DNA of 40,350 nucleotides. Origin: Prosthecobacter sp. (GTDB lineage Bacteria > Verrucomicrobiota > Verrucomicrobiia > Verrucomicrobiales > Verrucomicrobiaceae). Under the pieces are notes generated by a model that worked only from the letters and a program-made list of their open reading frames with translations, had not been told where the DNA came from and did no database searches. How positions within the stretch are numbered: the stretch's first letter is position 1; each line of letters starts with the position of its first letter. The stretch lies in assembly GCF_029946185.1 (NCBI RefSeq), contig NZ_JAQSEA010000138.1, positions 1 to 40,350 of the forward strand. Reading direction: 5' to 3'. Position numbers and translations under genes: made by a program. Below are positions 1-40,350 of the stretch, piece by piece.

Positions 1-49
1 TTCCGATCAGCTCCTTTCATCTGATTAGTTCATGTTCATGCCAAGCACA

Positions 50-149
50 CTAGCCCAGTTCCTGCGGAACTGGGAAGAGCGTCGTAATGGCAAACCGTAA
101 GGTGTGGGCGCTGCGGAGCGGCCCATTGTTGCAAAGCAAACAAGGCTAC
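50..149. repeat. REPIN-like inverted pair of REP palindromes (family 1)
   Basis: Two palindromes face each other. The left one (54-74) is a perfect 9-bp stem, CCCAGTTCC/GGAACTGGG, with a 3-nt loop, preceded by CTAG. The right one (123-145) is an imperfect stem around TTGTT/AACAA and is followed by CTAC, which is GTAG on the minus strand. A GTAG-type tetranucleotide 5' of a palindrome is the known hallmark of REP sequences mobilised by RAYT transposases, and inverted pairs are called REPINs. The minus-strand GTAG supplies the TAG stop codon of the gene ending at 146. Bases 1-49 hold nothing I recognise. Confidence 0.7.
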
Positions 150-721
150 TTTGCCACCGGCAGGAACTGCACCGCATCAGCGATCACGACCTTGTCAGGT
201 TCCGTGCCTTCATTCGATACCTGCACCCACCCGGTGCGGCCTGCTTCAAAACGAAAGGTGCCGAGGGTGCGGAACAGTCTGCCATGCTCGGGCTCCTGCT
301 GTTGATTGATGATGACCTTCGCATCGCCATCGGCATGATGAATCGTCACCGGGACCTTCGTCGAACGCCGAACATTGTAGCAATGCGCCAGCCGCACCTC
401 ATACCAGCCCGTCTTCGGGAGCATGGGCGTGAAGGTCACCGACTTGCTCCCCTTCCCTGCCTTCATGTCATGCAGGTAACCCAGCCCCACATACGGCGGC
501 GTGTGCGTGGAGTACTGCCACTCGCCGACCAACTCAGCATCCATTTCATCGACCACGATGCCTGGCAGTGATACCGCATCTGCCACAATGAATTTGACCA
601 TTTCTGGACGGTCAACCTCGCCAAGAGGATGAATGTTGGGCACCGCCTTCGGGTGCGGCTTCAACACCTCAGCAGCCACAGCGGCCCCGAGAAGTATTGC
701 GATGATAACCAGAGGTCTCAT
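146..721 (-). CDS. Secreted golvesin-like (Xly CBD-like) domain protein
   Basis: A 191-residue protein. I chose the ATG at 721 because it opens directly into a signal peptide (MRPLVIIAILLGAAVAA); upstream ATGs would put 15-20 unlikely residues before it and overlap the preceding gene. The mature part has a beta-rich run with GWYEVRLAHCYNVRRSTKVP, then a segment on HHADGD and a C-terminal stretch VVIADAVQF. This pattern is typical of golvesin C-terminal-like domains, which are extracellular carbohydrate or surface binding modules often attached to PVC secreted proteins. It starts 40 nt after the PVC dehydrogenase stop on the same strand, so co-transcription is likely. The specific ligand cannot be told from sequence. 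The stop codon lies inside a REP repeat. Confidence 0.75.
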   Translation of the reverse strand: MRPLVIIAILLGAAVAAEVLKPHPKAVPNIHPLGEVDRPEMVKFIVADAVSLPGIVVDEMDAELVGEWQYSTHTPPYVGLGYLHDMKAGKGSKSVTFTPMLPKTGWYEVRLAHCYNVRRSTKVPVTIHHADGDAKVIINQQQEPEHGRLFRTLGTFRFEAGRTGWVQVSNEGTEPDKVVIADAVQFLPVAK

Positions 722-761
722 GGAACAGAGGAGGTGCATGGATTGGTTCAGTGGCTTCCTA

Positions 762-3700
762 TCACTTCCCCGCCTTCTCATTCATCAAATAGCCGAGGAG
801 ATTGACAAACGTCGCCTCATCCAGCGTCTGGCCAAAGATGGGAGGCATGAGGGACATGGGTGTCGTTTCATCCTTGGCGAGATCATTCTTGGAAATGCGG
901 TGCTCCTGTCCGGCGGCATCGGCGAGGATCAAGACCTGGCCTGCTTCGCCTTTGAGGAAGCCGCTCAGCGTGGAGGCATCTTTTAGCGTCAGCGTGTGGA
1001 GATGGAAATGGGCGTCCACGTTGCGGTTCGGATCGAGGATGTCTTCGCTCAAGCGTTCTGCGCCGCGTGCGCCGATGCCATCGAGCTGCGGGCCGATCAA
1101 TCCACCTGCGCCACGGATTTGGTGGCACACCGCGCAGTTCGTGGTGAACACGGTCTTGCCTGCGGCCAGATCTGGCTCCGCCTTCGCAAACGCGGCCGAG
1201 CGGGTGGCGATCAAGGCATCGAGTTGCTTGCGCTGTTCGGGTGAAACGGGCAGCGGTGGCGGTGCGGGGCGGGCGGGGAGATAGGGGGCCAATTTCTCAC
1301 GCAACGCGGCGGGTGCGGTGTGCTGCAGCAGCATGGCGAGTGTTTTGAGGGCGCGGCGGGTGCTGTCCTCGCTCTGGAAATCGTTCACGCTGACGACGGC
1401 GGGCTCGATGCGGGTGATGCCGAGCCAGGCGTAGGCTTTGCCGTCATCGCCATCGACGATCTCAAGGCGCACGGATTTGCCGGTGTGTTTGGAGAGGTCC
1501 AACTCGGTACGCTGGCAGACATCGCTGCGCGGCGGGAAGGCGCTGGCAAGTGTGGTGCCGCTTTGTGTGTGCACCACGCGCACGAGGTTTTTGTCGTGAG
1601 CCTTGCTGGTGGGTTGTCCGCGATGGCCGTTGATCCACACGATGAGTTTGGCTGGCGCAGCGAAGTCTTTGGATTTCAAAATGCCGCTGCGTTTTTCTTC
1701 ATCGCCACCGCCTTTGGCCATGCTCTGCAGCACCTGCGTCTCGGTACCATCGGTGCATTTGCGCGGCTGGAGCGACCATTGAGCATCGCCTGAGGAAGTC
1801 CAGGCGGGGTAGGCTTGCTGCTGTGCGGAATCGAGGAACTGCGTGGCGAGCTGTTGCGCCCATTTCAGCAACTCGGGATTGGCGGGGTCACCGCGCTCGC
1901 TGAGGCCGTTGTGGATTTCATACAGTGCGTCTGTTTGCTGCTTGAAATTGCTTTTGGTCAGATGTCGGGCAGTTTCAACTGCGCGCTGCAGAATTTCAGG
2001 ATTGCCATATTTCGCGATCTGAGAGAGGCACTTCATCAAGTCGGGAGGCGATTCAGACAGAGGTGTAAGTTGCTTCAATAACCATTCACTCGATGCAGCT
2101 GATTTTAGAGATAGGGCAACCTCCCTAAAATCGCGCTCATAGGTCTGCATTTCTGCTTTTTCCTCGGGGTTGGTTGAAGGAGCACTCGACCGCTCTGTAA
2201 CCGCCTTCATAAAAACCGCTGGATCAGAGAGCAACTTGCGTGACGCGATTCTTAACGCCTGCCTGAGTGTCAAGTCGGCGGCGGGCACATGTTGCAGCAT
2301 GGTTATCATGACACCTGCTGCATTGGAACGAGCATCAGGAAGGCAGTTCGTCAGAGCCCAGGTGGCGGCAAGCTGGGTTCTGGGAATAAACCGCTGATTA
2401 TCCGGCGCCAGGCAGGACAAGGTGTAGAGAACCGCAAGCCGCCATTCTGGAATCGGCCCCTCGGATTCGCGAAGCAGCAAATGCACATCCACAAAGTCGT
2501 CAGTGTTGTTACCCATGAACGACAATGAGCGTCCATTGCGCAGCCAAACCTGATGCGTGGCCCAGATTGCGTACGCTTTTTGAAAAGCGGACTGGCAGTT
2601 TTTCTGCAAGGATTGAACGGCCTGTTCTTCAGGCAGCTCAATCAGGCGTTCTACAAGAACAGGGACCGTGTTGTGCCGAACTGTCAGATTCGGAGAATCG
2701 AGCTGCTTGTATAATTCGGACAGACTAGCGTTTGTGAGGTCAGTCCGCTTGGTATCTTTACCCGTCTTCACCACGCGCCAGATTCTTCCGCGTTCTTTAT
2801 CTCTGCCAGGATGATCCAGCGGCACCTCGTAGTGGCCGATGATTTTGTTGTAGAAGTCGGCGATGTAGAGGGCGTTGTCGGGGCCGAGCTGGAGATCGAC
2901 GGGGCGGAACCAAGGATCATCGCTGGTGATGAAGTCGGGCTGTTCATTCGCCATCGGCGTGGAGCCAGTGAAGGTGACCTTGTCGTGGTTCACGCGGGAG
3001 GTGACACAATTGCCGACTAGGGTGTGGTCGTCCCACTCGGGGCCCCAGACTCCGCCATCTAGGTAAACGATGCCGCAGATGCCGGTGGAGCCGTGGCTGT
3101 GCTGGCACATGACCGGGGCGAAGCCGAGGCCGTCGTCGGGTTTGCCGAAGCTGGGGTAGCAGGCGCCGCGAATGAGCTGATAGATGGGCGAGCTGTGGCA
3201 GTCGGCGCTGTAGAGATTGCCAAAGCGATCCCAGCAGAGGCCGAAGGGATTGACCTGGCCGCTGGTCCATTGCTCGATGCGCGAACCGTCGGGTTTGAAA
3301 CGGAAGACGTTGCCGCTGTGGAGATCCAGCGTGCTGCCATCTTTGGCCTTGAAGTGGCTGGTGTTATTGAAGCCGTGCGTGGCGTACACCCAGCCGTCGA
3401 GTCCGAGGCGGAAGCTGCTGCACATGCCGTGCGTGTCCTTTTCATAACCGAGCGGGCCGAAGAGAATCTCGCGGTGGTCGGCTTTGTCGTCGCCATCCGT
3501 GTCAGCGAAGTACCAGATGTTGGGGATGCTCCAGGCGATGCAGCCGGACTTGTGCTCCGGCTTGTGCCAGGGGAGAACGCCGGTGGGGATGTTCAGGCCG
3601 CCGGCGAAATCGGTGACTTTGTCGGCCTTGCCGTCGCCATCGGTGTCTTCGAGGATTTTGATCGCATCGCGGCTGTCTTTGACATGCGTGCCCTTCTCAT

Positions 3701-3974
3701 CGGCCCAGCGGCTTTTGTCGGCGGAGTAGGGATACTCGACCGTCGATGCCACCCACAGGCGACCCCGTGCATCGAAGGCCATGTTGATCGGCTTGTTGAT
3801 CATTGGCTCGCTGGCAAAGAGCTGCACAGTGAAACCCCGCGGCACATGCAGCCCCGCACGCTCCTGCTCCGGCGTCAGTGCTTCTGTCTCTCGCACGAGG
3901 CGCATTTTATCCTCGGCTGCAGGAAGGCTGGCAGCTAGGATGCATGCTGTGAGGAAGTAGCGGATGAATGACAT
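762..3974 (-). CDS. PVC-type membrane-bound dehydrogenase with C-terminal c-type cytochrome domain
   Basis: About 1070 residues. The ATG at 3974 is preferred because it begins a signal peptide (MSFIRYFLTACILAASLPA). Residues about 25-400 look like the beta-propeller of the PVC membrane-bound dehydrogenase family (GSDH-like; repeated DTDGDGKADK and ADTDGDDKADH loops). Residues about 400-750 are helical and HEAT-like, about 750-850 form a beta-rich insert, and the last 135 residues are the PVC haem-binding domain with CAVCH at about 947-951 and a later PMSLMPP methionine ligand region. The family is assumed to oxidise sugars or derivatives in the periplasm and pass electrons to its own haem; the substrate is unknown. 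It starts 32 nt after the DCC gene stop. The central part (roughly 2080-2800) is noticeably less GC-rich than the rest. Confidence 0.92.
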   Translation of the reverse strand: MSFIRYFLTACILAASLPAAEDKMRLVRETEALTPEQERAGLHVPRGFTVQLFASEPMINKPINMAFDARGRLWVASTVEYPYSADKSRWADEKGTHVKDSRDAIKILEDTDGDGKADKVTDFAGGLNIPTGVLPWHKPEHKSGCIAWSIPNIWYFADTDGDDKADHREILFGPLGYEKDTHGMCSSFRLGLDGWVYATHGFNNTSHFKAKDGSTLDLHSGNVFRFKPDGSRIEQWTSGQVNPFGLCWDRFGNLYSADCHSSPIYQLIRGACYPSFGKPDDGLGFAPVMCQHSHGSTGICGIVYLDGGVWGPEWDDHTLVGNCVTSRVNHDKVTFTGSTPMANEQPDFITSDDPWFRPVDLQLGPDNALYIADFYNKIIGHYEVPLDHPGRDKERGRIWRVVKTGKDTKRTDLTNASLSELYKQLDSPNLTVRHNTVPVLVERLIELPEEQAVQSLQKNCQSAFQKAYAIWATHQVWLRNGRSLSFMGNNTDDFVDVHLLLRESEGPIPEWRLAVLYTLSCLAPDNQRFIPRTQLAATWALTNCLPDARSNAAGVMITMLQHVPAADLTLRQALRIASRKLLSDPAVFMKAVTERSSAPSTNPEEKAEMQTYERDFREVALSLKSAASSEWLLKQLTPLSESPPDLMKCLSQIAKYGNPEILQRAVETARHLTKSNFKQQTDALYEIHNGLSERGDPANPELLKWAQQLATQFLDSAQQQAYPAWTSSGDAQWSLQPRKCTDGTETQVLQSMAKGGGDEEKRSGILKSKDFAAPAKLIVWINGHRGQPTSKAHDKNLVRVVHTQSGTTLASAFPPRSDVCQRTELDLSKHTGKSVRLEIVDGDDGKAYAWLGITRIEPAVVSVNDFQSEDSTRRALKTLAMLLQHTAPAALREKLAPYLPARPAPPPLPVSPEQRKQLDALIATRSAAFAKAEPDLAAGKTVFTTNCAVCHQIRGAGGLIGPQLDGIGARGAERLSEDILDPNRNVDAHFHLHTLTLKDASTLSGFLKGEAGQVLILADAAGQEHRISKNDLAKDETTPMSLMPPIFGQTLDEATFVNLLGYLMNEKAGK

Positions 3975-4006
3975 GCCGCCATTACAGCGCAGACCGCGGC
4001 CTTCCT

Positions 4007-4450
4007 TCAAGCCTCGTTTCGTGTTTCAACCGCACACGACCCATTCTCACAGACTGTCTCCGTGATCTGCGCCCGCAGCGCGTCATCACTGCGCAAGCGC
4101 AGCAGGTGGGAAAGGCCAATGCGGTTGCTGGAAATCCAATGCACCATGCGGCGGGCGATCTGCTGCATCGGCGGACTGGCGAAGCGCAGCGACCATTCGC
4201 GATACTCGCGCAGCGCCCACAAGCACGTCACCCAAGCTCCCGCGCCCTGCCAGAGCGAGCCGTCATCGCCCATAACGACGATTTCCTGATCGGCGCGCAG
4301 GTTGGGTAGATCCGGGCAGCGTTGGAGTGCCTGCACCGAATCATAAGACAGAAACTCCAGCCTCACATAGGCGGCCTGTTCGAGCATCCAGCGACGGAAG
4401 CGCGAGCACAGGCCGCAGCGGGCATCGTAGAAGATGGTGAGCGTGTTCAT
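4007..4450 (-). CDS. DCC-family (DUF393) thiol-disulfide oxidoreductase-like protein
   Basis: A 147-residue protein starting at the ATG at 4450, which directly opens the family N-terminus MNTLTIFYDARCGLCSRFRR. The DxRCGLC motif at residues about 9-15 is the DCC family signature (two cysteines spaced CxxC in a thioredoxin-like setting). It begins 2 nt after the stop of the preceding membrane protein gene, so translation is probably coupled. DCC proteins often sit beside lipid or membrane-protein genes, including desaturases; a redox role at the membrane is usually assumed but not proven. A CENGSC pair near the C-terminus (about residues 136-141) could be a second redox pair. Family call is firm, biochemical role is not. 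Confidence 0.85.
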   Translation of the reverse strand: MNTLTIFYDARCGLCSRFRRWMLEQAAYVRLEFLSYDSVQALQRCPDLPNLRADQEIVVMGDDGSLWQGAGAWVTCLWALREYREWSLRFASPPMQQIARRMVHWISSNRIGLSHLLRLRSDDALRAQITETVCENGSCAVETRNEA

Positions 4451-4452
4451 GA

Positions 4453-4905
4453 CTAATTCAGCAAGAGTTTGCGATCTCTCGACCTGACATAGGCCGCCAC
4501 CATTCCAGTGATGCCAGGACTGCTCATCAGGAAGAAGGCTTGCCAAGTGAAAAGTTCAGAACTGTTCATTGCTGAACCTTCGCGAAAAAAGGCAGTCCCC
4601 CATATGATGACCATCACACTGCTCCCGGCCAATAATCCACAAATCGAAGCGGGCCAGGGCCTGCGCAGCTTGGAATGATCGGGTATCAGCAGGTCAACGG
4701 GCAGGAAGATCACAAGCCAAGCGGCGAGTATTACGATGCCAGTAGCCGCGCCAAGGAAGAGTACTTTCATGACATCATCCTGAATCCGAATTTCGTCGAA
4801 ATGAACCTCGGCAAGCATTGCTACCCACCAAGCAATGTTGCACGCAATCCAGCCGCACAACATCGCGAGGAACGAGAGCTTCAGTTTGCGCAGAAACGTT
4901 TTCAC
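4453..4905 (-). CDS. Small integral membrane protein, unknown function
   Basis: A 150-residue protein with a GTG start that overlaps the TGA of the preceding gene by 4 nt (GTGA), which supports both the start and co-translation. It has about four hydrophobic segments: residues about 10-32, 48-70, 85-105 and 118-140, with a short basic C-terminal tail (RSRDRKLLLN). I do not recognise a family. Position inside the regulator-desaturase-DCC operon suggests a membrane or lipid-related accessory role, but that rests only on context. Confidence 0.75.
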   Translation of the reverse strand: MKTFLRKLKLSFLAMLCGWIACNIAWWVAMLAEVHFDEIRIQDDVMKVLFLGAATGIVILAAWLVIFLPVDLLIPDHSKLRRPWPASICGLLAGSSVMVIIWGTAFFREGSAMNSSELFTWQAFFLMSSPGITGMVAAYVRSRDRKLLLN

Positions 4906-5318
4906 AGGGTGTCGAGAATATCATGCGCTTTGCTGACGCGATGCATCGGCGGCACGGGTGGTGGCAGGTTGGCCAGCGTGGCGCGGCGGCGCATGCGGGT
5001 GAAGACGTAGAGATTGATGAAGTGCATGCCGCCGAGCATGAGGAGCACGACGCCCATCTTGCCGCTGAGCAACTCGAACACGCCGCGTGCCCCGGCGATC
5101 TCCTCAGTGGTTTTGAGATACAGCGAGACGAAGCCGATGTTCACAAGATAGAAGCCGACGACGAGCAGGTGATTGACGCTGTCGGCGAGTTCCGTGTTTC
5201 CGTGGAAGCAATCGACGAGGAAGATGCGGCCGCTTTTGTGAAGAGTGCGAGCCACCCAGACCGTCATGCTGACGGCAAGGATGAGATAGAGGGTGTAGCT
5301 GATGACGGTCTCGTTCAT
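4902..5318 (-). CDS. Small membrane protein linked to desaturase, unknown function
   Basis: A 138-residue protein. The ATG at 5318 overlaps the desaturase TGA (ATGA), and the upstream extension is antisense-looking and rejected. Three hydrophobic stretches are visible: residues about 5-25, 48-68 (LLVVGFYLVNIGFVSLYL) and 84-103 (VVLLMLGGMHFINLYVF), followed by a cytoplasmic basic and proline-rich tail (RMRRRA..PPPVPPMHR). It carries conserved-looking polar residues in membrane context (SVNHLL, GGMHFIN). I recall similar small proteins beside DCC and desaturase genes, but know no function. Membrane partner or electron-transfer helper of the desaturase is a guess. Confidence 0.8.
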   Translation of the reverse strand: MNETVISYTLYLILAVSMTVWVARTLHKSGRIFLVDCFHGNTELADSVNHLLVVGFYLVNIGFVSLYLKTTEEIAGARGVFELLSGKMGVVLLMLGGMHFINLYVFTRMRRRATLANLPPPVPPMHRVSKAHDILDTL

Positions 5319-6247
5319 ATGGGTGTGTGGTTTGGGTTTGTGTTGAGGGGAATGAGTTCTGACCGCGCCGGCATGTCGGCGGGCAGTTTCACTTGGGTGA
5401 TCAGGCCGAGGAAATTCAGCATACGCAGCGCCCACCAGCCGGGGTCTGGCTGGGCCTGCGTGAGTCCCAGGCGTGCGGATTCGGGAAAGGCATGATGGTT
5501 GTTGTGCCAGCATTCGCCCATGGTGATCAGCCCGAGGTGCGGGATGTTGTAGCCCTGCACCGCATGCCCTTGCAGATGCCAGTCACGCTGGCCGGTGTTG
5601 TGCGCGAAGTAGCCGATGAGCCAGTGACCGATCAGCGAAACCACAATGCGCACCGAAATGCCCCACACGACCCAGCCGATGCCGCCGATCAGATAAAACA
5701 ACACCGCATAGGGCCCCTGCTGCAGCATCCAGGTACGCTCCAGCATCTGGTAAAAGCGGTCCTCACGCACCTCACGCTCGATCTCAAACTGCGGCGGATG
5801 CTTCAGGCGCAGCTTGCAGTGGAGCTGCCAGAGAGCATCACGCCAAATGGGCCGTTGGTCGATGTAGAACAGATGGCAGGCCGGTTGCCGCTGCGCCCAG
5901 TCGCGAATGTCATGCAGATAGAGCATGGCAAAGGGCCCGCCCATGCCAACGACGGTGCCTAGATGCACCAGCAGATGCTCCAGCCAGCGCGGACAGTTGA
6001 AGCTGCGGTGAATCAGCAGACGATGCAGACCCACCGTATGGCCAAGGCACAAGGTGAGCACCGTGAAGGCGCCTGACATCAACACAGCCCCCGTGCTGAT
6101 GGTTAGCCAGCCACCCATAAGCGCGATGCCCAGATGCGTGGTGAACCACAGCGATTTCACCTGACTCCAGACGATCTCGCCTTCCAGCGGATTCGTCTCA
6201 TCACAAGCCGGGCGCATGCGGCGGACTTGGAGTGGAGCGGTGTTCAT
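5315..6247 (-). CDS. Fatty-acid desaturase (membrane di-iron family)
   Basis: A 310-residue integral membrane protein from the ATG at 6247. It has the first histidine box HRLLIH in the setting GHTVGLHRLLIHRSF and the last box HNNHH in GECWHNNHHAFPESARLG, both diagnostic of acyl desaturases, plus paired transmembrane segments around them. The middle box is atypical: where HxxHH is expected the protein has HDIRDWAQRQPACH, a form I associate with a bacterial subgroup. It should introduce a cis double bond into acyl chains of lipids, adjusting membrane fluidity, using oxygen and an electron donor. It follows a GbsR/MarR regulator by 56 nt and overlaps the next gene by 4 nt. A palindrome sits in the gap upstream. 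Confidence 0.9.
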   Translation of the reverse strand: MNTAPLQVRRMRPACDETNPLEGEIVWSQVKSLWFTTHLGIALMGGWLTISTGAVLMSGAFTVLTLCLGHTVGLHRLLIHRSFNCPRWLEHLLVHLGTVVGMGGPFAMLYLHDIRDWAQRQPACHLFYIDQRPIWRDALWQLHCKLRLKHPPQFEIEREVREDRFYQMLERTWMLQQGPYAVLFYLIGGIGWVVWGISVRIVVSLIGHWLIGYFAHNTGQRDWHLQGHAVQGYNIPHLGLITMGECWHNNHHAFPESARLGLTQAQPDPGWWALRMLNFLGLITQVKLPADMPARSELIPLNTNPNHTPI

Positions 6248-6261
6248 GGCGGTAGTATATT

Positions 6262-6275
6262 CTGAATTTTCAGTT
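6262..6275. promoter_or_regulatory. Candidate operator upstream of desaturase
   Basis: CTGAATTTTCAG (6262-6273) is a 5-bp inverted repeat with a 2-nt centre, lying 15 nt before the desaturase ATG in an AT-rich gap. Its minus-strand reading contains AACTGAAAAT (6266-6275), which recurs upstream of the regulator gene at 6838-6847. A TATACT-like hexamer on the minus strand lies between it and the ATG. The inference is that the GbsR/MarR-type product binds here; this is not shown by sequence alone. Confidence 0.45.
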
Positions 6276-6303
6276 ATTTGTGAAACATATAAGCATGAAA
6301 AGA

Positions 6304-6825
6304 TCAGCCGAGGAGGCGCATGGCCCACTGGAGTGCGGAGGCGTGCTTCATGGAGATCACGGTGTCGGCGACTTTGACACCGAAGCTGAGGAATTCGTCG
6401 AGGTCCTGCATCTGCTGGTGGAAGTCCTTGCCTGGGCCCACGGCTTCGTCCTTCGTGCGGGCGGCGCAGTCGCGCAGCAGATTGATGGCGGGCTCGATCT
6501 CGCGGCGTTTGCGCTCCTTCGAGATGGTGATGAAAATCTTCCAGACGTCCTTTTCGGCCTCAAAGTACTCCTTGCGATCCCCCTTCTTGGTGATGATGCG
6601 CACGAGGTTCCAGCCGACGAGGTCTTTCAAATTGGTGTGCGCATTGCCACGACTGATTTCGAGCCGCTCCATGACATCGTCCGTGCACATCGGCTCCGGG
6701 GCGGTCATGAGCAGAGCGTGAATCTGGGCCATGGTGCGGGGGATGCCCCATTGCGTGCCGAGCGAACCCCACTGCACCACGAATTCCTCGCGGGCTTTTT
6801 CCCATTCTGGTAGTTCTTTGCTCAC
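6304..6825 (-). CDS. GbsR/MarR-family transcriptional regulator
   Basis: A 173-residue protein with a winged helix-turn-helix. The line IPRTMAQIHALLMTAPEPMCTDDVMERLEISRGNAHTNLKDLVGWNLV at about residues 27-75 matches GbsR-type MarR proteins (helix-turn-helix core SRGNAHTNLKDL). The C-terminal half is long and helical, consistent with a dimerisation arm. It is the first gene of the minus-strand run leading to the desaturase and membrane proteins, so it probably controls them and itself. The name GbsR reflects the fold family only; there is no choline or betaine gene nearby. No metal or redox cysteines stand out, so the signal sensed cannot be guessed. Confidence 0.85.
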   Translation of the reverse strand: MSKELPEWEKAREEFVVQWGSLGTQWGIPRTMAQIHALLMTAPEPMCTDDVMERLEISRGNAHTNLKDLVGWNLVRIITKKGDRKEYFEAEKDVWKIFITISKERKRREIEPAINLLRDCAARTKDEAVGPGKDFHQQMQDLDEFLSFGVKVADTVISMKHASALQWAMRLLG

Positions 6826-6827
6826 AC

Positions 6828-6854
6828 TTTCATTAAAAACTGAAAATAATGAAA
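6828..6854. promoter_or_regulatory. Candidate autoregulatory operator before the GbsR-like gene
   Basis: An inverted repeat TTTCATTA (6828-6835) and TAATGAAA (6847-6854), with an 11-nt spacer, lies immediately upstream of the regulator ATG. The spacer side contains AACTGAAAAT (6838-6847), the same 10-mer found upstream of the desaturase. The region is strongly AT-rich compared with its surroundings, as expected of a promoter. Confidence 0.45.
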
Positions 6855-6920
6855 GGCAAGGAGAGTGTTGAGTTTTCTTTTAGAAAGGGAGAACCCAGGA
6901 GATTGCGAAGGCGCTGCGCT

Positions 6921-6944
6921 CATCTCGCGGAGCGAGATGGCTAC
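6921..6944 (-). repeat. Single REP palindrome (family 1) after pdxH
   Basis: On the minus strand GTAG (6944-6941) is followed by a palindrome: 8-bp perfect stem CATCTCGC/GCGAGATG with a 3-nt loop. The GTAG starts 6 nt after the pdxH stop codon. No inverted partner is evident in the 6855-6950 gap, which otherwise holds nothing I recognise. Confidence 0.65.
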
Positions 6945-6950
6945 TTTACC

Positions 6951-7604
6951 TTATGGACTCAGCCGCATCTTCACCCACACCCCATGCTCCCTGCGGTAGC
7001 GGATGCGGTCATGCAGGCGGCTGACGCGGCCCTGCCAAAACTCGATCTCTCCCGCAAGCAGCGTGTAGCCCCCCCAATGCGGCGGACAAGGAACCTGCCC
7101 CTCAGGGTACTGCGCCTTCAGTTCGGCATCGCGCTCCTCCAGCCACTCACGTCCGGGGATCTCCACGCTCTGCGCCGAAGCCCAGGCACCGATCTGATGT
7201 CCGTAAGGCCGACTGGCGAAATACTTCTCCGCATCCGCACGCTCCAGCTTGGAAATCGCGCCCTTGATGCACACCTGATGATGACGACCCGCCCAGAGGA
7301 AGCAGGCAGCCGCCCGTGCGTCCGCCTCGATCTCGTGGCCCTTCCGGCTCTCGTAGTTCGTGTAGAAATGAAAGCCGCGCTCGTCGATGCCCTTGAGCAG
7401 CACCGTGCGCACAGTCGGGGTGCCATCGAGGCCGTTCGTGGCCAGGCTCATGGCATTGGGCTCCGGCAGCTTGTGCGCGAGGGCGTCGTTGATCCACAGG
7501 GTGAACAGCTCCACGGGATCGGCCGGGGCGCTGTTTTCGTCGAGTTCGCCCTGGTCGTAACTCACGCGCAGGTCTGGCAGGTTCGGTTTGTCAGTCGGGT
7601 TCAT
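6951..7604 (-). CDS. pdxH: Pyridoxamine/pyridoxine 5'-phosphate oxidase
   Basis: A 217-residue FMN enzyme that oxidises pyridoxine or pyridoxamine phosphate to pyridoxal 5'-phosphate in the cytoplasm, the last step of vitamin B6 synthesis and salvage. Visible signatures are NAMSLATNGLDGTPTVRTVLLK (about residues 50-71, FMN/phosphate binding), GFHFYTNYESRKG, QVCIKG and the C-terminal family signature RLHDRIRYRRE...W...RLSP. Length matches E. coli PdxH. The ATG at 7604 is followed by the short flexible N-terminus common in the family. It is divergent from hpt across 72 nt (7605-7676), which must hold both promoters. Confidence 0.95.
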   Translation of the reverse strand: MNPTDKPNLPDLRVSYDQGELDENSAPADPVELFTLWINDALAHKLPEPNAMSLATNGLDGTPTVRTVLLKGIDERGFHFYTNYESRKGHEIEADARAAACFLWAGRHHQVCIKGAISKLERADAEKYFASRPYGHQIGAWASAQSVEIPGREWLEERDAELKAQYPEGQVPCPPHWGGYTLLAGEIEFWQGRVSRLHDRIRYRREHGVWVKMRLSP

Positions 7605-7676
7605 TCAGGTTACAAGAAACGCGTGTCGTGCAGCCTGCGCTACGCCAGCTTTGGCCTTTACGCATACTTTTGTTCC

Positions 7677-8234
7677 ATGCCCTCCTCCGTCACCGGCGTC
7701 ATCCAAGATCTCGAACGCGTCCTGCTCACGCCAGCGCAAATCAGCGCGCGCGTGGACGCCATGGCTGCGCGGCTGAATGCGGAACTCGCAGGCCGAGTCG
7801 TCACCGTCGTGGCGCTGATGGACGGCGGACTGTTTTTTGTGGCCGATCTGCTCCGCAAACTCGAACTGCCCGTGCGCCTCCACACCCTGAGCGCCAGCAG
7901 TTATCAAGGCGGCACCTCCACCACCGGCGAAGTCAAGGTAAACTGGCCCGCCGATTTCGACCTGCGTGATCAGGACGTGCTTCTACTCGATGACATCCTC
8001 GACACCGGCCTCACCCTCAGTGCCATCTCCGAGCACCTCCTCACCCTGCAGCCAGCCTCGCTGCGCACCTGCGTCCTGCTCAGCAAACGCCGCCAGCGCC
8101 TCCGCGAGGTGCCGCTGGATGACGCGGGCTTCGAGATCGACGACGAATTCGTCGTGGGCTACGGCATGGATTACATGGGCCGCTTCCGCAATCTGCCCTG
8201 CATCGGCATCCTGAACCCGAACTCACCGTCATGA
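7677..8234 (+). CDS. hpt: Hypoxanthine (purine) phosphoribosyltransferase
   Basis: A 185-residue cytoplasmic enzyme that salvages hypoxanthine or guanine with PRPP to the nucleotide. The PRPP-binding loop VLLLDDILDTGLTL is at about residues 100-113, with VVALMDGGLFFVADL and the C-terminal FVVGYGMDYMGRFRNLPCIG typical of HPRT. I chose the ATG at 7677: a long in-frame upstream extension is open but is antisense to pdxH and has no family similarity. The last four bases overlap the start of the moaD-like gene (ATGA), so the two are probably translated together. Confidence 0.92.
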   Translation: MPSSVTGVIQDLERVLLTPAQISARVDAMAARLNAELAGRVVTVVALMDGGLFFVADLLRKLELPVRLHTLSASSYQGGTSTTGEVKVNWPADFDLRDQDVLLLDDILDTGLTLSAISEHLLTLQPASLRTCVLLSKRRQRLREVPLDDAGFEIDDEFVVGYGMDYMGRFRNLPCIGILNPNSPS

Positions 8235-8476
8235 AGCTGCGCGTGCTGTTCTTCTCCGTCCTCCGGGACATCACTGGCACGGACGAGATCACCCTCGAAC
8301 TGCCTGCGGGAGCCACCATGGACGACTTGCTCACTCAAATCGAGTACCGCTGGCCGAAATTGCGCGACTGGCAGAACAGCCTGCTGCTGGCCCTCGACCA
8401 AACCTACGTGAAGCGCGACGAGCCGCTGCACGATGGGGGCGAAGTCGCCATCATGCCGCCGGTGCAGGGGGGGTAG
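8231..8476 (+). CDS. moaD: MoaD/ThiS-family sulfur carrier protein
   Basis: An 81-residue ubiquitin-fold protein ending in PPVQGG, the Gly-Gly tail that is adenylated and thiocarboxylated. It shows the MoaD pattern MKLRVLFFSVLRDITG, an acidic LELPAG strand and a DEVAIMPPVxGG-like end. It likely supplies sulfur for molybdopterin synthesis. It overlaps hpt by 4 nt. No moaE, moaA or moeB is present in this window, so MoaD versus another MoaD/ThiS-like carrier cannot be fully settled. Confidence 0.85.
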   Translation: MKLRVLFFSVLRDITGTDEITLELPAGATMDDLLTQIEYRWPKLRDWQNSLLLALDQTYVKRDEPLHDGGEVAIMPPVQGG

Positions 8477-8481
8477 TGAAA

Positions 8482-8506
8482 GCAGGCTAGTTGCGGAGCC
8501 ACAAGG
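8482..8506 (+). repeat. Degenerate single REP palindrome (family 1) after moaD
   Basis: GCAG (8482-8485), 5 nt after the moaD stop, is followed by the imperfect palindrome CTAGTTGC-GGA-GCCACAAG, closely related to the CCTTGTTGC-type stems elsewhere in the window. The rest of the 8507-8632 gap contains an AT-rich stretch (8580-8620) that probably holds the promoter of the next gene, and CGGAG 8 nt before its ATG as a possible ribosome site. Confidence 0.5.
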
Positions 8507-8632
8507 GTGCCCCAACTCCTCAGTAAACGGGTTGCTTGGCGCAGACGCCTGCGGTGCAGAGGTAAGGAACGGCTTTTTACTATTTATAATTTTAGTAATT
8601 TACATAAATTGTGTATCTTACGGAGTCTCCGC

Positions 8633-9577
8633 ATGTTGCGCCTCCGCCATCTTTTACCTTTCTGTCTGCTTTGGGTCACACCGGCGGCTGGGGTGATTTT
8701 TTATGATTCGGAAACGCCGACGTATAACACGACGGCTCCCCCGGCGGATTCCGGCTGGCAGTATGAGGGCTACTTCGGCATCTACCTCGGTACCATGATT
8801 TCGCCGAACCTGTTCATCACGGCGGCCCACATCGGCGTGGCATCCAGCACGTTCAACTATGACACGACCTTCAGTGGCACGACCTCGGTCTCCTACAATA
8901 TCGACACCGGTTTCAATGGCGGTGTGGGTTACTACAACATTCCCGGCACGGACCTGAACATTTTCCAAGTCACCGGCGGCATCTTCTCCACCTATGCCCC
9001 GCTATACACGGGAGCCTCGAAGACCCTCGGGTTCGTGGACATCGGGCGCGGGACCCAGCAGGGCGCGGCCGTGACCAGTTCGCTGGGGACCATCACCCAC
9101 GGATGGCTTTGGGGGTCGGGGGATCATGTTGCGCGCTGGGGGCAGAACACTTTTACCGGATCGGTGAATGGAGCGGCACTGGGGCTTTCGGGCACATTGC
9201 TCTCCGCGAGTTTCGGCTCGTCCAACGACATCACGCTGTCGGAGGGAGACTCAGGTGGCGCAGCTTTTGTGGACGTCGGCGGGGTCTGGCAGCTTGCGGG
9301 CATCAACTATGCCGTCCAGAGCGGGCCCTACTCTGCCAGCCCGACGGGATCGAATCCGTTTACGGCAGCCCTTTACGACATGACGGGCTACTACCAGCAA
9401 ACCAGCGGCGGCACCTGGATTCCGGTGACTGGAGCCTCCACGTTTTTTCTGTCGGACATCAGCGCCAACGCATCGGCCATCCAGTCCGTCATTGCGGCCA
9501 ATCCCGTGCCTGAACCGGGGGGCGCATTCCTCATTGCCATCGCAGCCCTGGCTGCGGCGGTGCGGCGGCGGCGTTAG
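8633..9577 (+). CDS. PEP-CTERM anchored trypsin-like serine protease
   Basis: A 314-residue secreted protein. The ATG at 8633 gives a clean signal peptide (MLRLRHLLPFCLLWVTPAAG); an in-frame extension upstream is rejected. The chymotrypsin-fold triad can be read: His66 in FITAAHIG, Asp107 in GTDLNIF, and Ser207 in SEGDSGGAAF. The C-terminus has a PEP-CTERM sorting signal: VPEPGG, a hydrophobic helix and an RRRR tail, so it should be processed by an exosortase/EpsH-type enzyme and delivered to the envelope or matrix. No exosortase gene is in the window. Substrate unknown. It is convergent with the K+ channel gene; the 113-nt gap (9578-9690) shows no clear terminator. Confidence 0.88.
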   Translation: MLRLRHLLPFCLLWVTPAAGVIFYDSETPTYNTTAPPADSGWQYEGYFGIYLGTMISPNLFITAAHIGVASSTFNYDTTFSGTTSVSYNIDTGFNGGVGYYNIPGTDLNIFQVTGGIFSTYAPLYTGASKTLGFVDIGRGTQQGAAVTSSLGTITHGWLWGSGDHVARWGQNTFTGSVNGAALGLSGTLLSASFGSSNDITLSEGDSGGAAFVDVGGVWQLAGINYAVQSGPYSASPTGSNPFTAALYDMTGYYQQTSGGTWIPVTGASTFFLSDISANASAIQSVIAANPVPEPGGAFLIAIAALAAAVRRRR

Positions 9578-9690
9578 CCAAGGCAGCGCCTCGTTCTTTA
9601 GGTCAGCAGGTCTTTCACGAGCTGGGGTTGGCTCACGAATGAACCTGAAGAATCGAAAAAGCAGCCTGATGGACAGCTTCCGAATGATGA

Positions 9691-10557
9691 CTACTCCAGC
9701 GCCACGCCGCACTGCTGACAGTGCCGCGCACGGGAGTCATGGTCTTCCCAACCGCACTCCTTGCACCGGCGGCGGACGCGGGAGCCTTTCAGCTCGCGGC
9801 TAATCTCGGAGGTCACGATGCCCGTGGGCACGGCGATGATGGCGAAGCCGGTGAGCATGATCACAGACGCCATCATTTTTCCCAGCACGGTGACCGGCGC
9901 GACGTCACCGTAGCCGACCGTGGTGATGGTGACGATGGCCCAGTAAATCGACTGCGGGATGTTCGCGTAGCCGGGATTGGCATCGTGTTCGATCACATAC
10001 ACGATTGTGCCTTCCACGCACACGAGTGAGAGCACGGCGGAGAAGAAGATGAGGATCTTGCGCCGGCTGGCGCTCAGCGCGTTCATGAGTACGCCCGCCT
10101 CGCCGATGTACTCGACCATCTTCAGCACACGGAACATCCGCATGAGTCGCAGGACCCGCACCGTCGTAAGGTAGTGCGAACCCGGCAGCAGCAGCGAGAT
10201 GTAAGCTGGCAGAATCGACATCAAATCAACAATGCCGAAGAAACTTCGCGCGTAGGTCCCTCGCTTCCGCACCACCCACAGGCGCGTCAGGTACTCCAGC
10301 GTGAACAACCCGGTGAACACCCATTCCAGTGTGTTGAACAACGAGCCGTGTTGCACCCGCAGCGAGTCAACGCTCTCCAGCATGATCGTCAAAACACTCA
10401 GGCCGATCAGCCAAAGCAGCAGAACATCGAAAACACGGCCCGCCTTCGTATCGGAAAGGAAGATGATGCGCCAGATGCGTTCGCGGGTGGAATCCGGATC
10501 CTGGGATGGGCCTGTCATGCGGGAGAAGAGCAGGCGCAGCCAGTCCATGCAAGCCAT
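9691..10557 (-). CDS. Voltage-gated potassium channel (six-helix ion transporter)
   Basis: About 288 residues. It has a Kv-type voltage sensor with an arginine-rich S4 (RVLRLMRMFRVLKM), S5, a pore loop with the K+ selectivity filter TTVGYGD near residue 210, and S6. The C-terminus carries a small zinc ribbon, CxxCGWEDHDSRARHCxxCG, a common add-on in bacterial channels of this type. The start is uncertain: GTG at 10569, ATG at 10557 (GAAGG about 10 nt upstream, chosen), ATG at 10548 or 10518. It lies in the inner membrane and conducts K+. It is 45 nt downstream of DUF1501 on the same strand, perhaps by readthrough only. Confidence 0.92.
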   Translation of the reverse strand: MACMDWLRLLFSRMTGPSQDPDSTRERIWRIIFLSDTKAGRVFDVLLLWLIGLSVLTIMLESVDSLRVQHGSLFNTLEWVFTGLFTLEYLTRLWVVRKRGTYARSFFGIVDLMSILPAYISLLLPGSHYLTTVRVLRLMRMFRVLKMVEYIGEAGVLMNALSASRRKILIFFSAVLSLVCVEGTIVYVIEHDANPGYANIPQSIYWAIVTITTVGYGDVAPVTVLGKMMASVIMLTGFAIIAVPTGIVTSEISRELKGSRVRRRCKECGWEDHDSRARHCQQCGVALE

Positions 10558-10602
10558 CAACCGCAGCACCTTCGAAAGATCGTCACAGATTACCGCTGCT
10601 CA

Positions 10603-12054
10603 TCACACCAGCAGATCCTTCACCACATGCCCATGGATGTCGGTGAGGCGGTAGTCTCGACCTTGGAAACGATACGTCAGACGCTCGTGATCAAAGCCAA
10701 GCAGATGCATCACAGTCGCCTGGAAGTCGTGCACATGGACTTTGTTTTCAGCGACGCTGAACCCAAGCTCGTCGGTGCTGCCGTACTCGAAGCCGCCCTT
10801 CACGCCGCCTCCGGCCATGAAGAGTGAGAAGCAGTCGGGGTAGTGATCGCGGCCCAGCACCTTGCTGGCAGCCGTGCGACCTTCGCGGAAGGGCGTGCGG
10901 CCGAATTCACCGCCCCAAATGACGAGGGTGTCATCTAGCAGCCCACGTTGTTTGAGGTCCTTGATCAGTGCGGCCACGGGCTTGTCAGTGGCGGCCATTT
11001 TCGCGGTGAGGCCGGTGGTGATGCCGCTGCCTTCACTGGTGCCGTGAAAGTCCCAGCCCCAGTCGAAGAGATTCACAAAGCGCACGCCCTTTTCAATGAG
11101 CCGCCGCGCGAGCAAGCAGTTGTTGGCAAAGCTGGCTTCGCCGGGTTTCGCGCCGTAGTCTTCGAGGACGTGCGCCGGCTCCTTGGAGATGTCCATGACC
11201 TCGGGCACGCTGGTCTGCATGCGAAAGGCGAGCTCATACTGCGCCATGCGCGTGACGGTCTCGGGATGGCCGAATTCGGCGACCTGCTGCTGATTGAGAT
11301 CCTGCAGAGCGTCGAGCGTCTTGCGGCGCATGGCGCGGTTCATCCCGGCGGGATCACTCACAAAAAGGACGGGATCTCCCTTGCTGCGGCACTGCACGCC
11401 TTGATACACACTGGGGATGAAGCCGCTGCCCCAGCAGCCCTGACCGCCGCTGGGCTGTGTGCCGCTGGAGATGAGGGCGACGAAGCCAGGCAGATCCTGA
11501 TTTTCCGTGCCGAGACCATACGTGGCCCACGAACCCATGGAGGGCCGGCCCTGCCGCGCATGACCAGTGAACAGCAGCAGCTCCGCTGGCGCGTGATTGA
11601 ACTGATCCGTGTTCATCGAGCGGATCATGCACATCTCATCAGCGATGGTGTGGAAGTTCGGGCAGGCATCGCTCATGGTGATACCGCCTTTGCCATAGCG
11701 CGCAAAGGTACGCGGTGTGCCCATCAGCTTGGGCACCCCCGTGGTGAAGGCAAAGCGCCGGCCTTTAAGAATCGAGTCCGGACAGTCCTGCCCGCTGCGC
11801 TTGACCAGCTCCGGTTTGTAATCAAATAGATCGAGGTGCGGCGGCGCGCCCGACATGTGCAGGTAGATCACCCGCTTGGCCTTCGGCGCAAACTGCGACT
11901 TCTTCGGCGCGAGCGGATTGGCCGCTGCTGAACTGGCTCCCGCCTTCTGCTGCATCGCATGCATGGCGATGGCGCCGAGGCTGAACTGCCCCGCATTGCC
12001 AAGGAACTGGCGGCGCGTTTTGAGCTGGAGGGTGTCGTGCGTGATGGGGTTCAT
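10603..12054 (-). CDS. DUF1501 protein (Tat-exported, sulfatase-like fold)
   Basis: A 483-residue protein starting with a twin-arginine signal (TRRQFLGNAGQFSLGAIA, arginines 14-15). Typical DUF1501 features follow: YLHMSGAPPHLDLFDYKPEL, MIRSMNTDQFNHAPAELLLFTG, WGGEFGRTPF and a C-terminal HDFQATVMHLLGFDHERLTYRFQGRDYRLTD. DUF1501 proteins share the alkaline-phosphatase/sulfatase superfamily fold and in PVC bacteria normally follow a DUF1549/DUF1553 cytochrome gene. Here the partner is upstream at 12631 but an ORF6N gene intervenes. The biochemical activity is not established; a role in polysaccharide use is often assumed. Confidence 0.92.
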   Translation of the reverse strand: MNPITHDTLQLKTRRQFLGNAGQFSLGAIAMHAMQQKAGASSAAANPLAPKKSQFAPKAKRVIYLHMSGAPPHLDLFDYKPELVKRSGQDCPDSILKGRRFAFTTGVPKLMGTPRTFARYGKGGITMSDACPNFHTIADEMCMIRSMNTDQFNHAPAELLLFTGHARQGRPSMGSWATYGLGTENQDLPGFVALISSGTQPSGGQGCWGSGFIPSVYQGVQCRSKGDPVLFVSDPAGMNRAMRRKTLDALQDLNQQQVAEFGHPETVTRMAQYELAFRMQTSVPEVMDISKEPAHVLEDYGAKPGEASFANNCLLARRLIEKGVRFVNLFDWGWDFHGTSEGSGITTGLTAKMAATDKPVAALIKDLKQRGLLDDTLVIWGGEFGRTPFREGRTAASKVLGRDHYPDCFSLFMAGGGVKGGFEYGSTDELGFSVAENKVHVHDFQATVMHLLGFDHERLTYRFQGRDYRLTDIHGHVVKDLLV

Positions 12055-12063
12055 AGGGAAGTG

Positions 12064-12093
12064 GGTTTTGATATCACAGATTGTGATACCAAG
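12064..12093. repeat. Palindromic repeat, copy B (between ORF6N gene and DUF1501)
   Basis: GGTTTTGATATCACAGATTG (12064-12083) continuing to GTGATACCAAG-like bases at 12093 forms an imperfect palindrome (TGATATCACA...TTGTGATAcCA). It matches the palindrome inside the ORF6N gene (12406-12436) at 25 of the first 29 positions when that copy is read on the minus strand, with paired changes (G to A opposite C to T) that keep the symmetry. Confidence 0.6.
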
Positions 12094-12105
12094 TTTGCAG
12101 CGTGT

Positions 12106-12618
12106 TCAGGGATGGAAGCCGATCTGCTTGCGTGGAGTTACTGGCAGTGGGGTGAAAAGCGGCATGAGCTTCTTGTAGATGTCCCGCAGGGAGGCGTCGT
12201 GGATGAGCAGGGTGTGATCGATCTCCGCCAGACGCTTCAAAATGGCGGCGTTTGCGGCCAGTTTTTCGCGGATTTCGACGAAGGCACGAATCACATAGAT
12301 GCTCATGGAAATGGCACGAGCACTGTTCAAGACGGAGGCGGCCATGAGGGCACCGTGTTCGGTGAAGGTTCGCGGTGGTTTTGTCCGACCACCCCGACCT
12401 TCGGTCTTTGATATCGCAATTTGCGATATCAAAACCAGCCTCTCTTCAGGTGTAAGTTGAAACGAGAAGTCTTCGGGAAATCGCTTCAAGTTGCGTTTCA
12501 CAGCTTCATTAAAGCGCCCGGTGCTGACGCCATAAAGCGCCGCCAGATCGGGATCGAGCACCACGCGCTGATCGCGCACGGTGTGGATGGGGACGTCGAT
12601 GGATTTTTTGGTCGCCAT
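12106..12618 (-). CDS. ORF6N-domain DNA-binding protein
   Basis: A 170-residue protein. Residues about 10-100 match the ORF6N domain: VVLDPDLAALYGVSTGRFNEAVKRN, RFPEDFSFQLTPEE, then SQIAISKTEGRGG and FTEHGALMAASVLNSARAI. The C-terminal half is helical (EIREKLAANAAILKRLAEID). ORF6N is a KilA-N-related DNA-binding domain first seen in phage and large DNA viruses and is common as solo genes in Verrucomicrobia and Bacteroidetes; the role is usually unknown. The gene begins 12 nt after the DUF1553 stop and ends 51 nt before DUF1501, splitting a pair that is normally adjacent. A near-perfect palindrome is embedded in the SQIAIS coding region. Recent arrival is a reasonable inference. Confidence 0.88.
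   Translation of the reverse strand: MATKKSIDVPIHTVRDQRVVLDPDLAALYGVSTGRFNEAVKRNLKRFPEDFSFQLTPEERLVLISQIAISKTEGRGGRTKPPRTFTEHGALMAASVLNSARAISMSIYVIRAFVEIREKLAANAAILKRLAEIDHTLLIHDASLRDIYKKLMPLFTPLPVTPRKQIGFHP
12406..12436. repeat. Palindromic repeat, copy A (inside ORF6N gene)
   Basis: TTTGATATCGCAA / TTGCGATATCAAA (12407-12433) is a perfect 13-bp inverted repeat with a single central base. It encodes VLISQIAISK on the minus strand. Copy B lies in the gap after the gene, in opposite orientation. Such length and perfection are unexpected for plain coding sequence. Confidence 0.65.
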
Positions 12619-12630
12619 GGTTTGATTGAA

Positions 12631-15600
12631 TCACCGCCGCATCAAAAACTCATCCAAGTTCATCACCACATTCGCGATGGTGGTCCATGCGGCGAGGTCG
12701 GGGAGGTCGGCGTCTTTGGGGGCGGGGCCAAGAGGGTCGGTGGCCATCTTGGTGGCTTCGGCTGTGTCGGCGCGGTAGGTGGCGAGGGTTTCGGTGTAGA
12801 GCTGGGTCAGCGATGACACTTCATGGGCGTTCGGGGCACGTGAGAGGCAGAGTTTGAAGAGATGCGCAAGACGCTCCGGCGTCGTTTTTCCCTCCGCCAC
12901 AAGACGCCTCGCCATCGCTTGATTCGTTTCGATAAACACCGGATCATTCAGTGTCACAAAGGCCTGCAGCGGCGTGTTGGTGCGGCTGCGGCGGATCATG
13001 CAGACTTCGCGGTTGCCGGCGTCGAAGGTGGCGAAGCTGGCGTAGGGGCTGTTGCGGCGGACTTCGGTGTAGAGGCTGCGGCGGTGCTTGTCCTCGCCTG
13101 CGCTGAGGGTCCAGTCGTTGCTGCGGCCAAAGGCGGTGGTGAGGCCCATGTTCGGCGTCATGGGGCGCACCGGCACGCCATACATTTTGGTACTGAGCAG
13201 GCCGCTGACAGCGAGCGCCTGATCGCGCAGGAGTTCGCCGGTGGGGCGGAAGCGTGGCCCGCGTGCGAGGAGGCGATTGTCGGGATCGCGCTCGTTGAGT
13301 TCGGGCGTGGTCTTGGTGCTTTGCTGATAGGCCTGGCTGGTGAGCAAGAGCTTGAGCATGTGCTTGATGTCCCAGCCGCTGTCCATCAGCTCGGCAGCGA
13401 GCCAGTCGAGCAGTTCGGGATGCACGGGCAGATCTCCCTGGCTGCCGAATTCCTCGCTGCTGCGCACGATGCCGGTGCCGAAGATGCTTTCCCACAGGCG
13501 GTTCACGGCGACGCGTGCGGTGAGCGGATTGTCACGGCTGACAAGCCACTGCGCCATGGTAAGGCGGTTGCGTGGAGCATCTTTCGGCAGCGGATTGAAA
13601 ACGGCGGGCGTGGCTTCGCTGACTTCATCGCCCAGCGCCTGCCAGTTACCACGCAGTTGTACTTTCGTCACGCGGCGCTGTTTGGGATCGAGATCGCGCA
13701 TGATCGGCACGGACACAGGCTTGACGGCGGCCAGTTCCTTGGTCGCGGCGGCGAGGCGGGTGCGCTCCGCAGCGGATGCTTTGGCCACATTCCGCACGAA
13801 GTACTCCACCACCGTCTGCTGCTGCGCGGGTGTGCGTTTGTCCTTGGCCTGAGCAAGAGCGGCCACAACATTTTGCGGCACCTTGGTGACTTGCTGCACA
13901 CGCGCATCTCCGGTGTAGCTGAGGCGAAAGCTGCCGAGTGTGTGCTGCTTGAACTCGCTGTTTTGCGTGAGCGTGATGCGCAGCTTGGCACCAGCAGGAA
14001 TCACAACTGGCGAAGCGGCAAGCAGAGTGAGCGTGTGCGGCTTGTCAGCAGCACCAGCGACGGCCCAGCCCTGCTGCTTTTTGTTCTTCGGCTTCAAGAT
14101 GGAGGCAGCGGTGAAGCCGTCCTGCTCATAGTCAGCCAGCGCCGTGGTGAAGCTCACGGCCACGGGGCCGCCGATGGCGAAGGCCTTGTCTTTCTCCGGC
14201 GCGGGTGTGTCCTCGCTCTTCCATACGATCTGCCGTTTGTCATCGAGCAGCACGACGCGGAAGCCGTCGAGACGATTGCGCACATTCCCGTCCGTGCGAT
14301 TCCACACGACGACGCGGTCCACCGGTTTGGCCGCCTTCAGATCGACCTCCCACCACGGATCATTATCGGTGCCGGCGGTGTGGGCCACGCTGCTCTTAGC
14401 GTAATTGCCCTCGGTGTTGCCATCAATGGCACGCTTGGCGGCGGCATCCGTATAGAGGCTGCTTTGGGTGGCGACACCGGAGGGTGCAAGATTTTCGCTG
14501 CCGTTGAAAACCTGCACTTCAGCCAGTTGGAGCATCTTTTTTTCTCCAGGCAATTCAATGCGCACATAGCGCACCTGCGGAGCATTCTTGACATCCGGCG
14601 GCACGACCTCCGCTTTCACGTCGGTGATGACAAAGTTGCTGAAACCAGCGGTGGGAATCGTCTCAATGCGCAGCGCACTGAGCTTGTCGCCGGTGGCGGG
14701 CAGTTCGATGGTGTAGCTGTCTTTGTCGCTGTTTTTCGGAATCGCAACGGTACCGCCTGCTGCGATGGTGGCGCTTTGTTTCGACTGCGTGCTCACCTTG
14801 GCGGGCTGCGGTGTCTGCCAGCCGAGATCGCGGGCAAAGCCCTGGTCCCAGGCATCGATTCCGGCGAGCCATGCTGGTGCAGGCGCTGTGAACTTCTGTT
14901 CCAGTGCGTCGATCTCTCTCTTCAGATTCGCACGCTGCTGAATCAGTTCCGCTGTATCAAAACTGTGCAGCGGCACTTCGTCTTTTTTGTCGCTGTCGGC
15001 GCTTTGATTGAGGAACGCGTAGAACTGAAAGTACTCGTTGATCGTGATGGGATCAAACTTGTGCGTGTGGCACTGGGCGCAGGCCATCGTGGTACCCATC
15101 CACACGGCGAAGGTGGTGTTAACTCGGTCGATGATGGCGGCGTTGCGGAATTCCTCGTCGTCAGTGCCGCCTTCATTTTGCGTCATCGTATTGCGATGAA
15201 ACGCAGTGGCGATGAGCTGGTCGTCCGTCGGCTTGGGCAGCAGATCGCCCGCGTTTTGCTCGATGGTGAACTGATCAAACGGCATGTTCGTATTCAGCGC
15301 ACGCACCACCCAGTCGCGGTAGGCCCAGATCTCGCGCGGCTGGTCGCTGGGGTAGCCGGAGGAGTCGGCGTAGCGTGCGAGATCGAGCCACTGCCGCGCC
15401 CAATGCTCACCATAGGCGGGAGTCGCTAAGTAATGCTCTACCACCTTGTCGTACGGCTGCTTCGCCAGCTCATCCATCTCCGCGAGCGTGGGCGGCAGTC
15501 CTGTCAAATCCAGTGCGACGCGGCGGATGAGCGTGGCGGTGTCTGCCTGCGGTGTATACTTCAGTTTCTCCAGCTCCAGCCGCTGCACAAGAAACGCATC

Positions 15601-16053
15601 CACTGGATTCAACTTGGAACCTGAAACTTGAAACTTGGGACTCGGTGCAGGTACGCCCGGCCGGACAACTTTCTCATAGCTCCAATGCTGCCCCCAGGGC
15701 GCGCCCTGCTTGATCCACTCCGTCAGCAGTGCAATCTGCGCGGGCGAGATGGTCTTGTGCTGCTTCGGCGGCGGCATGACCTCATCAGGATCTTTGGTGA
15801 GGATGCGCTCCAGCAAGGCACTCTTCTCAGGATGTCCCGGCACCACGGCCGTGGTGCCGTCGTTGTTTTTTTTCGCGCTGATTTCGTCATCCAGGCGCAG
15901 GCCCGCTTCGCGCTTCTGTTCGTCAGGACCATGGCAGAAAAAGCAGTTCTCGCTCAGGATGGGCCGGATCTCTTTGGAGAAATGGATGGGACGCGGTGCG
16001 GGCTCCGCGATGGCGGAGGCAACGAGTGGAAGAGTGATAAAAAGACGGATCAC
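12631..16053 (-). CDS. Planctomycete cytochrome C / DUF1549 / DUF1553 protein with F5/8 type C domain
   Basis: About 1140 residues. I prefer the GTG at 16053 because it opens a signal peptide (IRLFITLPLVASAIA); ATGs at 16107 and 16149 are alternatives. Order: PSCyt1 haem motif ENCFFCHG at residues 37-41, followed by KREAGLRLDDE; DUF1549 at about 140-350 (IRRVALDLTGLPPT, CAQCHTHKFDPI); a discoidin-like F5/8 type C domain at about 500-625 (AEVQVFNGSENLAPSG, WWEVDLKAAKPVDRVVVWNR); DUF1553 at about 830-1137 (NPLTARVAVNRLWESIFGTGIV, TNTPLQAFVTLNDPVF). It is a periplasmic multi-domain cytochrome typical of PVC bacteria, thought to join sugar binding and oxidation. Partner of the DUF1501 gene downstream. 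Confidence 0.93.
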   Translation of the reverse strand: MIRLFITLPLVASAIAEPAPRPIHFSKEIRPILSENCFFCHGPDEQKREAGLRLDDEISAKKNNDGTTAVVPGHPEKSALLERILTKDPDEVMPPPKQHKTISPAQIALLTEWIKQGAPWGQHWSYEKVVRPGVPAPSPKFQVSGSKLNPVDAFLVQRLELEKLKYTPQADTATLIRRVALDLTGLPPTLAEMDELAKQPYDKVVEHYLATPAYGEHWARQWLDLARYADSSGYPSDQPREIWAYRDWVVRALNTNMPFDQFTIEQNAGDLLPKPTDDQLIATAFHRNTMTQNEGGTDDEEFRNAAIIDRVNTTFAVWMGTTMACAQCHTHKFDPITINEYFQFYAFLNQSADSDKKDEVPLHSFDTAELIQQRANLKREIDALEQKFTAPAPAWLAGIDAWDQGFARDLGWQTPQPAKVSTQSKQSATIAAGGTVAIPKNSDKDSYTIELPATGDKLSALRIETIPTAGFSNFVITDVKAEVVPPDVKNAPQVRYVRIELPGEKKMLQLAEVQVFNGSENLAPSGVATQSSLYTDAAAKRAIDGNTEGNYAKSSVAHTAGTDNDPWWEVDLKAAKPVDRVVVWNRTDGNVRNRLDGFRVVLLDDKRQIVWKSEDTPAPEKDKAFAIGGPVAVSFTTALADYEQDGFTAASILKPKNKKQQGWAVAGAADKPHTLTLLAASPVVIPAGAKLRITLTQNSEFKQHTLGSFRLSYTGDARVQQVTKVPQNVVAALAQAKDKRTPAQQQTVVEYFVRNVAKASAAERTRLAAATKELAAVKPVSVPIMRDLDPKQRRVTKVQLRGNWQALGDEVSEATPAVFNPLPKDAPRNRLTMAQWLVSRDNPLTARVAVNRLWESIFGTGIVRSSEEFGSQGDLPVHPELLDWLAAELMDSGWDIKHMLKLLLTSQAYQQSTKTTPELNERDPDNRLLARGPRFRPTGELLRDQALAVSGLLSTKMYGVPVRPMTPNMGLTTAFGRSNDWTLSAGEDKHRRSLYTEVRRNSPYASFATFDAGNREVCMIRRSRTNTPLQAFVTLNDPVFIETNQAMARRLVAEGKTTPERLAHLFKLCLSRAPNAHEVSSLTQLYTETLATYRADTAEATKMATDPLGPAPKDADLPDLAAWTTIANVVMNLDEFLMRR

Positions 16054-16155
16054 GCTGTGTGATACGCCGGAGAAAGGCCGATCTTGACGCGGAGCGGCAT
16101 TCTCCATGCAAGGAGCGGAAGTCTGGCGCGGCGGGCTTGCCCCCGGCATCCATCC

Positions 16156-16569
16156 TCACAGGCCTCTGCTGCCGTCCTGACGATACTGCAGATCGGTATC
16201 GTTCAGCGCCAGAAACCGCATCGCCCCTTGGATATCAAGGTCCTGCATGTCTGAGATCTTGAAAATGCGGCCACGAAAGGCACCGGTGGCTGGCACCGTA
16301 CCGCCACGCAGGTTGGCAATGGTGGCCTGCTCGTCACCCGGCACCATGAAACTGGCTCCGGCTGCGTGGGCCATGGCGGCCACGCTGGCGATTTCCTGGG
16401 CATTGCGCTTGTCCTTCTGATCTTCCGCCCCTTGGCGGGCTCCACCCATGGATGTGATAGCGATGCTCATGATGATGCCAAGGATGGCGATTGTGATCAG
16501 CAATTCCATCAGGCTCAATCCGGACTCGGTAGGGCACTTTTTTGGGAATTGAGAAGCGGCGGTCATCAT
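16156..16569 (-). CDS. Type II/IV pseudopilin (prepilin-type N-terminal methylation domain)
   Basis: A 137-residue protein with a prepilin peptidase site: ESGLSLMELLITIAILGI at about residues 15-33, where cleavage precedes the hydrophobic helix and E+5 is present. The leader is unusually long for type IVa (about 16 residues, MMTAASQFPKKCPTESG). After the helix come a GAEDQKDKRNAQEIASVA spacer and a small C-terminal domain. PVC genomes carry many such pseudopilins of unknown use. GGGTGA lies 4 nt before the first of two adjacent ATGs (16569, 16566), so the start is good to one codon. It is divergent from alaS. Confidence 0.85.
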   Translation of the reverse strand: MMTAASQFPKKCPTESGLSLMELLITIAILGIIMSIAITSMGGARQGAEDQKDKRNAQEIASVAAMAHAAGASFMVPGDEQATIANLRGGTVPATGAFRGRIFKISDMQDLDIQGAMRFLALNDTDLQYRQDGSRGL

Positions 16570-16772
16570 TTTTCACCCGGGATCGTTCTAAATATTACTT
16601 TATTTATGGTAATTCACAATCTTTTTCTTGCCGCCCCCATTTGCCTCGGACGGTTCACCCCGGCAGAGGGTTGATTTTAAAGCGGCTGGCCACTGCCCCT
16701 GCCCTACCGGTGGCAAACCCCGCCTTTACCTTCGGCATCCCCCCGCTACCATCCGCGCTCTCTTTTCCAGCC
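16570..16772. promoter_or_regulatory. Divergent intergenic region between pseudopilin and alaS
   Basis: The 203 nt contain an AT-rich core (about 16590-16625, TAAATATTACTTTATTTATGG) that stands out from the GC-rich surroundings and should hold promoters for both genes. No T-box or riboswitch fold was recognised. Exact -10 and -35 boxes cannot be assigned with confidence. Confidence 0.4.
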
Positions 16773-19706
16773 ATGTCCGCCGTCCCCACCGCCGCCCAGA
16801 TCCGCCAGAGCTTCCTCGATTTCTTCAAGGAGAAGCAGCACACCATCGTCCCCAGTGACAACGTCGGCTACACCAGCCGCGATGGCGCACGCATTTTTAC
16901 CAATGCGGGGATGAATCAATTCGTACCCATCTTCCTCGGCGAGCGCAGTGCTGACGTGGACACCTGGCCCGGCGTTCTGCACAAAGGCCTTCCTACTCGC
17001 GCCGCCGACACTCAAAAGTGCATCCGCGCCGGCGGCAAGCACAACGACCTCGAAGACGTGGGCCTGGACACCTACCACCACACGCTGTTCGAAATGCTCG
17101 GCAACTGGAGCTTCGGCGACTACTTCAAAAAAGAGGCCATCTCCTGGGCCTGGGAACTGATCATCGAGCGCTGGAAGTTCCCACCAACACGCGTCTTCGC
17201 CACCATCTACCAGCCCGGCAAGGGCGACCCCGCTGACCGCGACCAGGAAGCCTGGGACATCTGGGCCGAGAAGTTCCGCAGCATCGGCCTCGATCCCGAC
17301 ATCCACATCGTCAACGGCAACAAGAAGGACAACTTCTGGATGATGGGCGACACCGGCCCCTGCGGCCCCTGCACCGAGATCCACATCGACCTCACCCCCG
17401 GCGCTCCGAACCTCGACGAAGACCGCCAGCGCGCCGGAGCACTCCTCGTGAATGGCAGCGACGCCAGTTGCATCGAGATCTGGAACAACGTCTTCATTCA
17501 ATACAACGCCAACCCCGACGGCACCTTCGTCCCGCTCCCCGCACAGCACGTGGACACCGGCATGGGCTTCGAGCGCGTCTGCTCCATCATCCAGGGCACC
17601 AAAGGCTTCACCGACTTCGAGACCGCCAAGATCAGCAACTACGACACTGACGTCTTCAAGCCCATCTTCGATGAGCTGACCAAGCTCAGCGGCAAGACGT
17701 ATGCGAGCACGCTGCCCAAAGCCAACGAGCAGGGCCACGTCGTCCCCATCACCGAACAGGAAAAAATCGACGTCGCCTTCCGCGTCATCGCCGACCACCT
17801 TCGCACCCTCAGCTTCGCCATCGCCGACGGCATCCAGCCCGGCAACAGCGACCGCAACTACACCCTCCGCCGCATCCTCCGCCGCGCCGTCAAATACGGC
17901 CGCACCCTCGAATTCAAAGAACCCTTCTTCTACAAACTCGTCGATGTCCTCGCCACCCAGATGGGCGATGTATTCCCGGAAGTGCGGACAAAGAAGGAGC
18001 AGATCAAGAGTGTGCTTAAGGTGGAAGAAGAGAGTTTCAATCGGACACTAGATCGTGGATTGGCCCGTCTGGCAGATGTGCTCTGGAATGAAGTAACTCT
18101 TATAACTGGTGATCTCCTCAAAGCTGGCAAGCCAGCAGCCATTCAGATCGAAAATGGCGAACAAAGAATGGAGTGCGAAATCGACGGCCAACAATACGTG
18201 GTAAAGCCCGATGACGTCGTCAGAGCTGGACACCTGCTTCACAAATTTAGTGGTGCAGCACCAATTGTCCCAGGATGGGCAGTATTTGAACTCTACGATA
18301 CCTTTGGCTTCCCAGTTGATCTCACGCAAGTCGTCGCACGTGAAGCGGGCTTTGTAATTGATAATGAAGCGTACGAAGAACTGATGGAAGAGCAGAAGGA
18401 ACGCGCCCGCGAAGCCGGCAAGAAGAACAAACAAGTCGTCTCCGTCTCCGAAATCGAAACCAAAGCACCCACCCAGTTCATCGGTTACGACAACCTCGAA
18501 GCCGATGTCAAAGTGCTCGAAGTGGTCGAGATGAAGGACAAGACCGCCGTGGTGCTCGATGTCTCCACCTGCTACGCCGAAATGGGCGGGCAGATCGGCG
18601 ACAGCGGCCAGCTCATCCTCGGGGCGAACACCTACCCGATCAGCGCCACCACCAAAGTCGGCAACACCTGGCTGCACTTCCTCGACGGCGACGAAGCCCC
18701 CGCCGTGGATAGCACCGTGAAGCTCATCGTCGATGCCCCACGCCGTCACGCCATCGAGCGCCACCACACCGTCACCCACATCCTGCATTGGGCCCTGCAT
18801 GAAGTCGTGAACAAGGACGCCACCCAGAAAGGCTCCTCCGTCACGCCTGACAAACTCACCTTCGACTTCAACAGCGCCGCGCTCACCGCGCAGCAGATCA
18901 CCGACATCGAACGCCTCGTGAACGAGCGCATCGTCGCCAACGAACCCGTCTCCTGGACTGAAGTGCCCTTCGTCGAAGCCAAGGCCAACTCCGGCATCAT
19001 GGCCCTCTTCGGCGAGAAGTACGGCGACCTCGTCCGCGTCGTGCAGATCGGCGGGCAGCGCAACAAGCTCGACGGTTGGAGCATGGAACTCTGCGGCGGC
19101 ACCCACACCCGCAGCACCGGCGAGATCGGTCTCTTCCGCCTCGTCAGCGAAAGCGCCGTCGCCTCCGGCGTGCGCCGTATCGAAGCCATCGCCGGCCTCG
19201 AAGCTTACAACGCCGCCCGCGCCGATGCCGAATTATTAAAACTCCTCGCCGGTAAAGTCAGCGCCCAAGGTGCCGCCGATCTGGAAAAGAAGCTCGATCA
19301 AATCCTCACCCAGCAGAAGGAACTCGAAAAAAACCTCAAAGCCGCCCAGCAGCGCGAAGCCGCAGTAATGGCCAAAGACCTCATCGCCACCGCCGCCAAC
19401 AACACCATCATCGTCAATCTCGGCGATGTGGATGCCGACTACGCCGTCGGTGTCGCTGAAGCCCTCAAAGGCACCTTCAACGGCATCGTCGTCCTCGCCG
19501 CAACCGGCGGCGGCAGCGTCGCCCTGATCGCCAGCGTCGCCAAAGAGCACCAGGCCAAAGTGCAGGCCGGCAAGATCATCCAAACCATCGCCCCCATCGT
19601 CGGCGGCAAAGGCGGCGGCAAACCCGACTTCGCCCGCGGCGGCGGCAAGGACGTGAACAAAGTCGATGCCGCACTCGCCGAAGCGCGGAAGCTGATTGGC
19701 GCATAG
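16773..19706 (+). CDS. alaS: Alanine--tRNA ligase
   Basis: A 977-residue cytoplasmic enzyme that charges tRNA-Ala. The ATG at 16773 opens the family N-terminus (AAQIRQSFLDFFKEKQHTIVPS). Class II catalytic domain residues 1-260 include DGARIFTNAGMNQFVPIFLGE; the editing domain has HHTVTH at about 661 and CGGTH at about 773 (zinc ligands); a coiled coil (LEKKLDQILTQQKELEKNLKAAQQREA) and a DHHA1 C-domain ending GGKGGGKPDFARGGGKD follow. It is roughly 100 residues longer than usual; part of the excess is an insertion at about residues 430-500, in a stretch (about 17975-18400) whose base and codon use differ sharply from the rest. Reading frame is intact, so the gene is presumably functional. Confidence 0.97.
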   Translation: MSAVPTAAQIRQSFLDFFKEKQHTIVPSDNVGYTSRDGARIFTNAGMNQFVPIFLGERSADVDTWPGVLHKGLPTRAADTQKCIRAGGKHNDLEDVGLDTYHHTLFEMLGNWSFGDYFKKEAISWAWELIIERWKFPPTRVFATIYQPGKGDPADRDQEAWDIWAEKFRSIGLDPDIHIVNGNKKDNFWMMGDTGPCGPCTEIHIDLTPGAPNLDEDRQRAGALLVNGSDASCIEIWNNVFIQYNANPDGTFVPLPAQHVDTGMGFERVCSIIQGTKGFTDFETAKISNYDTDVFKPIFDELTKLSGKTYASTLPKANEQGHVVPITEQEKIDVAFRVIADHLRTLSFAIADGIQPGNSDRNYTLRRILRRAVKYGRTLEFKEPFFYKLVDVLATQMGDVFPEVRTKKEQIKSVLKVEEESFNRTLDRGLARLADVLWNEVTLITGDLLKAGKPAAIQIENGEQRMECEIDGQQYVVKPDDVVRAGHLLHKFSGAAPIVPGWAVFELYDTFGFPVDLTQVVAREAGFVIDNEAYEELMEEQKERAREAGKKNKQVVSVSEIETKAPTQFIGYDNLEADVKVLEVVEMKDKTAVVLDVSTCYAEMGGQIGDSGQLILGANTYPISATTKVGNTWLHFLDGDEAPAVDSTVKLIVDAPRRHAIERHHTVTHILHWALHEVVNKDATQKGSSVTPDKLTFDFNSAALTAQQITDIERLVNERIVANEPVSWTEVPFVEAKANSGIMALFGEKYGDLVRVVQIGGQRNKLDGWSMELCGGTHTRSTGEIGLFRLVSESAVASGVRRIEAIAGLEAYNAARADAELLKLLAGKVSAQGAADLEKKLDQILTQQKELEKNLKAAQQREAAVMAKDLIATAANNTIIVNLGDVDADYAVGVAEALKGTFNGIVVLAATGGGSVALIASVAKEHQAKVQAGKIIQTIAPIVGGKGGGKPDFARGGGKDVNKVDAALAEARKLIGA

Positions 19707-19741
19707 GCTGGCTTCTCTCCACGACACTGCAAGCCAACACT

Positions 19742-19781
19742 GCGCGTTGCAGTTCCGCCCACCGGCGGAAGTGCAACGCGC
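19742..19781. terminator. Strong hairpin downstream of alaS
   Basis: An 18-bp stem (19742-19759 with 19764-19781) with one mismatch and a 4-nt loop starts 35 nt after the alaS stop. There is no U-tract, so it may be a terminator, an RNA-stabilising hairpin or a repeat element. The rest of the 328-nt gap to the next gene holds a second hairpin (19812-19828) and no gene I can recognise. Confidence 0.55.
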
Positions 19782-19811
19782 GAAGAAGGGCGGGGATTTC
19801 CGCGTCTGCGC

Positions 19812-19834
19812 TCAAGCCTGAGGCTTGACGGTAC
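19812..19834 (-). repeat. REP-like palindrome headed by GTAC
   Basis: TCAAGCC-TGA-GGCTTGA is a perfect 7-bp stem; read on the minus strand it is preceded by GTAC (19831-19834), like the family 2 repeat at 26616. It may be a third REP variant. Only one copy is seen here, so the call is weak. Confidence 0.35.
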
Positions 19835-20034
19835 GATTGCATCAAGGATAAGGACGACTGTCATGGAAGACGATGTCCTTTCGGTCACTACCATACTTTT
19901 TGTCCTTCGGATAAGACGCTACGCCTTAGTTGGCCGCGTCATGCGTATGCCCTGCCCTTTCACGGCGCCCCCTCCACGAAGGTGCAATAAAACACCCGCC
20001 TCATCGTTTGAGTGGGCCAACCACCCATTCACGC

Positions 20035-23000
20035 ATGAAACACACCCTCATCGCTGCTTTGCTGCTGACTTCTACTGCCATGCTGCACGCAGCGGATGCC
20101 GTTCTCGTGGAAGACGGCCAGCCGCGTGCAGAGATCATCCTGGCGGAAAATCCCACGCGCATGCAGCGCGTCGCGGCGCAGGAGTTTCGCACGAACATCG
20201 AAAAAATCAGCGGTGCGCGGCTCCCCATCCTCACGCAGCCGAGCGGGAAGGCGGTGAAGATCTTCATCGGCGCGAGCCACCACAATCCGGTGAAGGCGGA
20301 CGGCTTGAAGGAGGGCGCATATCGCATGCAGTCCGGCGACGACTGGCTGGCGCTGGTAGGAGATGACAGCGACTTCGTACCAACGGCACCCTGGGCGTCG
20401 GGCAACAGCGACATCCCGCGCGCGCAGGCGGAGTTTGAGAAAATCGTCGGTGCACCGTATGGCATGCCGAATGCCGGACTGTATAAAAACCGCCTGCGAC
20501 TGGCTGGCGACACCGGCAAGCCGGACGGTGCCACCACGGCGAAAAACGAGACGCTGGACATCTGGGGCCTCGATGAACGCGGCAGCTTCAATGCGGTGAC
20601 CGCGTTCTTCCACCGGCTCGGTGCGCGCTGGTATCTGCCGGGGGAGCTTGGTGAAGTGATGCCCGCGATGAAAACCATCGCGCTGCCGCAGCTCGACGAG
20701 ACCGTGCACCCAGATTTCCCGCTGCGGCAGTTCAACTTCCGCTTCGCCACCGCAGGTTATGACACGGCCTTGTGGATGATGCACCTCGGCACTCGCAACG
20801 ATGATCGTTATCAGATCGCTCATGGCATGGACGGCATGACGGGCAATGACGCCACCTTTACCGCGCATCCAGAGTGGTTCGCGCTCTATGGCGGCAAGCG
20901 CGACTACCGCTCCGGCGACAGCAAAAACCAGCTCTGCTATTCCGACGACGAACTCTTCCGCGAGACCGTGCGCTACACCCGCGTCCTGCTTGACACCTAC
21001 CCGCTCAAGTCCGTCTCCATCATGCCGCCGGACGGCTACACCTCCATCTGCCAGTGCGAGAAATGCAAAGGCAAGGACTCGCCAGAACGCAACGAACGCG
21101 GCCTGCTGAGCGATTACGTGTGGGACTTCGTCAACCGCGTGGCAAAGGAGATCGCCAAAACCCACCCCAGCGCGAAGGTGCTGAACTGTGCGTATGGCGT
21201 GTACACGCTGCCGCCGCTGAAGATCGACAAGCTCGAACCGAACGTGGTTGTCTGCATCGTCGGCGGAAGGCGGCCAATCAACAAGGCTGGCGTCAAGGGC
21301 GAGGGTGAGTCAGCCCCCGAAGCTCTGCGCGCGGCGTGGGTGAAGAAAACCCGCAACCCGATCCTGAACTTTGAAAACTATCCCTTCACTGATCGTGGCT
21401 GGTACCTGCCCTCCTTCGCGCCGCATGCGCTCGGCGATTCCGTGAACGCCACGAAAGGCATCTCCCAGGGCGAGGACATCTGGCTCTCCGCACGGCAGGA
21501 TTTCAAAGAGGTCGGCATCGGCTTCAATCACTTCATGGTCTATTTCACCGCGCGCATGTACTGGGGCGGGAAAGAGGCCGATGTGGATGCCATGTTTCGC
21601 GAGTACTGCCAGCTCTTCTATGGCCCCGCCGCGCAGGAGATGCAGGCCTTCTTCACCTACTGCGAAGCCCATTGGAGTGTCATGGAAGACGACAAAGCGC
21701 AGGCTGATGCTGCGCTCGCGCTCTTCACCAAGGCGCAGGCCAAAGCAGGTGCGGCCAGTGTTTATGGCCGGCGCATCGCGCTCATCGATGACTTCCTCAA
21801 AGGCCTGCGCATGAAGTCTCAGCAGCTCGGCCAGCAGCGCGGGCCGGTGCCTGTGGTGCGCCTCGTTGGTGATGCGGAGGGCATCGTCATCGATGGCAAG
21901 CTCGACGACGCCTACTGGCAGAAGTGCGCCACTGCCGCCACGGGCAAATTCCGCGAGTTGCAGACCGGCCGTGTGCCCACTTTCGGCACGTCGTTCAAAG
22001 CAGGCTGGCAGGGCAACAACGTCTGCTTCGCCATTCGCTGCGATGAGCATCCAGGCGAAAAGCCCCATACCACCAGCACGCAAAATGGAGACCAGGCGCT
22101 CTGGCATGGCGATGCCATCGAGATCGAACTCGCCACGGAAACGCACTCGTACTATCAGATCGCCATCAGCCCTGCGGGTCACATCGTGGATCTGGATCGT
22201 GGCGCATCGCGCGGCCAGTGGTTCGGCTGGGATTCGCAGGCGGAAGTGGCCACGCACATCGCGGATGATCACTGGACCGTCGAGATTCGCATCCCCGTCA
22301 CGCGGGACGAAAACGATCCGCTGCATCAGGTCATCGGCCGCAAGCCTACGCAAAGCCTGCCATGGCATGTGAATCTGTGCCGCCAGCGCATTCGTGAAGA
22401 CGGCCAGGAACTCAGCGCTCTCTCACCCACCGGGACGGACGGCTTTCATGATCCGCTGAAGTTCGCGCATTTCTATGATGGCAAATCACACGTGTTTGCT
22501 GCTGATCCCAGCGTCACCGATTTCGTCATCGGTTTCCGCGATGCCACGCAAGAGCGCAAGGCCGCCGGTTTCCTTGCGCTGGCCGAGGGCAAACTCAGCG
22601 ACATGCAAAAAGCCGCTGCGCTGGAGCAGGCCGCACGGCTCAGCAGAGGCGACGCCGCGCCGATCATCGAGCGCATTCCCATTCCCGCCGTGAAACAAAG
22701 CGCGCAGATGCAGCACCTGCTCGCCACGGGCAAAGCGCCTGAGGTCATCGCGCAGTTCGCGAACGAAGACTTCAGCAAGTGGCCCTTCTGGCAGCGTGGC
22801 GCGGGTTATCATGCGCGCGGCTACGCGTATTCCATCACCAAAGCAGGCGACAAAGCCGAGGCGGATTTCAGTGCGGCCCTGCCGTGGGTCAGCGAGCCGC
22901 GAGCGCGGGATACCCTGCTCCTTGCGCAGGCGCAGAACCGTGAGCGCAATCTGCAAAACGACGAGCAGGCTCTGGCCGCTTATCGTGCCATCGTGGCCGA

Positions 23001-23190
23001 TCGCCCGCGCATCGGAGGTGCGGATGAATATGTGGCGCTGCAAGGCATCGCGCGCATTTTGACGCGGCAGAAGAAGTATGATGAAGCCATGACCACTCTG
23101 AAGCGTGCCGAGCCTGAGAAGCTGCAAGGAGTCTGGCGCGAGAACATCCTGAAATCCATGGATGAGGTGAAAAAAGCACGGGGGCAGTGA
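20035..23190 (+). CDS. Secreted DUF4838 protein with CBM9-like domain
   Basis: About 1051 residues from the ATG at 20035, which starts a signal peptide (MKHTLIAALLLTSTAMLHA). Residues about 20-130 resemble the N-terminal domain of alpha-glucuronidase-like enzymes (RMQRVAAQEFRTNIEKISGARLPI). The DUF4838 catalytic-like region follows with the cysteine motif ICQCEKCKG at about residue 338. Residues about 612-820 look like a family 9-type carbohydrate-binding or DOMON module (IVIDGKLDDAYW, WHGDAIEIELA, WTVEIRIPVTR). The last 220 residues are helical and TPR-like (ADFSAALPWVSEPRARDTLLLAQAQN). It probably acts outside the cytoplasm on complex glycans; the exact substrate is unknown. The stop lies 12 nt before a REPIN. 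Confidence 0.88.
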   Translation: MKHTLIAALLLTSTAMLHAADAVLVEDGQPRAEIILAENPTRMQRVAAQEFRTNIEKISGARLPILTQPSGKAVKIFIGASHHNPVKADGLKEGAYRMQSGDDWLALVGDDSDFVPTAPWASGNSDIPRAQAEFEKIVGAPYGMPNAGLYKNRLRLAGDTGKPDGATTAKNETLDIWGLDERGSFNAVTAFFHRLGARWYLPGELGEVMPAMKTIALPQLDETVHPDFPLRQFNFRFATAGYDTALWMMHLGTRNDDRYQIAHGMDGMTGNDATFTAHPEWFALYGGKRDYRSGDSKNQLCYSDDELFRETVRYTRVLLDTYPLKSVSIMPPDGYTSICQCEKCKGKDSPERNERGLLSDYVWDFVNRVAKEIAKTHPSAKVLNCAYGVYTLPPLKIDKLEPNVVVCIVGGRRPINKAGVKGEGESAPEALRAAWVKKTRNPILNFENYPFTDRGWYLPSFAPHALGDSVNATKGISQGEDIWLSARQDFKEVGIGFNHFMVYFTARMYWGGKEADVDAMFREYCQLFYGPAAQEMQAFFTYCEAHWSVMEDDKAQADAALALFTKAQAKAGAASVYGRRIALIDDFLKGLRMKSQQLGQQRGPVPVVRLVGDAEGIVIDGKLDDAYWQKCATAATGKFRELQTGRVPTFGTSFKAGWQGNNVCFAIRCDEHPGEKPHTTSTQNGDQALWHGDAIEIELATETHSYYQIAISPAGHIVDLDRGASRGQWFGWDSQAEVATHIADDHWTVEIRIPVTRDENDPLHQVIGRKPTQSLPWHVNLCRQRIREDGQELSALSPTGTDGFHDPLKFAHFYDGKSHVFAADPSVTDFVIGFRDATQERKAAGFLALAEGKLSDMQKAAALEQAARLSRGDAAPIIERIPIPAVKQSAQMQHLLATGKAPEVIAQFANEDFSKWPFWQRGAGYHARGYAYSITKAGDKAEADFSAALPWVSEPRARDTLLLAQAQNRERNLQNDEQALAAYRAIVADRPRIGGADEYVALQGIARILTRQKKYDEAMTTLKRAEPEKLQGVWRENILKSMDEVKKARGQ

Positions 23191-23201
23191 TGCGGCATCA
23201 A

Positions 23202-23300
23202 GTAGCCTTGTTGCTGTGCAACCAGGGAGGGCGTCGCAATGGACTGACGTGAGATGTGAGTGCGGCGGAGGGTTTCCTTGTTCCGCAGGAACAAGGCTGC
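23202..23300. repeat. REPIN (family 1) between convergent DUF4838 and DUF1080 genes
   Basis: GTAG (23202-23205) heads a left palindrome CCTTGTTGC-TGT-GCAACCAGG (23206-23226); the right palindrome CCTTGTTCC-GCA-GGAACAAGG (23276-23296) is a perfect 9-bp stem followed by CTGC (GCAG on the minus strand). The element nearly fills the 119-nt gap between the two stop codons. Confidence 0.75.
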
Positions 23301-23309
23301 TTTGTTGGA

Positions 23310-24104
23310 TCACTTCTTCTCCAGCGACATCAGCTCAATCTTCCGAAACCACACCGGCTGGCCTTCGGCTTGAAGCGCGATGTGGCCGTAGCCGAGCATC
23401 ACATCGCCGCCCGCTTCCACGATGTCACTCGCCGGCGCTATCTTGCAGGCCGCGTCGAGTTGCGGGCGCTGGTAGCGGAGGACTTCGACGCCGTTGATGC
23501 GGTGGATGATTTCGTCATTGCCGCGCACTTCTACTTCGGCACGCACCCATTCCTCGGTAGGAAAAGTCGGAGCGCTGGATTTGACGATGTGCTTGGTGAT
23601 CAACTCTCCGCCCATCACGACATGCGTGCCGGGTGTGCAGAGATTCGCCGTGGAGCGTGGGCCTTTGCCTTCATCAGCCAGAAACTGCATCTCCAGGCTG
23701 GAGGGGAAGCCTTGATCAAAGCGCATGCTCTGCGGCGGCTGGGCATGCAGCATCACGCCGCTGTTGAGGTTCACATACTTCGGCGCGTCCGGCATCATCT
23801 TGCCGGTGAAGCGGTACTCCATGCGCAGGATGTAGTGCGAGTAGGCCAGGTTCGTGAAGAGGTGGCCGTACTGCTGGTCAAACTTGTCATAGCCGTCGTA
23901 GCTCACTTTCAGGATGCCGTCCTCCACTTGAAACGTGTTCGCATAGTTTTCACCCAGCGGCCGCTTGGCGATCTTGATCGTCCAGCCTGTCAGGTCTGTG
24001 CCATTGAAGAGAGGGATCCATTTCGGCTCGTCGGCGGCAGCGGCGGTGGTAAGCAGAAGTATCCCAGCTAGGGCGGCACTGGCAGTTCGGAGGAGATGAA
24101 TCAT
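23310..24104 (-). CDS. DUF1080 (3-keto-disaccharide hydrolase-like) secreted protein
   Basis: A 264-residue protein with signal peptide MIHLLRTASAALAGILLLTTAAAA. The DUF1080 fold (concanavalin-like jelly roll) is shown by WIPLFNGTDLTGWTIK, the NTFQVEDGILKVSYDGY strand, SHYILRMEYRFTG, NSGVMLHAQPPQSM, EMQFLADEGKG and a C-terminal GYGHIALQAEGQPVWFRKIELM. Members are common in PVC bacteria; some hydrolyse 3-keto sugars, others are of unknown role. A cysteine in LCTPGTH sits in an insertion. A decayed C-terminal piece of a second DUF1080 gene lies 40 nt upstream on the same strand, suggesting a former tandem pair. Confidence 0.92.
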   Translation of the reverse strand: MIHLLRTASAALAGILLLTTAAAADEPKWIPLFNGTDLTGWTIKIAKRPLGENYANTFQVEDGILKVSYDGYDKFDQQYGHLFTNLAYSHYILRMEYRFTGKMMPDAPKYVNLNSGVMLHAQPPQSMRFDQGFPSSLEMQFLADEGKGPRSTANLCTPGTHVVMGGELITKHIVKSSAPTFPTEEWVRAEVEVRGNDEIIHRINGVEVLRYQRPQLDAACKIAPASDIVEAGGDVMLGYGHIALQAEGQPVWFRKIELMSLEKK

Positions 24105-24144
24105 GGAGCAAAAGGATGAGCAGGATCAAATCGGAGTCGCCACA

Positions 24145-24387
24145 CTATTTCTTCCAGATCTTCACCTCATCCACCACGGCGTTCCGTGGCACGGAGAGCC
24201 GCAGCATCTTCTTGGTCGGATGGGCGATGCCGGGGGAGTTGAAGCTGCCAACGGCTTTGCCATCGATCGCAGCGCTGAGTTCATCGCCGGAAATTGTCAC
24301 GACAAGATCATGCCATTTGCCAAAATCGAGAGCACCGCGAAATCTTGAAAAAAATGCGCGTTGCAGTCGAAACTCGCGGAAGCCTTG
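24145..24387 (-). pseudogene. Truncated DUF1080 gene (C-terminal remnant)
   Basis: The minus strand is open for 80 codons with no ATG and an in-frame TAA just upstream (24388-24390). Its translation, for example GALDFGKWHDLVVTISGDEL, then FNSPGIAHPTKKMLRLSVP and a final VDEVKIWKK, matches the C-terminal third of DUF1080/3-keto-disaccharide hydrolase proteins. The 5' part, signal peptide included, is missing, and the break abuts the start of the divergent SDR gene at 24401. It is a remnant of deletion or insertion. It is too short for a full domain. Confidence 0.7.
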
Positions 24388-24400
24388 TTAAACTCGGCGG

Positions 24401-25195
24401 ATGGATACACAATGGACTGACAAGAGCGTCATCGTCACTGGCGGCGGCGGTGGTATGGGACAGAGCGCGGCAAAGCGATTTGCCGACGCTGGCGCGAAAA
24501 CATTCATCTTTGGCCGCACGCTGGACTCGCTGCAGGCCACAGCGGCACTATCCCCGCGCATCACCCCTATCGTGTGTGACGTCGCCGACTCCGCCAGTGT
24601 CGCTTCCGCAGTCGCGCAGGTGCTGCAGCACGGCCCCATTGCCACGCTGATCCACACCGCCGGCATCAACACCCCTGACCGCTTCATGGCGCACGCGGAC
24701 CCCAGCAAGCTCGCCAGCGAAGCCAGCTGGCGCAGCGTGCTGGATGTGAACGTGATGGGCGTGGTGAACATGATCCAGGCCGTTTCCAAACCGATGTCGG
24801 AAAGCGGCGGAGGCCGAATCGTCGTCGTCTCCTCCACCGCCGGGCATGGCTTTGATTCGTTTGCCGGCGTGCCTTACACCGCCAGCAAGTGGGCCGTGCA
24901 TGGCCTGCTCCTCACCGCCCGCATGCAGCTCAATGCGCATGGCATCGTCCTCTCCGAATACGCCCCCGGTGAAGCCCTCACGCCCCTCGTGGAAAAGCGC
25001 CCCGTGAAGCCCACCGCCGAGCACCGCAGCGCCATGATCCAGACGGAAGACTGCGCCGAGACGCTCTTCTTCATCGCCTCGCAGGCGCACTGCATGAGCG
25101 TCCTCCAGCTCCCCGCGTACCAGCCCTTCGGCGGCATGCCCCCGCAGATTACGGCACCGTGGCTCGAGGGGTTGGAGATTGGGCCGAAGAAGTAG
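24401..25195 (+). CDS. SDR-family oxidoreductase
   Basis: A 264-residue NAD(P)-dependent classical short-chain dehydrogenase. The Rossmann motif is TGGGGGMG at about residues 13-20; HTAGIN replaces NAAG at about 87-92; the catalytic Ser lies in VVSSTAGHG and the YxxxK pair in YTASK at about 161-165. Instead of the usual C-terminal substrate loop there is APGEALTPLVEKRP, and a late QTEDCAETLFFIAS segment typical of SDRs. It is cytoplasmic; the substrate (sugar, alcohol or ketone) cannot be assigned. It starts next to the broken DUF1080 end. A 13-nt motif, TGCGCGTTGCAGT, 34 nt upstream recurs in the hairpin after alaS. Confidence 0.9.
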   Translation: MDTQWTDKSVIVTGGGGGMGQSAAKRFADAGAKTFIFGRTLDSLQATAALSPRITPIVCDVADSASVASAVAQVLQHGPIATLIHTAGINTPDRFMAHADPSKLASEASWRSVLDVNVMGVVNMIQAVSKPMSESGGGRIVVVSSTAGHGFDSFAGVPYTASKWAVHGLLLTARMQLNAHGIVLSEYAPGEALTPLVEKRPVKPTAEHRSAMIQTEDCAETLFFIASQAHCMSVLQLPAYQPFGGMPPQITAPWLEGLEIGPKK

Positions 25196-25209
25196 CTGCT
25201 TTTATTCAC

Positions 25210-25251
25210 CTCTTCCTCCTCCCGGGAAGTTCCAAGCCAAGGGAGGAAGAG
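25210..25251. repeat. Inverted repeat between SDR and beta-helix genes
   Basis: CTCTTCCTCC (25210-25219) is the exact complement of GGAGGAAGAG (25242-25251) with a 22-nt spacer containing CCCGGG. It follows the SDR stop by 14 nt. It may serve as a terminator stem or processing hairpin for the SDR transcript. No U-tract follows. Confidence 0.4.
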
Positions 25252-25309
25252 TATGAGGAAGAATCAGACGTTGAAAAGACTTCGCTCCACTCACGTTCAA
25301 TCCGTACTC

Positions 25310-26599
25310 ATGATCCGAGCCCTGCTCCTCTTTATCGCTCTCTTGACCTTCACGGTCAAAGCCGCCGATCTCTCCGTCGCTGCTTATCCCTCGATTCAGG
25401 AGGCCCTGAATGCGAACCCGAACCGCATGCTCTTTGTGCCAGCGGGAGACTATGTGATCACTGAGAAGATCCGCATTCGTGGCGAGCGCAGCGGGTTGTT
25501 TGGTCCCGGGCGCATCATTCAGCAGAGCGCAGACCAGCCTATCATCGAAATCGAAAACGCGACGGGTGCGGAGATTCGCGATCTGACATTGACGCGGCCT
25601 GAAGGAAAGATGGAGAGCCGCAACGAAGGCATCCTCGCTATCAAATGCCGCGACCTCGTGCTCTATAATGTGCGCGTCATTGACAACCGCAGCCCTGCCG
25701 GTGCCATCACCGTGCGTGAGAGCAAGGACACGCGCATCAGCCACTGCCTCGTGCGCAACTACATGCGCGTGAGCATTGATGACCGTACCCAGAGCACGGA
25801 CTGGGGCTATGCCTTCAACTGCACCGACGGCACCGGCATTAGCGTGAGCTACAGCACCGGCACGCTCGTCGAAGGCAACCGCGTCATTGAGGACAATTTC
25901 GTTCCGACTCAGGAAGTGAAGGCCAAATACAAGCTGGGCGATTATGTGAAGAAGAACGCCGTCAAAGGCGCCATCATGAGCCAGCAAGCCTGGGACGCGA
26001 ACTACACCGACGCCTGGCAGCAGGGCTCCGGCATCGTGATCAATGCCCCGGAGGTGAACGACCTGACACGGGTGATCGGCAACCACATCGAGAACGCCGC
26101 GCAGGGTTTGGACATCCACGCGGACCACGTCATCGTCTCGCAGAACATCATCACCAATGCCTTCATCGGCATGAAGGCCATGCATGGCTCACGCAATGTC
26201 CTCATCACCGGCAATCAGTTTGTCCGAAACTCACTTTGGGCCATCGGCCTCATGCCCGGTGCCGCTGCGCACCCCGCCACCGACGACAAACCCGAGAACG
26301 CCGACGGCGGCTCCATCATCAGCAACAATATCATCTCCGACTTCGGCCACGGCGACGCCCACTGGATCTGGGGCGATGAACGCTCCCCCATCAAATTCGA
26401 CACCGGCCAGCAGCCTGACGATCCGCCGCTCACGGATGTCATCATCACTGGCAACGTCATCCACAGTCTCGGCAAGCCCCGCTACAAATACGCCGTCATT
26501 ATCCCCGGCGGCCCGAATGCGCCGCGGGGTCTGCATTTCTCGAACAACCTGTTTCATCCGGGGACAGAAGGCGTGTGCAACACGGAGCTACCAGAGTGA
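25310..26599 (+). CDS. Secreted right-handed parallel beta-helix protein
   Basis: A 429-residue protein. The ATG at 25310 starts a signal peptide (MIRALLLFIALLTFTVKA); an in-frame extension to 25253 is rejected. The mature part opens with YPSIQEALNANPNRMLFVPAGDYVITEKIRI, the usual start of pectate-lyase-like beta-helices, and continues in repeating coils such as GAEIRDLTLTRP, CRDLVLYNVRVIDN, GTLVEGNRVIED, HVIVSQNIITNA and DVIITGNVIHSL. Such proteins bind or cleave polysaccharides outside the cell; no catalytic set can be picked out. It fits the polysaccharide theme of the neighbourhood. The stop precedes a family 2 repeat by 16 nt. Confidence 0.88.
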   Translation: MIRALLLFIALLTFTVKAADLSVAAYPSIQEALNANPNRMLFVPAGDYVITEKIRIRGERSGLFGPGRIIQQSADQPIIEIENATGAEIRDLTLTRPEGKMESRNEGILAIKCRDLVLYNVRVIDNRSPAGAITVRESKDTRISHCLVRNYMRVSIDDRTQSTDWGYAFNCTDGTGISVSYSTGTLVEGNRVIEDNFVPTQEVKAKYKLGDYVKKNAVKGAIMSQQAWDANYTDAWQQGSGIVINAPEVNDLTRVIGNHIENAAQGLDIHADHVIVSQNIITNAFIGMKAMHGSRNVLITGNQFVRNSLWAIGLMPGAAAHPATDDKPENADGGSIISNNIISDFGHGDAHWIWGDERSPIKFDTGQQPDDPPLTDVIITGNVIHSLGKPRYKYAVIIPGGPNAPRGLHFSNNLFHPGTEGVCNTELPE

Positions 26600-26615
26600 T
26601 TCAGAAGACTCTGGC

Positions 26616-26791
26616 AAGTACGACAGGCACTCTTGCCTGTCGGTCAGCGGCACCGCCAATCTCCAGATAGGCACCGAGTTTCAAATTGACTGACAAAAGC
26701 GTCAGATTGCCGGGGCGACCTGACAGTGTGACTTGCAAGCTGTTGGTTTCAGCGGAGCGCTGACCGACAGACAGGAGTGTCTGTCGTACTT
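26616..26791. repeat. REPIN-like element (family 2) with 34-nt terminal inverted repeats
   Basis: The left end (26616-26649) and right end (26758-26791, minus strand) are 34-nt copies with three differences. Each begins AAGTACGACAG and folds into a 9-bp stem with a 4-nt loop, CTCT or CTCC. Two of the three differences are a compensatory G:C to A:T swap within the stem, so the hairpin is being conserved. The 108-nt interior has no ORF. GTAC takes the place of GTAG of family 1. Confidence 0.75.
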
Positions 26792-26820
26792 CAAGCCATG
26801 TTTCTCAGGGCTCCACGAAT

Positions 26821-26972
26821 CACTACCGTCGAAACTCACTGAACCGCACCTTCAGCTTGTCTTCGAGCTGGGTGAACTGCCATTTCTCCTTGGGCGTGAT
26901 CAGGGCGAGTGACAGGCCCTTCTTCCCGGTGCGAGCGGTGCGGCCGCAGCGATGGGTGTAGTATTCGAGCTG
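26821..26972. repeat. Direct repeat, copy A (helicase 3' end)
   Basis: 152 nt align without gaps to 28161-28312, with about 17 differences counted by eye (roughly 89% identity). Both copies begin at CACTACC just past the helicase stop and end where the coding homology ends. They flank the YhcG gene in direct orientation with a period of 1340 nt. Confidence 0.85.
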
Positions 26973-26976
26973 CCGG
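26823..26976 (-). pseudogene. C-terminal fragment of a DEAD-box helicase gene
   Basis: About 50 codons read QLEYYTHRCGRTARTGKKG then EKWQFTQLEDKLKVRFSEFRR to a stop, nearly the same as the last 50 residues of the intact helicase encoded 1340 nt further on. Homology stops abruptly at about 26973; farther upstream the frame is unrelated. There is no N-terminal domain, no promoter and no start, so this is a duplicated or displaced gene end rather than a gene. Confidence 0.85.
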
Positions 26977-27039
26977 AGTGAGCGGTGATTTGCAGATGTT
27001 TTCAAATGGACGATGATGGCATGTCCGCCAATGTGAAGG

Positions 27040-28131
27040 ATGCCGAAAAAGCTCCAGCCAGTCTCTGCCCAGAGGAAGACTGCTCCTGCGACATTGTTGC
27101 TCGCCGACATTCGCAGTCTCATTGTCTCCGCCCGCGGGCAAGTATCACGAGCAGTGGATGCGGGATTGGTCACACTCTACTGGCACGTTGGCCGGCGGAT
27201 CCATCAGGATATCCTCCGACAAAAACGGGCGGAGTACGGGGCGGAGATTGTCGCTACACTGGGGACACAATTGGAAAGCGAATTTGGGAGAGGCTGGAGT
27301 GTCAGGAATCTTCACCGGATGATCCGTTTTGCAGAAGTATTTCCTGACAACCAGATTGTGACCGCACTGCGGTCACAATTGGGCTGGACGCACTTTCGTC
27401 AGATCATACCAATCGACGCCCCACTCAAGCGAGACTTCTACGCCGAGATGTGCCGCATCGAGAACTGGAGCACACGAACGCTTCAGCACAAGATCAACGG
27501 CATGCTTTTCGAGCGCACCGCGCTTTCCAAGAAACCAGACCATCTCATCAAGCAGGAATTGAAAGCCCTGCGTGAGGAGGACAAGATGACGCCTGATCTG
27601 ATCTTCCGTGACCCTTACATCCTCGATTTCCTGGGGCTTAAAGACACCTATGCCGAGAAGGATCTGGAATCTGCCATCCTGCGCGAAATCGAGAGTTTCA
27701 TCCTCGAACTGGGCATCGGCTTCGCCTTCCTAGAACGCCAGAAGAGAATGCAGATTGATGCACGTGATTACTACCTGGACCTGCTCTTCTACCACCGGAA
27801 GCTCAAGCGGCTCGTGGCCATTGACTTGAAGCTTGGCGAGTTTGAGGCAGCAGACAAAGGCCAGATGGAGCTGTATTTGAACTGGCTGAAACAACATGCC
27901 ATGGAAGCTGGTGAAAAGCCGCCGCTGGGCATGATCCTTTGCGCCGGCAAGAGCGATGAGCACGTGCAACTGCTGGAACTGGCCAAAAGCGGCATCCATG
28001 TTGCCAGCTACTGGACCGAATTGCTGCCAAAAAAGCAACTGGAGCAAAAGCTCCATGATGCCGTCTTGAAAGCGCGATCCCGCCTACGCGAAAAACCGGC
28101 CAATCCTACCCGAAAAAGGCCGTCAGCCTGA
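27040..28131 (+). CDS. YhcG/DUF1016 family PDDEXK nuclease-domain protein
   Basis: A 363-residue protein. The N-terminal DUF1016_N region (residues about 20-180) shows YWHVGRRIHQDIL, AEYGAEIVATL, SVRNLHRMIRFAEVFPD and LGWTHFRQIIPI. The C-terminal PDDEXK-like nuclease domain (about 185-345) has DLIFRDPYILDFLGL, LELGIGFAFLERQKR, YYLDLLFYHRKLKRLVAIDLKLGEF (catalytic Asp and D-x-K, with Asp where many relatives have Glu) and ADKGQMELYLNWL. Family members are found in defence islands and mobile contexts; the biochemical target is not known. The only early ATG (27040) has GAAGG directly touching it. The gene sits alone between two copies of the helicase 3' end, opposite in strand to the helicase. 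Confidence 0.9.
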   Translation: MPKKLQPVSAQRKTAPATLLLADIRSLIVSARGQVSRAVDAGLVTLYWHVGRRIHQDILRQKRAEYGAEIVATLGTQLESEFGRGWSVRNLHRMIRFAEVFPDNQIVTALRSQLGWTHFRQIIPIDAPLKRDFYAEMCRIENWSTRTLQHKINGMLFERTALSKKPDHLIKQELKALREEDKMTPDLIFRDPYILDFLGLKDTYAEKDLESAILREIESFILELGIGFAFLERQKRMQIDARDYYLDLLFYHRKLKRLVAIDLKLGEFEAADKGQMELYLNWLKQHAMEAGEKPPLGMILCAGKSDEHVQLLELAKSGIHVASYWTELLPKKQLEQKLHDAVLKARSRLREKPANPTRKRPSA

Positions 28132-28160
28132 AGGGCGCAGCACAAGATACCTCCTGTACC

Positions 28161-28312
28161 CACTACCTCCGAAACTCACTGAACCGCACCTTCAGCTTGT
28201 CTTCCAGCTGGGTGATCTGCCATTTCTCCTTGGCATCAATCAGCGCGAGTGACATGCCTTTCTTCCCGGCGCGAGCGGTGCGGCCGCTGCGGTGGGTGTA
28301 GTATTCAAGTTG
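28161..28312. repeat. Direct repeat, copy B (helicase 3' end, intact gene)
   Basis: This is the 3' end of the intact helicase gene plus two bases beyond its stop codon; it aligns without gaps to 26821-26972. See that entry for differences. Confidence 0.85.
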
Positions 28313-29293
28313 ATCAGGAAGCTGGTGGTGGATGACGAAGGACAGATCCGCCACGTCAATGCCGCGTGCGGCCACATCCGTGGCGACGACGAACTGCACG
28401 CGCTGCTTTTTGAAGGCGCGCATGACTTTGTCGCGCTCCTTCTGCATGAGATCGCCCTGCAGCACATCCACGGGCAGGCCGAGCTGGGCGAGTTCCTCAT
28501 ACAGCTCCATGGCACCGGCCTTGGTGCGGCAGAAGATGATGCCGCGCCGCTCCTTCTGGCGCTGGAGGAAGTCAAAGATGTAGGCGGTCTTCTGGTCGCG
28601 TTTACACAGGGCAAAGCGGTGGTCGATGTCGCGGTTCACCACATTCGCCTGATCAATCTGGATTGAGTGCGGGTTGGCGGACATGCTGCCCTTGATGAGG
28701 TCTTGGATTCCCGCCGGGAAAGTCGCGGAAAAGAGCCAGGTACTGCGCCGCATGGCCGCGAGCTTGAGGATTTCTGTGAGCTGCTTCTTGAAGCCCATGC
28801 TCAGCATCTCATCCGCCTCATCCAGCACCACATAGCGGACAAATTCCAGCGTCAGCGCGTCACGCTCGATCAAGTCGAGCAGCCGGCCCGGCGTGGCGAC
28901 GACGATGTGCGTGGGGCGCTTCAGCGCGTCCGTCTGGCGGTCGATGTTGTCCCCGCCGCTGACCACTTCGATGAAGATTTTCTCAGTATATTTGGTGAAG
29001 CGGAAAAGCTGTTTGCCGATCTGCTTGGCCAGCTCACGCGTTGGCGCGAGGACGAGCCCTTGGATGTCCCGGTGCTTGGGGTTCATCTTGGTCAGCAGCG
29101 GCAGCCCAAAGGCGGCGGTTTTGCCGGTGCCGGTCTGGGCCTGCGCGATGAGATCGCTGCCGTCTTTGAGCAGAAACGGGATGACTTTGGACTGCACCGC
29201 CGTTGGGGTGACGATTCCCAGCTCCTCCAGACCACGAATCATCTCCGGTGGGATTCCGAGGGCGGCAAAAGGATGGGGGGCGGTTTCTGACAT
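28163..29293 (-). CDS. DEAD-box RNA helicase
   Basis: A 376-residue ATP-dependent RNA helicase. I chose the ATG at 29293 because ACAGGGG precedes it and the N-terminus (MSETAPHPFAALGIPPEMIRGLEELG) fits the Q-motif region; the ORF also opens at 29347. Motifs: AQTGTGKT (about 52-59), APTRELA, TPGRLLD, LDEADEML, FSATFP, FCRTKAGA, TDVAARGID and HRSGRTARAGKKG. It lacks the long basic tail of RhlE or DeaD and ends shortly after the RecA2 domain (KLKVRFSEFRR). It probably acts in RNA remodelling, ribosome assembly or mRNA turnover. It is divergent from the esterase gene over 95 nt. Confidence 0.95.
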   Translation of the reverse strand: MSETAPHPFAALGIPPEMIRGLEELGIVTPTAVQSKVIPFLLKDGSDLIAQAQTGTGKTAAFGLPLLTKMNPKHRDIQGLVLAPTRELAKQIGKQLFRFTKYTEKIFIEVVSGGDNIDRQTDALKRPTHIVVATPGRLLDLIERDALTLEFVRYVVLDEADEMLSMGFKKQLTEILKLAAMRRSTWLFSATFPAGIQDLIKGSMSANPHSIQIDQANVVNRDIDHRFALCKRDQKTAYIFDFLQRQKERRGIIFCRTKAGAMELYEELAQLGLPVDVLQGDLMQKERDKVMRAFKKQRVQFVVATDVAARGIDVADLSFVIHHQLPDQLEYYTHRSGRTARAGKKGMSLALIDAKEKWQITQLEDKLKVRFSEFRR

Positions 29294-29388
29294 CCCCTGT
29301 CTTCCATCACGATGGGCCAGAATGCCAGTAGAATGAAACATGGACAAATCCTCAGGGAGAAGCGCGTTGCATCAGGACTCCCTCTGCC

Positions 29389-30246
29389 ATGAAGTCTTTA
29401 ACGCTGCTTTTCCCGATCTTCCTGCTCGCCAGCCATTCATCACTCTCAGCGGCCGAGAAGCCCCTCGTGCTGTGGCCAATGGGAGCCCCGGGAGCTCTAG
29501 GCACGACGCCGAAGGACATCCCGACACTGACTCCCTATGTGCCAGAGAAAGCCAGCGGCGCGGCCATGCTGCTCATTCCGGGCGGCAGCTACTCGGGCAT
29601 TTATGAGGGGCAGGCGGAGCCGTTTGCGCGCTGGCTTAATGAGCAGGGCATCACCGCCTTCGTGCTGCGGTACCGGCTCGGCAGCGCGGGTTACCGTTAT
29701 CCGGCGCTGCTCCAGGATGCGGTGGAGTCCATGCGGCAGATTCGTGCCAACGCCGCCCGCTGGAAAATCGACCCCGCGCGCATCGGCGTGATGGGTTTCT
29801 CCGCCGGGGGGCATCTCGTCTCCACCCTGCTCAACCGCCCTGAGGACGGCGAGATCGCTGGACGTGAACCCACCGTGAGTCCGCGGCCTGATCTTGCCAT
29901 CCTCTGCTATCCTGTGATCAGCATGATCACCAAGCCGCATGCGACTTCGCGCAAGATGCTCATCGGCGACAAGCCGGACGACGAACTCGTCCGCAAGACC
30001 TCCAGCGAGCTTCAGGTTCACTCCGGCCTGCCGCCCTGCTTCCTCTGGCACACCTGCGAGGATAAACTTGTCCCCGTGGAGCATGCGCAGCTCTATGCCG
30101 CCGCGTTGCATCAAAATGACATCCCCCACGAACTCCACCTCTATCAGCACGGCGACCACGGCACCGGCCTCATCGGCACGCAGCACCCCTGGTTCGCTGA
30201 TCTGGTGTTCTGGCTGAAGGCGCAAAAATGGACAACGGAACGCTGA
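29389..30246 (+). CDS. Secreted alpha/beta-hydrolase (acetyl-xylan-esterase-like)
   Basis: A 285-residue protein with a signal peptide (MKSLTLLFPIFLLASHSSLSA). The BD-FAE/acetylesterase fold is shown by the oxyanion stretch LLIPGGSYSGIYEGQAEPFARWLN, nucleophile elbow GFSAGGH (Ser near residue 138), Asp in CEDKLVPVEH (near 224) and His in QHGDHGTG (near 256). It likely removes acetyl or other ester groups from polysaccharides. It is the first of seven plus-strand genes ending at 38858, 42 nt before the first sulfatase, so it may belong to the same transcript. GCGCGTTGCA occurs 18 nt before the ATG. Confidence 0.9.
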   Translation: MKSLTLLFPIFLLASHSSLSAAEKPLVLWPMGAPGALGTTPKDIPTLTPYVPEKASGAAMLLIPGGSYSGIYEGQAEPFARWLNEQGITAFVLRYRLGSAGYRYPALLQDAVESMRQIRANAARWKIDPARIGVMGFSAGGHLVSTLLNRPEDGEIAGREPTVSPRPDLAILCYPVISMITKPHATSRKMLIGDKPDDELVRKTSSELQVHSGLPPCFLWHTCEDKLVPVEHAQLYAAALHQNDIPHELHLYQHGDHGTGLIGTQHPWFADLVFWLKAQKWTTER

Positions 30247-30288
30247 GTTTGACTCACTGACAAAACCCCTCCTGCTTCACGTTCACTT

Positions 30289-31773
30289 ATGAGCATGAAG
30301 TTTTTTCTCACCAGCCTTGTCCTCCTGATTTTCCACACCTCAGCGATGGCAGCGGGGCCGAATTTCGTGTGGATCATCGCGGACGACATGTCGCCGGACA
30401 TCGGGGCCTACGGTTTGAAGGAGGTGAGCACGCCCAATCTCGACCGGCTGGCCGCCGAGGGGCGGCGCTACACGCGGGCCTACGCCACGGCCCCGGTTTG
30501 CAGCGCCTCACGCTCGGCCTTCATCCTCGGCTGCTATCAAACGACGACGGGACTGCACCCGCACGATGTGGAAATTCCGCAGCCGCTGGCACCGCGCTAC
30601 AAACCCCTGCCGGACGTGCTGCGCGCAGCGGGCTGGTTTGTCACGAATGCTCCCGCGCCCGGCACCGTCCGCAACGGACGTGTCATTACGCAAGGCAAGA
30701 CGCACTACAACTTTGCCCATGATCCCGCCAAGATGTTTGACGGGAAAGACTGGCGAAAGCGCACTCCTGGGCAGCCGTTTTTCGCGCAGTTTCAAATCAC
30801 CGAGCCGCATCGCCCGTTTCCCATTCCTGCAGAGTACGACGAGGCCAAACTGAAGGCCATCCAGATCCCGCCGAACTATCCTGATCATCCGCTGGTGCGC
30901 CGCGACTGGTATGCGTATGAGCGCAGCGTCGAGGTCGTGGATCAGCGCGTCGGAGTCATCCTCGATCAGCTCAAGGAGGAGGGTGTGCTGGAAAACACCA
31001 TCGTCATGTTCTTTGCCGATCACGGCCGGCCGATGCCCTGGGGCAAGCAATGGCTGAGCGTGGAAGGGCTGCAGGTGCCGCTCATCATGCGCGGCCCCGG
31101 AGTGGCCACCGGCAGTGTCGAAGAGCGGCTGGTCAGCCTCATCGACCTCGCGCCTTCCATGCTCGAACTCGCCGGTCTGCCTGTCCCGCCATGGATGGAA
31201 GGCCGGGCGATCCTCGGGCGCGAATTCCCAGAACGCAGCATGCTGTTCGCCGCACGTGACCGCTGTGGCGATGCGATGGACCGCATCCGGGCCGTGATCA
31301 GCCCGGGCTCGCTGTTTGTGCGCAATTTTCAGCCCTCCCGTTCGCACCTGAACTGGTCCGGCTACAAGGAGTCCAGCTACCCCGGCATGCCGCTGATGCG
31401 CGTGCTGAATCAATCCGGCAAGCTCAATGAATTTCAGGCCCAGTGGCTGACACCCCGCCGCGAGGCGCTGGAATTTTACGATCTCAAAGCCGATCCGCAG
31501 GGGCTGCACAACATTGCCAAAGATCCCAAGGTGGCGGACCCAATGGCGGCCATGCGCAGTGCCATGGACACCTGGATCAACACCAGTCCAGACCGTGGTG
31601 CGCAGGGCGATCCAGCCACCGAGCCACCGCTCAGTGCCATTCAGCGCTCCAAGCGCCTCGATTACGAGCGGATCTGGAAAGGCCGCGTGAAGAAAGCCCA
31701 GCCCAGCGATGCCGAACGCGTGGCTTGGTGGGAGAAAAGCTACGGTCTGTCTGCGCAGAATCCCATTCCCTGA
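30289..31773 (+). CDS. Sulfatase 1 (formylglycine-dependent, secreted)
   Basis: A 494-residue arylsulfatase-type protein with a signal peptide (start at ATG 30289 or the ATG two codons on). Metal-binding ADD is in WIIADDMS at about 31-33, the formylglycine site is CSASR at 71-75, and the later metal ligands lie in MFFADHGRPMPWGKQ. The ligands and Cys/Arg are all present, so it should be active after maturation by an FGE-type or anaerobic maturase, neither of which is in the window. It cleaves sulfate esters in the periplasm or outside; the sugar specificity cannot be read. First sulfatase of the run; a 45-nt gap separates it from the next. Confidence 0.93.
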   Translation: MSMKFFLTSLVLLIFHTSAMAAGPNFVWIIADDMSPDIGAYGLKEVSTPNLDRLAAEGRRYTRAYATAPVCSASRSAFILGCYQTTTGLHPHDVEIPQPLAPRYKPLPDVLRAAGWFVTNAPAPGTVRNGRVITQGKTHYNFAHDPAKMFDGKDWRKRTPGQPFFAQFQITEPHRPFPIPAEYDEAKLKAIQIPPNYPDHPLVRRDWYAYERSVEVVDQRVGVILDQLKEEGVLENTIVMFFADHGRPMPWGKQWLSVEGLQVPLIMRGPGVATGSVEERLVSLIDLAPSMLELAGLPVPPWMEGRAILGREFPERSMLFAARDRCGDAMDRIRAVISPGSLFVRNFQPSRSHLNWSGYKESSYPGMPLMRVLNQSGKLNEFQAQWLTPRREALEFYDLKADPQGLHNIAKDPKVADPMAAMRSAMDTWINTSPDRGAQGDPATEPPLSAIQRSKRLDYERIWKGRVKKAQPSDAERVAWWEKSYGLSAQNPIP

Positions 31774-31818
31774 TCTCAGGCGGAAGATTGGCAGCTTTGG
31801 CTTCGTTCGCAGAGGTCC

Positions 31819-33285
31819 ATGAAATCTGTTTTCGCTCTGTTCTCTCTTGGTCTTGCGGCAGTGTCTATGGCTGCCGATCAGCCGCGCCCAAACATCCTCT
31901 TCCTCTTCGCCGACGACCAGCGTTTTGACACGCAGAGCTGCGCGGGGCATCCCATCGTACAGACACCCACGGTGGATCATCTCGCGGCGGAGGGGGTGCG
32001 CTTCAGCAATGCGCACGTCACCACGCCCGTGTGCTGGGTCAGCCGCGCGGTGGTGCTGACTGGCCAGTGGGCACGCTCCCACTCGCAGCGGGATGCCATC
32101 CCCACCGTGAAGCCTGAGGCGCTGGCCACCATGTTCCCCGTGCTGCTGCGCTCGGCAGGCTACCGCACCGGCCACTTTGGCAAATGGCACATGATCTCGC
32201 CGCAGGGCTTCAAGCCGCAGGACCAGTATGACGAGTACGAGGCCATCGGTCGCAATCCGTATTTCAAAACCATGCCGGATGGCACAAAGCGCCACGAAAC
32301 GGATCTTGTGTGTGACAAAGGCATCGAGTTCATCAAATCGCAGCCGAAGGACAAACCTTTCGCTCTGAATCTGTGGTTCAATGCGGCGCATGCCGAGGAC
32401 AATGACCACCGCCCCGGCATCGGGCTCTACCCCTGGCCGCAGTCGGTGGATGGCATGTATGAAGACCGCTCCATCCCACCCGCACGTCTGGGAGACCCTG
32501 CCATCTACGAGGCGCATCCGCAGTTCCTCAAAGACTCCATCAATCGCGAGCGCTGGTACTGGGGCTACGACACGCCGGAGAAGTTCGAGACCAACCTCCG
32601 CGCCTACTACCGCATGATCAGCGGCATCGACAAAGCCGTCGCGCGTGTCCTTGCCGCATTGGAGGAGGCCGGGCTCGCGGACAACACCATCATCGTCTAT
32701 TCCGGCGACAACGGCTACTACCTCGGGGACCGCGGCTTTCAGGGCAAGTGGTCCCACTATGAGGAGTCACTGCGTGTGCCGATGATCGTCTATGATCCGC
32801 GTCTGCCCAAGGAACAGCGCGGACGCGTGGTGGATGATCTGGTTCTCAATGTCGATCTGCCTGCCACCTTCATTGACTGGGCCGGCGCGAAGCGTCCAGA
32901 CGCCTACCAAGGCCGCAGCCTTGCCACGCTGATCGAAGGCAAGGGCAGCGACAAACCTTGGCGCGACCATTACTTCTGCGAGCACCTCGACCTCGCGCCC
33001 ACGCTCACCTGGGAAGGCATTCGCGGCCAGCGCTACGTCTATGCGCGCTACTTCGATCAGAAGCCCGCGTTTGAGTTTTTGCATGATCTGGAATCCGACC
33101 GCGATGAACTTAAAAACGTCGCCGCCGATCCCGCCCACGCCGAGGCCTTGAAGAAGATGCGGGCGCTGTGCGATGCCGAGATGAACGCACGCGGCGGCCC
33201 TATGCTGCCGCTGGACCAGCGCGGTGCCCGCAAGTTCACCCCCAACAAAAAAGGCGCGGCCAAGAAGGCCAAAGCAACCAAGTGA
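31819..33285 (+). CDS. Sulfatase 2 with a CWVSR active-site motif
   Basis: A 488-residue protein, signal peptide MKSVFALFSLGLAAVSMAA. ADDQ at 31-34 binds metal. The maturation motif is CWVSR at 72-76 rather than CxPSR or CxASR: Cys and Arg are kept, but Val stands at the Pro/Ala position. The catalytic-side metal ligands are in VYSGDNGYYLGDRGFQGKWSHYEESLRVP, complete. The C-terminus ends in a Lys/Ala-rich tail (NKKGAAKKAKATK). Activity after FGly conversion is likely, since the form is repeated in other PVC sulfatases that I recall, but it is less certain than for its neighbours. 6 nt to the next gene. Confidence 0.92.
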   Translation: MKSVFALFSLGLAAVSMAADQPRPNILFLFADDQRFDTQSCAGHPIVQTPTVDHLAAEGVRFSNAHVTTPVCWVSRAVVLTGQWARSHSQRDAIPTVKPEALATMFPVLLRSAGYRTGHFGKWHMISPQGFKPQDQYDEYEAIGRNPYFKTMPDGTKRHETDLVCDKGIEFIKSQPKDKPFALNLWFNAAHAEDNDHRPGIGLYPWPQSVDGMYEDRSIPPARLGDPAIYEAHPQFLKDSINRERWYWGYDTPEKFETNLRAYYRMISGIDKAVARVLAALEEAGLADNTIIVYSGDNGYYLGDRGFQGKWSHYEESLRVPMIVYDPRLPKEQRGRVVDDLVLNVDLPATFIDWAGAKRPDAYQGRSLATLIEGKGSDKPWRDHYFCEHLDLAPTLTWEGIRGQRYVYARYFDQKPAFEFLHDLESDRDELKNVAADPAHAEALKKMRALCDAEMNARGGPMLPLDQRGARKFTPNKKGAAKKAKATK

Positions 33286-33291
33286 CCGACC

Positions 33292-34611
33292 ATGCCACGC
33301 CTGCTTTTTTTCCTGGCCTTGTGCATCATGGTGCCTTGGTCCTTTGCCGCACCGCCGAATGTGATCATCATCTTTGCCGATGATCTGGGCAGCGTGGACC
33401 TCGGCTGCTACGGAGCCAAAGATCTGCACACGCCGCATGCAGATGCGCTGGCAAAGCAAGGTGTGCGCTTCACGCAGTTTTATGCCGGTGCGCCGGTGTG
33501 CTCGGCCTCACGCGCCTGCCTGCTCACGGGCCGCTACCCGGTGCGCGCAGGAGTGCCGGGAAATGCGGCCTCCCAGCATGGGCAGAAGGGAGGGCTGCCG
33601 CCCTCAGAGGTGACGCAGGCGGAGATGTTCAAGAGCGCAGGCTACACCACGGCGCACATAGGTAAGTGGCATCTCGGTTATAATGAGGAGATGTCGCCAA
33701 ATGCGCAGGGCTTTGACCACAGCTTCGGGCACATGGGCGGCTGCATCGACAACTACTCGCACTTCTTCTATTGGAGCGGTCCCAACATCCACGACCTGCA
33801 CCGCAACGGCGTGGAGGTCTTCGAGGACGGTCATTATTTCCCCGATCTCATGCTGGCTGAAGCAAGCACCTTCATGGAGAAACACCGCAGCGAGCCCTTC
33901 TTCATGTACTACGCCATGAACATGCCGCACTACCCCTACCAGGGCGAGGCCAAATGGCTGGAGAAGTTCAAGGACCTGCCAATGCCGCGCAGACTCTACG
34001 CCGCCTTTGTGGCCAGCCTGGACGAGCGCCTCGGCAAACTCGTCGCCAAAGTGGATGAGCTCGGTCTGCGCGAACGCACGATCATCGTCTTTCAAAGCGA
34101 CAACGGCCACTCCACCGAAGAGCGGGCGCACTTCGGTGGTGGCAGCGCGGGGCCGTATCGCGGGGCGAAGTTCAGCCTGTTTGAGGGCGGCATCCGCCTG
34201 CCGGCGATGATTTCCTGGCCGGGCAAACTGCCGCAGAATGAGGTGCGCGGCCAGATCGCCCACGCCGCCGACTGGCTGCCCACGCTCGCCGAATTGTGCG
34301 GGGTGAAAACGCCGGAGGTAAAGCTCGACGGCCACAGCTTGGTGCCCGTTCTGAAATCCGCAGACGCCGCCAGCCCACATGACGCCCTGCACTGGCAGAT
34401 GGGCGACTCCTGGGCTGTGCGTGAGGGCGACTGGAAGCTCATCATCAAAGCCCGCGACACCACGAAGGGGGATAGCGGCAAGGAGCGCATTCCCGTCTTC
34501 CTCAGCCATGTGAAGAGCGACCCCGGTGAACAAACCAATCTTGCCAGCGAGAAGCCCGACGTCGTCAAACACCTTACACAACTCCACGAAACCATCTACA
34601 CCCAGCCATGA
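33292..34611 (+). CDS. Sulfatase 3 (formylglycine-dependent, secreted)
   Basis: A 439-residue protein with signal peptide MPRLLFFLALCIMVPWSFA. FADD at 28-31 and the formylglycine motif CSASR at 70-74 are followed by the classic LLTGRYPVRAGVPG. GKWHLGY and QSDNGHSTEERAHFGGGSAG carry further active-site residues, and EGGIRLPAMISWPG is typical. It starts 6 nt after sulfatase 2 and its last four bases overlap the start of sulfatase 4 (ATGA), so the three are tightly coupled. Substrate unknown; resembles N-sulfoglucosamine or galactose-6-sulfatase-like members only in general. Confidence 0.94.
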   Translation: MPRLLFFLALCIMVPWSFAAPPNVIIIFADDLGSVDLGCYGAKDLHTPHADALAKQGVRFTQFYAGAPVCSASRACLLTGRYPVRAGVPGNAASQHGQKGGLPPSEVTQAEMFKSAGYTTAHIGKWHLGYNEEMSPNAQGFDHSFGHMGGCIDNYSHFFYWSGPNIHDLHRNGVEVFEDGHYFPDLMLAEASTFMEKHRSEPFFMYYAMNMPHYPYQGEAKWLEKFKDLPMPRRLYAAFVASLDERLGKLVAKVDELGLRERTIIVFQSDNGHSTEERAHFGGGSAGPYRGAKFSLFEGGIRLPAMISWPGKLPQNEVRGQIAHAADWLPTLAELCGVKTPEVKLDGHSLVPVLKSADAASPHDALHWQMGDSWAVREGDWKLIIKARDTTKGDSGKERIPVFLSHVKSDPGEQTNLASEKPDVVKHLTQLHETIYTQP

Positions 34612-35972
34612 AGTCTGCCTGCCTCGGCCTTGCTCTAGGTCTTTTCTCTCTCAGTCCCGCGCTCTGCGCTGCACCGCCGCACAACGTGGTCATCATCTTC
34701 GCCGACGATCTCGGCTACGGTGACCTGAGCTGCTACGGCTCGCCGACGATTCACACGCCCAACCTTGACCGCATGGCGGCAGAAGGACTGCGCTTCACAG
34801 ATTTTTATGTCGCCGCCGAAGTCTGCACGCCGAGCCGTGCGGCGCTGCTCACGGGGCGTTATCCGATTCGCAGCGGCATGTGCGGCAGCAGGCGGGTGCT
34901 GTTCCCGAATTCGGCAGGCGGACTGCCCAAAGAAGAGGTGACCATCGCCGATGCGCTCAAGCAAAAAGGCTACTCCACCGCGCAGATCGGCAAATGGCAT
35001 CTCGGCATTCACGAAGGTTCGCGGCCGCTCGATCAGGGCTTTGAGCACCAGTTCGGACTGCCCTACTCGAATGACATGGATGCACGGCCCGGTTTGCCCA
35101 AGGGCTCCACCGGCTCGCCCACACCGCCGGAAGATGGCTGGAACGTGGCCCTGAGCCGCGATGGGAAAATCATCGAGCAGCCTGCCGACCAGACCACGCT
35201 GACGAAACGCTACACCGAGGAGGCGATGAAGTTCATCACCGAGAAAAAGGACAAGCCCTTCTTCCTCTACTTTGCACACACCTTCCCGCATGTGCCGCTG
35301 TTTGCCTCCCCGGAGTTCAAAGGCAAAAGCCGTGGCGGCATCTACGGCGATGCGGTGGAGGAACTCGACTGGAGCGTGGGGCAGATCATCGCAACTCTGC
35401 GCGAAACGGGCCTCGCGGAAAACACGCTGGTGTTCTTCACCAGCGACAACGGCCCCTGGCTCATCATGGGCAATCAGGGCGGCAGCGCCGGGCTGCTGAA
35501 GGATGGCAAAGGCAGCACCTGGGAAGGCGGCATGCGGGTGCCGGGCATCGCGTGGCAGCCGGGGCGCATCAAACCGGGCGTCACGCATGAGCTGGCGAAT
35601 TCGATGGATCTCTTCACCACCGCGCTCACTCTCGCCGAAGCGAAAAACCCCGACGTTCCGGTGGATGGCGTGGATCTCTCGCCGCTGCTGTATGAGTCCA
35701 AACCACTGCCACGGCGGCCGTTTTTCTACTATCGCGGCGACCAGCTCTTCGCCTGCCGCATCGGTGAATGGAAGGCGCACTTCCGCACGCAAACCGGCTA
35801 CGGCCAGCCGAAGGCGGATGCCCATGAGCCGCCCATGCTATTTCACCTCGGACTCGACCCCTCCGAAAAACGCAACGTCGCCAAAGATCATCCCGAGGTG
35901 ATCGCACAGATCGAAGAGGCCGTGAAAACGCATCAGGCCAACCTCGTTCCCGGCAAACCCCAGCTTCAGTAA
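34608..35972 (+). CDS. Sulfatase 4 (arylsulfatase A-like, secreted)
   Basis: A 454-residue protein with signal peptide MKSACLGLALGLFSLSPALCA. It has the full canonical set: FADDLGYGDLSCYG at 31-44, CTPSR at 73-77 followed by AALLTGRYPIRSGMCG, GKWHLGIH, HTFPHVPLF and FTSDNGPWLIMGNQGGSAG, then TWEGGMRVPGIAWQPGRI. This is the layout of arylsulfatase A/N-acetylgalactosamine-sulfatase-like enzymes. It overlaps the preceding gene by 4 nt and is 8 nt from the next. Confidence 0.95.
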   Translation: MKSACLGLALGLFSLSPALCAAPPHNVVIIFADDLGYGDLSCYGSPTIHTPNLDRMAAEGLRFTDFYVAAEVCTPSRAALLTGRYPIRSGMCGSRRVLFPNSAGGLPKEEVTIADALKQKGYSTAQIGKWHLGIHEGSRPLDQGFEHQFGLPYSNDMDARPGLPKGSTGSPTPPEDGWNVALSRDGKIIEQPADQTTLTKRYTEEAMKFITEKKDKPFFLYFAHTFPHVPLFASPEFKGKSRGGIYGDAVEELDWSVGQIIATLRETGLAENTLVFFTSDNGPWLIMGNQGGSAGLLKDGKGSTWEGGMRVPGIAWQPGRIKPGVTHELANSMDLFTTALTLAEAKNPDVPVDGVDLSPLLYESKPLPRRPFFYYRGDQLFACRIGEWKAHFRTQTGYGQPKADAHEPPMLFHLGLDPSEKRNVAKDHPEVIAQIEEAVKTHQANLVPGKPQLQ

Positions 35973-35980
35973 AACCAGCC

Positions 35981-37492
35981 ATGAAACCTCTCGCCCTCAT
36001 CCTTTCATCCTTGTTGATTGTCGTTTCGTCATTCGCAGCTCCTGCGAAGCGGCCCAACATCCTGTTCATCCTTGTCGATGACCAGTCGCCATTTGACTTC
36101 AAGTGCTACAATCCGCAGTCGCCCCTGCAGTCACCGAACATCGACAAGCTCGCGGCGGAGGGCATGGTGTTTGATTCCGCACGGCACATGGGCTCGTTCA
36201 GCGGAGCGGTATGCACGCCTTCACGGCACATGATCATGAGCGGGCGCACCGTCTGGCATCTACCCATTGGCCCCGGCGCAAAGGATCACTGCCCGCCGAA
36301 TTTGGAGCTGAACACGCTGGCCGCTGTGTTCAACCGCGCCGGTTATGACACCATGCGCACCTGCAAGCAGGGCAACTCCTATGAGGGCGCGAACAAGCAG
36401 TTCACCGTACGTCATGATGCCAGCAAACGCGGCGGCACCGACGCAAGCGGCAGCACCTGGCACGGGGATCAGGTGATGAACTACCTCGCCGAACGCGAAG
36501 CGACCAAGGATGCCGATCCCTTCCTCATCTACTACGGCTTTTCCCATCCGCATGACACCCGCGACGGCAGGCCCGAGCTGCTGGAAAAATACGGTGCCAC
36601 CAATCACGCCGACCCAAACACGCTCCCGGCGTTGAACCCAAAACAACCGGCGCTACCCGCGAATTACCTGTCTGCGCATCCCTTCAACAACGGCCATGCC
36701 GACGTGCGTGATGAAGTGGAAGCCAGCGGCGTGTGGAAGAACCGCGATGAGGCAACCATCCGCAACGAGATCGGCCGCGAGTTCGCGTGCAACGAGAACA
36801 TCGACATCCAGATCGGCCGCGTACTGGCCAAGCTCAAAGCCATGGGTGAACTCGACAACACCTACATCGTTTACACAGCGGATCACGGCATCGCCATCGG
36901 CCGTCACGGCCTGCAAGGAAAACAAAACCTCTACGAGCACACCTGGCGCGTGCCCCTCATTGTCAAAGGCCCCGGCATCAAGCCCGGCTCCCGCGTGCCA
37001 GGGAACATCTACCTGCTCGACACCGTGGCCACGCTCTGCGACATCGCCGGCATTCCCGCACCAGAAAGCAACGAAGGCCTCAGCTTCAAGCCGGTGCTCG
37101 AAGGCAAGCAGGACACCATGCGCGACGTCATGTATGGCGTGTACTCTGGTGGCACCAAGCCCGGCATGCGCTGCGTGAAGCAGGGCGACTGGAAGCTGAT
37201 CAAATACGACGGCATGAACGGCACCTCGCGTGAGACTCAGCTCTTCAATCTCGCCGCCAACCCCGATGAATTCTTGAAAGAGCACAGCAAGACCGACCCC
37301 ATGCAGACGAACCTCGCCAGCGATCCCAAGCATGCGACCAAGCTGAAGGAAATGGAGGCGCTGCTCCTCACCGAAATGCGCCGCCACAATGATCCCTACC
37401 GCCTCTGGGACCAGCCGGATGATGGCCTGACACCGCCGCCCGAGCCTGCGCCCAAGGCCAAGAAAGCGAAGAGTAAAAAGGCATCGAAATAA
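35981..37492 (+). CDS. Sulfatase 5 with Lys/Ala-rich tail
   Basis: A 503-residue protein, signal peptide MKPLALILSSLLIVVSSFAA. LVDDQSPFDFKCYN supplies metal ligands, and the formylglycine site is CTPSR at 78-82, in GAVCTPSRHMIMSGRT, an iduronate-sulfatase or choline-sulfatase-like layout with a long lead. YTADHGIAIGRHGLQGKQNLYEHTWRVPLIVKGPG is complete. The C-terminus is PEPAPKAKKAKSKKASK, lysine-rich like that of sulfatase 2. 19 nt to the next gene. Confidence 0.94.
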   Translation: MKPLALILSSLLIVVSSFAAPAKRPNILFILVDDQSPFDFKCYNPQSPLQSPNIDKLAAEGMVFDSARHMGSFSGAVCTPSRHMIMSGRTVWHLPIGPGAKDHCPPNLELNTLAAVFNRAGYDTMRTCKQGNSYEGANKQFTVRHDASKRGGTDASGSTWHGDQVMNYLAEREATKDADPFLIYYGFSHPHDTRDGRPELLEKYGATNHADPNTLPALNPKQPALPANYLSAHPFNNGHADVRDEVEASGVWKNRDEATIRNEIGREFACNENIDIQIGRVLAKLKAMGELDNTYIVYTADHGIAIGRHGLQGKQNLYEHTWRVPLIVKGPGIKPGSRVPGNIYLLDTVATLCDIAGIPAPESNEGLSFKPVLEGKQDTMRDVMYGVYSGGTKPGMRCVKQGDWKLIKYDGMNGTSRETQLFNLAANPDEFLKEHSKTDPMQTNLASDPKHATKLKEMEALLLTEMRRHNDPYRLWDQPDDGLTPPPEPAPKAKKAKSKKASK

Positions 37493-37511
37493 CGACCCAC
37501 GCTCAGCCACC

Positions 37512-38858
37512 ATGAAATTCTCCGCAGTCATCCTTTCGTCATTCTTAATTCTAAGTTCGGCATTTGCGGCGGAGTCGCGTCCAAACTTCCTCATCATCTT
37601 CGCCGATGACCTCGGCTACGGTGATGTCTCGACCTACCATGCCTCGGACTGCCACACGCCGAACATCGACAAGCTGGCGGCGGAGGGCATGCTGTTTCCG
37701 AACATGCGGGCCAACTGCACCGTGTGCTCACCTTCACGCGCTGCATTGCTCACCGGGCGCTATCCAGATCGTGCAGGAGTTCCCGGCGTCATTCGCACGA
37801 ACTCGGAGGATTCATGGGGCTACCTCGCACCCGGCGTACCGACGATTGGCAATGAATTGAAAAAAGTCGGCTATCACACGGCAGTGATTGGCAAATGGCA
37901 TCTCGGTCTCGAATCGCCCAACACGCCAAATGAGCGCGGCTTTGATCTCTTCCACGGCTTCCTCGGCGACATGATGGACAGCTACACCACGCATCTGCGC
38001 CAGGGACATAACTACATGCGCCGCAATGCAGACGTAATCGACCCCAAGGGCCATGCGACAGACATCTTCGCAGGCTGGGCGGCAGATTTCTTTCGCGAAC
38101 GAGCAAAGGAGAAGCAGCCCTTCTTTCTTTACCTCGCTTTCAACGCACCGCATTTCCCCATCGAACCTCCAGCGGAATGGTTGGCGAAGGTGAAAGCCCG
38201 CTCGCCGGAACTCTCCGAAAAACGTGCCCTCAATGTCGCACTCGTGGAGCATCTGGATGATCGCATCGGACAATTGCTCGCCGTGTTAAAAGAAACCGGC
38301 CTCGATCAAAACACCGTCGTCGCATTCAGTTCCGACAATGGCGGCTCGCTGCCGCATGCGCAGAACAACGACCCCTGGCGCGATGGCAAGACCAGCCACT
38401 ACGACGGCGGCCTGCGCGTGCCCTTCATGCTGCGCTGGCCCGGCCACATCAAGGCAGGTTCACGCAGTGACTACGTCGGCATGAACTTCGACCTCTTCCC
38501 CACCTTCCTCGAACTCGCGGGCGCCAAACCCGCACCGGCGCTCGATGCCATCAGCATCGTGCCCCTGTTCAACGGCGGCACTCTCGACACACCGCAGCGC
38601 GAACTCTACTTCGTCCGCCGTGAAGGCGGCCCCGCCTACGGCGGAAAGAGCTACGAGGCGCTCATCCGTGGCGACTGGAAGCTCATGCAAAACACGCCTT
38701 ACACCCCGCTGGAGCTGTACAATCTCAAAGACGATCCGCAGGAAAAAAACAACCTCATAGGCAAAGCGCCCAAAGTCTTCAGAGAGCTTGCCACCGCTCT
38801 GCGTCGGCATGTCCAGATCGGCGGCGCCACACCGTGGCAGAAGCCGGAGGTACAGTAG
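37512..38858 (+). CDS. Sulfatase 6 (arylsulfatase A-like, secreted)
   Basis: A 448-residue protein with signal peptide MKFSAVILSSFLILSSAFAA. FADDLGYGDVSTY, CSPSR at 72-76 followed by AALLTGRYPDRAGVPG, GKWHLGLESPN, APHFPIEPP and FSSDNGGSLPHAQNNDPWRDGK form a complete canonical set. Its TAG stop (38856-38858) is the last three bases of the GTAG head of a REPIN. It is the last gene of the plus-strand run and is convergent with the minus-strand sulfatase. Confidence 0.95.
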   Translation: MKFSAVILSSFLILSSAFAAESRPNFLIIFADDLGYGDVSTYHASDCHTPNIDKLAAEGMLFPNMRANCTVCSPSRAALLTGRYPDRAGVPGVIRTNSEDSWGYLAPGVPTIGNELKKVGYHTAVIGKWHLGLESPNTPNERGFDLFHGFLGDMMDSYTTHLRQGHNYMRRNADVIDPKGHATDIFAGWAADFFRERAKEKQPFFLYLAFNAPHFPIEPPAEWLAKVKARSPELSEKRALNVALVEHLDDRIGQLLAVLKETGLDQNTVVAFSSDNGGSLPHAQNNDPWRDGKTSHYDGGLRVPFMLRWPGHIKAGSRSDYVGMNFDLFPTFLELAGAKPAPALDAISIVPLFNGGTLDTPQRELYFVRREGGPAYGGKSYEALIRGDWKLMQNTPYTPLELYNLKDDPQEKNNLIGKAPKVFRELATALRRHVQIGGATPWQKPEVQ

Positions 38859-38965
38859 CCTTGTTGCTGTGCAACAAGGGACCGCTCCGCTTCGTCCACC
38901 CCACACGGTCTTTCTTGCTGCCTGCTCTTGCGGCGCACCTCCCAGTCCCACAGGAACTGGGCTAC
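38855..38965. repeat. REPIN (family 1) filling the gap between convergent sulfatases
   Basis: GTAG (38855-38858) followed by the perfect stem CCTTGTTGC-TGT-GCAACAAGG (38859-38879) faces CCCAGTCCC-ACA-GGAACTGGG (38941-38961, one mismatch) with CTAC (38962-38965). The element spans from the stop codon of one sulfatase exactly to the stop codon of the other (38966), leaving no other spacer. Confidence 0.8.
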
Positions 38966-40350
38966 TTAACGGCTGCCATCCGCCGCAATGAGCGCATCGA
39001 GTTTAGCAATGAACTCCTGCGTCTTCTCCGGGTTCTTCGCGCTCAGATCGTTCTCCTCCCCCGGATCGTCCGGCAGAAAATAGAGCGCGTGCAGACCGGC
39101 GGCATCCTTGTGTGTTTTGACGGAGACGATGGCCTGTGATTTACCCTTTGCCTTGCTGCGCACGAGCTTCCAGTCGCCCATGCGCAGACCGAAACTGACG
39201 CCGTTGTTGTCCTGCTGCAGCAGGTGATCGCGACCCTTCGCGCCGGGCTCACCCAGCAGGGCAGGCAGCACGTTGAAACTATCACAGCAGGCAGTGGCGG
39301 GCAACGCAACGCCCGTCAGGGCGGCGAGGCTGGAAGCGAGATCAATGGTGCAGACCACCTGCTCCGAGACACCTGGCTGCACGCGGCCTTTCCAGCGGGT
39401 GATAAAGGGGATGCGAGTGCCGCCTTCGAGCACGCTGTATTTGCCCCCGCTATAAGGACCGGCAGGCTGGTGCTCGCCGAGCTTTTCCACCGCACCATCC
39501 TTGTAGCCATCATCGAGCACGGGGCCGTTGTCGGAGCACAGTACGATGAGCGTGTTTTCCGCCAGCTTGAGCCGGTCGAGCGTCTTCATGAGCTCGCCCA
39601 CGCACCAGTCGAACTCCACAATGGCATCGCCACGAAAGCCGAGCTTTGTTTTGCCCTGAAAGCGTTCATGCGGCATGCGCGGCACATGAATGTCATGACC
39701 GGCAAAGAAGAGAAAGAAAGGGCCGTCCTTGTGCGCCTCGATCCATGTGTTGCTGCGCTTCACCCATTCGTCGGCAAGGTCCTCGTCGCGAAAGCGTGCC
39801 GACATGCCGCCAGTGTAAAAACCGATGCGGCCGATGCCGTTGTGGATCGTGCCGTTGTGCCCGTGCGTCCAGTCCATGCGTAGCGTGCTGCGCTGCGTGA
39901 TCCCGGTGGGGTGATTTTCGTCCGGCGCTTTGTCGCCCACCCAGAGCGGGTCCGTTGGGTCGAGGTTCAGCACCCGGTGGTCGCTGACATACACCTGCGG
40001 CACACGATCATTCGTGGTGGGCAGCAGATGGCAGTGGTCAAAACCGATCTCCAGCGGGCCGGGTTTAAGCTCGCCATTCCAATCCGGCCTCGGGTCGCCC
40101 AGCCCAAGATGCCACTTGCCGATCACCGCCGTGGCATAGCCGGCCTGTTTCATGATCGATGCGATTGTGGTCGTACCCGTTTTGATCAAAGCGGGTCCGT
40201 TGGGCGGAGCCACGCCGGTGCCTTTCTGGCGAAATGCATAGGTGCCCGTCAAAAACGAAAAGCGAGTAGGCGTGCAGGTGGAGGCGGAGCAGTAACCGCT
40301 GGTGAAACGCAGCCCTTCGGCGGCAAGCTGGTCGATGTTCGGCGTCTTCA
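38966..40350 (-). CDS. Sulfatase 7 (partial; 5' end outside window)
   Basis: About 460 residues are visible and the frame runs off the window at 40350, so the N-terminus and signal peptide are missing. The first visible codons read KTPNIDQLAAEGLRFTSGY, then the formylglycine motif CTPTR (Cys codon 40276-40274) and FLTGTYAFRQKG. GKWHLGLGDPRPDWNGELKPGP, FAGHDIHVPRMPHERFQG, CSDNGPVLDDGYKDG and LEGGTRIPFITRW follow, a complete active site. It is likely another exported sulfatase of the same cluster, transcribed toward the others. Confidence 0.92.
   Translation of the reverse strand, partial: KTPNIDQLAAEGLRFTSGYCSASTCTPTRFSFLTGTYAFRQKGTGVAPPNGPALIKTGTTTIASIMKQAGYATAVIGKWHLGLGDPRPDWNGELKPGPLEIGFDHCHLLPTTNDRVPQVYVSDHRVLNLDPTDPLWVGDKAPDENHPTGITQRSTLRMDWTHGHNGTIHNGIGRIGFYTGGMSARFRDEDLADEWVKRSNTWIEAHKDGPFFLFFAGHDIHVPRMPHERFQGKTKLGFRGDAIVEFDWCVGELMKTLDRLKLAENTLIVLCSDNGPVLDDGYKDGAVEKLGEHQPAGPYSGGKYSVLEGGTRIPFITRWKGRVQPGVSEQVVCTIDLASSLAALTGVALPATACCDSFNVLPALLGEPGAKGRDHLLQQDNNGVSFGLRMGDWKLVRSKAKGKSQAIVSVKTHKDAAGLHALYFLPDDPGEENDLSAKNPEKTQEFIAKLDALIAADGSR

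Follow-up and report, generated by a model that had tools for sequence, protein, structure and literature searches.

In this work we describe a lone YhcG gene flanked on either side by a DEAD-box helicase 3' end in Prosthecobacter sp. (contig NZ_JAQSEA010000138.1; the window, to which all positions refer, is the whole stretch of 40,350 nt that was analysed), and the best explanation, which we consider probable, is that a one-gene unit was inserted there and that its insertion left a long target duplication. We observed the duplication, the empty sites in relatives and the recurrence of the same outcome at other genes, and we infer that the duplication arises at insertion and that YhcG, as the sole gene of the unit, takes part in it. 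The YhcG/DUF1016 proteins are described as widespread and without known function in the part of PMC1189080 considered here. If YhcG genes move alone and leave datable scars, they would rank with the smallest bacterial mobile units, and it would be possible to test their movement directly.

The direct repeat lies at 26821-26972 and 28161-28312, and its two copies are 152 nt long, gap-free and 88.8% identical according to BLAST (E ~1e-52); the repeat finder gave the same boundaries and 89% identity, which bears out what an earlier note, made from the letters of this DNA, had said of the repeat. The right copy, on the minus strand, is the 3' end of the intact helicase gene (28163-29347, minus strand; Pfam DEAD and Helicase_C), the target gene, and the left copy, also on the minus strand, is an orphan helicase 3' end made up of 147 nt of coding sequence including the stop codon plus 5 nt. 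This orphan end codes for the last 49 helicase residues, its frame is open and it has six replacements compared with the intact end. The inserted unit is the 1188 nt between the copies (26973-28160, plus strand, with borders drawn from the repeat ends), which comprise a 67-nt leader, the YhcG gene (27040-28131, plus strand, 363 aa) and a 29-nt trailer. YhcG has the DUF1016_N and YhcG_C PD-(D/E)XK domains according to Pfam, PADLOC and a predicted model, and its matches to PF17761 (155.4 bits) and PF06250 (158.3 bits) are both above the Pfam gathering score. The candidate label PDC-S02 that PADLOC gives to it is the one basis on which YhcG may be regarded as a putative antiphage defence gene. 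All the frames of at least 80 aa between the repeat copies are YhcG itself or frames overlapping YhcG or the repeats, and the antisense frame 26823-27173 had no match in the Pfam search; on these grounds (frames of at least 80 aa and Pfam) the earlier claim that YhcG is the sole cargo and that there is no integrase holds for the interval between the copies. To the left of the orphan end, between it and a beta-helix gene (25253-26599, plus strand), there is also a 34-nt inverted repeat (26616-26649 and 26758-26791, 91% complementary). We rejected it as part of the inserted unit, as it lies outside the direct repeat and belongs to a REP-like family, with 48 matches to its region (26616-26791) in this genome.

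A helicase match was found in all 48 searched genomes of the genus, with an ortholog of at least 70% identity in 37 of them, this genome counted. None of the 18 relatives whose surroundings were compared carries YhcG at the helicase locus, and in seven of the 18 (G009, G015, G026, G035, G036, G019 and G041) the beta-helix gene, the left flank of the empty site, is directly beside the helicase. When the orphan end was searched against 29 other helicase loci, 25 matched with one match each and four had no match at 1e-5, that is, a second helicase end was seen in no relative with a matched helicase locus. Because the relatives carry the helicase without YhcG and without a second end, the stretch 26973-28160 was added in this lineage, beside the helicase stop codon. 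The empty sites that the earlier note had proposed to look for are therefore present, and its reading of an insertion at the helicase gains support both from this polymorphism and from similar structures elsewhere. Among the contigs of the 18 relatives, two (G022 and G030) stop ~160 nt beyond the helicase stop codon, and these ends fall in a group II intron domain (Rfam RF00029; L015:61-138 and L013:2720-2795, with 44.1 and 53.5 bits at the G022 and G030 ends); the helicase 3' end in relatives also receives introns.

The earlier note had further supposed that the incoming DNA brought its own helicase end. According to this import explanation, which as a whole we consider unlikely, the incoming DNA came from a relative that had a helicase end of its own next to YhcG; one side of it recombined with the resident helicase and the other was joined without homology, which would make one of the helicase ends foreign. 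The orphan and the intact ends differ at 11.6% over 147 nt, which is as much as or more than between species, and this speaks for import, as does the fact that several states of the intact end match G015/G023 and several of the orphan end match others; five of the differences between both ends are states that one copy shares with particular relatives, which fits import as well. The identity to eight near relatives is 90.5-93.2% for the intact end and 84.4-91.8% for the orphan end. No branch is starred in the tree built from the 147-nt helicase ends, and forcing the orphan and intact ends together costs 8.3 log units and is not rejected (AU p = 0.13), while windowed identity along the helicase gave no clear breakpoint. 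However, import lacks a possible donor, as 0/18 helicase loci of the relatives carry YhcG, and site 109, one of three shared sites, is common to the orphan and intact ends and absent from all eight near relatives. At other loci described below, the copies are identical (L226) or sisters (L109), and copy identities range from 74% to 100%, as would be expected of ageing duplicates. The identical copy at L226 shows that such repeats can be young local duplicates.

The recurrence was surveyed at 79 loci taken from species genomes, to which 30 places in 387 genomes of the phylum were added. In the tight test, which covered 600 nt before and 500 nt after YhcG and in which duplicates of one gene and the 10 of 123 distinct YhcG loci with less than 120 nt of flank were left out, the subfamily was defined by at least 45% identity to the window YhcG. 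A flanking direct repeat was present in 16 of the 90 testable subfamily genes, at 11 targets, and in one of 23 more distant YhcG genes, with a 22-nt match, although this contrast rests on few loci. As a control, the left flank of one locus was compared with the right flank of another, and 8/621 pairs matched, all within the gene X group. A looser test with 1500-nt flanks gave repeats at 15/69 YhcG loci against 22/435 control intervals in the same DNA. The duplicated stretch ranges from 26 to about 346 nt. Of the 16 genes, one is at the helicase of the window and six, among them that of L109, are at gene X. Three more are at gene or frame starts, namely those of a type 2 IPP isomerase (L226), of hsdM (L155, 26 nt) and of a 190-aa frame (L173). 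The target is an AhpC/TSA-family gene in L180, where the cut copy is the right one, and the stretch in front of a PLD-like gene in L145; in L124, L135, L166 and L234 it is intergenic, and two of these targets (L135 and L234) look low in sequence complexity. Going by their titles, the records with repeat-flanked genes are of Verrucomicrobiota, Planctomycetota and Bacteroidota, and that of L124 is labelled Pelagibacteraceae; the E. coli yhcG has no flanking repeat. The structure thus recurs at other places, but the integration at a gene 3' end that the earlier note had in mind is not general, since four other cases duplicate the 5' end of a gene. In L161, subfamily YhcG sequence was found within a 1335-aa open frame, perhaps a fusion.

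Within the genus, the YhcG genes closest to that of the window (71-77% identity) are found not at the helicase but beside gene X, whose product (244 aa) has a family name in neither Pfam nor NCBIfam. In G022, G023, G015, G009 and G035 each YhcG is located between two copies of the gene X 5' end, with the 5' fragment before YhcG and the gene X start just after the YhcG stop codon, and in G043 and G002 no YhcG precedes gene X, which has a single 5' end. In L109, a contig of another genome, YhcG is placed as in the five genomes but with a longer repeat (346 nt, 94.8% identical), the copies of which are sisters in a weakly supported tree (86/76); the tree of the gene X locus copies has no starred branch. 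In G022, gene X is split by ~1.6 kb of other DNA (L217 reverse complement, about 5050-6665). The clearest case is L226, in which 56 identical bases counted from the ATG of the isomerase (TIGR02151) stand before YhcG and again after it, YhcG starts nine bases past the copied piece and its stop codon overlaps the restored isomerase ATG. Three related genomes have the corresponding empty site: the isomerase start is present once in each and the YhcG stretch found nothing in them by blastn. In one of the three (G436) the upstream gene is 6 nt away. At L155, the copied hsdM start supplies the start codon of YhcG. At gene-start targets, YhcG would therefore sit behind the start signals of the host gene, which it could use, while the host gene keeps a complete set.

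In our best reading, these data are accounted for as follows. The unit, YhcG with ~70 nt in front and ~30 nt behind, inserted in this lineage where the beta-helix gene adjoined the helicase, and afterwards the last 152 nt of the helicase were present on either side of it; the right copy stayed in the working helicase and the left one, being useless, probably drifted. As the same outcome is seen around subfamily members at other genes, the unit probably moves repeatedly and often leaves a long target duplication. Such a duplication might form by the filling in of a widely staggered cut, or by repair that copies DNA once a nuclease has cut. Against the insertion explanation stand the 74 of 90 subfamily genes without a repeat, the copy of just 26 nt at L155, the four intergenic targets with two that look low in complexity and, at the window site, copies that are not identical and for which neither a near-identical donor nor a near-identical target allele was found; the earlier note had itself counted YhcG genes without a flanking repeat against its reading, and the decay of a useless fragment predicts the same loss. 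A different order of events, in which a partial duplication of the helicase came first and YhcG landed between the copies later, or in which a deletion trimmed a full tandem copy, is possible in principle, with nothing direct in its favour. We judge it very improbable, as no relative has the second helicase end and the same coincidence would be needed at some ten further genes.

The YhcG genes of this subfamily have a second peculiarity, which is the presence of palindromes inside their coding sequence. In the window gene, the first in-frame dyad (27247-27271; ATTGTnnnnnCACTGnnnnnACAAT) is imperfect, with 8/12 pairs, and the second in-frame palindrome (27355-27379) has 12/12 pairs around one base and encodes IVTALRSQ(L). 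In the subfamily the first precedes the second by 108 nt, that is 36 codons, and each unit covers ~9 residues. A 25-bp palindrome with at least 11/12 pairs was present in 76/91 subfamily genes, 13/24 more distant YhcG genes and 8/360 neighbouring genes, the latter scanned over 1100 nt at most. When compared with synonymous recodings (60 each), 74 of 83 distinct segments were more palindromic (p < 0.05; mean score 10.2 vs 4.3). In a set of 85 genes, from which those without the motif expression had been left out, 90.3% of cells were paired vs 66.4% (maximum 69.5%) in 1000 column shuffles, and the covariation score was 0.220 vs 0.032 in shuffles (maximum 0.048) and 0.003-0.011 when the partner was slid 1-3 bases. 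The outer arms ATTGT/ACAAT and the centre CA-N-TG are near-fixed, and for the inner five bases there are 23 forms with perfect pairing. As an in-frame element, the palindrome passes its variation on to the encoded helix, for which we found 55 peptide forms (e.g. IVAALRRQL, IVTSLMSQL or ILHTLCAKL). Wobble pairs made up 16 of 54 inner mismatches (30% vs 14.5% expected). RNA folding, run on six stretches (that of L133 did not include the palindrome), was strong for the window palindrome (z -5.8) and gave z -0.7 for the window first dyad.

Palindromes of this type are also found outside the genes, about 60-100 nt before the start in several loci. Non-coding examples before YhcG are L109:4932-4956, L110:4904-4928 and two in L043, 94 and 71 nt before the start, and the one in L110 is identical to the second in-gene palindrome. 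The genus pattern ATTGTNNNNNCANTGNNNNNACAAT occurs at 14 places in 8/48 genomes, 10 of them inside YhcG matches, three beside one (G041) and one in G038, and its reversed control was found nowhere in the 48 genomes; a REP-type dispersed repeat has many extragenic copies per genome, and neither these 14 places nor the 1-6 per E. coli genome given below qualify as such. The three of G041 are close together beside the YhcG match (G041:C2:181572-181698) and have similar cores.

In E. coli K-12, yhcG contains three in-frame units 39 nt (13 codons) apart and a perfect one lies 16 nt after the stop codon. In the alleles fetched from other E. coli, both arms change together (e.g. E686 and SWHEFF_69), and strain 122 is without two of the units. 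A 34-base probe made from the K-12 palindrome matched 4386 of 5426 genomes, at 1-6 places in each (median 3) and at none on plasmids, and inspection of the best place of 25 records suggests that all of these places are at yhcG or DUF1016 genes. In two E. coli genomes (L291 and L292) yhcG is missing at this place; gltD and nanQ are neighbours there, separated by a palindrome of this type, and that of the L291 junction is ATTCGCCAGACAGTGTCTGGCGAAT, and it is either a target or a remnant.

These palindromes could be self-keeping, that is, template switching during replication would copy changes from arm to arm in a tolerant helix, with no function. Template-switch repair of near-palindromes is established, the arms change together even between E. 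coli alleles that are ~97% alike outside that block, and where the protein fixes a codon position, the position paired with it can become fixed too. This explanation has a sizeable chance of being right, if well below even. On the other side, the type is also present outside coding sequence, both upstream of YhcG and after the E. coli stop codon, a palindrome as good is found in just 8/360 neighbouring genes, and the arms within one gene are more alike than across genes (0.65 vs 0.49; 0/2000 permutations, not corrected for kinship).

The alternative is that the palindromes are read by YhcG itself. In the predicted model, an EndoMS-like nuclease occupies residues 200-325 (5gke and 2vld; Z 12.9 over 103-111 residues). 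The N-terminal domain, predicted alone with a pLDDT of 89.9, gave ParB, Spo0J and Noc as the first 11 rows of the fold comparison (Z 7.9-9.4), after which Z drops to 6.5 and below; a Z under 13 can reflect an arrangement that is common in helical domains, and the ParB-type values are under 10. Foldseek E-values were 0.2 at best, and the sequence profile had no ParB match among solved structures. Like ParB and Noc, with whose DNA-binding domains the DUF1016_N model aligns best, YhcG could bind palindromic DNA, as several of the top ParB/Noc structures hold a palindromic site (parS or the Noc-binding site) going by their titles. Unlike them, YhcG has no sequence match to ParB, its N domain is joined to a PD-(D/E)XK nuclease, and a CTP-binding domain of the ParB/Noc type was not found, Pfam detecting only the two YhcG domains. 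Because the N domain is predicted to resemble ParB/Noc, which bind palindromes, we consider the palindromes as putative YhcG sites.

At the gene X locus, allele L106 is at least 88% alike to L112, L113 and L117 almost throughout, but only 53-73% alike in a block of ~270 nt (alignment columns 135-405) that holds both palindromes and the N-terminal domain, and the same block pattern is seen between E. coli K-12 and E686 (47-67% within the block). Judged from these alignments, the putative DNA-binding region appears to be exchanged as a block between otherwise near-identical YhcG alleles at one locus, and likewise in E. coli. The core of the second palindrome follows residues 88-99 (partial r 0.28, 0/2000 permutations, overall relatedness allowed for), and hardly residues 124-135 (0.08). 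For the first palindrome the signal is broad (windows 40-135) and linkage could account for it. The palindromes may thus be the recognition sites of YhcG, exchanged together with the domain that reads them. More tentatively still, and with less confidence than we give to the self-keeping explanation, YhcG could be a ParB-like palindrome-reading nuclease whose sites are written in the gene of its own DNA-binding domain and exchanged with it as one block, a self-matched lock and key that would serve for self-control or for aiming the mobile unit, which would spread by cutting and by repair leaving long target duplications. The palindrome is the first concrete guess at what YhcG binds, a site that changes, is always self-complementary and is placed in its own coding sequence, and, if the guess is true, the function of the YhcG family could be tested by a simple binding assay. 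Neither in-gene palindromes nor lone mobility of YhcG/DUF1016 appeared in the titles or abstract starts that one open library gave for YhcG or DUF1016.

Some likenesses to described systems can be pointed out. PARCEL are palindromic coding repeats, tandem and of 25 residues, found in other proteins (PMC2996958, as far as the portion considered goes), and they share with the YhcG palindromes a coding DNA with dyad symmetry, an amphipathic helix and variable residues. In contrast to them, the YhcG units are not tandem 25-residue motifs but have ~9 residues and are 36 codons apart (13 in E. coli), and the text of PMC2996958 makes no mention of YhcG or DUF1016. Regarding the insertion, the site-specific integration at a gene 3' end also restores the end next to the insert and leaves an orphan end, but here the interval is without integrase, the copies vary from 26 to about 346 nt and the four other targets mentioned are 5' ends; we rejected an integrase-type insertion on the lack of an integrase and the use of 5' ends. 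Type 1 or IS-bounded composite transposons resemble this case in having a cargo gene bounded by direct repeats, but their repeats are insertion sequences and ours are pieces of a host gene, and the composite transposon was ruled out since the repeats are helicase DNA. The case also resembles that of restriction-modification genes, for which insertion with long target duplication is reported in the parts considered of PMC3031569 and PMC1643837 (citing Nobusato et al. 2000; Furuta et al. 2010). In both cases a unit without transposase is present or absent between relatives and has long direct target copies of variable length, and the window has the empty site in relatives as well as long direct copies on both sides. 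Unlike the insertions described in those parts, the unit here carries one nuclease gene, YhcG, and lacks a methyltransferase, and the pattern extends across phyla with copies that have aged to 74-100% identity. Because only YhcG lies between the copies, the YhcG insertion is a variant of the restriction-modification type and not a member of it; the pattern is thus of a described kind, and its single-gene cargo is new as far as the one open library searched goes.
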